A DNA stretch of 64,000 nucleotides, from contig NZ_JAQQXQ010000006.1 in assembly GCF_028595285.1 (NCBI RefSeq), forward strand, positions 1 to 64,000. The letters are read 5' to 3'. The position numbers were made by a program, and so were the translations under genes. This document shows positions 1 through 64,000 of this stretch, in pieces. The DNA comes from Erythrobacter fulvus. Its GTDB lineage: Bacteria; Pseudomonadota; Alphaproteobacteria; Sphingomonadales; Sphingomonadaceae. Every line of letters begins with the position of its first letter. Within the stretch, counting starts at the first letter, position 1. The notes below the pieces were generated by a model. That model saw only the letters and a list, made by a program, of their open reading frames with translations, was not told where the DNA came from and did no database searches.

Positions 1-21
1 TCCGGCGCATCTGCGCCTCGC

Positions 22-189
22 TCAACAACCAAAGCTCAGACACCCGCAGCACCTCCTCAGTGCCGCGAGTGAATCAAGGCATCGCCGCCAATGCAAGAAT
101 TTAATGGGTCCTGAGCCTAGTTGAGCTTTGCGGCGATCTACACCTCCTCGTCGCCCACCACCGTTTGTTTTTCCGACAGGCCAATTCAT
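22..189 (-). CDS. Possible small Arg/Cys-rich protein, unknown
   Basis: Open frame of about 55 codons reading toward the left edge. The only support is a good AGAGGAG ribosome-binding site nine bases before an ATG at 189. The product is rich in Arg, Gly and Cys, with no signal peptide, membrane helix or domain I can recognise. It follows the HD-GYP gene on the same strand after about 70 bases, so it could be a small downstream gene. It could equally be a chance frame. Confidence 0.25.
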   Translation of the reverse strand: MNWPVGKTNGGGRRGGVDRRKAQLGSGPIKFLHWRRCLDSLAALRRCCGCLSFGC

Positions 190-257
190 GGTAAGTTGCT
201 CCTCTTCATCAGGAGAAGACAACACGTCACGATTTCAAATTGGTTAAGTGAATAGAA

Positions 258-1523
258 TCAAGCAGCATTCTTATAGGTGCTTAAAAATATCATCTCACGC
301 AAATACCCGCCTTCTGGCAAACCGAGCCCAGAGATATCAGCGATGCCCAGTATCCGATCCTCTTCGCCGCTGCGCGCGAGTTCTATACGATGGGGCGCGA
401 TCTGCTCTCCAGTTGCGAAGGAATAGAAAGCCTGGACGACAGGCCGCATGTGGTCTTTGTGATCTTCATCGACCACCATGGCCAGCTTTCCGCTGTGCAA
501 CCGGACGAAGGAACCTACCGGGTATAGGCCCACCGACTCAATGAAGTGATGGAATATTTCCTCGTCGAACGCTCCTTCCATAGTCTTCATTTGCTCGATC
601 GCGGCAGCCGGATCGAGCGCGACAGTGGTGTTGGTATGAGAAAGAAGGAAATCAAAAGTGTCACAGATCGCGGCCATCCGGGCGAAAGTCGTAATCTTTG
701 CTCCTTCAAGCCCGTTGGGAAAGCCGCTGCCGTCAATCCTCTCATGGTGTTGTAGCACAGCCTCGAGCACCGGCTGAGACAGGCCGTCGTCGTTGAGAAG
801 TGATCGGTAACCAAGCAACACGTGCTGCTGCCAGATCTTTGGATCTGCATTCCGGTAATCGCCGTTGGGCGGATCGAGGTTCTGAGGCAGATAATTGACA
901 CCAACGTCGAGCAATAAGCCAGCAAGCCCACAGTTGTGAACCTCATTTGGAGGTAGCTTCATTTTGCGAGCCAGCGACACCATGAGCGCGCTGACCGACA
1001 GCGCATGCCGGAACATCGTCTCGTTCTTCAGTTTGCAGCGCATCAAACTACTGAACGCCTGAGGGTTGCGCCTGACAGAAGCCAGAATGTCATTCACGAT
1101 AGGCTCGATCGCTTTCACATTTAGAGCCTTTCCTAAACGCGCATCCATGAAGGTCCGGTGCAGACGCTCCTTGGCTTTGTTGGCGACCGCCTGCGCAGCA
1201 TGAAGCTCTTTATCGATGCTGACCGGCATTGACGCAGCGTCTTCACGCTTGGTCCGCGTATTGATCGCATTGATCCGTTTGCTGACAATGGATCTCGGCT
1301 TGTCAGCTGAAGCACGTGCTTCGGCCACGGGCGCGCTCACGTCCTTACCCTTGGTGGTATCAATAACGACACCACGCAGGTTGCTCTCCTTGAGAAGTTG
1401 CAGTCGCTTCTGATCCTCAATCAGGAAATTGGACTTCCAAAACGGATGATCGAACCAGCTGCCCTCCATCTTCTGGACAAACATACCCAGTTCAAGGTCT
1501 GAAAGTTCAATATGTTTCAACAT
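258..1523 (-). CDS. DUF3391/HD-GYP domain protein with degenerate active site
   Basis: 421 residues. The N-terminus (1-60) looks like the DUF3391 cap common on HD-GYP proteins. Residues 165-380 align with HD-GYP cyclic-di-GMP phosphodiesterases. Seen: H173, H234, the H259-H260-E261 triplet, D264-G-S-G-F-P269 (GFP instead of GYP) and D288. The usual HD-x-G-K motif reads L-L-D-V-G-V-N at 204-210, so the metal-binding His of the HD pair and the following Lys are missing. In the family these residues bind the metals that hydrolyse c-di-GMP. Reduced activity, or a c-di-GMP binding or partner role, is therefore inferred. It stands alone, near two GGDEF-EAL genes. Confidence 0.85.
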   Translation of the reverse strand: MLKHIELSDLELGMFVQKMEGSWFDHPFWKSNFLIEDQKRLQLLKESNLRGVVIDTTKGKDVSAPVAEARASADKPRSIVSKRINAINTRTKREDAASMPVSIDKELHAAQAVANKAKERLHRTFMDARLGKALNVKAIEPIVNDILASVRRNPQAFSSLMRCKLKNETMFRHALSVSALMVSLARKMKLPPNEVHNCGLAGLLLDVGVNYLPQNLDPPNGDYRNADPKIWQQHVLLGYRSLLNDDGLSQPVLEAVLQHHERIDGSGFPNGLEGAKITTFARMAAICDTFDFLLSHTNTTVALDPAAAIEQMKTMEGAFDEEIFHHFIESVGLYPVGSFVRLHSGKLAMVVDEDHKDHMRPVVQAFYSFATGEQIAPHRIELARSGEEDRILGIADISGLGLPEGGYLREMIFLSTYKNAA

Positions 1524-1675
1524 GGTCGGGCACCAGAATAGCCTTGCACAGAAAGCTGATCTGTTTGCACGGCCGCGGTTTCCACGCGAGCTTTCTTGGC
1601 TATGGGAAAGTCCGTAAGCGTCGCCGAAAGCGCACTGGGACGATGACTACGCCCTATGCGAAAGAAGGCGGCAGC

Positions 1676-1885
1676 TATGGGGTCGCTTGCTGAACGGCAC
1701 CAATTTTCTAGAAGCAGGGCAAAGCCGCCATTTGCAGCCGCACCTAAACCGTGACGGGTTGCGACCCAGACACGGTCACTTAAGGCCGCTGCGCTCAATC
1801 TCCGTCTTCGCCAGAAGTCGTCATTCTGCGGTCGGGATCGCGCGGCGACCGTGCTTATGGTCGGGGATGGGTGGAATTGCGAAAT
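1676..1885 (+). repeat. Dispersed intergenic repeat R1, copy 1
   Basis: Begins with TATGGGGTCGCTTGCTGAAC and ends near GATGGGTGGAATT. Both ends, and the internal order of blocks, recur in the other R1 copies (about 5155, 10094, 20564, 25135). It is diverged and has no convincing ORF. The rest of the 1524-2150 gap holds further repeat-like debris (1590-1675) and unassigned sequence; I see no gene there. Confidence 0.6.
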
Positions 1886-2150
1886 TCCGTTCTTGCGAAA
1901 CTTGTCTCTAAGAATCCCATGAATGACGGGCGATCTTCCGGTGCCTTCTCGGCCACGCCGTGCAAAAGCGTCATATCTGGCAATTCGCCAATAGCCCGGT
2001 TGGTATCCTCCGCGCTACGCGGCAAGAAATAGATCGTTATGATTGGCGTGGTCCATGCTTCCCAAGGCCGGGGAGAGCAACCCTGCTACAATCTTTCCTG
2101 ATCCGGTAAACGGCCGTTGTCCCGTCCGGTAAATCTTCTAATTTGCGGGA

Positions 2151-2804
2151 ATGAACGTACATCAACCCAACCGAAAGTTACCCCGCAATCGCCGCAAGGG
2201 CATTTGGCAGTTCGCCGAGGCAGCCACGACTTTCTTTCGCGGCTTTTTGGAACATCCGGGCATGGTCGCCTCGGTGGTTCCGTCGTCGAGGAGCACAATC
2301 AATGCCATGCTCTTACCGATCGACTGGGCGCGTTGCCGCCTTTTTGTCGAGTTTGGACCGGGCGTAGGGACCTTCACCAACCATATTCTCGACTGCTTGC
2401 CCGAAGACAGCACTCTGCTTGCGATCGACACTAATCCACGTTTTGTCGAGTATCTCCGGAACACCATCCATGACCCACGCTTACAGGTCGTGCTTGGTTC
2501 GGCCGCTGATGTCGAATCCTTCGTGCGAGCGGCGGGACATAGCAGGGCCGATTACGTCATCTCAGGCCTGCCTTTTTCGTCACTCCCTCTGGAAACCGCC
2601 GAGCAGATCGTCGACGCAACCTATGCAGTGATGGCCGAAGGCGGGGCGTTCATGACCTATCAGTTCCGTCGGACCGCGCGACGGTTGACGGAAGGTCGTT
2701 TCGAACGGGTAGACACCGGGCTTGCCTTGTCAAACGTGCCGCCTTGCGTGCTGGTATGGGGCTGGAAGCTGAAAGATTGCGCTGTGCGCGAAGCAGCCGA
2801 ATAG
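2151..2804 (+). CDS. Class I SAM-dependent methyltransferase, phospholipid N-methyltransferase-like
   Basis: 217 residues with a Rossmann-type methyltransferase fold. The SAM-binding motif I is V-E-F-G-P-G-V-G-T-F near residue 67, followed by an acidic L-A-I-D-T-N strand end. A later G-L-P-F-S-S block resembles the N/D-P-P-F motif of N-methyltransferases. The N-terminal segment A-x-x-F-F-x-x-F-L-x-x-P-G-x-V-A-S-V-V-P-S-S is typical of PmtA-like enzymes and some rRNA adenine dimethyltransferase relatives. Phosphatidylethanolamine N-methylation is the likely reaction but is not proven. It is a single gene followed by a thioredoxin remnant on the other strand. Confidence 0.75.
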   Translation: MNVHQPNRKLPRNRRKGIWQFAEAATTFFRGFLEHPGMVASVVPSSRSTINAMLLPIDWARCRLFVEFGPGVGTFTNHILDCLPEDSTLLAIDTNPRFVEYLRNTIHDPRLQVVLGSAADVESFVRAAGHSRADYVISGLPFSSLPLETAEQIVDATYAVMAEGGAFMTYQFRRTARRLTEGRFERVDTGLALSNVPPCVLVWGWKLKDCAVREAAE

Positions 2805-2819
2805 GAACGAAGCAACGCT

Positions 2820-2995
2820 CTAAACCATCGAGTCGAGCACACCGGCCTCTTTCATGACCAGTGGTGGCTGGCGTTCTGAAGCTCCGGTCAGAAAAAATAG
2901 CAAGCTCGGCATACCGGATCTGACGCCAGCATAGCGGGCCACGGTGGTGTTTTGTTCGGATTATCAGCGTCAGCCACGGCCAAGATCTTAAACAT
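2820..2995 (-). pseudogene. Thioredoxin-family remnant, frame-disrupted
   Basis: Reading leftward from an ATG at 2995 gives D-A-D-N-P-N, like the thioredoxin 'D-x-D-x-N-P' strand, then a stop after about 35 codons. Shifting frame near 2940 continues the match as A-R-Y-A-G-V-R-S-G-M-P-S-L-L-F-F, equivalent to the 'R-Y-x-V-R-S-x-P-T-L-x-x-F' cis-proline block. It ends in a tag stop at 2820. The W-C-x-x-C half is absent. This is a decayed C-terminal fragment, with at least one frameshift and loss of the catalytic part. Confidence 0.6.
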
Positions 2996-3025
2996 GCGCT
3001 AACTCACTGGGTCTAACGGAGAAGA

Positions 3026-5041
3026 ATGAGATCGCTTCGCACCAGGCTCGGATTCAGGGCCAATGTCGCAGGTGAAGGCACTGCCTGTGACGTAGAACGT
3101 GCTCATCGTTTGATCAGTTACTCGGAGAAATTCGAAGCGAGGTGGTTCTGGGAGACCGATGCTGATGGTCGCCTTACTTACCTTTCGGAAGCAGTTTCTG
3201 ACCAAATTGAAACATTTGGAATCAATCCAATAGGAACACCGATCGAGAAAATTTTTCGTCTCGACGAGGTTGATGCGCAACATCTTCGATCGCTCAAGTT
3301 CCACATTGTATCTCGGACCTCGTTTTCGGAATACCCCATCCGAGCAAAAAAGGGGCTGCACGAGAGTTGGTGGTCTATCTCAGGCCGCCCGTGGTTCGAT
3401 CTCGACGGAAACTACCAAGGCTTTGTCGGGTCAGGAACTGATCTGACCAAGGCCCGAAAACAAGAAGCGACCATCCGACGACTTGCCGTCACGGATAGCC
3501 TGACAGGCCTTGCGAATAGGCAACGTATGCAAGATCATCTGGAGGCCCTGCTCAGATCTGAAGGTCGCAACAGCTCAGACTGCTCTCTTATGATCATCGA
3601 CCTTGATGGCTTTAAAGGCGTGAACGACACGCTCGGCCATCCGGTGGGTGACGCTCTTTTGATCCGTGTCGCGGAGAGATTGTCGTCGGTAGTCGGCGAG
3701 AGCGGAGTCGTCGGTCGACTTGGCGGCGATGAGTTTCAAATACTGCTACCGGGCCATCGCACTGAAAAAGGGCTTTCGGATTTAGCTTGCCAAACAATCA
3801 AAATAATTTCGGAACCATATTTGATCAACGGATCGACGGTAAACATAAATTGCTCGATCGGAATTGCCTCCTCTGACATTCATAGCAATCCAGACAATAT
3901 CGTTAGGAATGCAGATCTTGCCCTATATTCCGCAAAGAAAGAAGGTAGAGGAAAATTCTTCTTCTTTGATGAGAAGATGCTATTAACGGCTAAGTGGCGA
4001 AAACGACTAGAGGATGACTTGCGGAATGCGGTCAACAAAGACCAGTTGAAGCTCATGTTTCAGCCGATCGTTGAAGCAAACTCAGAGACGATCAAGGGCT
4101 TCGAGGCACTTCTTCGATGGGATCACCCCCAAGAGGGGAGCATATCTCCAAGTGAATTCATCCCGATTGCCGAAGAAAGTGGATTAATTCAGCAAATAGG
4201 CGATTGGGTAATCAGGACTGCAGTCGATGTAATTCGGTCACTTCCTAGTGATTTGCGAGTGGCCGTGAACGTATCTCCGATACAATTTAGCAATCCTGCT
4301 CTGCTAACGACCGTTGCGAATGCAATTTCATTCGCTCAGATTGACCCCTCTCGGCTTGAGCTTGAGTTGACTGAAAGCGTCTTCCTAGAAGATTCAGCTA
4401 AGTTGCAAAAAATCTTCAAATCGCTTAAGGCGCTTGGCGTCCGACTTGCGCTCGATGACTTTGGGACCGGTTACTCGAGTTTATCATACTTGAAAGAAGC
4501 ACCATTCGATAAAATTAAAATTGATCAGAGCTTTGTGAAAGGCGCTGTCGATCCGCGGAGCAGAAACTCAGCGATTATCGCGGCCATCGTTTCCCTTTCG
4601 AATGCATTAGGAATGGAAACCACTGCTGAAGGCCTCGAGCATCAAGACGAAATTAGATTGATAAAAAGGCTTGGCTGCACCCAGATCCAAGGCTTTGTGT
4701 ACGGTGGTGCATTGGATATTGATGAATTACTCCCCGAATTACAGGCCGGCGTGCGAAGAATGCGGCCGATTGGGCCCAGACGAAGCCGAAGGCCCAGAAC
4801 AACCTTCATCAAGCCCGCATCGATGAATATAAATGAAGGGCAAGCATCGGTCTTGATCAGAAACATTTCTGAGAATGGTGCATTACTGGAATATAACCAC
4901 TTCTCGGAAGGAATGGTTGGCGTCAATATCCGCCTTGATTTCGTAGGAATTGATGGAACATTAGCGACCATCCGCTGGGTCGCACAAGGCCAAGCTGGCG
5001 TGGAATTTCACGAAACCATTGCTCTGAACTCGATTTTTTGA
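3026..5041 (+). CDS. PAS-GGDEF-EAL-PilZ cyclic-di-GMP protein
   Basis: 671 residues, no signal peptide or membrane helix, so cytoplasmic. A PAS/PAC domain (about 28-155) is followed by GGDEF (about 160-320) with intact G233-G-D-E-F237. The EAL domain (about 335-575) keeps E360-A-L-L-R, V-N-V-S, E-L-T-E-S, D477-D-F-G-T-G-Y-S-S, K-I-D and T-A-E-G-L-E. A short C-terminal PilZ-like domain (about 585-665) shows an Arg cluster and N-I-S-E-N-G. All active-site signatures for c-di-GMP synthesis and hydrolysis appear intact. The added PilZ could sense the product and switch output; that is inference. The start has only a weak upstream GGAGAAGA site. Single gene. Confidence 0.9.
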   Translation: MRSLRTRLGFRANVAGEGTACDVERAHRLISYSEKFEARWFWETDADGRLTYLSEAVSDQIETFGINPIGTPIEKIFRLDEVDAQHLRSLKFHIVSRTSFSEYPIRAKKGLHESWWSISGRPWFDLDGNYQGFVGSGTDLTKARKQEATIRRLAVTDSLTGLANRQRMQDHLEALLRSEGRNSSDCSLMIIDLDGFKGVNDTLGHPVGDALLIRVAERLSSVVGESGVVGRLGGDEFQILLPGHRTEKGLSDLACQTIKIISEPYLINGSTVNINCSIGIASSDIHSNPDNIVRNADLALYSAKKEGRGKFFFFDEKMLLTAKWRKRLEDDLRNAVNKDQLKLMFQPIVEANSETIKGFEALLRWDHPQEGSISPSEFIPIAEESGLIQQIGDWVIRTAVDVIRSLPSDLRVAVNVSPIQFSNPALLTTVANAISFAQIDPSRLELELTESVFLEDSAKLQKIFKSLKALGVRLALDDFGTGYSSLSYLKEAPFDKIKIDQSFVKGAVDPRSRNSAIIAAIVSLSNALGMETTAEGLEHQDEIRLIKRLGCTQIQGFVYGGALDIDELLPELQAGVRRMRPIGPRRSRRPRTTFIKPASMNINEGQASVLIRNISENGALLEYNHFSEGMVGVNIRLDFVGIDGTLATIRWVAQGQAGVEFHETIALNSIF

Positions 5042-5154
5042 AGTTTGTCGATTTCGTAGCCTGAATTTCCTCGGATATGCGGCTTCTCTCCATAGAAAGC
5101 CCACGCCCACTCTAGTGACGGCGTGCCGGCTGCTCGGTCGCGGAGAGCGTCTAC

Positions 5155-5356
5155 TTTGGGGGCGCTGCCCGAATGGCAGGAATTGTCCCGAAGCGGGGTA
5201 AAGCGGCCATCAGCGCCCTGATCTCAGCTGTGACGGCTGTCGGCCCAGACCCGGTCGTTGACGGCCGCCGCGCTGAACGTCTGCTTCCGCCGAAAGCCGC
5301 CATACCGCTTTCGGGCGATGCGGGTTGCGGGCCGAATGACCGCTAATGGGTGGAAT
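5155..5356 (+). repeat. Dispersed intergenic repeat R1, copy 2
   Basis: Fills most of the 5042-5402 gap. Its 3' half includes AAGCCGCCATACCGCTTTCG, then GGGTTGCGGGCCGAATGACC, nearly identical to the copy ending at 20760. It ends at AATGGGTGGAAT like the others. No ORF of note. Confidence 0.75.
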
Positions 5357-5402
5357 TAAGACTTTCGGCTTTGCGGTCTTGGTGAGCGGAGCTAGGCAAC
5401 AG

Positions 5403-7745
5403 TCAAGCGCACAACTGACGCTGATATCCTGCTCCGTCGCGCAGTAACTCGGCGACCGCATCGGCCGCTACAGGCCTTGAGAACAGATAGCCCTGGATGT
5501 TTTCGCAGCCTTCGCGTTCGAGCACTTCGAATTGTGCGACATCTTCCACACCTTCCGCGAGCGTCTCCATGCCGAGGGCGGCAGCCAGAGTTGTGATGGC
5601 GCGGATCACCGCATGGCCATTGCTAGTGGTCCCAAGATCCTCAACAAAGCTCTTGTCGATCTTGACCTTGTCGAAGGGGAAGGAGCGAAGATAGCTTAGC
5701 GACGAATAGCCGGTCCCGAAATCGTCGAGAGCAATCCTGACACCCAAATTCCGCAGCGAATGCAGTGTGGCCAATGTCTTGTCGACATCTGAGATAAAGA
5801 TGCTTTCGGTGATCTCCAATTCGAGCCGGTCGGGAGCCAAACCGCTTGCCGACAGGGCAGAGAGCACCGTTCCGGTTATTCCGTTCGCCGCGAATTGTTT
5901 AGGCGACACATTCACCGCGACCGAGACATCATCAGGCCAGGTGCTCGCTTGGTGGCAGGCCTCGCGCAGCACCCATTCGCCAATCGGAATAATCAGCCCG
6001 GTTTCTTCTGCCAACGCGATAAACTCGACCGGATTGACCCGGCCCCGAGTGGGATGGTTCCAGCGGATCAACGCCTCAAAGCCGGTCAGGCGCTTTTGCG
6101 CGAGGCTGTAGAGCGGCTGAAAATTAAGCTCGAACCCTCCCTCCTTGACCGCGGCACGCAGGTCAATTTCCATCTGGCGACGTTGGCGGGCCTCTTCATC
6201 CAGCGCGGGCTCGAAGAAGTGGTAGGTCGACTTGCCTTCATGCTTGGCGCGGTAGAGCGCAAGGTCGGCATTCTTCATCAGTGTGGTGTCGTCCTCGCCA
6301 TCGACCGGTGCCATGGCGATACCGACACTAGCCCCGCACGACGCGGTCTGACCGTTGATCGTCAATGGACGCTCAAAGCTGCGCTGCAAGCCATCGGCGA
6401 TGCTGCCGAGGCTGGCGTTGTCCTCGATCCCGTCGATCAGGATTGCAAACTCGTCTCCACCCAATCGCGCGATCAGCGCGTCGGGCAGATCCTCGCGCAG
6501 GTGATCGGCCACTTGCCGCAACAAGGCATCGCCTGCCGGGTGCCCAAGCGTGTCGTTGACCATCTTGAAGTCGTCCAGGTCGACATAGGCGACCATCATC
6601 CGTTCACTCGGCTTGCGCCTTGCAAGCATGCTGGTGAGTTGTTCTGTAAATAGTTTGCGGTTGGGCAGACCGGTAAGTCCGTCGTGCAAGCCCACATGGA
6701 TAATCTGGCGCTCGCGCTCCTCGATCGCGGTAACCATCGCATTGAAGCTACCCGCCAGCCTCCCGATCTCGTCGTCGGTCTCAATCGTCAGGCTGACATC
6801 GCGGCCCTCGCTGATCAGCCGCGTCGCTTCGTCAAGCTGCTGAAGCGGTCCGGTTACTGACCGGGCGACGTTCCAACTCAACGCCAGCACCAGCACGATA
6901 CCGCCGACGGCAAGCGCGATAAGCCAAACTTTCAGACTGCCATAGGGAGCAAGAGATGCTGCGAGAGAATGACGCAACACCAACCGAGGCACAACGCTGT
7001 CCTGAAGGACCTCAAGGTCTGATGTGTAATAGAGGGATCGCTCGCCCTCGGCCTCGTGTTCAAACACTGCACCTGATTGGATGCCGCGCAGCCAGTCAGG
7101 CTGGTTGCTTTCATCCACCACCCGAGCATCGAGGGCGATCGGGGCGAGTTCGACCAACCGGTCAAGCTCTGCTCGGTCAAGTGGCTGGGCAATGACAAGC
7201 CAGCCGATCAGGTCGGGCGCCTCGATCGGCGCAGCGGCGGCAAGCGCCAGGCCTTTTTTCGAAGCGATAATCCCGCGTGTGCCGCCAGCTTCGAGCCGCG
7301 ACCACAAGCTTTCGGGTGCGGAAATGTCTGAAGCATTGGCCGCCAGCACCACACCATCCAGCGTCAGAACGAAGGCGATGTCGCTATTGACGCGGGTTTC
7401 AAGGCTTTCGAGCGCGCTGGCGATGGTCTGCGCGTCCTCTGTCGCAACCGCCTCGCGAAAGCCGAAATCCCGCGCCAGAACCTCGGCCTGATCACCCATC
7501 TGCCGCGAACGAGCGGTGAGGATTTCGTCGAACACGCGGGCATTGGCGGTCAGATCGCGGGCCGCGCCTGCTTCTGCAAAGCGTGCCAGCCCGCCAAGCG
7601 CGAGCGACACCACCAATGCCAACACCAGTGCAAATAGCCCGGCAAACAGAAAAGCGATGCGCGAGCTAAACGAACCGAAGCGCAGCACCGCAATGCGTGC
7701 GAAGGTCGCCCGCAGCGGACGCGGAACCAGTCGTATCAGGCTCAT
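5403..7745 (-). CDS. Membrane HAMP-GGDEF-EAL protein
   Basis: 780 residues. A transmembrane helix near 28-50 is followed by an extracytoplasmic sensor region (about 50-265), a second helix (about 270-290), HAMP (about 290-345), GGDEF (about 360-520, G429-G-D-E-F433) and EAL (about 540-775, E557-A-L-I-R, D-D-F-G-T-G-Y-S-S, K-I-D-K-S-F-V, L-A-E-G-V-E). Both catalytic signatures are intact. The sensor resembles double-Cache type ligand-binding domains but I cannot name the subtype. The ATG overlaps the stop of the upstream cupredoxin-like gene by four bases, so the two are translationally coupled and the cupredoxin may supply the periplasmic cue. Confidence 0.9.
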   Translation of the reverse strand: MSLIRLVPRPLRATFARIAVLRFGSFSSRIAFLFAGLFALVLALVVSLALGGLARFAEAGAARDLTANARVFDEILTARSRQMGDQAEVLARDFGFREAVATEDAQTIASALESLETRVNSDIAFVLTLDGVVLAANASDISAPESLWSRLEAGGTRGIIASKKGLALAAAAPIEAPDLIGWLVIAQPLDRAELDRLVELAPIALDARVVDESNQPDWLRGIQSGAVFEHEAEGERSLYYTSDLEVLQDSVVPRLVLRHSLAASLAPYGSLKVWLIALAVGGIVLVLALSWNVARSVTGPLQQLDEATRLISEGRDVSLTIETDDEIGRLAGSFNAMVTAIEERERQIIHVGLHDGLTGLPNRKLFTEQLTSMLARRKPSERMMVAYVDLDDFKMVNDTLGHPAGDALLRQVADHLREDLPDALIARLGGDEFAILIDGIEDNASLGSIADGLQRSFERPLTINGQTASCGASVGIAMAPVDGEDDTTLMKNADLALYRAKHEGKSTYHFFEPALDEEARQRRQMEIDLRAAVKEGGFELNFQPLYSLAQKRLTGFEALIRWNHPTRGRVNPVEFIALAEETGLIIPIGEWVLREACHQASTWPDDVSVAVNVSPKQFAANGITGTVLSALSASGLAPDRLELEITESIFISDVDKTLATLHSLRNLGVRIALDDFGTGYSSLSYLRSFPFDKVKIDKSFVEDLGTTSNGHAVIRAITTLAAALGMETLAEGVEDVAQFEVLEREGCENIQGYLFSRPVAADAVAELLRDGAGYQRQLCA

Positions 7746-8383
7746 CGCACCGCGACCTTAGCTTTGTGCGTCTGCGCGCCGCCATTCAGTGTGATTGTCG
7801 AACCTATTTCGTTGCCCGGAGCCCGCAGCATCGGGTGCCATACAGTAAGGCTCGCTTTACCGCCGGGTATTGCTTCAAACGTAACGTATCCGTTGTGATC
7901 GGTTTTACCCGCAAAGGGCGTGTCGGTAACGCGGATATAGCCGCGCATCTCGTCATGAATGTTGCACCCAAGTTTGACGCTGCCGGTAATGTTGAAGGTG
8001 TGGCTTCGGGTTTGGTCGCGCCCATAGAGCTCAATCTCGAAGCGGGCCGGCTTGGAAAAGCTGTAAATGGAATGGCGCACCTGATCGAGATTCGGGAAGG
8101 CGACCGTGCTGCCCCGAGCAACAATCAACGTGCCGGGGGTAAATTGACGATTCTTCTGCGCCATACCCATTTTCCATGGAAAGCGGATCAGTCCAGGGGC
8201 GGTATTGCTGCTGCGCAGCTCGACCACCGCATCGCGGACTGGCAGGCCATCGGCATCGACCACCTGAACCCGTAGGCTGGCAGATGTGGCAGCCTGCACC
8301 AACGCTGCCCCGCCAACGAGTGTGGCGAGCAGCGAAACGAACAATGCGGCAGGTAAGGCAAAGAAGGGCAGACGGCGGTGCAT
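7742..8383 (-). CDS. Exported cupredoxin-like protein ('methylamine utilization protein' family)
   Basis: 213 residues from an ATG at 8383 with GGGACGGGA upstream; an ATG at 8431 would precede the signal peptide by 16 residues. It has an N-terminal signal peptide, then a carboxypeptidase-regulatory-like segment (A-D-G-L-P-V-R-D-A-V-V). The later part carries H104 and a C140-x2-H143-x2-M146 cluster, the spacing of type 1 copper ligands in cupredoxins. The usual database name refers to methylamine utilization, but no mau genes are nearby. It overlaps the downstream GGDEF-EAL gene by four bases. It is divergent from DUF3034 and hemoglobin, with 90 bases between. Confidence 0.8.
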   Translation of the reverse strand: MHRRLPFFALPAALFVSLLATLVGGAALVQAATSASLRVQVVDADGLPVRDAVVELRSSNTAPGLIRFPWKMGMAQKNRQFTPGTLIVARGSTVAFPNLDQVRHSIYSFSKPARFEIELYGRDQTRSHTFNITGSVKLGCNIHDEMRGYIRVTDTPFAGKTDHNGYVTFEAIPGGKASLTVWHPMLRAPGNEIGSTITLNGGAQTHKAKVAVR

Positions 8384-8473
8384 GATCGATCCCGTCCCTA
8401 GACGCGACCCCTTAAGAATCCCTCGCTTCATCCTTTAGGGAGAATTTACCTTGCGCTTCTAATCGGCTGGCTG

Positions 8474-9520
8474 ATGACGATAATTTCCTCCTGCCTGCTT
8501 GCATTGTGCCACGCGGCGGCGATGAGCGCAGGGTCGGCAATTCCGGTAACCGCCCCCCACATCGCCTACGCACCGGTCCTTGATGAAGAGCCTGAACAGG
8601 CACCGCTATCCCCCACTATCCCGGATGATCAGGCTGTCGCGTCTGCGATCCGCGCGCTCCAACCCCTTGGCCCGACCAGTGCGCTCAGCGATGGGGAAGG
8701 GGGTGTGCGGATCGGGAAAATCGAACTGTTCGAGGGCGGCAAACTTCTGTTGACCAACGGCGTTGCCACTGTCGAAGGTTCGTCTGGCGGAGGGATCGCG
8801 CGCTGGGGGACCATCGGGGGACGGCAAATGCCGGGTGGGATAGGCCTTTCGGCCCACGCGACCGCGATCGAACTACCCGACTTTAGCTGGCGGTCATACG
8901 GCGTGCTGCTGGGCGTCGACGATAGGCTGGAGCTGAGCGTATCGCGGGCCGATTTCGATACGCGTGACGTGGGAACGGCGCTCGGCATCGGGCAAGGCTA
9001 CACCTTCAACCTCGACACCTTCGGCGCGAAGCTGCGGTTGGCGGGCGATCTCGTGTATGGCGAAAGCTGGTTGCCGCAGATCGCAGTCGGCATCGAGCAC
9101 AAGCGCAGCCGCGACGCTGATTTGGTGCGCGCAATAGGTGCAGCTGATGACGAAGGAACAGACTACACTCTCAGCGCGACCAAGCTGCTGCTGGCCCGCA
9201 GCGTGCTGGTCAATGCGACTCTGCGCTACACCGAGGCCAACCAGCTGGGCCTGCTCGGTTTCGGCTCCGCGGGCGAAGGCTACAATCTGCAATTCGAAGG
9301 CTCGCTCGGCTACCAATTGTCACGCCGCGCGGTGATCGGTGCTGAATATCGCACCAAGCCCGATATTCTCGGCCTGGGCGAGGACGACTGGCTGGACCTG
9401 TTCGCTGCTTATGCCCTGACCGACCATCTCACACTCACCGCAGCCTATGTCGATCTCGGTTCGATCGCCACCTTCCCCGATCAACGCGGCGGATTCCTGT
9501 CCGCGCAGGTCGCGTTCTGA
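8474..9520 (+). CDS. DUF3034 family protein, predicted outer-membrane beta-barrel
   Basis: 348 residues starting with a short signal peptide (to about 22). The body is alternating hydrophobic strands rich in aromatic residues, with phrases typical of DUF3034 such as E-L-S-V-S-R-A-D-F-D-T, L-G-I-G-Q-G-Y-T-F-N and P-Q-I-A-V-G-I-E-H-K. It ends in an amphipathic strand finishing A-Q-V-A-F, as in outer-membrane proteins. DUF3034 function is unknown. It is 25 bases upstream of the truncated hemoglobin gene on the same strand, so the two probably form an operon. Confidence 0.8.
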   Translation: MTIISSCLLALCHAAAMSAGSAIPVTAPHIAYAPVLDEEPEQAPLSPTIPDDQAVASAIRALQPLGPTSALSDGEGGVRIGKIELFEGGKLLLTNGVATVEGSSGGGIARWGTIGGRQMPGGIGLSAHATAIELPDFSWRSYGVLLGVDDRLELSVSRADFDTRDVGTALGIGQGYTFNLDTFGAKLRLAGDLVYGESWLPQIAVGIEHKRSRDADLVRAIGAADDEGTDYTLSATKLLLARSVLVNATLRYTEANQLGLLGFGSAGEGYNLQFEGSLGYQLSRRAVIGAEYRTKPDILGLGEDDWLDLFAAYALTDHLTLTAAYVDLGSIATFPDQRGGFLSAQVAF

Positions 9521-9545
9521 TGCAATTGTCTGAAAGTCCTTTGCC

Positions 9546-10079
9546 ATGCTGATACCTGCCGCCACCGCTGTCCTGATGGTGATTCAACAGGCACCCGCAG
9601 AAGGCACCGACTGGGATGCAGAGTTTGGGGTCGAGACGAAGCAGCGCGATCCTGTCACCGGTGAACTGCCGGTCGATCCCTACGAACAATCCAACGCCAA
9701 CGCCGGAGCTGCGCCTTACGACAGCGCCGGACTGGTTCGCGATTTCGGGGGGCGCGACGGCATCGCCCGGATTGCCGGCCGCACAGTGGACCTTGCCGAA
9801 TCCGATCCGCGCATCGCCGTCATTTTCGAAAGCCATGACATGGTGCGCCTGAAACGCACACTGAGCGAACAATTCTGTTATCTACTCGGTGCTGGCTGCG
9901 ATTATACCGGCCGTGACATGCGCGCCGCGCATGATGGCATGGGCGTGACCAAGGCCGACATGAACGCGCTGGTCGAGAACCTTCAGTCCGCAATGCGCGA
10001 AGCGGGCGTGCCGTTCGCCGCGCAGAACCGGCTACTCGCAAAGCTTGCTCCGATGTCGCGAAAGATCGTTGAGCGCTGA
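9546..10079 (+). CDS. Group 1 truncated hemoglobin with N-terminal extension
   Basis: 177 residues. Residues about 60-177 match group 1 truncated hemoglobins: F-G-G-R-D-G-I-A-R-I, D-P-R-I, then F-C-Y-L-L-G-A-G-C-D-Y-T-G-R-D-M and A-A-H129-D-G-M-G, where H129 should be the proximal heme ligand. The first 60 residues are extra. They start with a hydrophobic stretch (L-I-P-A-A-T-A-V-L-M-V-I) that could be a weak signal peptide, followed by an acidic linker, so export is possible but uncertain. Oxygen, NO or redox sensing is the family-level expectation. It lies downstream of DUF3034 in a likely operon. Confidence 0.85.
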   Translation: MLIPAATAVLMVIQQAPAEGTDWDAEFGVETKQRDPVTGELPVDPYEQSNANAGAAPYDSAGLVRDFGGRDGIARIAGRTVDLAESDPRIAVIFESHDMVRLKRTLSEQFCYLLGAGCDYTGRDMRAAHDGMGVTKADMNALVENLQSAMREAGVPFAAQNRLLAKLAPMSRKIVER

Positions 10080-10093
10080 TACAGGGAATGGCC

Positions 10094-10300
10094 GTTTAGG
10101 GGTCGGTTGCTGAATTTCGGCTTTTGGCAGAACCCGGGCCGAAGCCGACAATCGTAGCCTGAGTGAGGTAGCGGCGGCTGCCGACTCAGACACAGTCGTT
10201 CGCGGCCGTCGACGCGATCGTCTGGTTCCGCCAGAAGCTGCCATACCGCTTTCGGGATCGAGCCCTGACCTTGCTGATGGCTTCAACTGGGTAGGAAGCA
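10094..10300 (+). repeat. Dispersed intergenic repeat R1, copy 3
   Basis: Starts AGGGGTCGGTTGCTGAATTT, the subtype B head also seen at 39523 and, more diverged, at 32757. It continues through AGAAGCTGCCATACCGCTTT and ends in CTTCAACTGGGTAGGAAG. It occupies most of the 10080-10441 gap; the remainder holds no recognisable element. Confidence 0.75.
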
Positions 10301-10441
10301 GACAAACCGGGCCCTGCATGTTATGCGTATTCTGGAGCTTTCAGTAAGAGGTTCATCTAATTGAGGCTCGGATGGTCATCGAGCGCTTGCGAAGGTTGCT
10401 GATTTTGTGCCTCGATGCTCGCGCGAAGAAGAGTCCCGCTG

Positions 10442-10924
10442 ATGAATTGGAAGGCAATGTTTCGATCTGTGAACAGGCGAGATTTTTCGGCCAAGGCGGC
10501 GTTCATTCCACTTGCGGCGGCACTAGCCTCAAGCGAGGCGGTATCGTCAGCCGAACCAGCGAAAGAGAAGGTCTCAGGAATTGGGGGGTTCTTTTTCGTT
10601 GCTAACGATCCGGAAGGCTTGCGAAACTGGTATCTTGATCACCTCGGAATCGACCTTGCGCCACAGTTTTCCGGTGGTGCACCCTGGCAGCAAGAGGCAG
10701 GATTTACGGTGTTTGATCCCTTCCCTGTCGGTAACACCATGATACCTAGCGGCAAGCATTGGATGATCAATTTCCGTGTCGGAAATCTCGCCAGAATGAT
10801 CAGTCAGTTGAAGGCTGCAGGGGTGGCGGTGAGCGAGGTTGAGACATACCCGCACGGGAAATTTGCGACCCTGGCTGATCCGGAAGGCAACGGCATTCAG
10901 CTCTGGGAGCCAGCGCTCCCGTAA
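10442..10924 (+). CDS. VOC (glyoxalase/bleomycin-resistance) family protein with Tat-like signal
   Basis: 160 residues from the ATG at 10442; a start at 10415 would add nine residues ahead of the signal. N-terminal N-R-R-D-F-S-A-K followed by a hydrophobic A-A-F-I-P-L-A-A-A-L-A stretch is close to the twin-arginine consensus, suggesting export in folded form. Residues about 45-160 form a VOC module: N-D-P-E-G-L-R-N-W-Y-L-D-H-L-G, I-N-F-R-V, and terminal D-P-E-G-N-G-I-Q-L-W-E, whose last Glu is the usual metal ligand. The substrate is unknown. A second VOC gene follows after about 100 bases. Confidence 0.75.
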   Translation: MNWKAMFRSVNRRDFSAKAAFIPLAAALASSEAVSSAEPAKEKVSGIGGFFFVANDPEGLRNWYLDHLGIDLAPQFSGGAPWQQEAGFTVFDPFPVGNTMIPSGKHWMINFRVGNLARMISQLKAAGVAVSEVETYPHGKFATLADPEGNGIQLWEPALP

Positions 10925-11020
10925 GTTCATTTGATGCGTCATGTCGGCGGGTAGCCGGGTCGGTAGCAGGGTTGATTTTCGAGTTAGCCGTCAACGTCGT
11001 TCACACTCGGGAGGCAGATT

Positions 11021-11410
11021 ATGAAGATGCACATCAAGAGCGTGATGGTTGCCGACCAGGCCAAGGCGCACAAATTTTACACCGACGTTCTCGGTTTCAA
11101 GACCAAGCACAACATCGAATTTGGCGAACACAGGTGGCTTACGCTCGTATCGCCGGAAGAAGAAGGCGGCGTCGAACTGGCTCTCGAGCCAAACGTGTAT
11201 CCGGCCGCCCGTTCGTTGCAAGAATCCCTTCACAAGGATGGCATCCCCTGGACGCAATTCAGCGTTCCAAACCTTGTGGCCGAATATGAACGCCTTGAGG
11301 CGCTTGGCGTTAATTTCCGAACCCCACCGACGGATGCCGCAGGCACCAGATTCGCTATTTTCGACGACACGTGCGGCAATCTGATCCAGCTGATCGAGGT
11401 GGCCGATTGA
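11021..11410 (+). CDS. VOC family protein (glyoxalase superfamily)
   Basis: 129 residues, one complete VOC domain. Seen: K-A-H-K-F-Y-T-D-V-L-G-F near the start, W-L-T-L-V-S-P, the second half opening S-V-P-N-L-V-A-E-Y-E-R-L, and the terminal F-D-D-T-C-G-N-L-I-Q-L-I-E with the conserved Glu. Cytoplasmic, no signal. The start ATG has GGGAGG about eight bases upstream. Related small proteins are often annotated as glyoxalase or dioxygenase, but the reaction cannot be assigned from sequence. Confidence 0.85.
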   Translation: MKMHIKSVMVADQAKAHKFYTDVLGFKTKHNIEFGEHRWLTLVSPEEEGGVELALEPNVYPAARSLQESLHKDGIPWTQFSVPNLVAEYERLEALGVNFRTPPTDAAGTRFAIFDDTCGNLIQLIEVAD

Positions 11411-11431
11411 GCATTGGCAGGATGTCGATTT

Positions 11432-11530
11432 CAGAATGTCGGCTGCTGGCGAGAACCCCTTTGAGGTTGTCTGGCAGGTTCCGGGATCACGCTTCGGCCC
11501 CACTAACGACGGGGAGTGGATAGAAAGCTG
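11432..11530 (+). repeat. Dispersed intergenic repeat R2, copy 1
   Basis: About 100 bases beginning AGAATGTCGGCTGCTGGCGA and containing CGGCCCCACTAACGACGGGG. It aligns along its length with copies at 18517 and 30690. Its 3' end resembles the 3' end of R1, so R2 is probably a deletion derivative or relative. Confidence 0.7.
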
Positions 11531-11911
11531 GCCTTCGCTTCCTCGCTCGCCGAAGTCGGCGTCGCGCCGTCATTTCGGTGATCAGGCAAATCGACCGCGC
11601 TTGGCCAAAGCGGTCATAGAGCCCGCACCGGAGCAATGTGCTCTTCTGGTCATATTCGGCGGCTTCCGCCCATTCTTCGTTATTGGGCAAGAACAGCAAC
11701 AATTCTGGATGGCGACCGAACCTCATCCCGCCATCGCCGGGCATTATCGGAGGAACGGGAACACCGAAGCCCCCGACTTTCCGGAGCTGCTACTTGCCCT
11801 GGAAGCAAGTCCGCGACCACCGGCGGGGACTGCGTGCCAGTGGTCGCGGTGGCCTTCCGTCAATGTTCATCCTTCCCCGGTTTCCCGATCTGGACGAACC
11901 GGAAAGTTCGT
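11531..11911. other. Intergenic stretch, no confident gene
   Basis: Lies between repeat R2 and the convergent end of the TonB receptor gene. A minus-strand frame (11487-11744, 85 codons) runs from this stretch into the R2 repeat and matches nothing I know; it may be a gene fragment. No clear terminator or RNA gene was seen. Confidence 0.4.
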
Positions 11912-14900
11912 TCAGAACGAGGTCTGGAAGCCGGCGTAGAAGTACCTCCCCATGTTCGGGAAGATCGCCGAACCCGCCCCGTCACCCAGCAGATCGAGCG
12001 GCGGCAGCCGATCGAACAGGTTGTCGACGCCGGCGAAGAAGGTGAACCGGTCGTCCACCCGCATCGAACCGCGAATGTCCGAATAGGTGACCGAAGGATA
12101 GAAGACCTGCGGGAAGGCATCGAGGTTTTCCGGCGGACGCCCCTGCTCCACGTTCTGCGTGCGCCAGGCACCGATCGTCTGCTTGCTCAGGTAACGCAAG
12201 CTGTAGAGCAAATCGAAGTCCTTGTAGCCCAGGGTAAGATTGACCTGCGCGTTCCACTCGGGATTGCCCAGCACCGCGCGTTCCCGCGTGCGCCGGTCAG
12301 GCTCGGTAATCGCAGTGAACAGGTTCCGGTCCAGCAGCAACGACACGATGGCCCGTCCGCTCAGGCGCCAATCACTGTCGAAGGTGTGAGTGTAGTTCAG
12401 ATCGACATCGATCCCGCTGGTTTCCTGGCGGGCGAAGTTGAACGGCCCCTGGATGAACGAGACCCCGTTTCCGGTGGTGTCAAAGCTGACGGTCGTGCCG
12501 GCGTGCAGGACGTTGGTCTGGCCGCGGAACGTGCCGTTGGGATTGCGGAACACTGCGGCACAGAACTGATTGTTGATCCCGCCCGGGTCATCGTAGCACT
12601 GGTTGATGACCGTCTGTGCACCGACGGTCAGGATCGCATCGCTCAGCTCGATGCTGTACCAGTCCACGCTCATGGTGAAGCCCGGCAGGAACGAGGGCTG
12701 GAACACCGCGCCCACGGTCCAGCTGTCGGACTTTTCAGAGAACAGGTTCGGGTTCGACCCGTTCAGGCCCGAAATGCCCGAAGCAGCACGGTTGGTGAAG
12801 GGCTCGGTAATGCCGTTGAAGGTCTGGGTCGTCGGAACGCCCGCGGCGGCGCAGTTGGCGACACGCTGCGGATTGGCATTGATGTTCTGCTGCCCGCAGG
12901 GATCGGCAAGACCGTTGAGGAAGGTCTGGGACAGCGCACCGAACAGGTCACCCTGTGTCGGCGCGCGAACGGCACGACCATAATTCGCGCGGAAGCGGAT
13001 ATCGTCGACCGGCGCCCACACGCCGCCGGCGTTGTACGACCAGATCGTGCCGACATTCCCGGAATTGTAGTCGGAGACACGCGCTGCGCCTTCGATGGTC
13101 AATTCATGGAAGAACGGCAGGTCGGCCAGAAGCGGGATGCGGATTTCCCCGAAGGCTTCCCAGATCTCAAGCGTCGGCGGATCGAAGGTGCCGATTGCAT
13201 TGAGGAAGGTCTGTCCCGTGCGGGTGACCTCGTCGAACTCGGAGAAGCTGTCTTCCTTGCGCCATTCTCCACCCAGAGCGAACTGGACAGGGCCGCCCGG
13301 CAGTTCGAACAGCTTGCCGAGATCGCCTGAGATCGAAGCCACCGCATTATACTGCTCCGACCACTGTTCGCGGCTGGAATTGAAAAGGATGTAATCCAGC
13401 GCTTCGGGAGAGGGTGCACCCAGACCGAACAGGTTGAGCGGACGGCACGCAGGGTCATCGTTGGCAGGGTTGGTATCATTGTTGATCGCGCAAACGATCT
13501 GCCCTGACGAATTACGCACGGCGTTCACCGCGTTGCGGTAATTTGCGACCCGAACGTTGCCACGGGTCTGATAGAATGTATCTACCCGTCCGTAGTTGAA
13601 CGCCGCATTGTAACTCCAAGTGTCCCAGAAGTTGCCTTCCACGCCCAGCACGCCGCGGAAAAGCTCGCGCTCGTGGTTCTCGCCGCGCCCACCGAAATCG
13701 ATATTGAAGCGCTGCATGGTGAAAGTCGTCGCGCCTGGAGCAAGGCTTGTGGTCAGCACGTTGCGCGCCTGAGCGGAGAGGAACGGGTTGTTGATTGAGA
13801 AATTGACACCCAAGAGACCGCCGCCGCCTTGGAAAAAGGTCGGCTGCCCTTCCTGAAGCGATTCCGTGCGTACGAACTTGCCTTCGAAGTATGGCCGGAA
13901 GGCCTCAGAAACCTCGAAACTGGCGAGCAGGTTGGCGGCATAGCGCGTATTGCCCACCTGCAGCAATCCGGTCTCACGCAAGGTGCTGCCGAGCCCGCCC
14001 TGAGCATTGCCAGAGCCGAACGGTCGGAAGTCACGGTCGACCACGTTCTGGACCAACCGTCCGTCGCTGTCGAAGACGAAGACATTGCCGAACTGCGAAG
14101 TACCCAGCGAGTTCAGTACGCCGGAGCAGTTCAAGTTGCCGCGGGGCGTTCCGATCGCGGAGTTGGGACACGCCGACGTGTAGGCGCCTCCGGTCGAGAT
14201 ACCGATATTCTTAATACGGTCGGTAAGGGCAGTGTCGAAAATTCCGTCACCCTCCGGCCCTTCGGGACCGCCGTTCGGACCGGAAACAGAGGTGTCCTGT
14301 ACCAGCTGGAACTGGCGCCGACCCTCGAATGCACCCGCATAGTCGCGCTGAGTGAAGAAAATCGGATCATTGTGGTTGTATTCGAGACTCACCGCGACAT
14401 TGCCGCGCCCGCCCGCGAAGTTGGTGCCTGCGGTCAGGGTCACCAGCCGCTGGTTGCCATCGCCTTCGTCCGAGATCCCGTTCTGGGCACGGATCGAGAC
14501 ACCTTCGAAGTCACGCTTGAGTACGAAGTTGACCACACCCGCGATCGCGTCAGAGCCATAGATCGAGGAGTTGCCGCCGGTGATGATGTCGACCCGCTCG
14601 ATCAGGTCGACGGGGATCGTGGCGACATCAACCGTCTGTGCGCCGGGCTGCGACGTGACATGGCGCATGCCATTCTGCAGTACCAGCGTGCGCGCCGTGC
14701 CTTGCCCGCGCAGATCGAGGATCGAAAGCCCGGCGGTGCCGATGAAGCGGCCCGAGTTCTGGCTAGTAAAGGTCGGACGGAATTGTGGGAGAAGAGCAAG
14801 ACGATCGCCGATGCTCACGTTGCCCGTCTGGAGCAGCTCGGAGCCGGTCAGGGAGGCAATCGGCACAGTGGCTTCAAGATTGGGGCGCTGGATGCGCGAC

Positions 14901-15082
14901 CCCGAAACGATGATGCCGTCGGTGTTCGCAGCAGGCGCTTCCTGCGTGGCGCCGACTTCCTCCGAAGCCTCCTCGTTTTGGGCGAAAGCGGGCGCGACAG
15001 GTGCGAGCACCGCAACGCCGGCCATCGCCAGCGATGCAAGCGCAGTTGTAGAACGCAGACGGAAAATTGGAACGTACTTCAT
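11912..15082 (-). CDS. TonB-dependent receptor
   Basis: 1056 residues. Signal peptide to about 34 (A-P-A-F-A-Q), a short N-terminal linker, then a TonB-box-like D-G-I-I-V-S-G-S-R-I segment. The plug domain (about 60-185) carries L-D-L-R-G-Q-G-T-A-R-T-L-V-L and I-Y-G-S-D-A-I-A-G-V-V-N-F-V. A long 22-strand beta-barrel ends in Y-F-Y-A-G-F-Q-T-S-F. The large barrel with extended loops is typical of sphingomonad receptors for oligosaccharides, peptides or other bulky ligands; no substrate can be assigned. It is a single gene, divergent from the sensor kinase with 281 bases between. Confidence 0.9.
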   Translation of the reverse strand: MKYVPIFRLRSTTALASLAMAGVAVLAPVAPAFAQNEEASEEVGATQEAPAANTDGIIVSGSRIQRPNLEATVPIASLTGSELLQTGNVSIGDRLALLPQFRPTFTSQNSGRFIGTAGLSILDLRGQGTARTLVLQNGMRHVTSQPGAQTVDVATIPVDLIERVDIITGGNSSIYGSDAIAGVVNFVLKRDFEGVSIRAQNGISDEGDGNQRLVTLTAGTNFAGGRGNVAVSLEYNHNDPIFFTQRDYAGAFEGRRQFQLVQDTSVSGPNGGPEGPEGDGIFDTALTDRIKNIGISTGGAYTSACPNSAIGTPRGNLNCSGVLNSLGTSQFGNVFVFDSDGRLVQNVVDRDFRPFGSGNAQGGLGSTLRETGLLQVGNTRYAANLLASFEVSEAFRPYFEGKFVRTESLQEGQPTFFQGGGGLLGVNFSINNPFLSAQARNVLTTSLAPGATTFTMQRFNIDFGGRGENHERELFRGVLGVEGNFWDTWSYNAAFNYGRVDTFYQTRGNVRVANYRNAVNAVRNSSGQIVCAINNDTNPANDDPACRPLNLFGLGAPSPEALDYILFNSSREQWSEQYNAVASISGDLGKLFELPGGPVQFALGGEWRKEDSFSEFDEVTRTGQTFLNAIGTFDPPTLEIWEAFGEIRIPLLADLPFFHELTIEGAARVSDYNSGNVGTIWSYNAGGVWAPVDDIRFRANYGRAVRAPTQGDLFGALSQTFLNGLADPCGQQNINANPQRVANCAAAGVPTTQTFNGITEPFTNRAASGISGLNGSNPNLFSEKSDSWTVGAVFQPSFLPGFTMSVDWYSIELSDAILTVGAQTVINQCYDDPGGINNQFCAAVFRNPNGTFRGQTNVLHAGTTVSFDTTGNGVSFIQGPFNFARQETSGIDVDLNYTHTFDSDWRLSGRAIVSLLLDRNLFTAITEPDRRTRERAVLGNPEWNAQVNLTLGYKDFDLLYSLRYLSKQTIGAWRTQNVEQGRPPENLDAFPQVFYPSVTYSDIRGSMRVDDRFTFFAGVDNLFDRLPPLDLLGDGAGSAIFPNMGRYFYAGFQTSF

Positions 15083-15363
15083 CAGCCACTATCCCCGAAG
15101 CCGACGGAGCGCCGAATGCTCACGGCGTCCGGCCGGTACTGTTGCAGAAGAGCGCCCGGTTTCGCGGAAAAACACTTCGCGCCCGTGCTCTCGACGCGAG
15201 GGACTAGGGTAGATTCGACAGGATCGTTACCACGGCTTTTTTATGCCGTTTTTACGCAGCGGCGCCGCCAAATCGCGCCGAGCCGTCATATAAATGCCGT
15301 TGGTGCCCTGCTCGCCTGAGTGCGCTATCCATGCGGAACACACGTTTGAACGGGAAGGTGGCC

Positions 15364-16836
15364 ATGAAGGTTCGGACCTTGGCGAGGACAGTGCTGGATT
15401 CCGCCATATTCGGCGCAGCAGTGTTTGGCACATACATCGCCCAATTGGCCGAGCGCCCGATCACCGCGGTATTGATATTCCTGACCGGGGTGATCGTGAT
15501 CGCTTTCCGTTCAGGTGTCGTGAGCGCGCTGATTGCGGCGACGACTGCTTCGCTAATCTACAATTTCTTTCTGAGTGGACCGGCTTTCCGGTTTGGAATC
15601 GCTTCGGCCGATGAGGCGGTGCCTCTCATTGCTTTCAACGTCAGCGCCGTTCTGGCCGCGATCATGGTCGGCAGGCTCAAGGATTCGGCCCGAAAGGCCT
15701 ATGAAGCCCAGTCGGAAACAGCCTTCATGCTGACCGTCAGTGATCGTCTCCAGTCCGCGGTGAAGGTCGAGGAAGTCGAGACAGCATTGCGCGGCGTCAT
15801 TCCGCGACAGGGCGTGATGTCGGTTGAAATCTTTCTCACGAAGGGCAAGGCCTACTGGCGACCAAGCACCGGCGCAGTCGAGTTCGACACCCTAAAGCCG
15901 CTGTTGGATGAAGATGAATTGAGGCCGGCGGGCCAGGCCAAGCTGGCCATAATCGAGCTCAACGGAGCGCGCGGTTCTCTGGGGTTTGTCAAGTTCCGGC
16001 TGACCGATGGCATTCTCGACAGGCACGCCTCGTCCAAGCTCCAGTCGATCGCCACCATGGTATCGCTTGCGGTCGAGCGGTGTCTGCTTCTGGAGGAACT
16101 GGCCGAAGCTCGTGCCCGGATGCGCAGCGAGGCTCTCAAGGATGCCTTGCTTTCATCCGTGTCGCACGATTTGCGCACCCCTATCACGGTCATTCAGGCT
16201 GCAGCGGGGGCTTTGCGCTCCGCCGAATTCAATCTGCCGGAGGAGGAGCGGGGACGCCTGCTTTCAGCGATCCTCGAGCAATGCGGGCGGCTTGACCGCT
16301 ACACGGCCGAGCTGCTCGACGTCGGTCAGATTCAGTCGGGGATTGCCGAGGATCGGCTGGAGCCCGTAAATCTTGCCGAGATCACCGGCCTCGCGATCAA
16401 GAACGCACGTGCCGCGCATCCTGGCGTCGAGGTGGAGCGTCTCATGTCGGGCGAAAACCATTTTGTCAGAGCCAATGCGACAATGCTCGAACAGGCGATC
16501 TACAACCTGATCGACAATGCTCAGAAGTTCGGCGGTGAGGCGGGACCGGTGACGGTTGCGCTCGAGAGCGATCCCACCACGGCTACGATTGTCATTACCG
16601 ACCATGGTCCCGGCATTTTCGAAGAGGAGCGCGAGCGGGTCTTCACGCGATTCTTCAAGGGCAAGCGCAACGGCGGCAAGGCCGGCATGGGACTGGGCTT
16701 GTTCATCGCCAAGGGCTTTGTCGAAGCCTTCGGCGGATCAATCACCATCGAGTCCCCGCTCGACGCAGACCGAGGCACGCGGATCGTCGTCACCTTGCCT
16801 GTGCTGAAGGCCAATACGGGGATGATTGCGGCATGA
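15364..16836 (+). CDS. KdpD-like sensor histidine kinase lacking the KdpD/UspA sensor part
   Basis: 490 residues from an ATG at 15364, which has GGAAGG six bases upstream; an ATG 11 codons earlier lacks one. Residues about 10-110 hold the DUF4118-type hydrophobic segments. A GAF-like region (about 125-250) follows, then HisKA with the phospho-acceptor in S-V-S-H268-D-L-R-T-P and HATPase_c with N-L-I-D-N-A-Q-K-F, D-H-G-P-G-I and G-M-G-L-G-L-F. Classical KdpD is about 900 residues with an N-terminal ATP-binding KdpD domain and Usp domain, both missing here. No kdpFABC is nearby, so a K+ role is not assured. It overlaps its response regulator by four bases. Confidence 0.85.
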   Translation: MKVRTLARTVLDSAIFGAAVFGTYIAQLAERPITAVLIFLTGVIVIAFRSGVVSALIAATTASLIYNFFLSGPAFRFGIASADEAVPLIAFNVSAVLAAIMVGRLKDSARKAYEAQSETAFMLTVSDRLQSAVKVEEVETALRGVIPRQGVMSVEIFLTKGKAYWRPSTGAVEFDTLKPLLDEDELRPAGQAKLAIIELNGARGSLGFVKFRLTDGILDRHASSKLQSIATMVSLAVERCLLLEELAEARARMRSEALKDALLSSVSHDLRTPITVIQAAAGALRSAEFNLPEEERGRLLSAILEQCGRLDRYTAELLDVGQIQSGIAEDRLEPVNLAEITGLAIKNARAAHPGVEVERLMSGENHFVRANATMLEQAIYNLIDNAQKFGGEAGPVTVALESDPTTATIVITDHGPGIFEEERERVFTRFFKGKRNGGKAGMGLGLFIAKGFVEAFGGSITIESPLDADRGTRIVVTLPVLKANTGMIAA

Positions 16837-17528
16837 TGCGCATCCTTATCGTCGACGACGAGCAATCCATTATCGACACGCTTCGTCCGGTGCTTGAATC
16901 GATCGGACATGAAGTGCTGGCAGCAAATGATGGAGTCCAAGCGCTCGCAGCCATAGGCAGTGCGGTGCTCGACCTCGTGCTGCTTGATCTCGGACTGCCC
17001 GATACTGACGGGTGTGATCTGATTCATCCGATCAAGCAGACGGCCGGCGCGGGGCTGATCGTGATCTCGGCCCGCCATCTGGAAAAAGACAAGGTGCGCG
17101 CACTGGATGAGGGCGCGGATGACTATGTCGACAAGCCGTTCAGTCTCGATGAACTTCTGGCACGGATAAGGGTGGCCGAGCGCCGGCGTATGGAAATGTC
17201 CGGCCCCTCGGTAACGCGTTATGTCTCCGATCTTCTCACGCTCGACATTGGCCGACGCGAAATCGTGCTCATGGGCGAGCCGATCCGCCTGTCACCAAAG
17301 GAATTTGCCTTGTTCGAGATACTTGCCCGCAATTCGGGGCAGGTCGTGACCCAGCGCCAGCTGATGATTGCGGGCTGGTCGAGCCCGGTGATCGAGGGGC
17401 AATATCTGCGAAGCTACATCGCGCTGTTGCGGGACAAGCTGGAAGCTGACCCGGCGGACCCAGAATTGATCCTGACCGAACCCGGTGTGGGCTATCGGCT
17501 CAATCTCGTTTTGCGGCCGATCGCGTGA
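16833..17528 (+). CDS. OmpR/KdpE-family response regulator
   Basis: 231 residues. The receiver domain (1-115) has D8-D9 and the phospho-acceptor D52 in L-L-D-L-G-L-P-D, plus the conserved Lys in D-K-P-F. The C-terminal winged helix (about 130-225) has L-S-P-K-E-F-A-L-F-E-I-L and G-V-G-Y-R-L, as in OmpR-type DNA-binding proteins. Its ATG overlaps the kinase stop in an ATGA, indicating coupled translation, so the two form a cognate pair. A strong inverted repeat lies just after the stop. Target genes are unknown; the divergent TonB receptor is a candidate by position only. Confidence 0.88.
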   Translation: MMRILIVDDEQSIIDTLRPVLESIGHEVLAANDGVQALAAIGSAVLDLVLLDLGLPDTDGCDLIHPIKQTAGAGLIVISARHLEKDKVRALDEGADDYVDKPFSLDELLARIRVAERRRMEMSGPSVTRYVSDLLTLDIGRREIVLMGEPIRLSPKEFALFEILARNSGQVVTQRQLMIAGWSSPVIEGQYLRSYIALLRDKLEADPADPELILTEPGVGYRLNLVLRPIA

Positions 17529-17536
17529 TTCAAAAA

Positions 17537-17594
17537 TAGCCGGCGGGTTGCCTTTGGGCGTTACTGCGGGGGGGCGGTAAAAACCCGCCGGCTA
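17537..17594. terminator. Long 13-bp perfect hairpin after the response regulator
   Basis: TAGCCGGCGGGTT (17537-17549) and its exact complement AACCCGCCGGCTA (17582-17594) flank a 32-base loop. On the plus strand no T-run follows. On the minus strand the stem is followed by TTTTTG. It may stop transcription after the two-component operon or protect its 3' end. The remaining sequence to the Pal gene (17595-17801) shows no other gene. Confidence 0.5.
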
Positions 17595-17801
17595 TCGCAC
17601 TATGCCAGGAAGCGCCATGTTTTGGCTGCTCATGACACCTGACCATTACAGGCTTGGGGATCAACACCGTTAACACGGGATTTTCACGCGTCCTCACCGC
17701 CATCTCACCCCATAAGAATACCATAGTAACACCTGCCGCATCAGCGCGATAACTCTCATCGAGCGTATGCCCGTGAGGCAACCTCAATGGAGTGAAAAGA
17801 C

Positions 17802-18314
17802 ATGAACCGCATTCTGTGCACTGCCCTTGTGACCGCGCTAGCGCTTGCTGTCGGTGGTTGTGCCAAGAAGAAGCCTGAAACCCTCCCGCCTGCGCCAAGC
17901 GGTGTGATGCAGCCCGAGCGAAACTATGGCGAATCTTCCGCAATTGTGCCGGGCAGCCAAGCCGACTTCGCGCAGCAAATGAAAGGGCAGGACACGATCT
18001 ATTTCGATACGGATCGCTTCAACATCGACAATATCGACGCCGCCGCGCTCCAGACACAGGCGCAATGGCTGGTCCGCTATCCCGGGAAGCGGGCCCGGAT
18101 CGAAGGCCATGCTGACGAACGCGGCACGCGCGAATACAACCTAGCGCTCGGCGAGCGCCGGGCTAACGCGGCCAAGAACTACCTCGTTTCGCTGGGGATC
18201 GACGCCTCCCGCCTGACGGTCATCAGTTACGGCAAAGAACGCCCCGCTGCGCTAGGCAGCGACGAGGGCGCGTGGGCCCGAAACCGCCGCGCGGTGACAA
18301 TCACGATCGATTGA
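17802..18314 (+). CDS. pal: Peptidoglycan-associated lipoprotein (Pal-like OmpA domain)
   Basis: 170 residues. The lipoprotein signal ends in A-V-G-G-C20, the expected lipidated cysteine, followed by a Pro-rich linker. Residues about 63-168 form an OmpA-type peptidoglycan-binding domain with I-Y-F-D-T-D, the I-E-G-H-A-D-E-R-G-T-R-E-Y-N block and N-R-R-A-V. Length and order match Pal of the Tol-Pal system, which ties the outer membrane to peptidoglycan. No tol genes are adjacent, so it could be a Pal paralog. A ggagtg site precedes the ATG. A hairpin follows. Confidence 0.85.
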   Translation: MNRILCTALVTALALAVGGCAKKKPETLPPAPSGVMQPERNYGESSAIVPGSQADFAQQMKGQDTIYFDTDRFNIDNIDAAALQTQAQWLVRYPGKRARIEGHADERGTREYNLALGERRANAAKNYLVSLGIDASRLTVISYGKERPAALGSDEGAWARNRRAVTITID

Positions 18315-18344
18315 GGCACACGGATCGTCGACTGACCGCGTGGC

Positions 18345-18370
18345 GCCCGCCGCCGCTTATGGCGGCGGGC
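18345..18370 (+). terminator. Hairpin terminator after the Pal-like gene
   Basis: GCCCGCCGCC, loop GCTTAT, GGCGGCGGGC: a perfect 10-bp GC stem 31 bases after the stop codon. The T-run is poor. The position right after the gene is the main support. Confidence 0.6.
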
Positions 18371-18516
18371 AGCTTCTCAATCGATTTGTAATGAGGGCCT
18401 TCCCCTGTCAGGCTGGTGACCAGTTTTGGCCGGCATCTCGTTATAACTGGCTTTTCAGCAATCGAGCCACTTGCCGCTAATCAGAACCCGCAGGCGGAAC
18501 AGCCGCTTCGGCGTCG

Positions 18517-18617
18517 GTTTGAGAATGGCGGCTGCTGGCGACACACCCTCTGAAGCTGCCCAGAGGCTTTTGGGATCGCGCACCGGCCCCGCTCACGGCC
18601 AGTGATGGGTGGAAAGG
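18517..18617 (+). repeat. Dispersed intergenic repeat R2, copy 2
   Basis: Contains GGCGGCTGCTGGCGACACAC, CGGCCCCGCTCACGGCCAGT and ends GATGGGTGGAAAGG. It aligns with copies at 11432 and 30690. It lies in the 18315-18713 gap, which otherwise holds only the terminator above. Confidence 0.7.
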
Positions 18618-18713
18618 CGAATGTCTATTTCCCCGCGTTATAGTGAAGAGCTGTTCACTAAAATGCTGGCCAGCTTCGCCTGTCCAACGAAGCAAAAGCG
18701 AGTCGGTTAGCTA

Positions 18714-20285
18714 CTAAGATCGGGGCGGATCGATCGGGACGAGCGCCTCGTCGCCCTCGATATTATCGACAACCTCGACGATGCCGTGCCCCAGATGGCT
18801 GCGGTTCCGCCCGTAAACGAAATAGATCATTGCGCCAGCGATCGTCCACACTGGCAGGACGATCATTGCATCGCTCGGCAGGTTGAGGAAAAGAAAGATG
18901 CATCCAGCTACCGTCGCCGGAGCGACGAGCCACAACCCTTGAACCCGGAACGGACGCTTTACCTCGGGCCGCTTCCTGCGAAGGACCATCACGGCGACGG
19001 CGACCATGGCAAAGGCATAAAGCGTTCCGGCATTGGCGATGTCGGCCAGCTTGCCAACCGGCAGGAAGGCAGCGGCGAACGCCACCACGCTGCCCGTGAT
19101 AATTGTTACGACGTGAGGCGTGTGCCACTTCGGGTGGACGCGGCTGAGGGCTTCGGGGAGCAACCCGTCGCGGCTCATCACGAAAAAAATGCGGGTCTGC
19201 GCGAACAGGAGGACCAGAATGACCGAAGGCAGGGCAATGAAAGCCGCATACCCCAGCACATTGCCGACACTGGACCAGCCTATCTGACGCAGCACATGGG
19301 CGAGCGCTTCGTCCGAACATACCAACGCGGCGGCATGCTGCGGCAGCGCGCATTGTCGCGCCAGTTCCTCCGAACCCGCTGGGAAGGGAACGCCGCCTAG
19401 CCCCATGATCGGCTGCCCGCCAATCGTTCCGATCGCGCCGGCAGCTACTGCGATGTAGAACAATGTGCAAAACAGCAGTGATCCAACTAAACCGATTGGC
19501 ACGTTGCGCTGCGGGTTCTTGGTTTCCTCGGCCGCGGTCGAAACGGCATCAAAACCGACATACGCGAAGAAAATCGTAGCCGCCGCCCCCACGGCACCAA
19601 CACCGCTACCCCACCCGCCAAACACTCCTGCGGGCAGGAAGGGATTGAACCGTTCAATCTCAACCACAGGCAGCGTCAAGGCGATGAACAACGTGAGGGC
19701 TGTGACCTTGATCGCCACCAGAACCGCGTTCACCTTGGCGCTTTCGCTTGTCCCGATCACCAGAAGCAAGGTGACTAGCAAAGCGATGGCCAGTGCGGGC
19801 AGGTTGATCACTCCGCCCTCCACTCCTCCGAACACAAGCGGTCCCCCAGCCAACCATGCCGGCAATTCGACACCAAAGGTCTCTTTGAGGATCGTGCCGG
19901 TAAAATACCCTGACCAGCCAACCGAAACCGCACTTGCCGCGATGGCGTACTCGAGAACGAGAGCCCAGCCCACTGTCCACGCCAAAAACTCACCCATAGT
20001 CGCGTAGGTGTAGGTGTAGGCGGATCCTGAAACGGGAATTGTCGAGGCGATCTCGGCGTAGCAGAGCGCTGCGACAATGCAGATCAGTCCGGCAATGGCG
20101 AACGCAAGCATCAAGCCCGGTCCCGCCTTCTGCGCGCCAGCGGCGGTAAGGACGAAGATGCCTGTGCCGATGATGCAGCCGATGCCGAACAGCATCAGTT
20201 GCAGCCCACTCATAGTGCGCTTCAGAGACTTTTTGCGAGCCGCAGCCAGAATGGCATCCAGCGGCTTCACCCGGTCCAAAATCAT
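18714..20285 (-). CDS. APC-family amino acid permease
   Basis: 523 residues from the ATG at 20285, chosen because family members begin close to 'R-V-K-P-L-D-A-I-L' and 'K-K-S-L-K-R-T-M'; an ATG at 20351 adds 22 polar residues. It is a polytopic inner-membrane protein with about 12-14 helices. The first bears G-C-I-I-G-T-G-I-F-V-L, the APC substrate-binding glycine motif, and later F-F-A-Y-V-G-F-D-A-V-S-T-A-A-E-E appears. The closest type is the basic amino acid/polyamine transporters (CAT, YfnA-like). The substrate is unknown. Single gene. Confidence 0.88.
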   Translation of the reverse strand: MILDRVKPLDAILAAARKKSLKRTMSGLQLMLFGIGCIIGTGIFVLTAAGAQKAGPGLMLAFAIAGLICIVAALCYAEIASTIPVSGSAYTYTYATMGEFLAWTVGWALVLEYAIAASAVSVGWSGYFTGTILKETFGVELPAWLAGGPLVFGGVEGGVINLPALAIALLVTLLLVIGTSESAKVNAVLVAIKVTALTLFIALTLPVVEIERFNPFLPAGVFGGWGSGVGAVGAAATIFFAYVGFDAVSTAAEETKNPQRNVPIGLVGSLLFCTLFYIAVAAGAIGTIGGQPIMGLGGVPFPAGSEELARQCALPQHAAALVCSDEALAHVLRQIGWSSVGNVLGYAAFIALPSVILVLLFAQTRIFFVMSRDGLLPEALSRVHPKWHTPHVVTIITGSVVAFAAAFLPVGKLADIANAGTLYAFAMVAVAVMVLRRKRPEVKRPFRVQGLWLVAPATVAGCIFLFLNLPSDAMIVLPVWTIAGAMIYFVYGRNRSHLGHGIVEVVDNIEGDEALVPIDPPRS

Positions 20286-20563
20286 GTGGGGTATATTCCG
20301 TGACCCGAAACGGCCGATCCCCGTCCTGCCGGTCGCGCTTGCCTTTATCATCGCGCCCGAAAAATCGGAAACAGGAAAATGGCAACCGTTTACGTTACCC
20401 GTAGATTAGCGTTTGTCTCTACCACGGCGACCCCGATCGTCTCTGCGGCAAACCGTCCGAGCCTCGCGGCGCCGCAATTCCTTGCTAGGAAACTAGCGGT
20501 GGTCATCGCCCGCTCTGTTCGGGTAGGCGCTACTCTCACGCGATGTTCTATCGGATGACTGGC

Positions 20564-20760
20564 ATGGGGTCGCTTCCGGAATAGCAGGAATTTTCCAGAA
20601 GCGAGGCGAAGCGGCCATTCGCGGTCCGATCTAAGGGGTGACGGCTTCCGACCCAAACCCAGCCGGCCACAATCAGCAGATTGAGCGTCAGCTTCCGCCG
20701 AAAGCCGCCATACCGCTTTCGGGCGATGCGGGTTGCGGGCCGAATGACCGCTAATGGATG
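20564..20760 (+). repeat. Dispersed intergenic repeat R1, copy 4
   Basis: Good full-length copy: ATGGGGTCGCTTCCGGAATA head, AATTTTCCAGAAGCGAGGCG, then AAGCCGCCATACCGCTTTCG and GGTTGCGGGCCGAATGACCG tail. The last roughly 60 bases are almost identical to copy 2. Between 20286 and 20938 there is no gene; the rest is unassigned. Confidence 0.75.
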
Positions 20761-20938
20761 TGAAGCTGATCTTCTGCTTTTCTCGGCTTGGGATCGCTCC
20801 GGCCGTGGGAGGATTAATCTTCAGACTGGGGGACGCGAAAAGACCTGGAGAAAAAAGGAGGCGGTCGCTCGCAGCAACCGCCTCAGGTTTTCAGTCCGCC
20901 GCAGATCGGGTTGCTGCAGCGGCACTGGGGTCAGTCCG

Positions 20939-21838
20939 TCATTCAGCTTCAGCGCCTTCGGCAGGCGAGCGCTCGGCGCTATCGGCAGCCGCATTGCCGC
21001 TGGCGTTACCCGCAACCAGCGCATTGCCCGAGGCGCTGAACATGCCAGCAGGCAGCGTGCGGGTAACATTGCCCTGCTTGACCACGACTTGCTCGACCTC
21101 GCCGCGACCATTGGCGACAACCTCGCGGACCTCGCCGAGCGAGGCGCCTTCCGGCGTCATCACCGGCATTCCGGGTGCAACCGAAGTAACTCCCTGGCCT
21201 GCCGCAGCCCCCGAGCCAGCGGCGGCCAGCAGCGGATTGGCAAGCGACGCCGAGCCATTGCCCGCGGCCGCGCCATTGCCTTCACCGCCGGCGCTGCCGC
21301 CGACGGGGAGTGCGGGCAGACCGGGAAGCGCGGGCATCGGGGCTGCAGCGATCATGCCGCTCGCCGTTCCCGTGGCGGTTCCGGCAGCGTTGAGGGCCAG
21401 ACCCTGCGTGTCTTGTGCCGCGGGCATTACCGCGCCAGTGACGCTATCGGTTCCGATAAGCTGAGCATTGGCTGATCCCTGCCCATTTGCCGAACCGGTT
21501 CCGTTCGCGCTCGCCATTCCGCTCACCGGCGGCACCACCAGGTCGGCGAGACTGGAGGTCGAACCGGTCAGCGAACCGCCTGCGCTGCGCTCGGCCGAAA
21601 CCGTGCCGCGCCGCGCATCAACCGCCTGGCTGCCACGGGTCGAGCCTTCACCGCGCATCGTGCCGTCGACCGTGCCGCGCACGCTGCGCGTCGTGTTATC
21701 AATGGTGCCGCCGAGCGTTCCGCCGATGGTGCCGCCGAGACCGCCACCAAGGCCTCCGCTGCCCAGCAGCTGTGCATTTGCGGTGGCAGGAAAGAGAGCG
21801 AGAACGCTTGCTGCAAGAATAAGCTTCTTCATGTCCAT
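20939..21838 (-). CDS. Exported Gly/Ala/Ser-rich protein with short PRC-barrel-like C-terminal segment
   Basis: 299 residues. A signal peptide ends near A-N-A-Q (22-23). It is followed by short Gly-rich repeats (G-G-L-G-G, G-G-T-I-G-G-T-L-G-G-T-I) and a long low-complexity Gly-Ala-Ser-Asn region. Near 225-280 a small folded segment reads V-M-T-P-E-G-A-S-L-G-E-V-R-E-V-V, then R-G-E-V-E-Q-V-V-V-K-Q-G, similar to PRC-barrel proteins. A surface or periplasmic structural role is inferred. Its promoter-like upstream sequence is shared with the gene at 24521-24883, which links it to the neighbouring ECF sigma locus. Confidence 0.7.
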   Translation of the reverse strand: MDMKKLILAASVLALFPATANAQLLGSGGLGGGLGGTIGGTLGGTIDNTTRSVRGTVDGTMRGEGSTRGSQAVDARRGTVSAERSAGGSLTGSTSSLADLVVPPVSGMASANGTGSANGQGSANAQLIGTDSVTGAVMPAAQDTQGLALNAAGTATGTASGMIAAAPMPALPGLPALPVGGSAGGEGNGAAAGNGSASLANPLLAAAGSGAAAGQGVTSVAPGMPVMTPEGASLGEVREVVANGRGEVEQVVVKQGNVTRTLPAGMFSASGNALVAGNASGNAAADSAERSPAEGAEAE

Positions 21839-21883
21839 GTCCTTTCGTCAGTTACAGCGAGCCGGTGTGTTCGCTCGCTCGAA

Positions 21884-21917
21884 AGGAAAACGGACGGGCT
21901 TTCGGATTTAATTCACG
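21884..21917 (-). promoter_or_regulatory. Promoter-like motif shared with 24932-24963
   Basis: Read on the minus strand: TGAATTAAATC, nine bases, then GTCCGTTTTCC. The CGTTTTCC part is about 45 bases before the start codon at 21838. The same words with the same spacing stand before the 24521-24883 gene. TGAAT plus CGTT resembles ECF sigma -35/-10 elements. Confidence 0.55.
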
Positions 21918-21935
21918 CCCGGCGAAAAAAACGTC

Positions 21936-23180
21936 TCACTTCCTGCCGCAGCCTTCGCAAAGCAGCCCGCGGCCGAAGTTTTCGTCGGCGCCCTTCGGGC
22001 CGAGATCGCGCGCTTCCGCATCGAGCGTGGCGCGCCAGTTTTTGCCTGATGACAACGCGGCCGCCAGCCGAGCGGCAGCTAGCGGGGTGGCGAAGCTGGT
22101 GCCACGCCACAGCTTGCCCCGTCCCTTCGCGTCGAAAGCATACACGTCCGCCCCAGGAGCAGCATAGTCGAGATGCAGCGCCCGTCCGGCCTCAATCAGC
22201 GCCTGACCCTTGCGGTCCGCGCCGGTGATCGCCAGCACGCCGTCGTAGGATGCAGGATAGGCGGGCGGTGCGGCGGGGCCATCATTGCCGACCGCTGCGA
22301 CGATCATGATGCCACGTTCTCGCGCCGCCTTGATCGCGCGTTCAACCAGCGGGTTGCGGGGCCCGACGAGACTGATCGTCACCACCTTACAGCCGCTGGT
22401 AGAAAGCCAGCCGAGGGCCTTGGAAATCGCCAGCGCATTGCCGCCTGCGGGATCCTGGCCATAGACATCCGCCACTCGGACCGTCCGCACCCCAGCCCCG
22501 CGCAGCAGGCTCGCCACTGCGCTACCGTGGTCCGATGCCTTTGGCGCACCTTCGGCAAACCCCTTGATCGCAGCAACCGGCACGGCCTTGGCCGGCGCGC
22601 CATCGATGATGCCGACGGGCACGGTTGTTTGCACGTCCTGTGCGGTGGCAAGCAACACGGCGATGGAGCCGGAGGGGGAAGCCGCAGGAACCGTTCCGGA
22701 GGCGAAGTGCAGATTATCCGCGCTCAATTCCAGTTCCGGTGCCAGCTGTGCGGCGCGCGCCTGTGCCTCTGCGAGAGATTGGCCTGCAGGTATCCCGAGC
22801 CGCACGACAGAGATGTCCAACCCTTCGATTCGCTCGATCCCGAGCAAGCGAAACCCCGCCGCTTCGAGTTGCGCGATCTGCGCTGCGGAAGCCTCGATCG
22901 CCAGCAACTCGCCTCGCCGCGCGAGATCCCCGCGCGCGTCACGCTCGATCAGGTCGCTGTTCTGGCGCAGCAGCCGTGCCAGCGTCCGGTCGCGGACGCG
23001 CAGCAGGCGCTGCGCCTCGCGCGCGGCCAGGCGGTCGGTGGTCTCAAGCGTGTCGTCCAGCGTGACTGTGACATTGCCGACCACTCCGCCCACGTCGGGC
23101 ACGCGCGGCAGTTGCAGCTGCGCGCTAACCGGTGCGGCCACAGCCAGCACGGCCAGAATGGTGGGCAGAAGCGGACGCAT
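21936..23180 (-). CDS. Exported S8-family serine protease (subtilisin-like)
   Basis: 414 residues with a signal peptide ending near V-S-A-Q (20). An Arg-rich helical N-terminal region (about 40-160) could act as a propeptide or inhibitor-like domain. The catalytic domain (about 185-400) has all subtilisin residues in order: D193 in G-I-I-D-G, H218 in D-H-G-S, N299 in V-G-N-D-G-P and S362 in G-T-S-F-A-T-P. It is divergent from an ECF sigma/anti-sigma operon across an 84-base region that holds a perfect inverted repeat. Control by, or of, that sigma factor is likely but inferred. Confidence 0.85.
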   Translation of the reverse strand: MRPLLPTILAVLAVAAPVSAQLQLPRVPDVGGVVGNVTVTLDDTLETTDRLAAREAQRLLRVRDRTLARLLRQNSDLIERDARGDLARRGELLAIEASAAQIAQLEAAGFRLLGIERIEGLDISVVRLGIPAGQSLAEAQARAAQLAPELELSADNLHFASGTVPAASPSGSIAVLLATAQDVQTTVPVGIIDGAPAKAVPVAAIKGFAEGAPKASDHGSAVASLLRGAGVRTVRVADVYGQDPAGGNALAISKALGWLSTSGCKVVTISLVGPRNPLVERAIKAARERGIMIVAAVGNDGPAAPPAYPASYDGVLAITGADRKGQALIEAGRALHLDYAAPGADVYAFDAKGRGKLWRGTSFATPLAAARLAAALSSGKNWRATLDAEARDLGPKGADENFGRGLLCEGCGRK

Positions 23181-23213
23181 GGCTGTTTCCTTCGGTTATT
23201 TCGTCTTAAGCAT

Positions 23214-23245
23214 GGATGAAACGAATGCCGCCAGCCGTTTCATCC
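23214..23245. promoter_or_regulatory. Perfect 10-bp inverted repeat in the divergent protease/sigma promoter region
   Basis: GGATGAAACG (23214-23223), 12-base spacer, CGTTTCATCC (23236-23245). Each strand shows TGAAA then CGTTT, like an ECF-type -35/-10 pair, so it could be a symmetric bidirectional autoregulated promoter, or a repressor operator. The spacing between boxes (14 bases) is shorter than usual. Confidence 0.5.
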
Positions 23246-23264
23246 CATAGAAAGGCACAAAACG

Positions 23265-23753
23265 CTGTCCAGAAGCTTCGAACAGCAGGCGCTTGAGCTG
23301 CTGCCGCGGTTGCGGCAGTTCGCGATCGGCCTTGCCGGTTCGCCTGCCGATGGCGACGATCTGTGCCAGATGACCATCGAGCGCGCTCTCGTCCGCCGCG
23401 ACCAGTGGCAGGAGGGAACCCGGCTCGACAGTTGGATGTATCGGATCATGCGCAATATCTTCATTGACGAGCGACGGGCGAGCACGCGCCGCGGCGAAAC
23501 CTTCGTGGACGAGGAAGCAGGCTTTGCGGTCGGGGCAGATGGCGGCCAGGAAGCACAGGTCGAGCTGTCGATGGTCGATCGCGCGATGGCGCGCCTGCCC
23601 GCCGACCAGCGCGAGGCGGTGCTTCTGGTGATGGTCGAGGGCTATTCCTACAAGGAAGCAGCCGCGATCGTCGGCTGCCCGGTCGGCACGCTCAATTCGC
23701 GGCTGGTGCGCGGGCGCGATGCCCTTTTGGCAATGCTGGAGGCAGCGCAATGA
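23265..23753 (+). CDS. ECF-type RNA polymerase sigma factor
   Basis: About 162 residues. Sigma region 2 (about 8-75) shows D-D-L-C-Q-M-T-I-E-R-A-L and T-R-L-D-S-W-M-Y-R-I-M-R-N. Region 4 (about 105-155) shows L-P-A-D-Q-R-E-A-V-L-L-V and Y-K-E-A-A-A-I-V-G-C-P-V-G-T-L-N-S-R. The first standard start, TTG 23310, would cut region 2; the frame stays open upstream with F-E-Q-Q-A-L-E-L-L-P-R-L. A CTG at 23265 has AGAAAGG nine bases upstream, so it is preferred here, with the TTG as alternative. Its stop overlaps the anti-sigma ATG. Confidence 0.8.
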   Translation: MSRSFEQQALELLPRLRQFAIGLAGSPADGDDLCQMTIERALVRRDQWQEGTRLDSWMYRIMRNIFIDERRASTRRGETFVDEEAGFAVGADGGQEAQVELSMVDRAMARLPADQREAVLLVMVEGYSYKEAAAIVGCPVGTLNSRLVRGRDALLAMLEAAQ

Positions 23754-24466
23754 GCATTACCGAGGACACTCTCGCCGCCTATGCCGACGGCGAACTGGAA
23801 GGGGCTGAGGCAGCGCGGGTTGCAGAAGCCGTCGCCGCCGATCCCGCGTTGGCCGCCAAGATCGAAGCGCACCGCGCGCTCAAGGCCCGGCTGGCTGCGC
23901 ATTACGCGCCCATTGCCGAACAGGCCGTCCCGGCGCGCCTCGCCTCGCTGCTTTCAGGCGCGCAAGGCAAGAGCGAGGAGAATGGTGGCGAAGTAATCAG
24001 CTTCGCCGCAGAGCGCCAGAAACGCGGCCTCGTCCCAATGCTGCGGCGTTGGGGGCCGATTGCCGGGCCAGCGCTCGCCGCTTCGTTGGTGTTGGCGGTG
24101 CTGCAACCGTGGAACGGCGTGAGCCCCGTTGGCTATGCCGAACCGGCGCTGGCCGCCGCGCTCGACAGCCAGCTGGTTGCCACCCAGCCTGCCGACGCGA
24201 AGACCCGCATTCTACTCAGCTTTGAACGCGATGGTGGGGGGCTGTGCCGGGCGTGGCGGGGCGGCACCGAAGGCGGGATCGCCTGCCGTGACGACATCGG
24301 CTGGAAGATCGAACAGCAATTCGCGCTGGGCGAGAGTGCCGGGGCTGAGTTCCGGCAGGCTGGAAGCGAGGCCGATTTGCTAGCAGCTGCACAGGACATG
24401 GCCGCGGGCGCCGCGCTCGATGCCGATGCGGAAAAGGCGGCAAAGGATCGCGGCTGGAAGCCCTGA
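23750..24466 (+). CDS. Membrane anti-sigma factor partner
   Basis: 238 residues. The N-terminal cytoplasmic part begins T-E-D-T-L-A-A-Y-A-D-G-E-L-E, the usual opening of anti-sigma factors, followed by A-E-A-V-A-A-D-P. It lacks the H-x3-C-x2-C zinc ligands of the ZAS class. One membrane helix lies near 103-120. The C-terminal periplasmic part (about 120-238) has two Cys (L-C-R-A-W and I-A-C-R-D). The ATG lies inside the sigma factor stop (ATGA), giving coupled synthesis. It probably sequesters the sigma factor until an envelope signal; the divergent protease could be part of that release path. Confidence 0.78.
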   Translation: MSITEDTLAAYADGELEGAEAARVAEAVAADPALAAKIEAHRALKARLAAHYAPIAEQAVPARLASLLSGAQGKSEENGGEVISFAAERQKRGLVPMLRRWGPIAGPALAASLVLAVLQPWNGVSPVGYAEPALAAALDSQLVATQPADAKTRILLSFERDGGGLCRAWRGGTEGGIACRDDIGWKIEQQFALGESAGAEFRQAGSEADLLAAAQDMAAGAALDADAEKAAKDRGWKP

Positions 24467-24476
24467 TGGCACGAAA

Positions 24477-24504
24477 AAGGGGCCGGCATCGCTGCCGGCC
24501 CCTT
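24477..24504. terminator. Bidirectional hairpin terminator
   Basis: AAGGGGCCGGCA, loop TCGC, TGCCGGCCCCTT: perfect 12-bp stem, 10 bases after the anti-sigma stop and 16 bases from the stop of the convergent gene at 24521. The minus strand has a TTTTT run (revcomp of AAAAAGG), so it should serve both. Confidence 0.8.
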
Positions 24505-24520
24505 CGCCCCGTATGCCTCA

Positions 24521-24883
24521 TCAACGGAGCGAGACTGACGTCTCCACCGACACGGTGCCAGAGCGATAACCGCGCTCGGCCATCTCCTTGATGTAGTGAA
24601 TGCGTTCCTTGCGCAGTTCGCGGGCATATTCTTCCCAGGCGTCGCGCAGATCTTCGATGTCGCTGGCGCGGTTGAGATCCGAACGCAGTTCCTTCTGCGC
24701 TTCGGTGATGTCGATGCGGTAATCGAACCAGAGCTTGTTCTCGATCCCTGCAATCGGCGTGTTGATAATCAGCTGCTCTTCTTCACGAGCAACCTTCTCT
24801 TCAATCAGGCCCGAGATGGCGGCCTGGCCCGCCGAAGCGAGCAGGCCAAGCGTGAGAGCGGCAGCAATCTTGAAAGACGTCAT
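24521..24883 (-). CDS. Small exported helical protein, unknown
   Basis: 120 residues with a clear signal peptide (to about A-S-A-G-Q-A-A, residue 22). The mature part is charged and helical, rich in Glu, Arg and Lys (E-E-K-V-A-R-E-E-E-Q, D-A-W-E-E-Y-A-R-E-L-R-K-E-R), with no Cys. I do not recognise a family. The upstream region carries the same promoter-like motif as the exported Gly-rich gene 20939-21838. Being convergent with the anti-sigma gene, it is a candidate member of the sigma factor's regulon in the periplasm. Confidence 0.7.
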   Translation of the reverse strand: MTSFKIAAALTLGLLASAGQAAISGLIEEKVAREEEQLIINTPIAGIENKLWFDYRIDITEAQKELRSDLNRASDIEDLRDAWEEYARELRKERIHYIKEMAERGYRSGTVSVETSVSLR

Positions 24884-24931
24884 GGGGGTTCTCCGTTTCT
24901 GTGTCTCCCGGCGCTGTTCGAACCGGTCGAA

Positions 24932-24963
24932 TGGAAAACGGATGGGCTTCGCGATTTAATTCA
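24932..24963 (-). promoter_or_regulatory. Promoter-like motif shared with 21884-21917
   Basis: Minus strand: TTGAATTAAATC, then nine bases, then ATCCGTTTTCC. The CGTTTTCC lies about 48 bases before the start codon at 24883, the same distance as in the other copy. The spacer also keeps GAAGCCC. Confidence 0.55.
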
Positions 24964-25134
24964 AGCGATATGTGATTCATTCCCTCGTTCACTGAGCATG
25001 CCGGACGGTTCGGATCGCATCGGCGCATTGCAACGACGCGGCACGCCTGCCTTTGCACCCAACTGGAAGGTCGCCCGAAGGGGTGCGTAACATTGAGTGC
25101 AATTCACATGCCTACGGTGGGCGCAATGAACGCA

Positions 25135-25330
25135 ATGGGATCGCTTCCTGAACGGCGGGAATTTTCCAGAAGCGAGTCACAGCCGCCACTAGGACTGCGG
25201 CAGCTGCCGACCCAAACCAAGTCATCCACGATGATCAGGCTCAACGTCTGCTTTTGCCGAGAGCAGACATGCGGCTTTCGGGATTGCGGCTAGATCCCGC
25301 TGATGGCTGCAACTGGGTGGCAATCGGAAA
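25135..25330 (+). repeat. Dispersed intergenic repeat R1, copy 5
   Basis: Head ATGGGATCGCTTCCTGAACG, then GGAATTTTCCAGAAGCGAGT; tail GGCTTTCGGGATTGCGGCTA and GCTGCAACTGGGTGGCAATC. It sits in the 24964-25520 gap, which holds no gene that I can see. Confidence 0.75.
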
Positions 25331-25520
25331 GTGCTAGGAAGACTCCACACGCTGTGCCCTTGTTTCGGCGGCAGCAAGCACCATCTTGTATACAGCTACC
25401 AGTCGTGATCGACGGTCTCGAGGGCCACTTAAGAGCCCCTCCCTACTTTCCATTTCGCCTTCTAGCCCGCGCACAAGCGGTCGCTTTTGGCCGCCTGCGC
25501 CACGTGGAAAGGATATGGCC

Positions 25521-25760
25521 ATGACCAGTTTCGGCAAGATCAAGAACTACGACAGCGGCAAGGGATGCGGAACCATCGCTCCCGAGCGGGGCGGAGCCCC
25601 TCTCGACTTCGTCAAGGCGGACCTCCAGCAGGAAGCCGCCGAACCCAAGGCAGGCGATCGCTACGGTTACGACACCCGGCAGGTTGATGGTGGGAGGCCC
25701 CACGCGATCAATCTCCAGCAGGACCGCCAGCAACAGCAGGCGCAGCAGCAGGAAGGCTGA
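25521..25760 (+). CDS. Small cold-shock-like protein with degenerate RNA-binding motifs
   Basis: 79 residues. GGAAAGG stands eight bases before the ATG at 25521. The order resembles a cold-shock domain: G-K-I-K-N-Y-D-S-G-K-G-C-G-T-I-A-P corresponds to 'G-x-V-K-W-F-N-x-x-K-G-F-G-F-I'; D-F-V-K-A-D follows; G-D-R-Y-G-Y-D and G-R-P-H-A-I-N-L end the fold. The aromatic RNP1 residues are replaced (G-C-G-T-I) and the RNP2 V-F-V-H is L-D-F-V, so nucleic acid binding may be altered. The C-terminus is a Gln-rich tail. Confidence 0.7.
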   Translation: MTSFGKIKNYDSGKGCGTIAPERGGAPLDFVKADLQQEAAEPKAGDRYGYDTRQVDGGRPHAINLQQDRQQQQAQQQEG

Positions 25761-25841
25761 TCAATGAGGCGCGGCCGGGCGCGCTGAAATGCGCGTTCGG
25801 CCTCTCACTGTCGAGCCTGTCTAAAAAAGGCGCTAATCATC

Positions 25842-26174
25842 ATGGATCTGAACCAACTGCTAAACGCCCACCAGCGGGCTGTGATGGAGAGCAGCACTTC
25901 GAGCGAAAAGACGGCCAATCGGACACAATCCGCGCGGGTCGCTGACTATGCGGATCGGATCAAGCGCCTGCGCGAACACCATGCATCAGAGAGCACCGAC
26001 GAGCTTGAGTCATGGGAAAGCGAGGGTGGTTCGATGCCAGCTTCCGAAATGGCTTTGCCGCCCGGTGTGACAATGACAATGCGTCCGGAGTACCGCGTCG
26101 GGCGTTACGTCTATTCCGATCTGAATCTCGCAGTAGCCGAGCTTGAACGACAGACAAAGCATCGCTCACCGTGA
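25842..26174 (+). CDS. Hypothetical protein
   Basis: 110 residues, cytoplasmic, no signal or membrane segment. The first 60 residues are polar and helical (Q-R-A-V-M-E-S-S-T-S-S-E-K-T, Y-A-D-R-I-K-R-L-R-E-H-H). The C-terminal part ends Y-R-V-G-R-Y-V-Y-S-D-L-N-L-A-V-A-E-L-E-R-Q. I do not recognise a family. It sits between the cold-shock-like gene and another small gene, all same strand, possibly one transcript. The phrase R-V-x-D-Y-A-x-R-I-K-R-L-R-E appears in sphingomonad small proteins, but I cannot verify this here. Confidence 0.55.
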   Translation: MDLNQLLNAHQRAVMESSTSSEKTANRTQSARVADYADRIKRLREHHASESTDELESWESEGGSMPASEMALPPGVTMTMRPEYRVGRYVYSDLNLAVAELERQTKHRSP

Positions 26175-26210
26175 TCATCGTCAGGCTGCGCAACCCAACG
26201 GAGACCGAGC

Positions 26211-26450
26211 ATGGAAGCCGAAGAAACAGACCTTGAGCGCAGGGTTCTCGCCCATGCACGCATCCTTCGCACCCTGATCCGCTTTCTCGCAGAGGATCAG
26301 CCAGACATCCTTGGGCGGCTCAAATCGGCATTTGGGTCGGGGCATAACATCGGCGAATACGAACAAGATTTCAGCTCGACCGAGCAATATGGGGCTATTT
26401 TCCTCAGGTCGATTGAGCGGGAAGTCCAGCAGAAGGCGTGCGGCCAGTAG
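26211..26450 (+). CDS. Small acidic hypothetical protein
   Basis: 79 residues, no Cys until near the end, no signal or membrane helix. Predicted helical: E-E-T-D-L-E-R-R-V-L-A-H-A-R-I-L-R-T-L-I-R-F-L-A-E-D, then F-G-S-G-H-N-I-G-E-Y-E-Q-D-F. The start is 36 bases after the preceding hypothetical gene. The frame is well supported by position and codon use, but the function is unknown. Confidence 0.5.
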   Translation: MEAEETDLERRVLAHARILRTLIRFLAEDQPDILGRLKSAFGSGHNIGEYEQDFSSTEQYGAIFLRSIEREVQQKACGQ

Positions 26451-26638
26451 AGCACTGCCGTCGCAGTCATAGCCTGCGAGATGACCTCGCGAATTTTCCT
26501 CTACGAGCGATTAGAGCAGACCTAGCGGTTTTTCTAGTCTGCCGGTCCACTACCTCAGCAGGAGTGCGCTGCCCTTCCTTTCTGGGACAAAATACAGCTC
26601 TCTCGTGTATTGACATGTTCTGAGGAGACTTGGCGCTG

Positions 26639-29035
26639 ATGCAAGAACAGGCGATCGTCATCGCGATTATCGGCGTCTTGGGCATTGGCGCCCAATGGCT
26701 GGCGTGGCGCACCAACCGTCCTGCGATCGTGCTCATGTTGGCCGCAGGGTTTTTGGCTGGACCAATTTTTGGCATCTTCGATCCTGAGCATGCTTTCGGA
26801 GAATTGCTGGAGCCGATGGTTGCAATTGGCGTCGCGTTGGTGCTCTTTGAAGGCGGCCTCAGTTTGAATTTCCGAGAATTGAGACACACGAGCGGCGCTG
26901 TTTGGCGGATGGCCACAGTCGGTGTTGCGCTCGGCTGGTTGTTCGGCGCAGCGGCTGCTTATGCAGTCGCAGGCCTGGTGTGGCCCGTCGCGGTGCTGTT
27001 CGGAGGGATCCTCGTCGTGACCGGCCCCACGGTGGTTATGCCGCTGCTTCGCCAGGCGACAGTTCAGGCCCGACCGGCATCGCTCCTCAAATGGGAGGCG
27101 ATCGTGAATGACCCGACCGGTGCCTTGTGCGCGGTCATCGCTTACGAGTATTTCCGCCTCTCAGTGACCGGAGCGACCTGGATTGAAATCATTCCTCCGT
27201 TGCTACTGGCTGCCACGTTGGCGGGGTTGATTGGCTATCTTGCCGCCCGTTTCATTGCCTGGTCCTATCCGCGCGGTCTGGTGCCGGAATATCTCAAAGT
27301 GCCGGTCCTTTTTGTGACGGTCATTGCGATCTTCGTGCTTTCGAACACCATAGAGCACGAAGCCGGACTGGTGGCGGTGACAGTGATGGGCATCGCGTTG
27401 GCCAACATGAACGTCCAGTCGATGCGCTCGATCCATCCGTTCAAAGAAACGGTCGCGATTCTGATGGTCTCGGGCATATTCATTCTGTTATCGGCGTCTT
27501 TGAAGTGGTCAGATCTGGCGTATCTGAACTGGCGCTTTGGATTGTTTCTTCTGGTCCTGCTGTTCATTGTTCGCCCAGCAACGGTGCTGCTGACTTTGTT
27601 GGGAAGTTCGACACCGTGGAATGAGCGCTTGTTCGTCGCCTGGATCGCTCCGCGCGGTATTGTTTTGGTCGCAATCAGCGGCCTGTTCGCACTGCGCCTC
27701 TCCGAGCTCGGATATGAGGATGGCAATGTCCTGATCGGGTTGAGCTTCGCAGTGGTAGTCACCACGGTTCTAGCCCACGGCTTTACCATCGATCTCGCGG
27801 CGAAACTTCTAGGTGTCAAAGGGGAAACCCGTCCTGGCCTACTGCTTGCGGGAAGCACGCCCTGGACCATCGCACTGGCCGAACTCATGCGCGAGTTGAA
27901 AACACCGGTCATGATTGTCGATTCTAGTTGGGAACGGTTGACTCCCGCCCGCCGCAAGGATTTGCCATGTTATCACGGAGAAATTCTCAACGAAGCGACT
28001 GAGCACAATCTTGACCTTGCACCCTATCAGGTGTTGGTCGCGGCTTCGGAAAACGAAGCATATAACACTTTGGTATGTAGCGAATTCGCATACGAAATCG
28101 GTCGGGATTCAGTCTATCAGCTCGGCGAGCCGGGCGATCACAATGATCGTCAGGCCATGCCTGAATCTCTGCGCGGGCGCGCGCTTTTCGAAGCTGGCTA
28201 TGGCGTCGATGAAATCAATGAACGGCTTGAGCAAGGCTGGCAGCTACGCAAAACCAAGCTGTCGGAGAACTTCAAGTTCGACGATGCCAAAGACGTCCTC
28301 CCGCCCTCCGCAAACATACTATTGCTGTTGAAGAAAGATGGCCGAATGCAGTTCTTTACCCATGCAGCACGGCCCTCCCCGGGTCCTGGCGATACCGTCA
28401 TCAGCTTTGCTCCCGCCAAGCAGCGTTCTGCTCGCAAACGCCCCACCGCAGCAGACGGGAGCATGAAAATTCTGCCGGTCTTGCTTGCATTTATGATTCT
28501 CGCCGGTTGCGGTGACCGCTCGCAGGATCGAGCCGGGCCGACCATAGAACCGACCAAACCAGCGCCGAGTTCCATTATGCGATCCGAAGTTGTTGATCCC
28601 AAGCCAACTGATCGTCCCTTGGAGCCGTTAGAAGTTACGATTGGCTTTGAGGACGCTTCCGCGGAGTTGCCGGCCTCAGGGATCAAAGAGTTGCAGAAGA
28701 TAATGGCAAGCCCGCAGCTTACCGAAGGGGCTAAAATATATATCGGCGCACACACCGATTCTACGGGAACCGATGCCGCAAACTTGTCGGTGTCGCTCAA
28801 ACGGGGCGAGACGGTTCGCGACTGGTTCATGAAGAAAGGCATCGCAGCAGAGCGCATGACGCTGGTTGTTTTTGGTGAGCAGAACCCAGTGCAGCCCAAC
28901 GCATTGTCAGACGGTAGCCCGAACGAAGCGGGACGACGCGCCAACCGCAGGGTCGAGGTGCGCGTGATCGCCGCCCAAGGAGCAAAGCTCTTGCCTCGTG
29001 AGCCGACTCTGGCTGAAGATATGGTCGATCAATGA
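26639..29035 (+). CDS. CPA1-type cation:proton antiporter fused to an OmpA-like peptidoglycan-binding domain
   Basis: 798 residues from ATG 26639, 11 bases after GAGGAG; a TTG at 26630 is too close to that site. Residues 1-390 are about 12-13 membrane helices of the NhaP/CPA1 type with V-V-T-G-P-T-V, N-D-P-T-G-A and A-P-R-G-I-V. About 395-600 is a cytoplasmic TrkA-like region. At 609-624 a hydrophobic stretch ending I-L-A-G-C624 looks just like a lipoprotein signal, followed by a Pro-rich linker. An OmpA domain (about 660-780) has I-G-A-H-T-D-S-T-G-T and N-R-R-V-E-V. No stop separates the two halves. Either a true fusion anchoring the transporter to peptidoglycan, or two genes merged by stop loss. 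Confidence 0.85.
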   Translation: MQEQAIVIAIIGVLGIGAQWLAWRTNRPAIVLMLAAGFLAGPIFGIFDPEHAFGELLEPMVAIGVALVLFEGGLSLNFRELRHTSGAVWRMATVGVALGWLFGAAAAYAVAGLVWPVAVLFGGILVVTGPTVVMPLLRQATVQARPASLLKWEAIVNDPTGALCAVIAYEYFRLSVTGATWIEIIPPLLLAATLAGLIGYLAARFIAWSYPRGLVPEYLKVPVLFVTVIAIFVLSNTIEHEAGLVAVTVMGIALANMNVQSMRSIHPFKETVAILMVSGIFILLSASLKWSDLAYLNWRFGLFLLVLLFIVRPATVLLTLLGSSTPWNERLFVAWIAPRGIVLVAISGLFALRLSELGYEDGNVLIGLSFAVVVTTVLAHGFTIDLAAKLLGVKGETRPGLLLAGSTPWTIALAELMRELKTPVMIVDSSWERLTPARRKDLPCYHGEILNEATEHNLDLAPYQVLVAASENEAYNTLVCSEFAYEIGRDSVYQLGEPGDHNDRQAMPESLRGRALFEAGYGVDEINERLEQGWQLRKTKLSENFKFDDAKDVLPPSANILLLLKKDGRMQFFTHAARPSPGPGDTVISFAPAKQRSARKRPTAADGSMKILPVLLAFMILAGCGDRSQDRAGPTIEPTKPAPSSIMRSEVVDPKPTDRPLEPLEVTIGFEDASAELPASGIKELQKIMASPQLTEGAKIYIGAHTDSTGTDAANLSVSLKRGETVRDWFMKKGIAAERMTLVVFGEQNPVQPNALSDGSPNEAGRRANRRVEVRVIAAQGAKLLPREPTLAEDMVDQ

Positions 29036-29209
29036 GCCGACGGGTGGAAGCCAGTTCGGCTGATTCAATATGTAACAGCAATTTGTGCGCTGACGTAGTG
29101 ACGCGGCCGGCTTGTTCTATCTCACCTGTCCCGACGGATCAGCGGGTTTCAGCTTATCATGGGTCTATGCGTCGACCGTAATCAACCATTGCTACCGTAA
29201 AGCCTCTCT

Positions 29210-29460
29210 AGCCGCTTTCGGGAAGCGCGGAGAAAGAAGCTAATGACCGAAACGAGGACGCGCCGAACGGCAGGTTCGCGGGTTGCAGGCGTTAAGAAAT
29301 GGGGTCGCTTGCCGAATGGCTGCTCTTGGGGGCCGAACCTGCGATAGCCGCCTTTCACGGTCCGAGCAGGGTTGCGTCAGCTTTTGGCCAAGCAGGTCAT
29401 TCAACACGCCGATCGCCACCGGCACAAGAGTCCCAGTGCCGCAGGGTCGGCTCCTCGCCG
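29210..29460 (+). repeat. Rearranged repeat R1 copies, 6
   Basis: An isolated tail-like piece (GCCGCTTTCGGGAAGCGCGG, about 29212) comes before a head (ATGGGGTCGCTTGCCGAATG, about 29300) with the subtype C block GCGATAGCCGCCTTTCACGG, also seen at 48043. The 29036-29209 part of this gap holds nothing recognisable. Confidence 0.55.
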
Positions 29461-29479
29461 CTAACGAGGAGCCGAGTGC

Positions 29480-30112
29480 TCAAATTTCCGTGTTCTCGGC
29501 GAGGGCCAGCGCGTCCTCGACGTCGATCCCCAGATAACGCACCGTGTTCTCGATCTTGCTATGACCAAGGAGTATCTGCACGGCGCGCAGATTGCCGGTC
29601 GCTCGGTAGATAATCGACGCCTTGGTTCGCCGCAGAGAATGTGTGCCATATTCGGATCGGATCAAGCCAATCCCGGTCACCCACTCGTCAACCAGTCGGG
29701 CATATTGGCGGGTGCTGAGGTGCCTGTTCCGATCGACCCGGCTTGGGAAGACATAATCGTCCACGGTGCCACCCCGGCGCTCAAGCCAGGCCAGCAGACT
29801 GGCACGGGCATCCGGCAAAACCTCGAACTGAACAGGACGGCTTGTTTTCTGCTGCATCACGATTGCGCGCGTTCGGATCTGCCCTCCGTTGACGATGTCG
29901 CCGATCTTCATTCGAACGAGGTCGCAGCCGCGCAGCTTGCTATCAATCGCGAGGTCAAACAGCGCACGATCACGCAAGCGGCGGCGTTCGTTGAGGAAAA
30001 AACGGATCTCCCATATTTGCTTCGGCTTGAGCGCGCGCTTCGCGCCAACACTCCTTCCCGCGTTCCAGACTGGGCGCCTTGTGGCGGTCATTTCAGTTTC
30101 AGGCATCTCCAT
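29480..30112 (-). CDS. Tyrosine recombinase/integrase, catalytic-domain-only
   Basis: 210 residues from ATG 30112, with GGAGAAG five bases upstream; a longer frame to 30211 runs into a repeat. All catalytic residues of tyrosine recombinases are present: R61 (S-K-L-R-G-C-D-L), K89, H158-x2-R161 (T-H-S-L-R-R-T-K), H184 (L-L-G-H-S-K-I-E-N-T) and Y193. The usual N-terminal core-binding domain is lacking, so it is shorter than phage integrases (about 350-400). Such solo recombinases occur scattered in proteobacteria. It is flanked on both sides by R1 repeats, and no phage or ICE genes are nearby. Confidence 0.85.
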   Translation of the reverse strand: MEMPETEMTATRRPVWNAGRSVGAKRALKPKQIWEIRFFLNERRRLRDRALFDLAIDSKLRGCDLVRMKIGDIVNGGQIRTRAIVMQQKTSRPVQFEVLPDARASLLAWLERRGGTVDDYVFPSRVDRNRHLSTRQYARLVDEWVTGIGLIRSEYGTHSLRRTKASIIYRATGNLRAVQILLGHSKIENTVRYLGIDVEDALALAENTEI

Positions 30113-30174
30113 GATTCTTCTCCAGCGACCAGAATGGTCACCAGAAGAATGTCTGTAGGCCGGATGGTTGAAAA

Positions 30175-30305
30175 TGGTGGGTCGCTGATCGACCCAGACC
30201 CCGTCGTTCACGGACCCCTGATCGAACGTCTGGTTTCCCCAGAATCCGCCATTCCGCTTTCGGGATCTGGCCCCGACCCCGTTTATGGCTGATTGTGGGT
30301 GGAAA
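30175..30305 (+). repeat. Dispersed intergenic repeat R1, copy 7 (3' half)
   Basis: TGGGTCGCTGATCGACCCAG, then AATCCGCCATTCCGCTTTCG and tail GTTTATGGCTGATTGTGGGT. This is the 3' half of R1, just upstream of the integrase gene. Confidence 0.65.
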
Positions 30306-30312
30306 GCTGCCT

Positions 30313-30531
30313 CTAATCAGTCTTGGGCGGCGTCCTGCTTTCAGTTGCCACAGCGCGCGAGATAAGGATTGTTGAAAGACCAGCAAGCATCGCTCCGATT
30401 CCAAGAGGTAGCGCTGCATTCTCCATCTCGTTCACAAGCATGCAAAGGCCATAGCCAATATTGGCACATGAGACAGCCAGAAGAACCAGACCGCTGGTTA
30501 GGCTTGCACTAGAGGTAGTGGACTTGGGCAT
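30313..30531 (-). CDS. Small two-helix membrane protein, unknown
   Basis: 72 residues from the ATG near 30531; a TTG at 30567 would add 12. Two predicted membrane helices: G-L-V-L-L-A-V-S-C-A-N-I-G-Y-G-L and A-L-P-L-G-I-G-A-M-L-A-G-L-S-T-I-L-I, joined by a short acidic turn (V-N-E-M-E-N), with a Thr/Pro/Lys tail. Similar in layout to the small membrane protein at 53766-53966 but not clearly homologous. Function unknown. Confidence 0.5.
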   Translation of the reverse strand: MPKSTTSSASLTSGLVLLAVSCANIGYGLCMLVNEMENAALPLGIGAMLAGLSTILISRAVATESRTPPKTD

Positions 30532-30689
30532 CTCTTGTCCCCCAAAAAGATTCAAAATGGTACGCAAAACATATTCAGTTGTAAATTCTCATCGCCTGTT
30601 GGCAATCAAAATTCACTGGTTTTCTACCCAAATGATTTAAGTCGAAGCATAGATCTGAATAGACGGCTCCGGTCGTCTGTAACGGATTC

Positions 30690-30795
30690 AACTTCAGAAC
30701 GTCGGCTACTGACGAGACGCCTATCGAAGCTGCCGGACGGGGCTCGAGCTTGAACTTCGGCCCCGCTCACGACTGATGCTGGCTGGCAAGCCGAC
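30690..30795 (+). repeat. Dispersed intergenic repeat R2, copy 3
   Basis: CAGAACGTCGGCTACTGACG, then CTTCGGCCCCGCTCACGACT. It aligns with R2 at 11432 and 18517. The 30532-30689 sequence before it is unassigned. Confidence 0.65.
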
Positions 30796-30839
30796 CTTAT
30801 TTACGCTTCAGCTAAATTGGACGGAATGGGCCCAAGTGA

Positions 30840-32069
30840 TTAGTGATCTGCCAATGGGCTTGCGGCCGAGGCTTTTGACGTGGTGATAAGGTAATCAAAG
30901 CCAAGCACCGTGAACCGCGACATAGGATCTAGACCTGCGAGACCCGAATCTCCCAACCGGCGTTTAACCGCCTCAAGATCTATGAGAAAGTGCCCTTCGC
31001 TTGCGTCGATCATTGTTAGATCGATTCCGCCTGCCTCGAGCATTGCCCTCAATTCTGCGGCGCTGACTGGCCTGACCTCGAAAGAGCTATTTGCAGACGG
31101 GGTCACCGCCAAGGTTTCCCCTCCGATTGGCATGTAAGCAATGTGCAATGCCTCCATGCCGTTTTCAGCAGCCATTCCTTCGACCAATGACCCCAAGTCA
31201 AATGTTGAAATCGGAGATGTCGAACGACCAGCATGTGTCGCACCAAATTTCATGATGACTCTTGGAGGCGAATGATTGGTTCGCTCAGCAGCATGGTAGA
31301 ATGAAAGAAAATTCGAGCGTATTAATTCTACGCGATCAAGATTGCTTTCGAGGCCGCGTCCCATAAAAAACAATCGGTAAATCGAAGCGCTTTTACGCAT
31401 GGCCGCAATGCGCTCCAATGCATCTGCATTGCCATTAAAGTTGGTTTGCAATTTCTCCCAGTCCGCCTCCGAAGCTCTGGCAAAGAATATAGCTCCCTGA
31501 TTGCCGTTCGCGAAGGCAGTGCGTTCTTGCTCCAAGAGAGTCGCGATGAAATCGGGATCAGTCGGCGACATTGAAAGAAGGCTCTCAAAATGGATAAGAG
31601 GTGATCCGATAAACTCCTGGTCAACACCCCAAAGCCTTCCCTCTTGCGAATAAACGAGTGCCGCCTCAGCCTCATTGCGAGAGTTTAAGAATGGTATTGC
31701 AAGCGGCCTACCTCGCAGCGCTTTGGCTAGTCCATTGCTGCCTGCCTGAGAGAGTATGTCGCGCAGCCAATTTCCGCTGAATGGTCCGACTTCGATGGCA
31801 TAGTATTGAAAACCAGGTTCGCGGGCCTCAACCGAAAGAGCCGCTACCAAAGAAGCCGCGTCGGCATGTCCATGCGCTTCACCAATCATCACAAACTGTG
31901 CACCGCCGAGCTGTTCACGAATGATCTCGCCACCATCCCCCTCGAGACCATCCTTCGTAAATTTAATTTCAACAAGGGGGCTTTCTGAATTAATTTCATT
32001 ACCAAAAGCATCTTGGTTGAAAAAAACCAACATGATCGAGGCTATCAGTAGAGATATTTTTTTCGGCAT
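30840..32069 (-). CDS. Exported protein, possibly of the EreA/ChaN/TraB-like superfamily
   Basis: 409 residues from ATG 32069, seven bases after GGAG; the longer frame to 32138 would bury the signal peptide. A signal sequence (I-S-L-L-I-A-S-I-M-L-V-F-F) is followed by F-V-M-I-G-E-A-H-G-H-A-D, then Y-Y-A-I-E-V-G-P-F and V-I-M-K-F-G-A-T-H-A-G-R. A G-E-x-H motif early plus an H near the C-terminal side is seen in erythromycin-esterase-like and ChaN/TraB-like proteins, but the assignment is tentative. Base composition is clearly lower in GC than the surroundings, so it was probably acquired. Single gene. Confidence 0.55.
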   Translation of the reverse strand: MPKKISLLIASIMLVFFNQDAFGNEINSESPLVEIKFTKDGLEGDGGEIIREQLGGAQFVMIGEAHGHADAASLVAALSVEAREPGFQYYAIEVGPFSGNWLRDILSQAGSNGLAKALRGRPLAIPFLNSRNEAEAALVYSQEGRLWGVDQEFIGSPLIHFESLLSMSPTDPDFIATLLEQERTAFANGNQGAIFFARASEADWEKLQTNFNGNADALERIAAMRKSASIYRLFFMGRGLESNLDRVELIRSNFLSFYHAAERTNHSPPRVIMKFGATHAGRSTSPISTFDLGSLVEGMAAENGMEALHIAYMPIGGETLAVTPSANSSFEVRPVSAAELRAMLEAGGIDLTMIDASEGHFLIDLEAVKRRLGDSGLAGLDPMSRFTVLGFDYLITTSKASAASPLADH

Positions 32070-32431
32070 AACTCTACTCCGATATTGATATTGCCATAAA
32101 TGAATTGAAATCTCTAATGAAACTAAATCAATTTTCAATTACAATGAAATAATTCGAAGACTTTAATAAGATATAATAATATTTCACAGAGAAATTTCTG
32201 AGATAATTCATTAAAGTCATTTATATATCAAATCTAATCAATGATTTCGATCAGTTAAACTGAAAATAATAAAATTTATTTTCTCGTGAATTCGATCTAA
32301 AATTTATTCTTCGGACAAAAGAATCTGTCATTTCAGCGTCCCAATTGGGTAAATCGCCATTTAGGCGCATTGGCCGATCTTGATGACCTAAAAATGAATA
32401 TGCTGACTTGATAGCAAATTTTAATCGATGT
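32070..32431. other. AT-rich intergenic stretch
   Basis: Strongly AT-rich, unlike the rest of the window, with runs such as TAATAAGATATAATAATATT. It is the upstream region of the gene ending at 30840. A 78-codon minus frame (32251-32487) overlaps the next gene and looks accidental. Acquired DNA or a regulatory region is possible; I see nothing more specific. Confidence 0.5.
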
Positions 32432-32722
32432 CTATTTATTGTTATCACGCAGATTGGGCTTTGATTTATTGGCGACGGCTTGCCCACCGTGAGACGCCTG
32501 ATGGGCAGGCTTGATCAATCCTTCGCAAATGGCCCAGCGAAAAACGCTGAAAAGCATCCCAACCCAAAGCGGAATTTTCGCGATCTTTGGGAGATCGATG
32601 AATTGAGCATAATCGGCCGTTATCAATACAAAACACGCCACACTCGCTGTCGTAAAGACCGTTCTGAAGCGGCTTCTCTGTCGAAAAATGTAAAGCGCCA
32701 TATTGGCTTTGCGTTTCATCAT
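32432..32722 (-). CDS. Small membrane protein, unknown
   Basis: 96 residues. Basic N-terminus (R-Q-R-S-R-F-R) then two hydrophobic stretches, V-F-T-T-A-S-V-A-C-F-V-L-I and I-P-L-W-V-G-M-L-F-S-V-F-R-W-A-I, and a polar Lys/Asn tail. The ATG pair at 32722/32719 has only a weak GAG upstream. No family is recognised. It belongs to the same low-GC patch as the gene before it. Confidence 0.45.
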   Translation of the reverse strand: MMKRKANMALYIFRQRSRFRTVFTTASVACFVLITADYAQFIDLPKIAKIPLWVGMLFSVFRWAICEGLIKPAHQASHGGQAVANKSKPNLRDNNK

Positions 32723-32754
32723 AAAACAGTCTCACAACCTAACTGCGTCCGCAA

Positions 32755-33050
32755 TGGGGTCGGTTTCAGAATTTCGGCTTTTGATAGGATCCGGGCCGAA
32801 GCTGACTGACCGCTTTTGGCGAAACCAGTCCTTCAGCATGCCGTCCGGGAACGACGTCTAAGTCCCAAGAGCTTCCGGCCGCTCTCGACCCAGGCCTAGT
32901 CATTCCCGATTAGAGGGATGAACGTCTGCTTGCGCCACAGGCCTAGTCATTCCCGATTAGAGGGATGAACGTCTGCTTGCGCCAGAAGCCGTCAGGCGGC
33001 TTTCGGGATCGAGCTCGGATCTCGCTGATGACTGCAACTGGGTGGATTCC
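32755..33050 (+). repeat. Repeat R1, copy 8, expanded by internal tandem duplication
   Basis: Head ATGGGGTCGGTTTCAGAATT; middle CTGACTGACCGCTTTTGGCG, shared with the copy at 39520; tail GGCTTTCGGGATCGAGCTCG and GACTGCAACTGGGTGGATTC. It is longer than others because of the 47-bp duplication at 32891-32984. The 33051-33202 sequence after it is probably the promoter region of the chromate transporter. Confidence 0.75.
32891..32984 (+). repeat. 47-bp perfect tandem duplication within R1
   Basis: Unit starts CAGGCCTAGTCATTCCCGAT and ends GTCTGCTTGCGCCA; copies 32891-32937 and 32938-32984 are identical, so the event is recent. Confidence 0.9.
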
Positions 33051-33202
33051 TGCCGCGCCGTATTCGCCCTTGCTGTGGCTGGCCCTGCAATCTAGAAGCG
33101 CTGTTGGCGGGGCAAAGCAACCTCCCGTTCAGGCCGAGAAAAGCCCAAGCGTTGCCTCGTAGCCTTGCCGATTTTCGGTGGGGTGCATTGCACGAGGTAG
33201 AC

Positions 33203-34522
33203 TTGGTAGCTGCGGCAATACCCCTTTCCATTCCCTTCCCTGTCCTCCTGCGGGCGTTTGCGCGCATTGGCCTGCTCAGCTTTGGCGGGCCAGCGGGTCA
33301 GATTGCACTGATGCATCGCGAGCTGGTTGAAGAGCGCGAATGGATCGGCGAGGAAGATTTCCTCCACGCGCTCAATTTCTGCCATCTCCTCCCCGGTCCC
33401 GAAGCCCAGCAACTTGCCACGTGGATCGGATGGCGGCTGCATGGGTGGCGTGGTGGTCTAGCGGCGGGGCTGCTGTTCGTCATCCCCGGTGCTATCATCA
33501 TTCTTAGCCTGTCGACCCTCTATGCCATGGCCGCCGATCTCGCCTGGGTGGAAGCGGTGTTTCTCGGCATCAAGGCCGCCGTGCTGGCGATCGTGGTGCA
33601 GGCGCTTGTGCGGATTGCGGGCCGCGCGCTCGACACAGTGCTCAAGCGCCTACTCGCGCTTGCCGCTTTTGCGGGTCTGTTTCTGTTCGACCTGCCATTC
33701 CCGCTGATCGTGCTGGGCGCCGGGTTGATCGGCATTGGCGTTTCCGCCCTTCGTCCGGAATGGCTGGCGCTGAAAAGCAGCGGTGTGTCCGGCGCGCTTC
33801 CTGCCCGCCCATGGCGCAGCACGATCCTTTCGGTGCTGCTATGGGGCGCGGTCTGGGCGGCACCGATGGTGCTGATCGCAGTCACGCTCGGGCAGGATCA
33901 TGTGCTGTGGGAAATCGGGACCTTCTTCTCGCAGCTTGCGATCGTCACCTTCGGGGGTGCCTATGCCGTGCTCGCCTATATGGCCCAGGAGGCGGTGCAG
34001 GACTTCGGCTGGCTGCGGCCGGGCGAGATGGCGGACGGCCTCGGTCTTGCCGAGACAACCCCTGGGCCGCTGATCCTGGTGACCCAGTTCGTCGGCTATC
34101 TTGCGGCCTTCCGGGCACCGGAGCCCTTCTCGCCGCTGGTCGCCGGGTTGCTTGGAGCGGCACTGACAACTTGGGTGACCTTTACACCGTGCTTCCTGTG
34201 GATCTTCGCCTTCGCGCCGTGGATCGACCGGCTGGGGCAGACGACGCGGCTCAAGGGCGGCCTTGCGGCGGTGACGGCGGCCGTCGTGGGGGTGATCGCC
34301 AACCTCACCGCCTGGTTCGCGCTGCACGTCCTCTTCGAGGTGGTCGGCGAGCGGCGCTTTGGTTTGCTCCGGGTCTACTGGCCGGATCCGGCGAGCCTGG
34401 ACTGGCGCGCGGGCGCGCTGGCGCTCGTAGCCTGCCTTCTTGCTTTCTGCGCGAAATGGTCGGTGCTGCGCATCCTCGCAGCGTGCGGCGCGGGCGGATT
34501 GATGCTGGGCCTGACGATCTAG
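33203..34522 (+). CDS. chrA: Chromate efflux transporter ChrA (CHR family)
   Basis: 439 residues from a TTG at 33203, four bases after GAGGT; a TTG at 33104 would add 33 residues unlike ChrA. Two homologous CHR halves, about 12 helices. The first has F-A-R-I-G-L-L-S-F-G-G-P-A-G-Q-I-A-L-M and H-L-L-P-G-P-E-A-Q-Q-L-A; the second has Q-L-A-I-V-T-F-G-G-A-Y and A-E-T-T-P-G-P-L-I-L-V. ChrA exports chromate, a sulfate analogue. It converges with, and overlaps by four bases, a minus-strand operon under an Rrf2 regulator, which suits an oxyanion theme. Confidence 0.88.
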   Translation: MVAAAIPLSIPFPVLLRAFARIGLLSFGGPAGQIALMHRELVEEREWIGEEDFLHALNFCHLLPGPEAQQLATWIGWRLHGWRGGLAAGLLFVIPGAIIILSLSTLYAMAADLAWVEAVFLGIKAAVLAIVVQALVRIAGRALDTVLKRLLALAAFAGLFLFDLPFPLIVLGAGLIGIGVSALRPEWLALKSSGVSGALPARPWRSTILSVLLWGAVWAAPMVLIAVTLGQDHVLWEIGTFFSQLAIVTFGGAYAVLAYMAQEAVQDFGWLRPGEMADGLGLAETTPGPLILVTQFVGYLAAFRAPEPFSPLVAGLLGAALTTWVTFTPCFLWIFAFAPWIDRLGQTTRLKGGLAAVTAAVVGVIANLTAWFALHVLFEVVGERRFGLLRVYWPDPASLDWRAGALALVACLLAFCAKWSVLRILAACGAGGLMLGLTI

Positions 34523-35322
34523 AGCCAGCCTGCCGCCCACGCGATCACCACGGCTGCCGGCACCAGCAGCGCCTGCGCGAGCAGCGTGCCAGCAAGACGG
34601 CTGAGCGAGATCCAGACCATCGCCCGGCGGAAGACCGGCTCGCTCACGCTGCCGTCGACCACGTCATCGGTCAGCGCCGAGATCTGCGGGTCGATCAGCG
34701 CGAACAGCAGGATCGTCGCGAAGCCGTTGACGATCGCGGTCATCTGCGAGGCGGTGACGCGGAACTCGGGCACGAGGTAGCCGGCATAGAGCGAGGCGAG
34801 CACGCCCACCGCCAGCAACCCTTGCGCGGCGGCATTGGCGATCAGCACTGACCAGGTCACGCCGCGCGGCTTTCTCAGCCCGCGCAGCGTCTCGCCCGAG
34901 GGGATGGCGATGGAATCGCGCAGGGTGGCAAGGCCTGCCGGAGTCATGCTTGCGAGGATCAGTCGCGCGATGGAGCGGCGCGACTGAAAGAATGTGATCG
35001 CCACCGCGAACAGGCGCTGGCCAGTCGGAACCAGCACGATCCCGAGCGCCACCGCCGCCGCGGCGGAGAACAGCACGAGGCGCAAGTCCCAAATCAGGGT
35101 CTCGCCTGCGCCGTTCGCCAGCCCAGTTTCGATCCGCTTGGCAAGGAAGGGGCCAAGGAACCCGTTTGAGGTGCGCGAGACCAGCAGCAGGATGTTGAAC
35201 AGGGCGAAGCTCAGGGCGATGCGTCCGGTGCGCACACCGGCGATCCGTGCGGCATAGGCGAGCGCGCCGATCAGGTTGATGAGCGCGGTTAGGGCGCAAA
35301 TCAGGATCAGTTCGTTGTCCAT
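34519..35322 (-). CDS. DUF2837/Amj-family membrane protein (lipid II flippase Amj-like)
   Basis: 267 residues, about six to eight helices. The segment F-N-I-L-L-L-V-S-R-T-S-N-G-F-L-G-P-F-L and the pattern I-D-P-Q-I-S-A-L-T-D match the Amj (YdaH) family, described in Bacillus as an alternate lipid II flippase. Here it is the last gene of an Rrf2-YezD-TonB receptor-TauE operon, 39 bases after TauE/SafE, not near cell-wall genes. A transport or other role linked to sulfur compounds is therefore worth considering. It overlaps chrA by four bases tail to tail. Confidence 0.75.
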   Translation of the reverse strand: MDNELILICALTALINLIGALAYAARIAGVRTGRIALSFALFNILLLVSRTSNGFLGPFLAKRIETGLANGAGETLIWDLRLVLFSAAAAVALGIVLVPTGQRLFAVAITFFQSRRSIARLILASMTPAGLATLRDSIAIPSGETLRGLRKPRGVTWSVLIANAAAQGLLAVGVLASLYAGYLVPEFRVTASQMTAIVNGFATILLFALIDPQISALTDDVVDGSVSEPVFRRAMVWISLSRLAGTLLAQALLVPAAVVIAWAAGWL

Positions 35323-35361
35323 GCCCGCGCCCTTCGGATGTTCGGCCCTGAAAGATTGGCC

Positions 35362-36135
35362 CTAGATGATCGGCCATGCGCGATAGATGCTGAAGGCACT
35401 GGTGACAATCAGCACCAGCGCCACGGCGAGCAGCAGCACGCGCGGCTTGACCCGGCTCGCCAGCACGGCCCCGAAGGGCGCGGCAATCACCCCGCCGATG
35501 ATCAGGCCCACGGTGATGAGGGTGAAGGCGGCAAACCCCAGCGTGGCGATGAAGGCGATCGAGATCGACAGGGTCAGCAGGAATTCGGCCGAATTGACCG
35601 TGCCGATCACCTTTCTCGGATGGCCACCCTGTATCAGCAGGTTCGAGGTCACCACCGGTCCCCAACCACCGCCGCCCGCCGCGTCGAGAAACCCGCCAAC
35701 CGCCGCCAGCGGGCGGGTATAGCGCGGGTCCTCGAAGCGCGGGCGCGACAGGCGGATTGCCTTCCACAGCAGGTAAAGGCCCACGCCTGCGAGATAGAGC
35801 ATCACGAAGGGCCGCGCCGCCGAGGCGTCGATGCTCGACAGCAGGTAGGCACCGGCCACCCCGCCGAGCACGCCGAACGGCACGAGCCGCCGGAACAGCC
35901 CCCAGTCGACATTGCGGTGCCAGATATGGCTCGCCCCCGAAGCGCCGGTGGTGAACAGTTCGACGAGGTGGACGCTCGCCGAAGCCGTGGCGGGCGGCAC
36001 GCCGAGCGCGCTGACTAGCAGGGTCTGGGTGATGACCCCGAAGGCCATGCCCAGCGCCCCGTCGATCATCTGCGCGGCCATGCCGATGGCGATGAACGGC
36101 GCGATGTCGACAAGGAGCGAGACGAAGTCGGGCAT
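35362..36135 (-). CDS. TauE/SafE family sulfite/sulfonate-type exporter
   Basis: 257 residues, about eight membrane helices. Typical TauE/SafE signatures: M-I-D-G-A-L-G-M-A-F-G near residue 24, a repeat-half G-G-F-L-D-A-A-G-G-G-G-W-G-P near 148, and N-S-A-E-F. Family members move sulfite, sulfoacetate, taurine or other organosulfur anions across the inner membrane. It follows the TonB receptor gene after 29 bases and precedes the Amj-like gene by 39, all apparently one transcript. Confidence 0.88.
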   Translation of the reverse strand: MPDFVSLLVDIAPFIAIGMAAQMIDGALGMAFGVITQTLLVSALGVPPATASASVHLVELFTTGASGASHIWHRNVDWGLFRRLVPFGVLGGVAGAYLLSSIDASAARPFVMLYLAGVGLYLLWKAIRLSRPRFEDPRYTRPLAAVGGFLDAAGGGGWGPVVTSNLLIQGGHPRKVIGTVNSAEFLLTLSISIAFIATLGFAAFTLITVGLIIGGVIAAPFGAVLASRVKPRVLLLAVALVLIVTSAFSIYRAWPII

Positions 36136-36164
36136 GAGGTGATCCTCTTACGCGAAGGGCAGGA

Positions 36165-38612
36165 CTAGAGCGTGATCGAAGCGGTTGCGCCCCAGGTGCG
36201 CGGATCGCCGGGCAGCCCCGCGATCAGTCCGGTCTGGCCCGGCCCGACGAAGAGCTGCTCGAAATAGTTCTCATCGAAGGCGTTCCTTACCCAGGCGAAG
36301 AGGTTCAGCCCGTCCTCCGAACGGAAGCCGAGGCGGAAGTTCGAAAGGTGATAGCCGCCGATCCGGGTGGCCTCGGATGGCGAGGCATCGGAGAAGAAGT
36401 CCGAACGGTAGCTGCCGTCATAGCCGAGATAGATCTGCCCTGGCTTGTCGAGGAAACGAACCGGCAGATTGCCCTCCGCCCCGAAGGAGAAGGCCCATTC
36501 GGACACGCCGGGCAGACGCTGGCCGGAAATGTCGCAATTGGCGGGGCTGATGCCGCCGGGGGTTCCGGGCGGCGACGGCGTCTGGCCGGGTGCCGCAGTG
36601 GTGCCGCCGCGCAGCTCGACCGGGCAGGGCGCATCAACAAAGCGGATATACTTCGCATCCGTGTAGGCGCCGCTGACATAGGCGTTGAACCGCTCGCTCG
36701 GCCGGACCGCGAAATCGGCCTCGATGCCTTGCGAGCGGACCTTTTCGGCATTGGCGAGGAAGCCGCGCAGCACGCCGAACTGGCCGTTGGTCACCGTCGC
36801 CTGAAAGTCCTCGATCTGGGTGCGGAAGGCCGCGAGGTTGAGCGTCGCGCGGCGGTTCCAGAACTGGGTCTTCAGCCCGATCTCGAAATGATCGACCTTC
36901 TCCGGCAGGATCGAGCCAGCCTCCTGGATCGGCACGCCATTGGTATCGGTCGGCAGGCCGTTCTGGTTGATCCCGATCGTCTTGAAGCTCCGCGCATAGG
37001 TGCCATAGGCCAGCACATCAGGCGCGAGTTCGTAGCTCAGCGTCAGGTCGTAGGTGAGGTTCCAGTCGGTATCCTCGGGCGCGCTTTCCTGCGGCTGGAA
37101 GACGCCGAGTTGGGCGCGGGAGCGCGCATCGGTCTCGGTGCCGAACAGCTCGGTGCCGTCACCCGTGAACACCCGGCGGCGATAAAAGCCGCGTTTCTCG
37201 TCGTAGTTGAGCCGCACGCCGGGCTGGATGGTGAAGGCGTCCGTCACCTTCCAGCTGGCCTGCCCGAACAGCGCAAGGCTGGTGCTCTCCAGGAACTGTG
37301 TGTTGCGGGCGGTGAGCCCGTCCAAGACGGTGGGATCGTTCGACAGCGGATTGGAGGGATTGATCGTCCACCGACTGGCGGCTGCGCCTTGGCCCTCCAG
37401 CCCCTGCGTATCGATCCGCTGATCGAAGGCGAAGGCGCCGACCACGAAATCGAAGCGATCGCCCGCGTAAGCGTAGCGGAACTCCTGCGTATACTGGTCC
37501 TGCTGCGAAGGGTTCTGCGACAGGGTAACGATAGGGAGGCCCGTGAAGTCGCGGTCGTTCTCCGGCTTCCAGTCCCACGTCCGCCATGCGGTGATCGAGG
37601 TGAAGGTGCCAGGCCCCGCATCCCAGTTCACCCGCAGCGCCACCCCGCCGATGACGTTGCCCGCGTTGAGGCTGGCGTCGAGATCGGACAGGCGGTCGAA
37701 AAGGTTGGTGCTCGGCGGTGCATAGTTCTGCGCGGCGGCGAGCGCTGCGAACTGGCGCTCCAGCGGCCGCTGGGTCGCCACCGCCCGCACGAAGACCGAG
37801 CCGCAGCACACAGCGTTCTGCTTGTTGTAGTCCCCAACCAGCGTCACCCGCAGGTTGTCGCTTGGCTCCCACAACAGCTGGCCGCGAACGCCGATATTGT
37901 CCAGGCTCTGGATGTGCTGGCCGGTGGTGACATTCGTGATGGTCCCGCTGCGGGTGGTGTCGGACACAGCGATCCGCGCCGCTAGCGTTTCGGACAGTGG
38001 GCCGGACAGCGACATCCGCGCTTGGCGGAAATCGAAATTGCCCAACGACACCTCCGCCCGCCCCTCGAAGTCGAAGGTCGGCTGGCGGGTGGTGATGTTG
38101 ATCGCGCCCGCCGTGGTGTTCTTGCCGTAGAGCGTCCCTTGCGGCCCGCGCAGCACCTCGATCTGGGCGACGTCGAGGAAATCGAAGGTCGCCGAGGCGA
38201 CACGAGCGTAATAGACATCGTCGATATAGATGCCCACGCCTTGCTCGAACCCGTCGCTCGTGAGGCCGAACGGCACGCCGAGCCCGCGGATGTTCACGGC
38301 TGTGTTGCGCGGGTTGGAGGAATAGAATTGCAGTGTCGGCGCAAGCTGCTGGAGCCGGTTCACGTTGAACGCCCCGGTCTCGTCGAGCTGCTTGGCGTCG
38401 ATCACGGTCACGGCGAGGGGAATGTCCTGCGCGCTTTCGGAGCGGCGCCGGGCGGTGACGATGATGTCATTGCCTTGACCTGCGGCACTGGCTTCGGCTT
38501 GGGTTGCTTCGGAAAACAGTGTTTCCGGGTCGGTCTGATTGGCCAGAGCGGGGGCGGCAACGGACAGAGCCGTGCCGAGCAGCAGGACGCTGCGGAGTGT
38601 AATCGGATACAT
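36165..38612 (-). CDS. TonB-dependent receptor in sulfur-type operon
   Basis: 815 residues. Signal peptide to about 24 (A-P-A-L-A-N), TonB box D-I-I-V-T-A-R-R-R, plug domain (about 55-165) with N-I-R-G-L-G, I-D-D-V-Y and V-L-R-G-P-Q-G-T-L-Y-G-K-N. A beta-barrel of about 650 residues ends W-G-A-T-A-S-I-T-L. It resembles the FecA/pesticin-type receptors widespread in Sphingomonadales. The C-C-G-S segment near 270 and another Cys pair later in an outer loop could form disulfides. Being between YezD and TauE/SafE, it may bring an organosulfur ligand through the outer membrane; that is inferred from position. Confidence 0.88.
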   Translation of the reverse strand: MYPITLRSVLLLGTALSVAAPALANQTDPETLFSEATQAEASAAGQGNDIIVTARRRSESAQDIPLAVTVIDAKQLDETGAFNVNRLQQLAPTLQFYSSNPRNTAVNIRGLGVPFGLTSDGFEQGVGIYIDDVYYARVASATFDFLDVAQIEVLRGPQGTLYGKNTTAGAINITTRQPTFDFEGRAEVSLGNFDFRQARMSLSGPLSETLAARIAVSDTTRSGTITNVTTGQHIQSLDNIGVRGQLLWEPSDNLRVTLVGDYNKQNAVCCGSVFVRAVATQRPLERQFAALAAAQNYAPPSTNLFDRLSDLDASLNAGNVIGGVALRVNWDAGPGTFTSITAWRTWDWKPENDRDFTGLPIVTLSQNPSQQDQYTQEFRYAYAGDRFDFVVGAFAFDQRIDTQGLEGQGAAASRWTINPSNPLSNDPTVLDGLTARNTQFLESTSLALFGQASWKVTDAFTIQPGVRLNYDEKRGFYRRRVFTGDGTELFGTETDARSRAQLGVFQPQESAPEDTDWNLTYDLTLSYELAPDVLAYGTYARSFKTIGINQNGLPTDTNGVPIQEAGSILPEKVDHFEIGLKTQFWNRRATLNLAAFRTQIEDFQATVTNGQFGVLRGFLANAEKVRSQGIEADFAVRPSERFNAYVSGAYTDAKYIRFVDAPCPVELRGGTTAAPGQTPSPPGTPGGISPANCDISGQRLPGVSEWAFSFGAEGNLPVRFLDKPGQIYLGYDGSYRSDFFSDASPSEATRIGGYHLSNFRLGFRSEDGLNLFAWVRNAFDENYFEQLFVGPGQTGLIAGLPGDPRTWGATASITL

Positions 38613-38697
38613 GATTTCGCCTTTTCAAGCGGGCATGCATCCGGTGGTCCGGTCTGCGGGTCCCTGTTGTGGTTGACGTTGCGGTCACGACCGAAGC

Positions 38698-38865
38698 TCA
38701 GTCGTTCAGCCGCTTTCTTTCGGTGACATCGATCTGCATCACCCTGCCATCATGCACGGTGAGCTGGATCGCGCCGAAACGCAGGCGCGAAAGCGCCTCG
38801 CTGACAAGCGCCAGAGCGTCAGGCAAAATGCCTTCACCATCATGGTGTTTCCTGTCTTGGTCCAT
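38698..38865 (-). CDS. YezD family (DUF2292) small protein
   Basis: 55 residues from ATG 38865, seven bases after AAGGAAAGG; a longer frame to 38934 would cross the promoter. The core A-L-A-L-V-S-E-A-L-S-R-L-R-F-G-A-I then V-H-D-G-R-V-M-Q-I-D-V-T-E-R is the YezD signature. YezD proteins are commonly near sulfate and cysteine uptake genes and under sulfur control; their function is unknown. It is the first gene of the receptor-TauE-Amj operon, 85 bases upstream of the receptor. Confidence 0.82.
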   Translation of the reverse strand: MDQDRKHHDGEGILPDALALVSEALSRLRFGAIQLTVHDGRVMQIDVTERKRLND

Positions 38866-38905
38866 AGTCGGGCCTTTCCTTGCGCGGAACCTGTCCGCAG
38901 CGCAG

Positions 38906-38934
38906 GAATTAAACTCAAGTGAATTGCTTGACAA
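38906..38934 (-). promoter_or_regulatory. Sigma70-type promoter with overlapping dyad, likely Rrf2 operator
   Basis: Minus strand: TTGTCA, 17 bases, TAATTC. The imperfect dyad AATTCACTTGAGTTTAATT (38907-38925) runs from the spacer through most of the -10. It is between the Rrf2 gene and the YezD gene, about 40 bases before the YezD ATG. Repression by the adjacent Rrf2 protein is the natural reading. Confidence 0.55.
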
Positions 38935-38997
38935 TAGGGTGCCGCGACAGATTTTCTGTTCGGCGACGAAAAGAAGGCTTCGCGCGGCGAGCCGAAA

Positions 38998-39447
38998 TCA
39001 GGCCCGGCTTGCCTCGTCCTCGGCAAAGGGCGGGACAGGATCGATCCTGTCTGACAGGCGGATGCCGTCGAGGATCTGTGCCGTGCGATCGCGCACATCG
39101 AGCATCAGCGCCCGCGTGCGACACTCGCCTTCCTCGACGCAGTTCTTGCACTTCTCGTGGGCGTAACGGCTTGCGCAAGGCACCAGAGCAAGGCTGCCGC
39201 GCATGTGGCGGATGAGATCGCCATAGGTGATGTCGACCGGTGCGATCGCCAGCCAGTAACCCCCGTCGCGCCCGCGCTGCGAGGCGACAAGGCCAAAGCG
39301 AGTGAGCTCGGACAGGATCACGGTCAGGAACTTGGCAGGGATGTTCTGCGCCTCGGCAATCGCCGCTAGCTGCACCGGCCCCTCGCCATAATGGTCGGCC
39401 AGGTGCTGCATCGCGCGGATCGCGTAGCGGGTCTTCTGGGACAGCAT
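38998..39447 (-). CDS. Rrf2 family transcriptional regulator with Cys cluster
   Basis: 149 residues. Winged-helix N-terminus with L-S-Q-K-T-R-Y-A-I-R-A-M-Q-H-L-A, V-I-L-S-E-L-T-R-F-G-L-V and G-R-D-G-G-Y-W-L, as in IscR/CymR/NsrR. Four cysteines C91, C100, C103 and C109 fit the Rrf2 C-x(5-8)-C-x2-C-x5-C cluster site that can hold an Fe-S centre, so it may sense iron-sulfur status, oxygen, NO or sulfur supply. It is 132 bases upstream of the YezD-receptor-TauE-Amj genes on the same strand, and probably controls them. It could be transcribed with them or separately. Confidence 0.85.
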   Translation of the reverse strand: MLSQKTRYAIRAMQHLADHYGEGPVQLAAIAEAQNIPAKFLTVILSELTRFGLVASQRGRDGGYWLAIAPVDITYGDLIRHMRGSLALVPCASRYAHEKCKNCVEEGECRTRALMLDVRDRTAQILDGIRLSDRIDPVPPFAEDEASRA

Positions 39448-39519
39448 CGCGGATTGTCTATCCGCCCGGTAGGCAATGAGGTCAAGTGCAGGGCAGGTCG
39501 ATCTATGCCACTGGCGGTT

Positions 39520-39645
39520 ATGGGGTCGGTTGCTGAATTTCGGCTTTTGGCAGAACCCCGGCCCAAGCTGACTGACCGGTATTAGCGAACCCGGTCATTC
39601 AGAATGTCGATTGGGAACAGCGGCTAAGTCCCAGAACCGGTCATC
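39520..39645 (+). repeat. Dispersed intergenic repeat R1, copy 9 (5' half, subtype B)
   Basis: ATGGGGTCGGTTGCTGAATT, CGGCTTTTGGCAGAACCCCG, then CTGACTGACCGGTATTAGCG and CTAAGTCCCAGAACCGG, in the same order as in the copy starting 32755. The rest of 39448-39873 has no gene I can support. Confidence 0.7.
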
Positions 39646-39873
39646 TAACCCTCTCACAGACAGCCACCGGTTGAGCGGGCCGTTGCTAAGTCGATGTGGT
39701 GCAAAAACTACCTCTTTATAACTGCAATGCGCTCGACTTCCCGCGCACCGCAAGCATTTGTGCTGTCACTGAATCGCGGCCGCTGAGCCGCCGCATCCCC
39801 GACGCCGCCGGTGCATCGGGGCTTCTCCTGGTGAGGGCAGCGGTTGTCGCTGGTCCGAGCAGGAGTACTACCC

Positions 39874-40350
39874 ATGACGAACACGAACACTGCGGTAGCC
39901 AAAGCGGCACCCGCCACCGAAAGCGCGGATCCGGTCAACGCCTCGAAGACTTCCGGGAAACGTCTGACGGCCCCCTCAGAGGCTGATAAGAAGCCCGCCG
40001 AGCCGCCGACATTGCTCGCCAGTAACAAGAAGGCGCGCAGCATCGCATCTGCGACGGCGTCGGCTCCCAGCGAGGCAAGCCACGCGGTGCCTGAGCAGCA
40101 GCGCAAGACCAAAGCCTCTGTCGTTGAGGCGCTACTGACCCGAGAGGGTGGCGCCAGCCTCGAGGCCCTTTCCGAGGCAACCGGCTGGCAGGCGCACACC
40201 TGTCGCGCTTTCCTGACCGGACTGAGGAAGAAGGGCAGGGAGGTGATCCGGGCGAGCGACAAGGATGGCAAGTCGATTTACCTGATTACCCCTGACCGGT
40301 CGGCTCCATCGCCGCCCAAGGCCAAGCAGACCGTCGCGGAGAGCAACTGA
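39874..40350 (+). CDS. DUF3489 domain-containing protein
   Basis: 158 residues from ATG 39874, eight bases after AGGAG. The first 85 residues are a low-complexity Ala/Thr/Ser/Lys linker. The C-terminal part (about 85-145) is the DUF3489 winged-helix-like domain: V-V-E-A-L-L-T-R-E-G-G-A-S-L-E-A-L-S-E-A-T-G-W-Q-A-H-T-C-R-A-F-L. This domain is a regular partner of DUF2924 and large serine recombinases in alphaproteobacteria. A DNA-binding or recombination-accessory role is likely. It overlaps the next gene by one base (TGATG). Confidence 0.85.
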   Translation: MTNTNTAVAKAAPATESADPVNASKTSGKRLTAPSEADKKPAEPPTLLASNKKARSIASATASAPSEASHAVPEQQRKTKASVVEALLTREGGASLEALSEATGWQAHTCRAFLTGLRKKGREVIRASDKDGKSIYLITPDRSAPSPPKAKQTVAESN

Positions 40351-40781
40351 TGGGCCGGCGTGCATTGATGACCCTAGAGCGGCTTGAGCAACTCGGATCG
40401 TTGGAGCTGAAGGAAGAGTGGGCGCGCTTTCATGGCGCGCCCGCACCCTCGGTGACACCCGACCTGCTCCGGCTCGGCATCGCCTACAGGCTACAGGAGA
40501 AGAAGCAGGGCGGGCTCAGCCGCGAGAGCAAACGGCTCCTGCGGCAGGCCGTGGCGATAGCCCAACAGGACAATGCCACTGCAGCACCACTGCGCCGCCT
40601 CACGCCCGGCACGCGGCTGGTCCGCGACTGGCACGGAGCTGGCCACACCGTGACCGTGCTGGACGAGGGCTTCGAGTACGACGGGCGCACGTGGCGCTCG
40701 TTGACCGCCATCGCCAAGGCGATCACCGGCACCCACCGCAACGGGCCGAGGTTCTTCGGCCTGACCGGAAATGCCGCATGA
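40350..40781 (+). CDS. DUF2924 domain-containing protein
   Basis: 143 residues. DUF2924 pattern seen: L-K-E-E-W-A-R-F-H-G-A-P-A-P, L-L-R-L-G-I-A-Y-R-L-Q-E, then G-T-R-L-V-R-D-W-H-G-A-G-H-T-V-T-V and F-E-Y-D-G-R-T-W-R-S-L-T-A-I-A-K-A-I-T-G-T. The latter resembles small DNA-binding modules that accompany recombinases. It is translationally coupled on both sides: TGATG with DUF3489 and ATGA with the recombinase. Exact function not established. Confidence 0.88.
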   Translation: MGRRALMTLERLEQLGSLELKEEWARFHGAPAPSVTPDLLRLGIAYRLQEKKQGGLSRESKRLLRQAVAIAQQDNATAAPLRRLTPGTRLVRDWHGAGHTVTVLDEGFEYDGRTWRSLTAIAKAITGTHRNGPRFFGLTGNAA

Positions 40782-42412
40782 AACCGCTGCGCTGTGCGGT
40801 CTACACACGCAAGTCGACTGAGGATGGTCTGGAGCAGGAGTTCAACAGCCTCGACGCCCAGCGCGAGGCTTGCGACGCCTATATCCTGAGCCAGCGTCAC
40901 GAGGGCTGGTCGCTGGTTCCGAACCACTACGACGACGGCGGGTTCTCGGGCGGCAATATAGAGCGACCCGGTCTCAAGGCGCTGCTCGCCGATATCGATG
41001 CCGGTCTGGTGGATGTGATCGTGGTCTACAAGGTCGACCGGCTGACCCGAAGTCTTGCCGACTTCGCCAAGATCGTCGAACGGCTGGATGCGAAGCAAGC
41101 CAGCTTCGTGAGCGTCACGCAGGCGTTCAACACCACCACCAGCATGGGGCGCCTCACCCTCAATGTCCTGCTGAGCTTCGCCCAGTTCGAGCGCGAGGTC
41201 ACCGGCGAGCGTATCCGTGACAAGATCGCTGCCTCCAAGAAGAAGGGGCTGTGGATGGGAGGCCCGGTGCCGCTCGGCTATCAAGTGGTTGAACGCAAGC
41301 TGGTGCCGGTCCCCGAGGAAGCCGAGCGGGTACGGGAGATCATGCGGCGCTTCATCGCCTCGACCTCGGCCAACCAGCTGATCGCTGAGCTGGAGGCGGA
41401 AGGGATCAGGACCAAGGTCCAGCAGCGCACCAGCGGACCGCACCGCGGCGGCATTCCGTTCAAGCGAGGCAGTCTGTTCCATCTGCTCTCCAACCCGATC
41501 TACCGTGGCAAGATCGTGCACAAGGGAAAGGTCTACGATGGCGAACACGAGGCGATCGTCGACGAGGCGCTGTGGGATGCGGTGCAGGCGCGGCTGGAGC
41601 AGAAGGCACCGCCTCGCAAGCGCAAGAGCAATGATCCGCAAGAGGCGATGCTGCGTGGTCTGCTGATCGATCCCGAGGGTCGTCCGATGGTCCCGACGTA
41701 CACGAAGAAGGGGACGCGCCGTTACGCCTATTACGAGACCCGGAAGGACCTCGCCGCCAAGCCGGATGCCACCCCGCCAACCCGCATCGCGCAGTCCAGT
41801 ATTGAGCGGCATATCGTCACTCACCTGACTACCCTCCTCGACGATGAGCATGCGTTGCGGCGCCTGACCGATCTGGAGGAAGCGAGCCAACTGACAGCAT
41901 TGTTCGAGGCGGCAAGGCTGCGCAGATTGGAACTGCAGCATCCTGCGACCCGCGATGAGACCGTCCGGGCGTTGATTGCCAGCATCGCGTTTGGGACGAG
42001 CAACTTGCGCCTCAGCATCAACCTGGTGGCGCTTGGGTCGATCGGTGAGGCGCCGCTCGAACTGTCGCTTCCCGAGCCCAAGCCGTTCCGCGAGGCGAAG
42101 TTGCGCATCGACACTACCGCTGCCACTGATCAGATCGATCGCAAGCTGGTCGGCCTGATCGCCGAGGCGATGGAAGTTCGAGAGCTGGTTCTCGCTTCGC
42201 CTGAGCTCAGCCTCAACCAGCTCGGCAAGCGCGAGGGGCGCTGCCGCACGCAGCTTGGCAAGCTGTTCCGGCTTTCATGGCTGAGCCCTCGGATTGTCGA
42301 AGCGATCATCGACGGGCGCCAGCCCGCTCGGCTCGATCGCCGAACCCTGCTCGAGGCGGATCTTCCCCTTTGCTGGCGGGCGCAGGAGCAGATGCTGGGG
42401 TTCGCTGCCTGA
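40778..42412 (+). CDS. Large serine recombinase
   Basis: 544 residues from ATG 40778 overlapping the DUF2924 stop. N-terminal resolvase domain (1-150) with catalytic S13 in Y-T-R-K-S-T-E, then F-S-G-G-N-I-E-R-P, V-Y-K-V-D-R-L-T-R-S and F-A-Q-F-E-R-E. The recombinase domain (about 165-290) has G-G-P-V-P-L-G-Y and L-L-S-N-P-I-Y-R-G-K-I-V. The expected zinc-ribbon part is present as a Cys-less variant (G-L-L-I-D-P-E-G-R-P-M-V-P). It should move or excise the element that carries it, but no attachment sites are obvious in the flanks. A terminator follows. Confidence 0.9.
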   Translation: MKPLRCAVYTRKSTEDGLEQEFNSLDAQREACDAYILSQRHEGWSLVPNHYDDGGFSGGNIERPGLKALLADIDAGLVDVIVVYKVDRLTRSLADFAKIVERLDAKQASFVSVTQAFNTTTSMGRLTLNVLLSFAQFEREVTGERIRDKIAASKKKGLWMGGPVPLGYQVVERKLVPVPEEAERVREIMRRFIASTSANQLIAELEAEGIRTKVQQRTSGPHRGGIPFKRGSLFHLLSNPIYRGKIVHKGKVYDGEHEAIVDEALWDAVQARLEQKAPPRKRKSNDPQEAMLRGLLIDPEGRPMVPTYTKKGTRRYAYYETRKDLAAKPDATPPTRIAQSSIERHIVTHLTTLLDDEHALRRLTDLEEASQLTALFEAARLRRLELQHPATRDETVRALIASIAFGTSNLRLSINLVALGSIGEAPLELSLPEPKPFREAKLRIDTTAATDQIDRKLVGLIAEAMEVRELVLASPELSLNQLGKREGRCRTQLGKLFRLSWLSPRIVEAIIDGRQPARLDRRTLLEADLPLCWRAQEQMLGFAA

Positions 42413-42420
42413 TGCAGCGC

Positions 42421-42446
42421 GACCGGACTTGCGGTCAGTTTTTTCT
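42421..42446 (+). terminator. Terminator after serine recombinase
   Basis: GACCG, loop GACTTG, CGGTC, then AGTTTTTT: short stem plus six T's, nine bases after the stop codon. Confidence 0.65.
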
Positions 42447-42604
42447 GGACAGAGATATGGGGAGAAAAGGGCCGGGACATCCGGCTCTTTCTGCGTGCTC
42501 TGACGCACCGCAGGCACCTGCCATCGACGAAATCCCGCAGAACTGCGCAATTCTCTGGACACGGTGTGCCCGAAGGCCAATTCTTGATTTCGGGAGAGAC
42601 TGTT

Positions 42605-42691
42605 TGGTGCGGTCGAGAAGACTCGAACTTCCACGGCCTTTCGGCCACAACGACCTCAACGTTGCGCGTCTACCAGTTCCGCCACGACCGC
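42605..42691 (-). tRNA. tRNA-Leu(GAG)
   Basis: 87 bases on the minus strand. Acceptor GCGGTCG (5') pairs with CGACCGC (3'), followed by A and encoded CCA. The anticodon arm CAACG-TTGAGGT-CGTTG gives anticodon GAG. A long variable arm (GGCCGAAAGGCC) and the T-loop TTCGAGT fit a class II tRNA-Leu. The serine recombinase cassette ends about 190 bases from its 3' end. Confidence 0.95.
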
Positions 42692-42834
42692 ACTCGGGTT
42701 TGCCGGGGCAGCAACGTGCTGGCCCCGCGGTAGGAGCGCGCCCCTAGCAAGGGGTTTTGCCCCGCGCAAGCTCTTTGAAGAGAGCGAATGAATGGCAGGC
42801 GAAAAAGCCGCTGTTCACGCTCTGCGCGGTGCTG

Positions 42835-43818
42835 TCAGTTGGGTGCCCAGCCCAGATCGGCCTCGGTGGCTCCGGGCGGGATATTGGCGATGGCTTCGGT
42901 GACGTTGATGCTCTCGCCCGGGGCAAGCTCGCGCTTGGCGGGAACCACCACCCAGTCGCCCACCGGCCGTTCCCGGGCGTCGATGAACACCACCAGCAGA
43001 TTGGGCACGGTCAGCGTATCGCGCGAGGTGTTGTTGATCGAGCCGCGCACGCGGAAGATCTTCTCGCCATTGGCCAGCGTCTCGCTGCGCTGCTCGGTGT
43101 CGGGGAAATCGAGCTCCAGCCCGGGCTTGCCGATCCCGAATGTCGGGCGGCTGAACGGCACCCAGTCGGGCAGACCATAGGTGTTGACCGCCAGAATCGT
43201 CCCGGCTGCCAGTGCCGCGAAGATGGCCGCCGCGATGGTCCACATCTTCAGCGTGTTGCGCCGCCGGGTGAAAGGCGCGCGATAGTCGAACTGCGAAACG
43301 TCCTCGTCATCCGCGACTTCGTCTTCGAAGGGCGGTTCGGGCTCTTCGAACGAGGGTCGGGCAGTGCTGGCGATCGGCGGGGGCGGCTCGTCGGCCGGGG
43401 CCGGTTCGGGCCGATCTTCCTGTGCGCGCTGGGCGAGGCCGCGACGCAGGGCGCGGGCGGAGATCGGTGCCTCCTCCTCGGTTGCGGGTGCGGCGTCGGG
43501 ACGATTGGCGGTGCGCCAGTGGCTGACGGAGGGCCCGGCAGTGCCGGTTTGCGACGGTGCCGGCCTGTCGGCGCTCGCCGCGGGGGCAGGCCCCGCTTCC
43601 GGCTGCTGCCCGGACGGCGCTTCCGGCGCTGCGGCAGGTGGCGGTGCGGGCTGTGCCGGCGCAGGTGTTGGTGCAACCGGCTGCGTCAGCTCCAGTTCGG
43701 GCGGTTCCTGAAACCAGCTGTGCTTGCACTTGGCGCAGCGGACGGTCCGGCCTTCGTTGCCGATGGCGGTATCCGGCACAGCATAGCGCGTGTTGCAGGC
43801 GGGGCAGGCGATGATCAT
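42835..43818 (-). CDS. Zinc-ribbon (MJ0042) and DUF3426 membrane protein
   Basis: 327 residues from ATG 43818; the longer frame to 43899 puts 27 extra residues before the zinc ribbon. Residues 1-40 are a C-P-A-C ... C-A-K-C zinc ribbon of the MJ0042 type. A long Pro/Ala/Glu-rich disordered region (about 45-185) follows. A membrane helix (about 195-215, A-A-A-I-F-A-A-L-A-A-G-T-I-L-A) leads to a periplasmic DUF3426 domain (V-R-G-S-I-N-N-T-S-R-D, V-V-P-A-K-R-E-L-A-P-G-E-S). It is divergent from ftsEX, a common alphaproteobacterial arrangement. Function unknown. Confidence 0.85.
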   Translation of the reverse strand: MIIACPACNTRYAVPDTAIGNEGRTVRCAKCKHSWFQEPPELELTQPVAPTPAPAQPAPPPAAAPEAPSGQQPEAGPAPAASADRPAPSQTGTAGPSVSHWRTANRPDAAPATEEEAPISARALRRGLAQRAQEDRPEPAPADEPPPPIASTARPSFEEPEPPFEDEVADDEDVSQFDYRAPFTRRRNTLKMWTIAAAIFAALAAGTILAVNTYGLPDWVPFSRPTFGIGKPGLELDFPDTEQRSETLANGEKIFRVRGSINNTSRDTLTVPNLLVVFIDARERPVGDWVVVPAKRELAPGESINVTEAIANIPPGATEADLGWAPN

Positions 43819-43972
43819 TGAGTGAAAGGCAATAGTCCTCGCGGTGGGCTGCACAAGACCCGGCGTGCCGAAGCGGGGCGAATCGGCGCTTTTTTCCACA
43901 TTGCACGCTCTCTATAGCCCTTCTTGTGATGTTCGACTTCCCCCCGCCACGCACGGCTGATAGGTGCGCCCG

Positions 43973-44719
43973 ATGATCGAGCGCGGCGGCGAAATCGTGA
44001 AATTTGACAATGTCGGGCTGCGTTACGGCACCGATCCCGAGGTGCTGAGCAACCTGTCCTTCACGCTTTACCCCGGCAGTTTCTACTTTCTCACCGGGGC
44101 AAGCGGCGCAGGCAAGACCAGCCTTCTGAAACTGCTCTACCTCGCCCAGAGGCCTTCGCGCGGGGCGATCCGGATGTTCGGACAGGATCTCATCACCATG
44201 CCGCGCGAACGGCTGCCCGATCTGCGGCGGCGGCTGGGGGTGGTGTTCCAGAACTTCCGGCTGGTGCCGCACCTCACCGCCTTCGACAACGTCGCGCTGC
44301 CGCTGCGACTGTCCGGCGCGGACGAGGCGAAGGTGGTGAAGGCCGTGTCCGACATGCTCGAATGGGTCGGCCTGGCCCACCGCGCGCAGGCGATCCCGGC
44401 GACCATGTCGGGCGGCGAGCAGCAGCGCGTCGCCATCGCCCGTGCGGTGATCGCGCGGCCGCGCATGCTGATCGCCGACGAGCCGACCGGCAACGTCGAT
44501 CCCGAAATGGCGCTGAAGCTGCTGCGGCTGTTCGAGGCGCTGAACAACCGTGTGGGCACCACGGTGGTGGTGGCGACCCACGATGTGCACCTGCTCAAGA
44601 AAGTGCCAGATTCGCTGATCATGCGGCTCAACAAGGGGCAGTTGTCCGATCCCACCGGGGCGCTGCGCTATCCTCCGCGCCCTGCGCCTTCGGCTCCGGC
44701 TGCGGATGCTGCGGGATGA
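43973..44719 (+). CDS. ftsE: Cell division ATP-binding protein FtsE
   Basis: 248 residues. ABC ATPase: Walker A G-A-S-G-A-G-K-T, Q-loop V-F-Q-N-F-R-L-V, signature M-S-G-G-E-Q-Q-R, Walker B L-I-A-D-E-P-T and switch V-V-A-T-H-D. The phrase Y-P-G-S-F-Y-F-L-T-G-A and L-A-Q-R-P-S are FtsE-typical. With FtsX it forms the inner-membrane complex that activates septal peptidoglycan hydrolases. A GTG at 43964 would add three residues. The Ala/Pro-rich tail overlaps the ftsX start (ATGA). Confidence 0.93.
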   Translation: MIERGGEIVKFDNVGLRYGTDPEVLSNLSFTLYPGSFYFLTGASGAGKTSLLKLLYLAQRPSRGAIRMFGQDLITMPRERLPDLRRRLGVVFQNFRLVPHLTAFDNVALPLRLSGADEAKVVKAVSDMLEWVGLAHRAQAIPATMSGGEQQRVAIARAVIARPRMLIADEPTGNVDPEMALKLLRLFEALNNRVGTTVVVATHDVHLLKKVPDSLIMRLNKGQLSDPTGALRYPPRPAPSAPAADAAG

Positions 44720-45651
44720 ACACGCCGCCGCTCCCCGAATCTCCGGACGAGAATCCCGTCGCCGGTCCCGGTTCTGCCGCGCGCGGTGCACGGTTGCTGC
44801 CGCAGGCGCGCATCGGCGGGCTGATCCCGTGGGTGATCGCCATCCTCATCGCGCTGGTGGTGATCGCCGCCGCCGGCGGACTGGCGCTGCGCAACCTCGC
44901 CGACAATGCCCGGACCGATCTTGCTGCCGCCATCACGGTGCAGGTGATCGAGGCCAACCCCGATTTGCGCGACCAGCGCGGGCAGGAAACCGTCGCAGTG
45001 CTGAAGGGCATCGACCTTGTCCGTGCGGTGCGACTGGTGCCGCAGGATGAACTTGCCGCGCTGCTGGAACCATGGCTGGGTGAAGGCGCGACCAGCGGGG
45101 ACGTGCCGATCCCCGTGCTGGTCGATGTCGAACTTTCCCGCCGCGCCGCACCGGCCGATATCGCCGCGATCACGGCCGCGCTGGAAGCGAAGGTGCCCGG
45201 CGCGCGGGTCGATGCGCAAAGCGACTGGCTGCGCCCGGTCTACCGTGCACTGGCGGCGCTGCAGTGGCTGGCGCTGGGGTTGATCGCCCTGATCGCGTTG
45301 GCAACCGCGGCGGCGGTGTGGCTGGCATCGCGCAATGCGCTCGCCCAGCATCGCGAAACGGTGGAGATCATCCACCTGCTGGGCGGGACCGACGGCCAGA
45401 TCACCATGCTGTTTCTGAAGACGGTTCTGCGTGAGGCGGCCTTCGGCGCGCTGCTGGGCACGCTGCTGGGGCTGGCGGCGGTGTGGATGCTGGGGCAGCA
45501 ATTCGCCGCGCTCGATTCCGGCATGGCGGGCGGCGGCGGGCTGGACGCCGCCGACTGGCTGGTGATCGCCGCCATTCCGCTGGCCGGCGTGCTGCTGGCG
45601 CTGGCGACCGCGCGCATGACCATTGCGCTGGCCCTGCGCGACATGCTTTAG
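44716..45651 (+). CDS. ftsX: Cell division protein FtsX
   Basis: 311 residues. N-terminal cytoplasmic tail (about 1-35), first helix (about 38-60), periplasmic domain (about 62-185), then three helices ending near residue 305 in A-L-R-D-M-L. The last part has the FtsX signature R-E-T-V-E-I-I-H-L-L-G-G-T-D-G-Q-I. The ATG lies within the ftsE stop (ATGA), so the pair is translationally coupled. The YdcF gene begins 10 bases later. Confidence 0.92.
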   Translation: MNTPPLPESPDENPVAGPGSAARGARLLPQARIGGLIPWVIAILIALVVIAAAGGLALRNLADNARTDLAAAITVQVIEANPDLRDQRGQETVAVLKGIDLVRAVRLVPQDELAALLEPWLGEGATSGDVPIPVLVDVELSRRAAPADIAAITAALEAKVPGARVDAQSDWLRPVYRALAALQWLALGLIALIALATAAAVWLASRNALAQHRETVEIIHLLGGTDGQITMLFLKTVLREAAFGALLGTLLGLAAVWMLGQQFAALDSGMAGGGGLDAADWLVIAAIPLAGVLLALATARMTIALALRDML

Positions 45652-45661
45652 CCCGCGCGCC

Positions 45662-46195
45662 ATGATCCGCCGCATCCTCTCCGTACTGTTTCTCGTCTGG
45701 GCCATCGGCTTCCTGTGGTTCGTGGTCGCATTGCCGCAGCCCGCCGGGGAAAGCGTGAAGACCGACGCCGTGATCGTGCCCACCGGCGGCGCGGGCCGGA
45801 TCGCGCGCGGGCTGGAAGTCCTCGATCAGGGCCTTGCGGGCCGGATGCTGGTCAGCGGCGTCGATCCCGAAGTCAAACCGGGTGAGTTCGCGGCCGAATT
45901 CGGCGTTTCTTCCGAAGAGATGGAATGCTGCATCACGCTCGGCTTTGCGGCAGTCGACACGCGTTCCAATGCCGCCGAAACCGCCAAGTGGGTGGCGCAG
46001 AACGAGGTGCGTTCGCTGCGGCTTGTGACCACCGACTGGCACATGCGCCGCGCCGCGGGCGAGCTTGACCGCGTGCTGCCCGAAAATGTCACCGTGATCC
46101 GCGATGCCGTGCCCTCGCAGCCCGGTCTGGGCACGCTGTTCCTCGAATATCACAAGCTGCTCGCCAGCCGCGCGGCGGGACTGGCGGATCTGTGA
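45662..46195 (+). CDS. YdcF family protein (DUF218)
   Basis: 177 residues from ATG 45662, 10 bases after ftsX. Single N-terminal membrane helix (I-L-S-V-L-F-L-V-W-A-I-G-F-L-W-F), then the DUF218 fold: D-A-V-I-V-P-T-G-G-A-G-R-I-A-R-G-L, M-L-V-S-G-V, and V-T-T-D-W-H-M-R-R-A. Family members (SanA, YdcF, ElyC) act in envelope biogenesis; the exact reaction is not settled. It overlaps the acyltransferase start by four bases (GTGA), so ftsE-ftsX-ydcF-plsC look like one operon. Confidence 0.88.
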   Translation: MIRRILSVLFLVWAIGFLWFVVALPQPAGESVKTDAVIVPTGGAGRIARGLEVLDQGLAGRMLVSGVDPEVKPGEFAAEFGVSSEEMECCITLGFAAVDTRSNAAETAKWVAQNEVRSLRLVTTDWHMRRAAGELDRVLPENVTVIRDAVPSQPGLGTLFLEYHKLLASRAAGLADL

Positions 46196-46884
46196 GCACG
46201 CTGCTCGCCGCGCTGCGTTCGCTCGCCTTTTACCTGCTGTTCTACACGGGCAGCGCGCTGCTGGTGGTTGCCTCGGTTGCGGCGGTGCTGGTGCAGCGTG
46301 CATGGCTGCGGCCCGTGGTCGCGGCATGGGGCCGCTGGCACCTGTGGTGCGTTGAAAACCTGCTGGGGATCGCGGTGGTGCTCGACGGTGCGCTTCCGCA
46401 AGGGCCGGTGCTGGTGGCGATCAAGCACGAAAGCTTTTTCGAGGCGATCGACATGCCGCGCCTGTTCGCCTTCCCCGCCGTATTCGCCAAGCAGGAACTG
46501 TTCCGCATTCCGGGCTGGGGCTATTCGGCGCAGGTCTACGGCCTGATCCCCGTGGCCCGCGACCAGGGTGCGCGGGCGCTGCGGGCGATGATCGCGAGCG
46601 CGAAGAAAAGGGCCGATGCCGGGCGCCCGCTGGTGATCTTTCCCGAAGGCACCCGCGTCCCCCACGGCACGCGCCCGCCGCTACAGGCCGGGTTCGCCGG
46701 GCTCTACAAGCTGCTGGGCCTGCCGGTGGTGCCGGTCGCGGTGAATAGCGGGCCGAGCTATCACCGGCTGGTGAAACGCCCGGGACAGATCACCTACAAG
46801 GTCGGCGAGACGATCCCCGCAGGCCTCCCCCGCGACGAAGTCGAAGCGCGGGTGCATGAAGCGATCAACGCGCTGAACGGGTAG
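46192..46884 (+). CDS. Lysophospholipid acyltransferase (PlsC family)
   Basis: 230 residues from a GTG at 46192 inside the YdcF stop. N-terminal hydrophobic region (about 5-35), then the acyltransferase motif I as A-I-K-H-E-S-F-F-E-A, i.e. H-x4-E rather than the usual H-x4-D. Motif II is G-L-I-P-V-A-R, motif III V-I-F-P-E-G-T-R and motif IV L-P-V-V-P-V-A-V-N-S-G. It should acylate 1-acylglycerol-3-phosphate or a related lipid at the inner membrane. Some alphaproteobacterial homologs share the H-x4-E variant. Last gene of the ftsEX operon. Confidence 0.88.
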   Translation: MSTLLAALRSLAFYLLFYTGSALLVVASVAAVLVQRAWLRPVVAAWGRWHLWCVENLLGIAVVLDGALPQGPVLVAIKHESFFEAIDMPRLFAFPAVFAKQELFRIPGWGYSAQVYGLIPVARDQGARALRAMIASAKKRADAGRPLVIFPEGTRVPHGTRPPLQAGFAGLYKLLGLPVVPVAVNSGPSYHRLVKRPGQITYKVGETIPAGLPRDEVEARVHEAINALNG

Positions 46885-46899
46885 GGCGGCGGGCGACAG

Positions 46900-46955
46900 C
46901 TTTCGGGCGATGCGGGTTGCTGGGCGAATGGCTGGAGGTGGGTGGTAGGCGGACA
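46900..46955 (+). repeat. Repeat R1, 3'-end fragment
   Basis: AGCTTTCGGGCGATGCGGGT, then GGGCGAATGGCTGGAGGTGG: the tail of R1 as in copies 2 and 4. Right after the plsC stop. Confidence 0.6.
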
Positions 46956-47013
46956 GAGTTGTCAGAGAAAAAGTGCCTAGTCAGAAGAACTACCGCTGTG
47001 TCACCATATCGGA

Positions 47014-47634
47014 ATGGGAAGGCCACCACCTGAAACTGTAGTCGAAGGACTGCCAACGAAGTCTGCAAAGATTCGGGCGCTCGGGGCTGCGGGATATTCG
47101 CGAACCGAGATAGCTGACTTTCTGGAAATCCGGTATCAGCACGTGAGAAACGTTCTGGTTCGATCCGGCATCGAAACGGGCACGCGGAACGATCTTCCGC
47201 GATCCTCAAAAGCTCCGAAGTTCAAACCTTCCGAACCCTGGCCGGTAAGCCGATTGCTCCAGGCAGGTTTCGAGATGGTCGGCTCATGCCGCCTAACAGC
47301 TGACGATGCTTTCGAATACTCCGACCATGCGCCGACCAAGCCGGGTGTCTACGCTTTCGCCGTCAATGACACGATCGCATATATCGGCCTGACCCGAGGA
47401 GCATTGCGAACGAGATTAGGGCATTACGTTTACGGTCACGAGAGGCAAAGAACGAGCGCGCGCGTAAAGAGCTTGATACTGGCTACCCTCGCCAAGGGAG
47501 ACAAGGTCGAGGTTTGTGTAGCCTGCCCGCCTAATCTTGAATGGAACGCATTGCCGGTAGACGGTCCGGCTGGATTGGAAACAGGGCTCATCCGTTTGAT
47601 CCGGCCCCCGTGGAATAAGCAAGGCGCAGCCTGA
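47014..47634 (+). CDS. GIY-YIG nuclease family protein with N-terminal helix-turn-helix
   Basis: 206 residues. Residues about 15-52 (S-A-K-I-R-A-L-G-A-A-G-Y-S-R-T-E-I-A-D-F-L) look like a helix-turn-helix of the recombinase/sigma type. Residues 108-203 match GIY-YIG: G111-V-Y, Y123-I-G, R134, the late E189 (metal ligand) and N201. So a DNA-targeting nuclease, perhaps site-specific. No homing-intron context is seen. Its stop overlaps the ATG of a 35-residue membrane peptide. Function as repair, mobile-element or defence nuclease is not decidable from sequence alone. Confidence 0.75.
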   Translation: MGRPPPETVVEGLPTKSAKIRALGAAGYSRTEIADFLEIRYQHVRNVLVRSGIETGTRNDLPRSSKAPKFKPSEPWPVSRLLQAGFEMVGSCRLTADDAFEYSDHAPTKPGVYAFAVNDTIAYIGLTRGALRTRLGHYVYGHERQRTSARVKSLILATLAKGDKVEVCVACPPNLEWNALPVDGPAGLETGLIRLIRPPWNKQGAA

Positions 47635-47741
47635 TGCTGAAATTCGGCTGCGCCGTTGTTATCGGCCTTGTCGTCGGACTGTTCCTCGGCTTCGCCATGC
47701 TCGTAGTCGGCGCGCAACTGCTCAATCAGCTACTTTCGTAA
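47634..47741 (+). CDS. 35-residue single-helix membrane peptide
   Basis: The ATG overlaps the GIY-YIG gene's TGA by one base (TGATG), the layout of coupled genes. The product is one long hydrophobic helix, F-G-C-A-V-V-I-G-L-V-V-G-L-F-L-G-F-A-M-L, with Lys3 at the start and a short Q-L-L-N-Q-L-L-S tail. There are Gly and Phe repeats at helix-packing spacing. It could be a small toxin, a membrane anchor partner, or an accidental frame; the clean overlap and lack of charged residues argue that it is real. Confidence 0.5.
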   Translation: MLKFGCAVVIGLVVGLFLGFAMLVVGAQLLNQLLS

Positions 47742-47747
47742 CGTAGA

Positions 47748-47990
47748 TTAAAACTTCCGCTCGAATCGAACGCGCCGCGACCCTGCGACGAGGAATGTCT
47801 CGTAAGGCGTATTCTTCATCGCCGTGCGGACAGGGCCTGTCCCGTCAACCACGTTCGCCCAGTATTGCGGGCGCAGAGCGCTGTGGGGGAGCTTACTGCC
47901 TATGATCGACTCGATCTTGAGGAAGGAGAGCTCGAACTCTCTTAGCGATTGCTTGCGACAATAGTCGGCAAGGGCAGTAAATTTAGCCAA
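47748..47990 (-). CDS. DUF7662-like small protein
   Basis: 80 residues. The pattern F-E-L-S-F-L-K-I-E-S-I-I-G-S-K-L-P-H-S-A-L-R followed by Y-W-A-N-V and a basic V-R-F-E-R-K tail matches a common small domain ('F-x-x-I-E-x-I-I-G-x-x-L-P-x-S-A'), listed as DUF7662. It is found alone and in mobile-element settings; no function is known. It converges with the GIY-YIG/peptide pair, six bases apart. Confidence 0.65.
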   Translation of the reverse strand: MAKFTALADYCRKQSLREFELSFLKIESIIGSKLPHSALRPQYWANVVDGTGPVRTAMKNTPYETFLVAGSRRVRFERKF

Positions 47991-48042
47991 TTGTGCCTCT
48001 TTCGTTCAGATTGTCTCGTATCAGAAATTTGAGCATACGTCT

Positions 48043-48115
48043 GCAACGGGGTCGCTTCCCGAACGGCAGCTTTTGGCGCGAGCGGGGCGATAGCCGCCGT
48101 TTCCTACAGGCGACC
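48043..48115 (+). repeat. Repeat R1, 5'-end fragment (subtype C)
   Basis: ACGGGGTCGCTTCCCGAACG and GGGGCGATAGCCGCCGTTTC, as in the head at 29300. It lies in the 47991-48341 gap, which otherwise holds only the dyad at 48262. Confidence 0.6.
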
Positions 48116-48261
48116 GGAAACGTAGCATTGGCCCGGCTCTTTCGCATCGTCTGATCCCACTGCCAGCTTGCCGGGGGATTTTCTGCCTGCGCCCCCGGTG
48201 TTCGTCCGGTCTGCTCCAGAAATTCAACACATTGGAAAAGAAAGGGAAAATAGGCGCACAT

Positions 48262-48284
48262 AAAGGCGACACGGTGTCACCTTT
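48262..48284. promoter_or_regulatory. 11-bp near-perfect dyad
   Basis: AAAGGCGACAC, G, GTGTCACCTTT: symmetric with one mismatch and one central base, so more like a protein-binding dyad than a hairpin. It lies downstream of tyrC and about 270 bases upstream of the DUF7662 start. Could instead act as the tyrC terminator. Confidence 0.4.
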
Positions 48285-48341
48285 GTATACTTTGTTATTT
48301 TGTTGCGCGGCCTGTTCCGAAGCTGAAAGCGGGCCGTTCCA

Positions 48342-49250
48342 CTACTCGCCGTGCTCGCGCCCGAAGTCGGGGCGTTCGTCGTCCTGGCCTTGTTCGATCA
48401 CCGCGCGGCGGATGGTGCGGGTTCGGGTGAAGAGATCGAACAGGGTATCCCCGTCGCCCGAACGGATCGCGCGTTGGAGGGCGGTCAGATCCTCGGTGAA
48501 GCGGCCGAGCATTTCCAGCACCGCGCCTTTGTTGGTCAGGAACACGTCGCGCCACATCACCGGATCGGATGCGGCGATGCGGGTGAAATCGCGGAAGCCG
48601 CCGGCGGAATACTTGATCACCTCGCTCTGGGTGACGTCCTCCAGATCGCTCGCGGTGCCGACGATGGTGTAGGCGATAAGGTGCGGGATGTGGCTGGTGA
48701 CGGCCAGCACCAGATCATGGTGCGCGGCGTCCATCAGTTCGACCTTCGAGCCGAGCTGCGTCCAGAAGTCCGAAAGCGCCGCGATCGCAGCCGGATCGGC
48801 ACCATCGGGCGGCGTGATGATGCACCAGCGGCCCGCAAACAGCGTGGCAAAGCCTGCCTCCGGCCCGCTCTGCTCGGTCCCCGCAACCGGGTGGGCGGGG
48901 ATGATGGTGGCCCCGGGCAGCGCCTGCGCCAGCGCCTCGGCCACGGCCTCTTTGGACGAGCCGACATCGCTGATGATCGCGTGCGGGGCGAGACCCGGCG
49001 CAATCGCCCGCGCCGCATCGCCCATCGCGCCGACGGGGACGCACAGTATCACGAGATCGGCTTCGGCGACCGCGTCTTCGGCACGCTCGCACACCTGATC
49101 CACCAGCCCGCGCGCGGCGGCCCGCTGACGCACGGAGGCATCGCGGTCCCAACCGGTGGTGGCGATGGGCAGGCCGCGCGCCTTGGTCGCCAGCCCGATC
49201 GAGCCGCCCAGCAGGCCGAGACCGATGATCGCGACGCGGGCTATCGTCAT
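48342..49250 (-). CDS. Prephenate/arogenate dehydrogenase
   Basis: 302 residues from ATG 49250, which lies in the hisC stop (ATGA). Rossmann NAD(P)-binding motif [10 protein letters not shown] at the N-terminus; then [17 protein letters not shown] and T-S-H-I-P-H-L, all typical of the TyrA/TyrC dehydrogenases that make 4-hydroxyphenylpyruvate or tyrosine. Cofactor and substrate (prephenate or arogenate) cannot be told from this sequence. Coupled with hisC, an arrangement seen for tyrosine synthesis in alphaproteobacteria. Confidence 0.92.
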
Positions 49251-50347
49251 GCCGCTTCCCCGCACAGGGTCCGCAGGCAAGCGATCACGCGGGTCATGTC
49301 GTCCGACTTGCCGATGGTGATGCGAAGGCTATCCGGCAGCCCCTGCCCCGGCAGGTGACGCACCGCGTAGCCCGCCTCAGCCAGCGCTTCGAGTGCGGCG
49401 CTTGCCGATACCTCGCCCTGGAAATGGACGAGCAGGAAATTGGCCTCGCTCGGCGTGAAGGAAAGGCCGTGATTGCCCAGCGCCGCCACTGCCTCGGCCA
49501 GCCGCGCGCGCTCGGCAGCGTTGTGTTCGCGGGCGGCGGCAACGAAGGCCTGATCGCCCAGCGCGGCGAGCGCCGCCTTCTGGCCGCTGACAGTAACGTT
49601 GAACGGGCCGCGGATGCGGTTGAGAACGTCGATCAGCCCGGGCGCGCCTGTGCCCCAGCCGATGCGTTCGGCCGCGAGCCCGTAGATCTTGGAGAAAGTG
49701 CGCGTCACCAGCACGTTATCATGCGCCGCGGCGAGTTCGAAGGCGGCGGTCTGGAGGGCCGGATCGACATATTCGCCATAAGCCTCGTCCACCACCAGCA
49801 GCACGTCGGATGGAAGCCCCGCATGTAGCCGCGCGACTTCGGACGGGGGCAGGAAGGTACCGGTCGGATTGTTCGGATTGGCGAGGAACACCACCCGCGT
49901 GCGATTTGTGACGTTGGCCAGCAGCGCGTCGACATCGGTGGCAAGGTCGGTGTCGGGCGCTTCCACCGGGGTGGCTCCGCAGCGCCGCGCGGCAATGTCG
50001 TAGACCGCGAAGGAGAAGCGGCTGAACAGCACCTCGTCCCCCGGCCCGGCAAAGCCTTGCGCGGCGAGATTGAGCAATTCGTCCGAACCGGTGCCGCACA
50101 CCACCCGCGCCGGATTGAGCCCGTACAGGCTTGCGATCGCTTCGCGCAGGTCGCGGGAATCCGGATCGGGATAGGTCGCTGCCTCGCTGCGGGCCGCTGC
50201 CAGCGCGGCCAGTGCTGCCGGACTTGAGCCGAGCGGGTTCTCGTTGGCCGACAGCTTGACCAGCGGCTTGCCGCTCGCCGACTTGGACTTGCCGGGCTGG
50301 TAGGCGTGGATGCCGAGGATCCAGGGCTTTGGTTGGGGCGCGTTCAT
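49247..50347 (-). CDS. hisC: Histidinol-phosphate aminotransferase
   Basis: 366 residues from ATG 50347; a longer frame to 50422 adds 25 unlikely residues. Fold-type I PLP aminotransferase: [26 protein letters not shown] and the PLP lysine in [10 protein letters not shown]. Being directly followed by the prephenate/arogenate dehydrogenase, it may also serve as the aromatic aminotransferase. Divergent from metX with about 106 bases between. Confidence 0.93.
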
Positions 50348-50453
50348 GGGACAGGCGCGATAACCAGTTTGTGTCCGCGAATACAGCGCGAAAACACTGC
50401 CGATGGCCGCCGCGATTGACATGGGCGGGGGGCTCCCCCAATTCGCAGGGCCA

Positions 50454-51551
50454 ATGAACGCCGCCCCCGCCTCTCCTGTCTACCGCATGCCGCATCCCCT
50501 GCCGCTCGACAGCGGGCAGGTGCTGGAGGGCTGCGAGATCGCCTACGAGACCTATGGCACGCTCGCACCGGACAAGAGCAACGCGGTGCTGGTGTGCCAT
50601 GCGCTAACCGGCGACCAATATCTCGCCAGCCCGCACCCGATCACCGGCAAGCCGGGCTGGTGGGAGCGGATGGTCGGCCCGGGCAAACCGATCGACACCG
50701 ACCGCCACTTCGTGATCTGTGCCAATGTCATCGGCAGCTGCATGGGATCGACCGGTCCGGCCAGTCCCGCGCCCGACGGTGCGCCCTATGCCATGCGCTT
50801 CCCCGTCATCACCATCCGCGACATGGTGCGGGGGCTGGTGGCGCTGCTCGACGGGCTCGGGATCGAAAGGCTGCACGCCGTGGTTGGCGGGTCGATGGGC
50901 GGCATGCAGGCGCTGAGCCTTGCCGCCAACTGGCCCGAGCGTGCGAGCCGCGTGCTGGTGATCGCATCGACCGCGCGGCACTCGGCGCAGAACATCGCCT
51001 TCCACGAAGTCGGGCGGCAAGCGATCATGGCCGATCCCGCGTGGAACGAGGGCGATTACTACGCCGCTGATGCCAAACCCGACAACGGCCTCGCTGTTGC
51101 GCGCATGGCGGCGCACATCACCTATCTTTCCGAAGCGGGGCTGACAGAGAAGTTCGGGCGCCGCTTGCAGGATCGGGACGCCAAGGGTTTCGGCTTCGAT
51201 GCCGAGTTCCAGGTAGAAAGTTACCTCAGGTATCAGGGCAGCGGCTTTACCCGGCGCTTCGATGCCAACAGCTACCTCTACATCACCCGCGCGATGGATT
51301 ACTTCGACATCGCCGAGGAACACGGCGGCAAGCTGGCCGATGCCTTCGCCGGCACGCAGGCACGGTTCTGCATCGTCAGCTTCGATACCGACTGGCTCTA
51401 CCCCACGTCCGAAAGCCGCCACGTCGTTCACGCGCTCAATGCGGCGGGAGCGAAAGTGAGCTTCGTCGAGCTTTCCGCGCCGCACGGGCATGACAGCTTC
51501 CTGCTCGAACACGACCAGCTTGACCGGGTGGTGAAGGGGTTTGTCGAATGA
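50454..51551 (+). CDS. metX: Homoserine O-acyltransferase MetX
   Basis: 365 residues from ATG 50454; ATG 50403 would add 17 residues and is possible. Alpha/beta hydrolase: [10 protein letters not shown], nucleophile elbow G-G-S-M-G-G-M-Q, and catalytic D and H in S-F-D-T-D-W-L and A-P-H-G-H-D-S-F. It forms O-acetyl- or O-succinyl-homoserine for methionine synthesis. Acyl-CoA preference cannot be read from the overall match. It overlaps metW by four bases, the standard metXW operon. Confidence 0.92.
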
Positions 51552-52135
51552 GCTTGCGGCCCGATCTTGCCGCTATCGCCGCCCATGTCGCGCCGGGAAG
51601 CCGCGTGCTCGATATCGGCTGCGGCGACGGGGCGCTGATGGCCGAGCTGGAAGCCGCGAGCGGTTGCGATGCGCGCGGCATGGAGCTGGACGGCGCACTG
51701 GTCGAACGCTGCGTATCCCGCGGGCTTTCGGTGGTGCAGGGCGATGCCAATCTCGACCTTGCCGAATATCCCGACAAGGCGTTCGACTACGCGATCCTCA
51801 GCCAGACGCTCCAGACCGCGACGCGGCCCGACCTGATGCTCGACGAGCTTCTGCGCGTCGGGCGGCGGGCGTTCGTCAGCTTCCCCAACTTCGCCCATTG
51901 GCGCACCCGCGCCGCGCTGATGTTCGGCGGGCGGATGCCGGTGACGCGGGCGCTGCCGGTGAGCTGGTACGAGACGCAGAACATCCACCATGTCACCGTG
52001 GAGGACTTCCGCGATCTGGCGCGGCTGAAGGGCGCGCGGATAGAGCGCGCGTGGTTTTTCTCGAACGAAAAGCAAATCGGCGCGCCAGCAGCAAACTGGC
52101 GCGCCGAATTCGCGGTGTTTGAACTCAGTCGGTAA
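51548..52135 (+). CDS. metW: Methionine biosynthesis protein MetW
   Basis: 195 residues, methyltransferase fold: [11 protein letters not shown] near residue 20, then [11 protein letters not shown] and [12 protein letters not shown]. The W-Y-x-T-x-N-I-H block is MetW-specific. MetW partners MetX in several proteobacteria. The ATG lies in the metX stop. A 12-bp perfect hairpin (52077-52088 with 52096-52107) lies inside its last codons. The stop abuts the convergent VOC gene with no gap. Confidence 0.92.
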
Positions 52136-52528
52136 TCAACCTGCGCGGTGCAGCATGCACAGCTTGTGGCCGTCCAGATCGAGCACATAGCCGAGGTTCA
52201 GCGTGCCCATCGCGCCGGTGCGCGGGCCCGGCGGGTCTTCGATCGACTTGCCGCCGGCTGCCACAGCCGCATCGTGGAACGCCTGCACCTGCTCCAGGCT
52301 GTCGCAGGCAAAGCCGATGGTCGAGCCGTTGGCGACGCAGGCGGGCTGGTCATTGATCGGCTGGCTGATCGCGAAGATCCCGCCATTATGGAACCAGAAC
52401 GCGCGCTTGTGTCCGGTGGCGGCTTCGTTGACGTTGCCGGGGCCAGCGCCGAGCGTGGCGAGCACCGCGTCGTAGAACGCCTTGGCGGCATCGAAATTAT
52501 TGGTGCCGACCATGATGTGACTGAACAT
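52136..52528 (-). CDS. VOC family protein
   Basis: 130 residues, one VOC domain: H-I-M-V-G-T-N-N-F-D-A-A-K-A-F-Y-D-A-V-L, F-W-F-H-N-G-G, F-H-D-A-A-V-A-A-G-G, Y-V-L-D-L-D-G-H-K-L-C. The usual terminal metal-binding Glu is replaced (H-K-L-C-M-L-H), so it may be non-catalytic or use another ligand. Cytoplasmic. No link with the two VOC genes near 11 kb beyond fold. Stop codon abuts metW. Confidence 0.85.
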   Translation of the reverse strand: MFSHIMVGTNNFDAAKAFYDAVLATLGAGPGNVNEAATGHKRAFWFHNGGIFAISQPINDQPACVANGSTIGFACDSLEQVQAFHDAAVAAGGKSIEDPPGPRTGAMGTLNLGYVLDLDGHKLCMLHRAG

Positions 52529-52638
52529 GGGATTGGGTCTCCTCTCGTAGAACGCGTTGCGGATTAGGACGGATTGCCTCGCGCGGCAACGGCAATTCCG
52601 GTAGCCAGAGGTTCATCTTGCAGGGCATAGAGGGAGCC

Positions 52639-53013
52639 ATGCTGACTTCGCTTCTTGCCCCCATTGCCGCCGTCGCTGCGCTTGCGCTTCAGGCAGCGCC
52701 TGCCGTTCCCGCACCCACACCGGAACCGATGACGCAGGAACAGCGCGCGCTGCTGCGTTGCTCTGCCGCTTTCGCGCTAGTGGCGAACGGGCAGGCAAAC
52801 AGCGATCCCGAGGCGACCCGCTGGCCCGATCTGGGCACCCGCGGACGTGAATTCTTCGTGCGGACGATGGCGCAATTGATGGACCAGACCGGGCTTGATC
52901 GCGCCGGGATCAGCCGGATCGCGGAAGAACACGCCCGCACGCTGTCCGCCCGGGGCGAGGTCGGCAAGATCATGCCGTCGTGCCTTTTGATGCTTGAAGC
53001 TTCGGGCGTCTGA
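52639..53013 (+). CDS. Exported hypothetical protein
   Basis: 124 residues from ATG 52639. N-terminal hydrophobic A-P-I-A-A-V-A-A-L-A-L-Q-A-A-P-A is a signal peptide, with Pro-rich mature start (V-P-A-P-T-P-E-P). The rest is helical with Cys at L-L-R-C-S-A and P-S-C-L-L, which could form a disulfide. Conserved-looking stretch W-P-D-L-G-T-R-G-R-E-F-F-V-R. Typical of sphingomonad hypothetical periplasmic proteins; no function. Same strand as the GST gene, 68 bases upstream. Confidence 0.65.
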   Translation: MLTSLLAPIAAVAALALQAAPAVPAPTPEPMTQEQRALLRCSAAFALVANGQANSDPEATRWPDLGTRGREFFVRTMAQLMDQTGLDRAGISRIAEEHARTLSARGEVGKIMPSCLLMLEASGV

Positions 53014-53080
53014 TTACTCCCCTGTTACGGCGCGGCAGTGCTGGATTCGTCGCGCGATTTGCGGCACAGCATCAGGCCGT

Positions 53081-53749
53081 ATGTGGCTCCTTCATCAATT
53101 CCCGCTATGCCCCTTCAGCCGCAAGATCCGGCTGCTGCTGAGCGAAAAGAACATCGCCTATGATCTGGTGCGGGAGGACCCGTGGGCGGCGTCGGACATG
53201 TTCTTCAACCTCAATCCGGCCGGGCGCACGCCGGTTATCGTCAACCGCGACAAGAACATCACCATCGCCGATAGCCGCGCGATCGCGGAATATTTCGAGG
53301 AAACGGTTGATCGCAACCCGATGATCAACGGCACCGCCACCCAGCGCGCCGAGATCCGCCGCCTGGTGGCGCTGTTCGACGAGAATTTCTACGCCGACGT
53401 GACCGCGCCGCTTTTGTCGGAACGCATGCGCAAGCGCATCCTGCGCCAGCCGCCCGATAGCGGCGCGTTGAGGAACGCGATGAAGCTTGCCCATGGCCAT
53501 CTCGACTATCTCGACTGGCTGATCGACAACCGCCCATGGGTGGCGGGATCGACCATGAGCCTCGCCGATCTGGCGGCGGCGGCGCAGATTTCGGTGGCGG
53601 ACTATCTCGGCGGGATCGACTGGAGCGGGCACGAACAGTCGCGCGGCTGGTATTCGGTGTTCAAGAGCCGCCCGAGCTTCCGTCCGCTGCTGACCGAGCG
53701 GATGGAGACAATCCAGCCGCCTGCGCATTATGCGCTGGTTGACGGGTGA
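53081..53749 (+). CDS. Glutathione S-transferase family protein
   Basis: 222 residues from ATG 53081 (a longer frame to 52994 overlaps the preceding gene). Thioredoxin-fold N-terminus with Q-F-P-L-C-P-F-S-R-K-I-R, N-P-A-G-R-T-P-V-I-V and the I-A-D-S-R-A-I-A-E-Y glutathione-binding block; helical C-terminus with W-V-A-G-S-T-M-S-L-A-D-L-A-A-A-A. C-P-F-S could be a Cys-type active site as in glutaredoxin-like GSTs. Substrate unknown. Confidence 0.88.
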   Translation: MWLLHQFPLCPFSRKIRLLLSEKNIAYDLVREDPWAASDMFFNLNPAGRTPVIVNRDKNITIADSRAIAEYFEETVDRNPMINGTATQRAEIRRLVALFDENFYADVTAPLLSERMRKRILRQPPDSGALRNAMKLAHGHLDYLDWLIDNRPWVAGSTMSLADLAAAAQISVADYLGGIDWSGHEQSRGWYSVFKSRPSFRPLLTERMETIQPPAHYALVDG

Positions 53750-53765
53750 AAATTGCGCTGCGGGT

Positions 53766-53966
53766 CTAGTCAGGCTTGTCGCCTTTTCTGGCGTTGCTCT
53801 GGGCCACCACCAATAGCGCAATACCGACCGTTGTCAGGCCCATAATGCTCGGCAGTGGAACATCGAGCCCGGCAAATATTCGCGCCCCCAGGATGCCGAG
53901 CGCCAGCAGGAGCATCACGATGCTGAGCGTACGGAGAACCGTCGCCGCGGTTTTGTTATCTTGCAT
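53766..53966 (-). CDS. Small two-helix membrane protein, unknown
   Basis: 66 residues from ATG 53966, with GAGGG six bases upstream; a frame to 54026 adds 20 residues. Two helices (V-M-L-L-L-A-L-G-I-L-G-A-R-I-F-A and S-I-M-G-L-T-T-V-G-I-A-L-L-V-V-A) joined by L-D-V-P-L-P, with a basic N- and C-terminus. No family recognised. Convergent with the GST gene. Confidence 0.55.
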   Translation of the reverse strand: MQDNKTAATVLRTLSIVMLLLALGILGARIFAGLDVPLPSIMGLTTVGIALLVVAQSNARKGDKPD

Positions 53967-54079
53967 GATATCCCTCGCTTGCTCTGCGCCCGCGATAGAG
54001 CTGTCAGACTTGCCCTGAGGTAACAAGCCGCCATATGCCGTAGGCGGCGAACTGCAAAACGAACTCCCGGGAGATGGCC

Positions 54080-54484
54080 ATGATCGAAAAGCTTGAACTG
54101 ACCGATGCCGAATGGCGCGATAAGCTTACCCCGATGCAGTATCACGTCCTGCGCGAAGCGGGGACCGAGCGGGCCTTTACCGGCGAATACGACAAGTTCT
54201 ACGACGAGGGCGAATATCACTGCGCCGCCTGCGGCACCCAGCTGTTCTATTCGACCGCCAAATATAACAGCGGATGCGGCTGGCCCGCCTTTACTCGCCC
54301 CGCCGACGAGGAGGTGATCGACGAGCACCGCGACACGTCCTACGGCATGATCCGCACCGAAGTGCGCTGCGGCAAGTGCGGCGGGCATCTGGGCCATGTG
54401 TTTCCCGACGGACCGCCGGAACAGGGGGGCTTGCGTTACTGCATCAACTCCGCGGCGCTAGTCTTCACCCCGGCCGACAGCTGA
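54080..54484 (+). CDS. msrB: Peptide-methionine (R)-S-oxide reductase
   Basis: 134 residues from ATG 54080, seven bases after GGGAG (an ATG at 54074 is too close). SelR domain: [15 protein letters not shown], zinc ligands C-A-A-C and [12 protein letters not shown] and the catalytic cysteine in R-Y-C-I-N-S. Repairs the R-epimer of oxidised methionine in proteins. Single gene, no fusion to MsrA. Confidence 0.94.
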
Positions 54485-54608
54485 TCCGCCGCGCAGTGCA
54501 ACCGGGGACAGCCCCGTCGCCGCCCATTCACCCGCGGTTACAACTTGCCTATGCAGGACGCGCGCGGCGCCCGAAGTTGGCGGGCACTAACGGATAGAAC
54601 ATCAGGCC

Positions 54609-56792
54609 ATGTCCAGAAGGGGTGACCGGTTGCAGAACAAGGGCGCACGCGGTTCGCGCCGGGCGGCGGTGGAGCGGGCCGGAAAGCCCGCGCCGAAGCC
54701 GAAATCCGGCGGTGGCGGGGGCAAGCGGCCCTCGCGCTTCAGGCAGTGGCTGAAACGCGGCGTGATCGGCGCAGCCGGTCTGGCGGTGCTGTCGGTTATC
54801 TTCCTTGTCATTGCGGTGGCGATGGCGGCGCGCACGATCCCGAGCTATTCGACGCTCAAGGCCAACCAGCCGGGGCAGACCATCGTGGTGCGCGCGCGCG
54901 ACGGGCGCGAGATCGTGGAGCTCGGTCCCAGCTTCGGCGACTGGCTCGACTACGACGAAATCCCCGAAACCATGAAGAACGCGATGGTCGCGGTCGAGGA
55001 CAAGCGTTTCCATTCGCATCTGGGGGTCGATCCGGTGCGCCTCACCGGAGCCATCGTGGAAGGCCTGACCGGTTCGCGCGCGCGGCTGGGCGGCACATCG
55101 ACCATCACCCAGCAGCTGGCCCGCAACCTGTTCCTCAACAACAACCGGACCTTTGACCGCAAGGCGCGCGAGGCGGTGCTGGCGATGGCGCTCGAATGGA
55201 AATTCTCCAAGGAGGAGATCCTCGAGCTTTATCTCAACAAGGTCTATTTCGGCGGCGGCGCCTACGGCATCGATTCCGCCAGCCGCAAATTCTTCAGCCA
55301 CCCCGCGACCGAGCTTACCGTGGGCGAGGCGGCGATCATCGCCGGTCTGGTCAAGGCGCCGAGCCGCTATTCCCCCACCGCCGACGTGCAGGCCGCGGTC
55401 GATCGCGCCAAGGTGGTGCTGCGGCTGATGCGCGAACAGGGCTACATCTCCGCCGATCAGGCGATGGTCGATGTCGGTGCGGTGCAGCTGAAGGAGCAGG
55501 CCGGGCAGAATTCGGTGCGCTATTTCACCGACTGGGTGCTGCCGCAGCTTGATATCATCCTGCCCGAAACCTTCGAGCCGATCGAGGTGTGGACCACGAT
55601 CGACATCGGGATGCAGCGCGCCGCCACTGCCGCGATCGAGGCCAATACGCCGGGCGGCGCGCAGGGGGCGCTGGTCAGCCTCGACCGTGACGGGGCGATC
55701 CTCGCGCTGGTCGGCGGCACCGATTACGTCGCCAGCAATTTCAATCGCGCCACCACCGCGATGCGCCAGCCTGGTTCGTCGTGGAAGCTGTTCGTCTATC
55801 TCGCCGCGCTTGAGGCGGGGTACACGCCCGAGGATCTGGTGGTCGATACGCCGGTGACGATCGACGGCTGGAAGCCGCGCAATTCCAACGGCAGGAATAT
55901 CGGCGAGACCGACGTTCGCACCGCCTTTGCCTTTTCGATCAACACCGTTGCTGCGCAGCTCGGCAACGAGGTCGGCTTCGGCACGGTTGCCTCGATGGCC
56001 AAGCGCTTCGGCATCACCTCGCAGATTTCCACCTTCCCCTCGATGGTGCTCGGTTCCTCCGAAGTGCGGCTGATCGAGATGACCCGCGCCTTCGCCGCGA
56101 TCTCGGCCAAGGGTGTGGGGGTCGAACCCTATGGCATCGCCAAGGTGACGACGGCGGGCGGAGAACTGCTTTACCAGCACAAGGAACCCCGCGACCGTCC
56201 GCTGGTGGCGGATTACGTCGTGGCCGGCATGACCGACCTGTTGCAGGCTGCGGTGCAGACCGGGACGGGGCGCGCGGCGCAGATCGGGCGGCCGGTGGCA
56301 GGCAAGACCGGCACCACCTCGTCCAACAAGGACGGCTGGTTCATCGGCTTTTCCAGCGGGGTGACCACCGGCGTGTGGATGGGCCGCGACGACGCGCGGG
56401 CGGTGCCGGGCCTGCAGGGCGGACGTGCCCCGGCGCAGGCCTTTGCCGCCTTCATGCGCTATGCTGTGAAAGATCGCCCGGTGGAGGAATTCGATACCAC
56501 CGTCGAACTGCCCGAATGGCAGCTGGAACCGGACGAGGAGGCGATGTTCGGCGAGCCCGACGATTATTACTACATCGACGAACAGGGCAATCTGGTGGAG
56601 CCCGGGCGCCGCGAACCGACGCCCAGCCCCTTCGATGTCGAAAGCGAACGCCCCCGCGATGCACCGGCGGCAGCGAGCCGGGATTTCCTTGAGGAGGCCA
56701 CCGGCGGCACCCTGCCGCAAGGCCAGCGCGACCCGCGTCGTCCGCAGGCCCCGCCGCCAGTGCAGGTCGTGCGGCCACAGCAGGACGAATAG
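54609..56792 (+). CDS. Bifunctional penicillin-binding protein 1A-type (transglycosylase/transpeptidase)
   Basis: 727 residues. Arg/Lys-rich cytoplasmic tail (1-48) with a Gly-rich linker, membrane helix (about 50-73), then GT51 transglycosylase with E130-D-K-R-F-H-S-H and T-S-T-I-T-Q-Q-L-A-R-N. The transpeptidase domain has S390-S-W-K393 as S-x-x-K, S-I-N as S-x-N and K566-T-G. A disordered acidic and Pro-rich C-terminal tail (about 640-727) follows. It builds and cross-links peptidoglycan in the periplasm. A strong terminator follows. Confidence 0.92.
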   Translation: MSRRGDRLQNKGARGSRRAAVERAGKPAPKPKSGGGGGKRPSRFRQWLKRGVIGAAGLAVLSVIFLVIAVAMAARTIPSYSTLKANQPGQTIVVRARDGREIVELGPSFGDWLDYDEIPETMKNAMVAVEDKRFHSHLGVDPVRLTGAIVEGLTGSRARLGGTSTITQQLARNLFLNNNRTFDRKAREAVLAMALEWKFSKEEILELYLNKVYFGGGAYGIDSASRKFFSHPATELTVGEAAIIAGLVKAPSRYSPTADVQAAVDRAKVVLRLMREQGYISADQAMVDVGAVQLKEQAGQNSVRYFTDWVLPQLDIILPETFEPIEVWTTIDIGMQRAATAAIEANTPGGAQGALVSLDRDGAILALVGGTDYVASNFNRATTAMRQPGSSWKLFVYLAALEAGYTPEDLVVDTPVTIDGWKPRNSNGRNIGETDVRTAFAFSINTVAAQLGNEVGFGTVASMAKRFGITSQISTFPSMVLGSSEVRLIEMTRAFAAISAKGVGVEPYGIAKVTTAGGELLYQHKEPRDRPLVADYVVAGMTDLLQAAVQTGTGRAAQIGRPVAGKTGTTSSNKDGWFIGFSSGVTTGVWMGRDDARAVPGLQGGRAPAQAFAAFMRYAVKDRPVEEFDTTVELPEWQLEPDEEAMFGEPDDYYYIDEQGNLVEPGRREPTPSPFDVESERPRDAPAAASRDFLEEATGGTLPQGQRDPRRPQAPPPVQVVRPQQDE

Positions 56793-56811
56793 GGCGGATC
56801 AGCCCGGACGC

Positions 56812-56849
56812 AAAAAGGGGCGCCGGATCGAACCCGGCGCCCCTTTTTT
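56812..56849. terminator. Bidirectional terminator between PBP1A and degQ
   Basis: GGGGCGCCGG (56817-56826), short loop, CCGGCGCCCC (56834-56843), then TTTTTT; preceded by AAAAA, which gives the T-run for the minus strand. It serves the two convergent genes. Confidence 0.9.
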
Positions 56850-56869
56850 CTGGTCCCTTCGTGGGCCGG

Positions 56870-58399
56870 TCAGCGCAGGCGGACGGGGATGAATGCCGGC
56901 GGCTGGGTGCGGCGCTGGATGCGCAGCAGCATCGCCTCGCGTCCTTCTTCGGTTGCGGCATTGACCTGCGCCAGCAGATCCTCGACCGAACCGACCGCCT
57001 GGTAATTGGCCGACAGGATGATGTCGCCGCGACGCAGGCCCTTGCGCGCCGCGTCCGAATTCGGGTCAACCGCGCCGATCACCACGCCCTTGGTATCGGC
57101 GGGAACGCCCAGCGACCGCGCGATCTGCGCCGTCATGCCGAGCACTTGCAGACCGAGCTTTTCCTCGATCGTGCCGTCCGAGGCACCGGGCGCCATCGGC
57201 TCTTCCGCGTCGGGATCGAAGGTCTGGGTCTGTTGCTGGAGTTCGGCCTCGCTCGGGCGCTTGCCGAGGGTGACGTTGACGGCCAGCTTCTTGCCGTCGC
57301 GCAGCAGTTCCACCGGCACCTGCGCGCCGGGTTCGAGATTGGCGACGAGGAACGAGACGGTCTGTTCGCTCGACACGTCCTTGCCGTTCACCTTGGTGAT
57401 GATGTCGCCGGGCTTCAGGCCGGCCTTCGCGGCCGGGCTGTCGTCCTGCACCGTCTGTACGAATTCGCCGCGGCGCTTTTCAAGGCCGAGCGAGGCGGCG
57501 AAATCCTCGTTGATCGGGGCAAGGCCAACGCCGAGATAGCCGCGCTCGATCTCGCGGCCTGCGCGCAGCTGCTCGACAATCGGAGCGGCGATTTCCGCGG
57601 GGATCGCAAAGCCGATGCCGACGCTCCCGCCCGAGGGCGAGAAGATCGCGTTGTTGATGCCGATCACATTGCCGCGCATGTCGAACAGCGGGCCGCCCGA
57701 ATTGCCGCGGTTGATGCTGGCATCGGTCTGGATGTAGCGGTCATAGGCGCCGCCTTGCCCTGTATTGCGATAGACCGCCGAGATGATCCCGCTGGTCACC
57801 GTGCCGCCAAGGCCGAAGGGGTTGCCGATCGCCACCACCCAGTCGCCCACGCGCGCCGCGCTCGAATCCCCGAAGCGCACGAAGGGGAAGGCCTTGTTCG
57901 ACTTGATCTTGAGCACCGCGAGATCGGACGCGGCATCAGCGCCGACCAGCTCGGCCTCGTATTCGCTGCCGTCGGGCAGGGTGACGGTGATCGATTCCAG
58001 CTTGGCGCGGGTGTCGGGCGGCGAGATCACGTGGTTGTTGGTGACCACGTAGCCGTCCGAGGAGATGATGAAGCCCGAACCCAGCGATTGCGCCTCGCGC
58101 GTCTGGGGCTGGCTGCCGCCGCGACGGCTGAACAGGTCGGCAAAGGGCGTGCCGGCGAAGGGATTGTTGCTCACTTCGATCCGCTGGCGGGTGGCGATGT
58201 TGACCACCGCGGGCTGCAACTGCGCGGTCAGATCGGCAAAGCTCGCGGGCGCACCGGCCACCGGCACCACGCGGTCCATCACCGCATCGTCGTTCTGGGC
58301 CACCTGCGCGCCGAGAGGCTGGCCAGTGATCAGCGAAACAGCGGCGCCGCCCACCAGCAGCGCGCTCGAGAGACCATAAATGTAGCGCACTTTGTTCAC
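56870..58399 (-). CDS. Periplasmic Do-type serine protease (DegP/DegQ family)
   Basis: 509 residues from a GTG at 58399 with AGAGGAC upstream; the ATG at 58516 is too far. Signal region G-L-S-S-A-L-L-V-G-G-A-A-V. Trypsin-like domain with H123 (T-N-N-H), D159 and S234 (R-G-N-S-G-G-P). Two PDZ domains follow (about 300-385 with G-Y-L-G-V-G-L-A-P-I, and about 415-500). It degrades or refolds damaged envelope proteins. Next to hflC-hflK on the same strand, 177 bases downstream of hflC's stop, a common alphaproteobacterial cluster. Confidence 0.92.
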   Translation of the reverse strand: MNKVRYIYGLSSALLVGGAAVSLITGQPLGAQVAQNDDAVMDRVVPVAGAPASFADLTAQLQPAVVNIATRQRIEVSNNPFAGTPFADLFSRRGGSQPQTREAQSLGSGFIISSDGYVVTNNHVISPPDTRAKLESITVTLPDGSEYEAELVGADAASDLAVLKIKSNKAFPFVRFGDSSAARVGDWVVAIGNPFGLGGTVTSGIISAVYRNTGQGGAYDRYIQTDASINRGNSGGPLFDMRGNVIGINNAIFSPSGGSVGIGFAIPAEIAAPIVEQLRAGREIERGYLGVGLAPINEDFAASLGLEKRRGEFVQTVQDDSPAAKAGLKPGDIITKVNGKDVSSEQTVSFLVANLEPGAQVPVELLRDGKKLAVNVTLGKRPSEAELQQQTQTFDPDAEEPMAPGASDGTIEEKLGLQVLGMTAQIARSLGVPADTKGVVIGAVDPNSDAARKGLRRGDIILSANYQAVGSVEDLLAQVNAATEEGREAMLLRIQRRTQPPAFIPVRLR

Positions 58400-58576
58400 G
58401 TCCTCTTGGTCCTTGTCCTGTGTCAGGAATGCGCGGGCGTGCCGCTGCGTTCCTTGGTCAATCCTCGTGCGACCGCACGGGCCGCGAATGCGTTCTTGAT
58501 TGAGCCTTTCGGCCATGAACCCCGATTGAACGTTTCAGGACGTTCGCCGGAGTTCATCGGCCGCTCGTCGAACGGC

Positions 58577-59422
58577 CTACTTCTTGCCCCGGAACTGGCG
58601 GAAATATTCGCTGTCTTCCGACAACACCATCGAGCTTTGCCCTTCGCCGGCAAGGAACGTCTGGCGATAGGACTGCATGGCGCGATAGAAGTCGTAGAAT
58701 TCCGGGTCCTTGCCATAGGCATCGGCATAGATGCGCGCGGCCTCTGCCTGGGCTTCGGCCTGGATGATCTGTGCATCGCGGTTGCCCGCAGCGCGGATCG
58801 TCGCGGCTTCTTCCTGACGATCGGTTTCCATCCGGGTGAAAGCGGCGTCGAGCGGGCGGCCTTCGGGCAGGTCGGCTGCCTTGATCCGCACGTCCAGCAC
58901 CTGCACGCCATATTCGCGCGCCTGCCGGTCAAGCGTGCGGGTGATGTTCGCCATCGCCGTCCCGCGTTCCGCGCTGATCAGCGAGGAGAACGGCCGCCGC
59001 CCCAGTTCCTGCCGCACCACCGAGGTGAGAATCGGCAGCAGCTGGCTTTCGAGCTGGCGTTCGTTGCCCGCCCGTTCGACCAGCTTGACCGGATCGATGA
59101 TGCGAAAACGGGCATAGGCATCGACCTGCAGGCGCTGCTGGTCGTTGGAGAGCACCTGCGTGCGCTCCATATCGAGATCGCGCACGCGGCGATCGACCAT
59201 CTGCACCTGTTCGACGAAGGGGATGCGGAATTCGATCCCCGCGCCGGTCTGGCCGTAAGGCACATCGGGACGGAACATGTTGAAGATACGCACCGGCTTA
59301 CCCGTGCGGATCACCACCGCCTGATGGGTTTCCGGCACGATCACCACGCTGGCGAGGATGGCCACGATCAGCGCGATTACCGCCGCGGCCACCAGTTTGA
59401 AGTTCTGCATCAGCGCATTCAT
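58577..59422 (-). CDS. hflC: Protease modulator HflC
   Basis: 281 residues, one N-terminal membrane helix (A-A-V-I-A-L-I-V-A-I-L-A-S-V-V-I-V) and an SPFH/band 7 domain: T-H-Q-A-V-V-I-R-T-G-K-P, V-D-R-R-V-R-D-L-D, R-I-I-D-P-V-K, then a coiled stretch rich in A/E/Q (R-A-A-G-N-R-D-A-Q-I-I-Q-A-E-A). HflK-HflC form a large periplasm-facing complex around FtsH. It starts five bases after the hflK stop. Confidence 0.94.
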   Translation of the reverse strand: MNALMQNFKLVAAAVIALIVAILASVVIVPETHQAVVIRTGKPVRIFNMFRPDVPYGQTGAGIEFRIPFVEQVQMVDRRVRDLDMERTQVLSNDQQRLQVDAYARFRIIDPVKLVERAGNERQLESQLLPILTSVVRQELGRRPFSSLISAERGTAMANITRTLDRQAREYGVQVLDVRIKAADLPEGRPLDAAFTRMETDRQEEAATIRAAGNRDAQIIQAEAQAEAARIYADAYGKDPEFYDFYRAMQSYRQTFLAGEGQSSMVLSEDSEYFRQFRGKK

Positions 59423-59426
59423 GGCC

Positions 59427-60539
59427 TTATTCTCCCTGCGGCCGCGCGGGCTGGGCCGCGCTTTGCGAGCGACGCTGCAATTCGGGCAGCGGCAGGTAGG
59501 GGGTGACGTTGCCGGATTCGATGATGGTCTTGTCGGTCTTCGACAGGATCGATTCCATGGTCTCGTAATAGAGCCGGCGGCGCGTCACTTCGGGCGCAAG
59601 GCGATATTCGGCATAGATGTTGTTGAACTCGGATGCATCACCCTGTGCACGGGCGAGCAGCTGCTGCGCCACCGCACGGGCACGGTTCATCGCGGCGTCG
59701 GCATCCTGCTGGGCCGAAGACACGTCCTTGAACGCCTCTTCCACGCGGGCTGGCGGATCGGTCTTGTTGATCTCGATCCCCTGCACGGTGATCCCCGAGC
59801 GATAGGCATCAAGCCGCGCCTGCATGCGTTCGCGCACGTTCTGTTCGATTTCGGCGCGGCCTTCGCCGGTCAGCACCGTGTCGAGGTTCTTGCGGGCGAC
59901 CGCTGCGCGCATCGCCGCTTCGCCGATTTCCAGCAGCGCATTGCGCGGATCGGAAAGCTGGTACTTGTAAAGCGCAAGGTCGGAGATGTTCCAGCGGATC
60001 AGGTAGCTGAGGTCGACCAGGTTCTGGTCGGCAGTCAGGATCAGCTTTTCGGTATTGGTGCCGGGAATTTCTTCCGAACGGATCTGCGTCACGTTCTCCT
60101 TCTCGACCATCTGGATCGGCCACGGCCAAGTCGGGTTGGTACCGGAATCGAGCGTGCGCGAATATTTGCCGCCGACCCACGTCACCACCGCCTGTTCGCC
60201 GGGCTGGACGAAATGGATGCTGGTTACCGCGAGCCAGATCAGCGCCACTGCGCCGAGGATGACAGGCAGCCAGCTCTTGCCGCCGGGACGTTCGGGAAGG
60301 CGGAAGGCCGGGCCGCCCGGGCCGCCGCCGCCGGCGCGGCGCGGGCCTTCGGGGCCGCTGTTCTTGAAAATGTCCTCGATGCTGGCCGAGCGACGCTTGC
60401 CCGGTTCGCCGCCACTCGGCAGCCACGGGTTGCGCGGGCCATCCCCTTGGCCGGCATCGCCGCGATCACCCGACGGGGTATCCTCGCCGGGCTCATCGCC
60501 CTTGCCGCTACCACCCCAGGGGTTCTTCTTGCCAGCCAT
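59427..60539 (-). CDS. hflK: Protease modulator HflK
   Basis: 370 residues from ATG 60539, the start of A-G-K-K-N-P-W-G-G, the normal HflK opening; an ATG at 60596 would add 19 residues and is possible. A Gly/Pro-rich cytoplasmic segment (about 1-90), membrane helix (W-L-P-V-I-L-G-A-V-A-L-I-W-L-A-V), then SPFH domain with P-G-E-Q-A-V-V-T-W, Q-N-L-V-D-L-S-Y and E-I-N-K-T-D-P-P. It forms the HflKC complex with the next gene. Divergent from mrp. Confidence 0.93.
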   Translation of the reverse strand: MAGKKNPWGGSGKGDEPGEDTPSGDRGDAGQGDGPRNPWLPSGGEPGKRRSASIEDIFKNSGPEGPRRAGGGGPGGPAFRLPERPGGKSWLPVILGAVALIWLAVTSIHFVQPGEQAVVTWVGGKYSRTLDSGTNPTWPWPIQMVEKENVTQIRSEEIPGTNTEKLILTADQNLVDLSYLIRWNISDLALYKYQLSDPRNALLEIGEAAMRAAVARKNLDTVLTGEGRAEIEQNVRERMQARLDAYRSGITVQGIEINKTDPPARVEEAFKDVSSAQQDADAAMNRARAVAQQLLARAQGDASEFNNIYAEYRLAPEVTRRRLYYETMESILSKTDKTIIESGNVTPYLPLPELQRRSQSAAQPARPQGE

Positions 60540-60672
60540 GGCAAGGCCTTGTGCGGCCAGGCCAAGACGTTCTCTCCAACCGTCCGTTCTTTGCATAAGC
60601 CCGTTATAGGCACGCATCTTGGCGAAAAACAGGGGTTGGCTGACGGAATTTGATGGTAGAGGCGCAAGTCCC

Positions 60673-61680
60673 ATGATCAAACCTTACGATACCGACCGTC
60701 AGCCGGATGCGGAGGAAGCGCTGATTCGCGGCGCCCTCAGCCCTGAAATGAACCACCGCGTCCGCTCTGCAAGGATCATTGCGCGGCGCGCGGTGATCGT
60801 GGCCGAGGCGGGCGACCTGTCTTCCGAAGGCCGCGCCGGGCTGGAAGCGGACATCACCGCCGCGCTCTCGCAGCTGCCCGAAGTGGACGAAGTGCGCGTT
60901 GCCCTGACCGGGGAGCGTCGCCGCCGCCGCCTGATCGCGGTGGGCAGCGGCAAGGGCGGGGTCGGCAAGTCCACGCTCACCACCAATCTTGCGGTCGCGC
61001 TGGCGAAGCTGGGCCGCCGCGTCGGGGTGATCGATGGCGATATCTACGGCCCCTCCCAGCCCAAGCTGCTGAAGACCGAAGGGCAAAAGCCCGCCGCCAC
61101 GCCTGAGGGCGACATGCTGGTGGCGATCGACAGCCCTTATGGCGTCAAGGTGCTGTCGATGGGGCACATCGTCGCGCCCGGCAAGGCGCTGGCATGGCGC
61201 GGTCCGATGACCGGCAAGGCGCTCTCGCAGCTAATCGATGCCGACTGGGGCGATACCGATCTGCTGCTGGTTGATCTGCCGCCGGGCACGGGCGACGTGC
61301 AATTATCGATGCTATCGGCGCACAAGCCCGACGGTGCGGTGCTGGTTTCGACCCCGCAGGATCTTGCATTGATCGACGCCGCGCGCGCCGGCCAGCTGTT
61401 CGAGCAGGGCGAGGTGCCGATCATCGGGCTGGTTGAGAACATGGCGGGTTATGCCTGCCCGCATTGCGGCGAGGTGAGCGATCCGTTCGGCACCGGCGGC
61501 GTGGAGAAATTCGCCGCCGCGCTCGACATTCCTTTCCTTGGCCGGGTGCCGCTGACGCTCGCGACCCGCATGGCGGGCGATCGGGGCGAGCCGCCGGCTG
61601 CGGGCGACGACGAGACGGCACAGCCTTTCGTGGCGATTGCCGAACGCCTTGCGCGCTGGCTCGATACCGGGAAGCTGTAG
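60673..61680 (+). CDS. Mrp/NBP35-type P-loop protein, iron-sulfur carrier (ApbC)
   Basis: 335 residues from ATG 60673. N-terminal DUF59-like part is short and diverged (about 1-85). The ATPase domain has deviant Walker A G-S-G-K-G-G-V-G-K-S-T, then G-D-I-Y-G-P-S-Q, L-P-P-G-T-G-D and the metal-binding C-P-H-C in Y-A-C-P-H-C-G. It loads Fe-S clusters on target proteins in the cytoplasm. The molybdenum hydroxylase subunit starts four bases later, perhaps by operon. Confidence 0.92.
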   Translation: MIKPYDTDRQPDAEEALIRGALSPEMNHRVRSARIIARRAVIVAEAGDLSSEGRAGLEADITAALSQLPEVDEVRVALTGERRRRRLIAVGSGKGGVGKSTLTTNLAVALAKLGRRVGVIDGDIYGPSQPKLLKTEGQKPAATPEGDMLVAIDSPYGVKVLSMGHIVAPGKALAWRGPMTGKALSQLIDADWGDTDLLLVDLPPGTGDVQLSMLSAHKPDGAVLVSTPQDLALIDAARAGQLFEQGEVPIIGLVENMAGYACPHCGEVSDPFGTGGVEKFAAALDIPFLGRVPLTLATRMAGDRGEPPAAGDDETAQPFVAIAERLARWLDTGKL

Positions 61681-61683
61681 GAA

Positions 61684-63969
61684 ATGCAGGTCACGCGGCG
61701 CGGAATTCTGGCGGGAGCGGCAGCGGGCGGGGGGCTGCTGGTTGCGTGGTGGCTGATGCCGCGCAGCTATGCCAGCCCGCTGGTGGCCGCGCGGGACGAA
61801 TATGTGTTCGGCGCATGGGTGAAGATCGCCAGCGACGGGGTGGTGACGGTCGCCGTCCCGCAGCTCGAGATGGGGCAGGGCATCACCACACTGCTGCCTC
61901 AGATCGTGGCCTACGAACTGGGTGCGGACTGGCGGCAGATCGCGGTCGAGCCCGCGCCGGTTTCGGGCGCTTACGGCAATGTCCCGCTCGCACAGAAATG
62001 GATCGCGCTGTGGGACCCGATCACCGCCGGGCTTTCTGATCGCACCGACCGGATGATGGCGGAACGCTTTGCCGGAGCCCAGCGCTTTACCGCCACCGCC
62101 GACGGCACTTCGCTGGCCGCCTACGAAATGCCCTGCCGCGAGGCCGCTGCGGCGGCGCGGGCGATGCTGGCGCAGGAGGCCGCGTCGCGTTGGGGTGTTG
62201 CATGGGAGGAATGCGAGGTCGAAGCAGGCTTCGTCAGCCACGGCGAACAGCGCGCCAGCTTCGGCGAACTGGCCGAAGCTGCGGCGGAATACAGCCCGCC
62301 CGATCCGCCGCCGCTGCGCCCCGAGCCCCCGCGCGAGGCGCCGCTGCCTGCCGATGGTGAGGAAACCCCGCCCTTCCCGCGGCTGGATCTGCCCTCCAAG
62401 GTCGACGGCTCGTGGCGTTTCGCCGGGGACGTGCGTCTGCCCGGCATGGTCTTCGCCTCGATCCGCCACGGCCCGATCGACGGGTCGGAACTGACCGGCT
62501 TTGATCGCGATGCCGCCGCCGGCGTGCGGGGGCTGGCGGGGATTGTCAAAAGCAAGCGCTGGCTTGCGGTCGCTGCCGACAACTGGTGGAGCGCCGAACA
62601 GGCGCTGGAGGCGATGAAGCCCAAATTCGCCAATCCCACCCCCGTCAGCAGCAATGAAATCGCCGCCCGGCTCGATACGCTGCTGACCGGGGGCGAAAGG
62701 TTCCGCGTTGCCGAAACTGGGTTCGGCGCCGATGCCATGACCCGGGTCGACTTCGCCCGCCGTTACGAGGTCGAGCCGCACCATGCAGCGCCGGTGGAAA
62801 CCGCCTGTGCCGCCGCGCGCTATATTGATGGCAGGCTCGACCTATGGATGGCGACGCAGGCGCCCGAACAGGCGCGCATCGCGGCCGCCCGCGCGATCGA
62901 CATTCCGGTGGAGAACGTGGCGCTTTATCCGATGTCCGCCGGGGGCAGTTTCGACGCGCGGCTTGAACATGATCACGCGATCGAGATTGCCTTGATCGCG
63001 CGCGAAATCGCCCTGGACGGCCCGCGCCCGGTGCATCTGACCTGGCCGCGCCGCGACGAGCTGATCCGGTCGCGCCCGCGTGCGCCCGCGTGGATGCTGC
63101 TGAGTGCGCAGCTTTCGAAGCTGGAGGACGGCGCGATCGAAGCCATGCGCCTGCGGATCGCCACGCCGCCGGCAGCGCGCGAATTCGGCAAACGCTTGTT
63201 CGGCAATCTCACCAGCATGGCTGCGATCCGCGAGACGACCGGACAGCCCGATCCGCTCGCTTGCGAAGGTGCGGTGCCGCCCTATGAATTGCCGGCTGTG
63301 GCGGTCGATCACGTGCCGGTAGAGATCGGGCTGCCGGTCGGGCGGGTGCGCGGCAATGCGCACGGCCCGGCCACTTTCGCGATCGAGAGCTTCATCGACG
63401 AGATCGCCGCGCAATTTTCGCGCGAGCCGCTGTCGTTCCGCATGGCGATGCTGGGCAATGACGTGCGGCTTGCCGCCTGCCTGCAACGCGCCGCGCAGCT
63501 GGCCGGATGGGACGGCGGGGCCGACCAGAGCGGACAGGGCCTCGCCTGCGCCCGCATCGGCGATGGGCCCGAAGCCGCGCGTATTGCCTGCGTTGCCACC
63601 GCCCGGCAGGGCGAAGGCGGGGTGCGGGTTACCCAGTTGGCGGCGGCGGTCGATATCGGGCGGATCATCAATCACGACATCGCCCGCCAGCAGATCGAAG
63701 GCGGCCTGGTGTTCGGGATCGGCATCGCGCTCGGCAATCCGTTAAAGCTGCGCAGCGGCATGCCCGAAAGCCTCGATTATGCCGGGTTGGGTCTGCCGGT
63801 GCTGGCCGATTGCCCCGAAATGCGGATCGAATTCATCGCCAGCGAGGCACCGCCTGCCGATCCCGGCGAGCTGGGGGCGATTGTCGCGCCCCCGGCGATT
63901 GCCAATGCGCTGTTTTCGGCTACAGGCTTGCGCCTGAGACGACTGCCCCTACTTTCGGACGGCATATGA
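61684..63969 (+). CDS. Xanthine dehydrogenase family molybdopterin-binding subunit (IorB-like)
   Basis: 761 residues. N-terminal T-R-R-G-I-L-A-G-A-A-A is a twin-arginine signal, so periplasmic or membrane-linked as in isoquinoline 1-oxidoreductase beta subunits. It has P-Q-L-E-M-G-Q-G (molybdenum cofactor site), S-G-A-Y-G-N-V-P, and a later A-A-V-D-I-G-R-I-I-N-H. No partner 2Fe-2S (IorA-like) subunit is visible inside the window; it may lie beyond the right edge or elsewhere. Substrate unknown. The product is slightly longer than typical for IorB fragments. Confidence 0.85.
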   Translation: MQVTRRGILAGAAAGGGLLVAWWLMPRSYASPLVAARDEYVFGAWVKIASDGVVTVAVPQLEMGQGITTLLPQIVAYELGADWRQIAVEPAPVSGAYGNVPLAQKWIALWDPITAGLSDRTDRMMAERFAGAQRFTATADGTSLAAYEMPCREAAAAARAMLAQEAASRWGVAWEECEVEAGFVSHGEQRASFGELAEAAAEYSPPDPPPLRPEPPREAPLPADGEETPPFPRLDLPSKVDGSWRFAGDVRLPGMVFASIRHGPIDGSELTGFDRDAAAGVRGLAGIVKSKRWLAVAADNWWSAEQALEAMKPKFANPTPVSSNEIAARLDTLLTGGERFRVAETGFGADAMTRVDFARRYEVEPHHAAPVETACAAARYIDGRLDLWMATQAPEQARIAAARAIDIPVENVALYPMSAGGSFDARLEHDHAIEIALIAREIALDGPRPVHLTWPRRDELIRSRPRAPAWMLLSAQLSKLEDGAIEAMRLRIATPPAAREFGKRLFGNLTSMAAIRETTGQPDPLACEGAVPPYELPAVAVDHVPVEIGLPVGRVRGNAHGPATFAIESFIDEIAAQFSREPLSFRMAMLGNDVRLAACLQRAAQLAGWDGGADQSGQGLACARIGDGPEAARIACVATARQGEGGVRVTQLAAAVDIGRIINHDIARQQIEGGLVFGIGIALGNPLKLRSGMPESLDYAGLGLPVLADCPEMRIEFIASEAPPADPGELGAIVAPPAIANALFSATGLRLRRLPLLSDGI

Positions 63970-64000
63970 CCCGGACAAAATTGCAACACCCGGTCTGGGC
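63966..64000 (+). CDS. Start of next gene, cut by window edge
   Basis: ATG at 63966 overlaps the TGA of the preceding gene (ATGA). Only about 11 codons are present (M-T-R-T-K-L-Q-H-P-V-W), too short to assign. The overlap indicates an operon with the molybdenum subunit gene. Confidence 0.5.
   Translation, partial: MTRTKLQHPVW

Follow-up and report, generated by a model that had tools for sequence, protein, structure and literature searches.

A conserved cell-envelope module of a predicted DUF3034 barrel, an exported globin, a cupredoxin-like protein, and a putative c-di-GMP receptor

The window analyzed here is a stretch of 64,000 nucleotides from Erythrobacter fulvus (contig NZ_JAQQXQ010000006.1, positions 1 to 64,000), and the locus of interest consists of two gene pairs that are transcribed divergently. 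Encoded on the reverse strand are a 780-residue inner-membrane receptor (5403..7745) and an exported cupredoxin-like protein of 229 residues (7742..8431), whereas the forward strand carries the genes for a 348-residue DUF3034 protein (8474..9520) and an exported group-1 truncated globin of 177 residues (9546..10079). All four open reading frames were found where a first-pass annotation of this DNA had placed them, and the sequence confirms both the four-base overlap between the cupredoxin and receptor genes and the 25 bases separating the DUF3034 and globin genes. The divergent promoter region between the cupredoxin and DUF3034 genes (8384..8473, without strand) has the 90 bases ascribed to it provided that the cupredoxin starts at 8383 and the DUF3034 protein at 8474; with the longest cupredoxin reading frame, which starts at 8431, it shrinks to 42 bases. 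As judged by eye, Met17 at position 8383 is the likely true start.

The receptor was assigned on the basis of Pfam matches, motif comparison, and an analysis of its partners. It is predicted to contain a periplasmic sensor of the dCache_3/CHASE4 type followed by HAMP, GGDEF, and EAL domains, with E-values of 9.9e-72 for EAL, 7.8e-40 for GGDEF, 1.3e-9 for HAMP, 2.6e-6 for CHASE4, and 2.7e-5 for dCache_3, the score of the last falling just below its cut-off. In the window receptor, both the GGDEF motif and the EAL motifs that were checked are intact. Each of the 34 receptors compared retains the residues of the EAL motifs (E, L, N, E, DD, K, E), and the GGDEF motif is degenerate in 23. Given that the EAL motifs are kept and the GGDEF motif has so often decayed, hydrolysis of c-di-GMP is most likely the output that these receptors conserve, as predicted from these residues. 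The 23 degenerate GGDEF motifs would also suit an effector of the LapD type, which binds c-di-GMP and is no enzyme. In LapD, however, it is the EAL domain that is degenerate and non-catalytic, the opposite of what is seen in the 34 receptors, and the window receptor scores 137 bits against a LapD model with a cut-off of 1020. A LapD-type function is thus regarded as very unlikely.

The second protein of this pair was assigned from an alignment of its ligands, an AlphaFold model, and fold matches. It has no match to a cupredoxin family in Pfam, and its sole hit there is a sub-threshold one to the carboxypeptidase-regulatory family. A sequence search of the PDB returned weak amicyanin matches (best E 0.015), from which alone its identity as a cupredoxin would not follow. 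The AlphaFold model (pLDDT 96.7) displays a predicted cupredoxin fold, onto which plastocyanin (2plt) aligns with a Z of 13.0 and an rmsd of 1.6 for 83 aligned residues. According to the model, the cupredoxin domain would be inserted within a transthyretin/carboxypeptidase-regulatory-like domain. The putative copper ligands are His120, Cys156, His159, and Met162, the last three in a C-x2-H-x2-M arrangement, and all four are kept in 33 of 33 alignment rows and in 45 of 45 rows of alignment A4. By its fold and its His, Cys, His, and Met ligands, the protein is probably a type-1 cupredoxin with a copper site. It resembles the cupredoxins of the amicyanin/plastocyanin type in these two respects, but differs from them in that its cupredoxin domain lies within a transthyretin-like one and is coupled to signalling receptors. 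One family member carries the database label "methylamine utilization protein", and no methylamine dehydrogenase is annotated adjacent to it.

The DUF3034 protein matches PF11231 with an E-value of 5e-85 and 285.6 bits against a curated cut-off of 25 bits. Its AlphaFold model (pLDDT 82.8) contains 12 antiparallel strands, and the sequence ends in a phenylalanine. The protein is predicted to be a 12-stranded outer-membrane β-barrel. The closest folds are those of FapF (Z 19.8, 219 aligned residues, 13% identity), KdgM (Z 18.7), and a COG4313 channel (Z 18.5). The predicted barrel fold is common to FapF, KdgM/NanC, and the COG4313 channels, but identities are only ∼9-14% and DUF3034 constitutes a separate Pfam family; the likeness to FapF, an amyloid-secretion channel, lies in the 12-stranded fold alone. 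The copper transporter PcoB (7pge) appears well down the matches, at rank 38 with a Z of 13.1. OmpC-type porins, placed at the top by Foldseek (E 2.9e-8), were rejected in light of an rmsd of ∼13 and a TM of ∼0.4, and a second fold comparison favored the 12-stranded channels.

The globin was characterized by its Pfam match, an alignment with HbN, residue counts, and an inspection of N-termini. The match to PF01152 has an E-value of 1.4e-7 (32.1 bits versus a cut-off of 21), and the best match in the PDB is Mycobacterium tuberculosis HbN (2.5e-9), to which it aligns without gaps. The proximal histidine is His129, and Cys111 and Cys118 form a pair. The distal pocket is apolar, lined by Val81, Phe94, Leu102, Leu106, and Leu142 at positions which, mapped through the ungapped alignment, we take to be B10, CD1, E7, E11, and G8, respectively. 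The proximal (F8) histidine is present in 118 of 118 globins, which together with the Pfam match places the protein among the group-1 truncated hemoglobins. Among the 117 complete rows, B10, E7, E11, and G8 are all devoid of polar residues in 112; B10 is occupied by V, L, M, or I in 114, and all 117 have L, F, or I at E11. The two cysteines co-vary, with both present in 108 globins and neither in nine, one further sequence being a fragment. HbN shares the Pfam family, the proximal histidine, and the CD1 phenylalanine, but the globin here appears to be exported, often has a lipobox, and combines the apolar B10, E7, E11, and G8 positions with a conserved cysteine pair. The pocket argues against a role as an HbN-type NO dioxygenase, given that the distal Tyr B10 and Gln E11 are replaced by apolar residues. 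The possible export extension noted at first pass is supported by the loci outside of the window's class, 22 of 33 of which show a lipobox pattern. The apolar pocket also argues against oxygen storage, as far as can be judged from sequence. Hydrophobic globin pockets are linked to very fast loss of O2 (PMC4720485). The pocket is better suited to NO or a different redox-active ligand than to the stable binding of O2.

That these genes belong together is strongly supported by their distribution. Of 398 genomes sampled from the phylum, 39, or approximately a tenth, carry DUF3034. The globin gene lies within 1 kb of it at 39 of 39 loci (38 other genomes), and all four genes occur together at 29 of these 39. 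A second set of loci, the best 80 of at least 589 confirmed stretches as ranked by likeness to the window, shows the globin within this distance at 78 and the four genes together at 58; at one of the 80, DUF3034 stands alone. According to profile models, the cupredoxin is present in 53 of the 398 genomes and the receptor in 49, with 48 of the 49 receptor genomes also carrying the cupredoxin. In an all-against-all BLAST census of the neighbors at 119 DUF3034 loci, the top four groups of reading frames were the module genes, and the next groups with more than 14 loci were antisense frames lying over them. Among the 46 most widespread groups that were listed, no further neighbor recurred at more than 14 loci. 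Lactate dehydrogenase-like (lldD) and DinB-like genes, named by eye, lie beside two DUF3034-globin pairs. The first-pass suggestion of a module, which would have fallen had these genes shown no co-occurrence elsewhere, is thereby confirmed: the four genes constitute a conserved cell-envelope module that is more than chance. Comparison of the loci further indicates that DUF3034 and its distinctive, putatively exported globin form one unit, that the cupredoxin and the predicted dCache/CHASE4-HAMP receptor form a second, and that the two travel together.

It could be that these units are independent and have a common locus for co-regulation only, with the DUF3034-globin unit handling heme or a hydrophobic ligand and the cupredoxin-receptor unit serving in sensing. 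DUF3034 and the globin do occur without the other two genes nearby at six of the 39 loci, cupredoxin and receptor are found together in genomes that lack DUF3034, and the fold relatives of the barrel include small-molecule channels. Set against this are the genome-wide counts, in which association persists even when the genes are unlinked: of the 39 DUF3034 genomes, the cupredoxin is found in 38 and the receptor in 37, and in one (G078) both are absent. Two separate units are accordingly considered possible but rather unlikely.

The pairing of cupredoxin and receptor extends beyond DUF3034. A cupredoxin gene is located no more than 500 bp from 45 of 53 strong receptor matches. Module loci supplied the sequences for the globin, cupredoxin, and receptor models, which therefore favor matches resembling module members, and for this reason the receptor count is also given without the 26 members of the search alignment: 20 of the remaining 27 have a cupredoxin within 500 bp, and five have none within 1.6 kb. 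This gene pairing supports the link drawn at first pass between a copper-site protein and c-di-GMP. Outside of the DUF3034 loci, receptors with the same type of sensor likewise lie next to the cupredoxin, and the outputs include EAL, a class III cyclase (at locus L140 by Pfam, and at L135, which is 38% identical to L140), and a Ser/Thr kinase (L154). For hybrid kinases as a further output, the case is weaker.

Of 26 cupredoxin loci retrieved away from DUF3034, eight lack a neighboring receptor of this type; five of the eight adjoin an exported protein of ∼410 residues and one an exported protein of 290 residues, and hence a role in transport also fits. Under such a scheme the module would acquire or handle copper or another metal, with the barrel providing entry through the outer membrane, the cupredoxin acting as a periplasmic carrier, the receptor as a secondary reporter, and the globin being ancillary. 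The invariant type-1 ligands, the five receptor-less cupredoxins beside a different exported, possibly barrel, protein, and the occurrence of PcoB among the fold matches, albeit low, are consistent with it. The 46 groups listed in the neighbor census, however, reveal no copper gene set accompanying the module, type-1 copper sites usually serve in electron transfer, and the swappable signalling output is better accounted for by sensing. Metal handling is therefore judged unlikely.

The first-pass annotation had proposed that copper, oxygen, or NO is sensed and linked to c-di-GMP. The connection between copper protein and receptor is supported, and copper/redox conditions and NO are among the candidate signals. 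NnrS, a weak proxy for an NO response, is not enriched in DUF3034 genomes (19 of 39 versus 209 of 398 overall, p 0.74), and none of the FNR/Dnr, NorR, NsrR, CueR, CopR/CusR, CsoR, and OxyR patterns is enriched in 64 divergent regions. The globin pocket speaks against oxygen storage. These results also bear on the notion that NO or peroxide is detoxified in the periplasm by globin and cupredoxin acting as redox partners, with the receptor reporting the flux. Both seem to be exported and carry cofactor sites of a redox type, the heme ligand is invariant, and the conserved cysteine pair would suit an oxidizing compartment; nevertheless, the pocket lacks the HbN TyrB10/GlnE11 pair and is of the hydrophobic kind linked to very fast O2 loss, NnrS shows no enrichment, and some DUF3034-globin pairs have no cupredoxin nearby. 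Such a function in envelope electron transfer or NO removal is deemed improbable.

The reading that we favor, and consider on balance probable, is that the cupredoxin and receptor work as a pair that senses in the periplasm and sets the breakdown of c-di-GMP, the barrel and globin being an accessory arm. The cupredoxin would serve the receptor as its input subunit in the periplasm, and its copper or redox state, or its occupancy, would alter how it contacts the sensor domain and thereby switch the phosphodiesterase, tuning biofilm formation versus motility. More loosely, the DUF3034 barrel might admit a small ligand that ends at the cupredoxin, and the globin, whether free in the periplasm or anchored as a lipoprotein, might capture or transform that ligand beforehand. 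A broader and more tentative proposal is a family of cupredoxin-gated receptors, in which dCache/CHASE4 receptors with interchangeable outputs (c-di-GMP phosphodiesterase, class III nucleotide cyclase, Ser/Thr kinase, and perhaps hybrid histidine kinase) would have the same exported blue-copper-type protein as a detachable sensor head. In the DUF3034 version, an outer-membrane channel and a gas-binding globin outside the cytoplasm might supply this head, such that copper/redox conditions or NO at the outer membrane would be read as a loss of c-di-GMP.

Few GGDEF-EAL receptors, to our knowledge, have an input that has been identified. The nearest parallel is NspS-MbaA, in which the receptor is presumably likewise of the GGDEF-EAL type. 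As described in two reports, this system of Vibrio cholerae and Sinorhizobium meliloti couples a periplasmic protein, NspS, which senses polyamines, to a transmembrane c-di-GMP receptor (PMC5646818, PMC9993111). In both cases, a transmembrane receptor is encoded beside an exported partner. NspS, however, is a periplasmic solute-binding protein by these accounts, whereas the partner here is a predicted cupredoxin/transthyretin-like protein, the output of the receptor can be exchanged, and the module has a globin and an outer-membrane barrel in addition. No description of the module was found in the open-license papers searched, and it looks like an undescribed sensor of cell-envelope conditions. 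DUF3034 is a family named as being of unknown function, and the module provides all four genes with a common, testable context. It suggests, moreover, that cupredoxins can act as sensor subunits and not as electron carriers alone.

One further feature of the divergent regions is kept apart from the main claim. The hexamer TTAACC occurs in 35 of the 64 regions, compared with a mean of 4 after shuffling, and ranks first of its 90 anagrams, the next occurring in 23; it is not present in the window's own divergent region. The scan covered divergent loci only, which are alphaproteobacterial as far as they are named. The hexamer resembles the CtrA half-site, given as TTAACCAT in PMC3692519.

The four open reading frames of the module are located where the first-pass annotation placed them. 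The receptor gene (5403-7745, reverse strand; Pfam EAL, GGDEF, HAMP, and CHASE4/dCache_3) is overlapped by four bases by that of the cupredoxin (7742-8431, reverse strand), for which Pfam provides only a sub-threshold carboxypeptidase-regulatory match. On the forward strand, the DUF3034 gene (8474-9520; Pfam DUF3034) is separated by 25 bases from the globin gene (9546-10079; Pfam bacterial-like globin). The overlap and the 25-base gap had both been given correctly; the proposed 90-base divergent gap is right for a cupredoxin start at Met17 (8383) and shortens to 42 bases with the longest open reading frame. In public annotation the parts carry unconnected names, namely "EAL domain-containing protein," "DUF3034 family protein," and "group 1 truncated hemoglobin," with the cupredoxin listed as either "carboxypeptidase regulatory-like" or "methylamine utilization protein."

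DUF3034 is present in 39 of the 398 sampled genomes of the phylum, the window's genome included, and the surroundings of the matches in the other 38 provided 39 loci. The co-occurrence elsewhere that the first-pass annotation called for is indeed observed: a globin gene lies within 1 kb of DUF3034 at all 39 loci, and globin, cupredoxin, and GGDEF-EAL receptor all accompany it at 29. The incomplete loci comprise three with a cupredoxin and no receptor, one with a receptor and no cupredoxin, and six with the globin only; the 39 include L070, a second, decayed copy within a single genome. Within the best 80 of 589 confirmed stretches, which derive from Sphingomonadales, Caulobacterales, Lysobacterales, Burkholderiales, and others, the globin is found at 78 and the complete set at 58. 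One of the two globin-less loci, L170, is cut by a contig end and the other, L222, is a true exception; some other loci lacking parts sit on short contigs. Six of the 29 four-gene loci, all from Alphaproteobacteria, are divergent like the window, 22 display the order cupredoxin-receptor-DUF3034-globin on a single strand, and in one the second pair follows the first. In the set of 80, cupredoxin and DUF3034 lie on opposite strands at 56 of the 58 four-gene loci. In Caballeronia the genes follow one another as DUF3034-globin-cupredoxin-receptor, including on a replicon classed as a plasmid. At loci L056 and L062, the DUF3034-globin pair lies near genes named by eye as an lldD-like lactate dehydrogenase and a DinB-like polymerase.

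Across the 398 genomes, cupredoxin matches (99 bits or more) occur in 53 and receptor-domain matches (190 bits or more) in 49. The cupredoxin is found in 38 and the receptor in 37 of the 39 DUF3034 genomes, and 48 of the 49 receptor genomes carry the cupredoxin; thus, where pairs are unlinked, the missing part is usually elsewhere in the same genome. Fisher's test gives p <1e-38 for each pair, with shared ancestry uncorrected and with search models that, having been built from module loci, are biased toward such matches. The module-globin model yields 42 matches scoring 130 bits or more, of which 40 neighbor DUF3034; the others are in genomes G154 and G328, and the next match down scores 87 bits. 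Relatives with likely lipoboxes (loci L157 and L158, 130-131 bits) occur in two genomes without DUF3034. In many genomes of family f38 (G056:C44, G029:C4, and G100:C14, for example), truncated-globin genes stand in tandem as pairs or triplets, most of them scoring 53-67 bits against this model.

The cupredoxin and the receptor are also paired away from DUF3034. A cupredoxin gene is found no more than 500 bp from 45 of the 53 strong receptor matches and no more than 1.6 kb from another two; when the 26 receptors that contributed to the search alignment are left out, the count within 500 bp becomes 20 of 27. Of the six unlinked receptors, five come from genomes that encode a cupredoxin at another site; the genome of the sixth, G119, does not. 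Beyond the DUF3034 loci, 26 further cupredoxin loci were fetched. At 13 of them the cupredoxin adjoins a GGDEF-EAL receptor that shares this N-terminal domain, at two a receptor with a C-terminal class III cyclase (L140, by Pfam, and L135, by 38% identity to L140 along its length), and at one a dCache-HAMP Ser/Thr kinase (L154). The N-terminal part of the L140 protein matches the window receptor with E 5e-29, and the alignment ends before the output domain. Less secure are the pairings of weaker cupredoxins (99 and 113 bits) with hybrid histidine kinases at L155 (Pfam, ~1 kb away) and L156 (by eye). At five loci without a receptor (L132, L139, L141, L144, and L147) the neighbor is one of a set of mutually related exported proteins of ~410 residues, possibly barrels, the three scanned having no Pfam match; at one it is a 290-residue exported protein, likewise without a Pfam match. 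Neither kind of partner is present at L138 and L145, the latter having an open reading frame ~0.9 kb from the cupredoxin with a weak GGDEF/EAL match (74 bits). It is chiefly this combination of one sensor type, interchangeable outputs, and one exported partner that points to the cupredoxin as an input subunit.

With respect to output, 31 module receptors, the window's among them, and three second receptors were compared. The checked EAL motif residues are intact in all 34 and the GGDEF motif in 11, including that of the window, and thus the conserved activity is probably c-di-GMP hydrolysis. A second GGDEF-EAL gene (3026-5041, forward strand), with a weak C-terminal PilZ match, is convergent with the module receptor. 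The NspS-MbaA system works in a similar way, pairing a periplasmic partner with a transmembrane c-di-GMP receptor; the module does not belong to it, however, because the receptor is here partnered by something other than a solute-binding protein. That general arrangement is known. The accessory arm appears undescribed: in the open-licence literature, searches for the parts, singly or combined, yielded no description of the four-gene set.

The AlphaFold model of the cupredoxin, for which the alignment contained the window sequence and 44 of 63 usable sequences from the best 80 of 589 stretches, is a confident one, with a mean pLDDT of 96.7. In model numbering, residues 39-123 resemble plastocyanin (Z 13.0, rmsd 1.6, 83 aligned) as well as amicyanin. 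A second β-sandwich is built from the flanking segments, and carboxypeptidase N (Z 11.3, 78 aligned) is among the matches that span approximately residues 1-183. The cupredoxin thus appears, in the model, to be inserted into a transthyretin-like domain. The ligands His120, Cys156, His159, and Met162 are invariant in 33 of 33 rows and in 45 of 45 rows of a second alignment.

In the globin, the proximal histidine is retained in 118 of 118 rows, and in 112 of 117 complete rows no polar residue occupies position B10, E7, E11, or G8 of the distal pocket, the exceptions being L038, L055, L066, L176, and L237. According to PMC4720485, TyrB10 occurs in about 80% of cases, and highly hydrophobic pockets are linked to O2 off-rates that reach 10^4 per second. 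In 108 rows Cys111 and Cys118 occur together, and in nine neither is present (one fragment set aside), a pattern that suggests a disulphide; since the nine are related alphaproteobacterial sequences, the number of losses is lower than the number of rows. A simple lipobox pattern precedes the globin domain in 25 of 117 rows: at 22 of 33 loci outside the Alphaproteobacteria and none of six within it in the 39-locus set, and at three of 78 in the best 80 of 589, all three doubtful by eye. At least three more likely lipoboxes (L035, L045, and L048, by eye) were missed by the pattern. The alphaproteobacterial globins have, by eye, a short hydrophobic N-terminus.

The DUF3034 model contains 12 strands with a mean pLDDT of 82.8, the first 22 residues being poor. 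OmpC-type porins headed the Foldseek results but were rejected, the superposition being poor (rmsd near 13). A second structure comparison prefers FapF (Z 19.8, rmsd 2.9, 219 aligned), followed by KdgM (Z 18.7, rmsd 2.0, 170 aligned) and a COG4313 channel (Z 18.5). For the predicted barrel these matches indicate fold, not substrate.

Copper, oxygen, or NO had been proposed as the periplasmic signal. NO or redox state is attractive because of the apolar globin pocket and the redox-type copper site. NnrS was not found to be enriched in DUF3034 genomes (19 of 39 versus 209 of 398), nor were known NO, O2, or copper regulator patterns in 64 intergenic regions between the divergent genes. The sequence TTAACC is enriched in the cupredoxin/DUF3034 intergenic regions (35 of 64 versus a mean of 4 in shuffles) and is ~24 times denser there than across whole loci; the 35 regions with it are those of L063, L065, L066, L068, and 31 loci from the best 80 of 589, and the window's own divergent region does not contain it. 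TTAACC resembles a CtrA half-site (PMC3692519), and its enrichment would suit motility control.

An intergenic repeat of ~100 bases is present in at least five same-strand copies in the window (5222-5330, 10152-10275, 20615-20745, 25180-25310, and 30160-30290), two of which closely flank the module. The 3.1 Mb genome contains three mismatch-free occurrences of its 17-base core pattern, every one of them inside the window.
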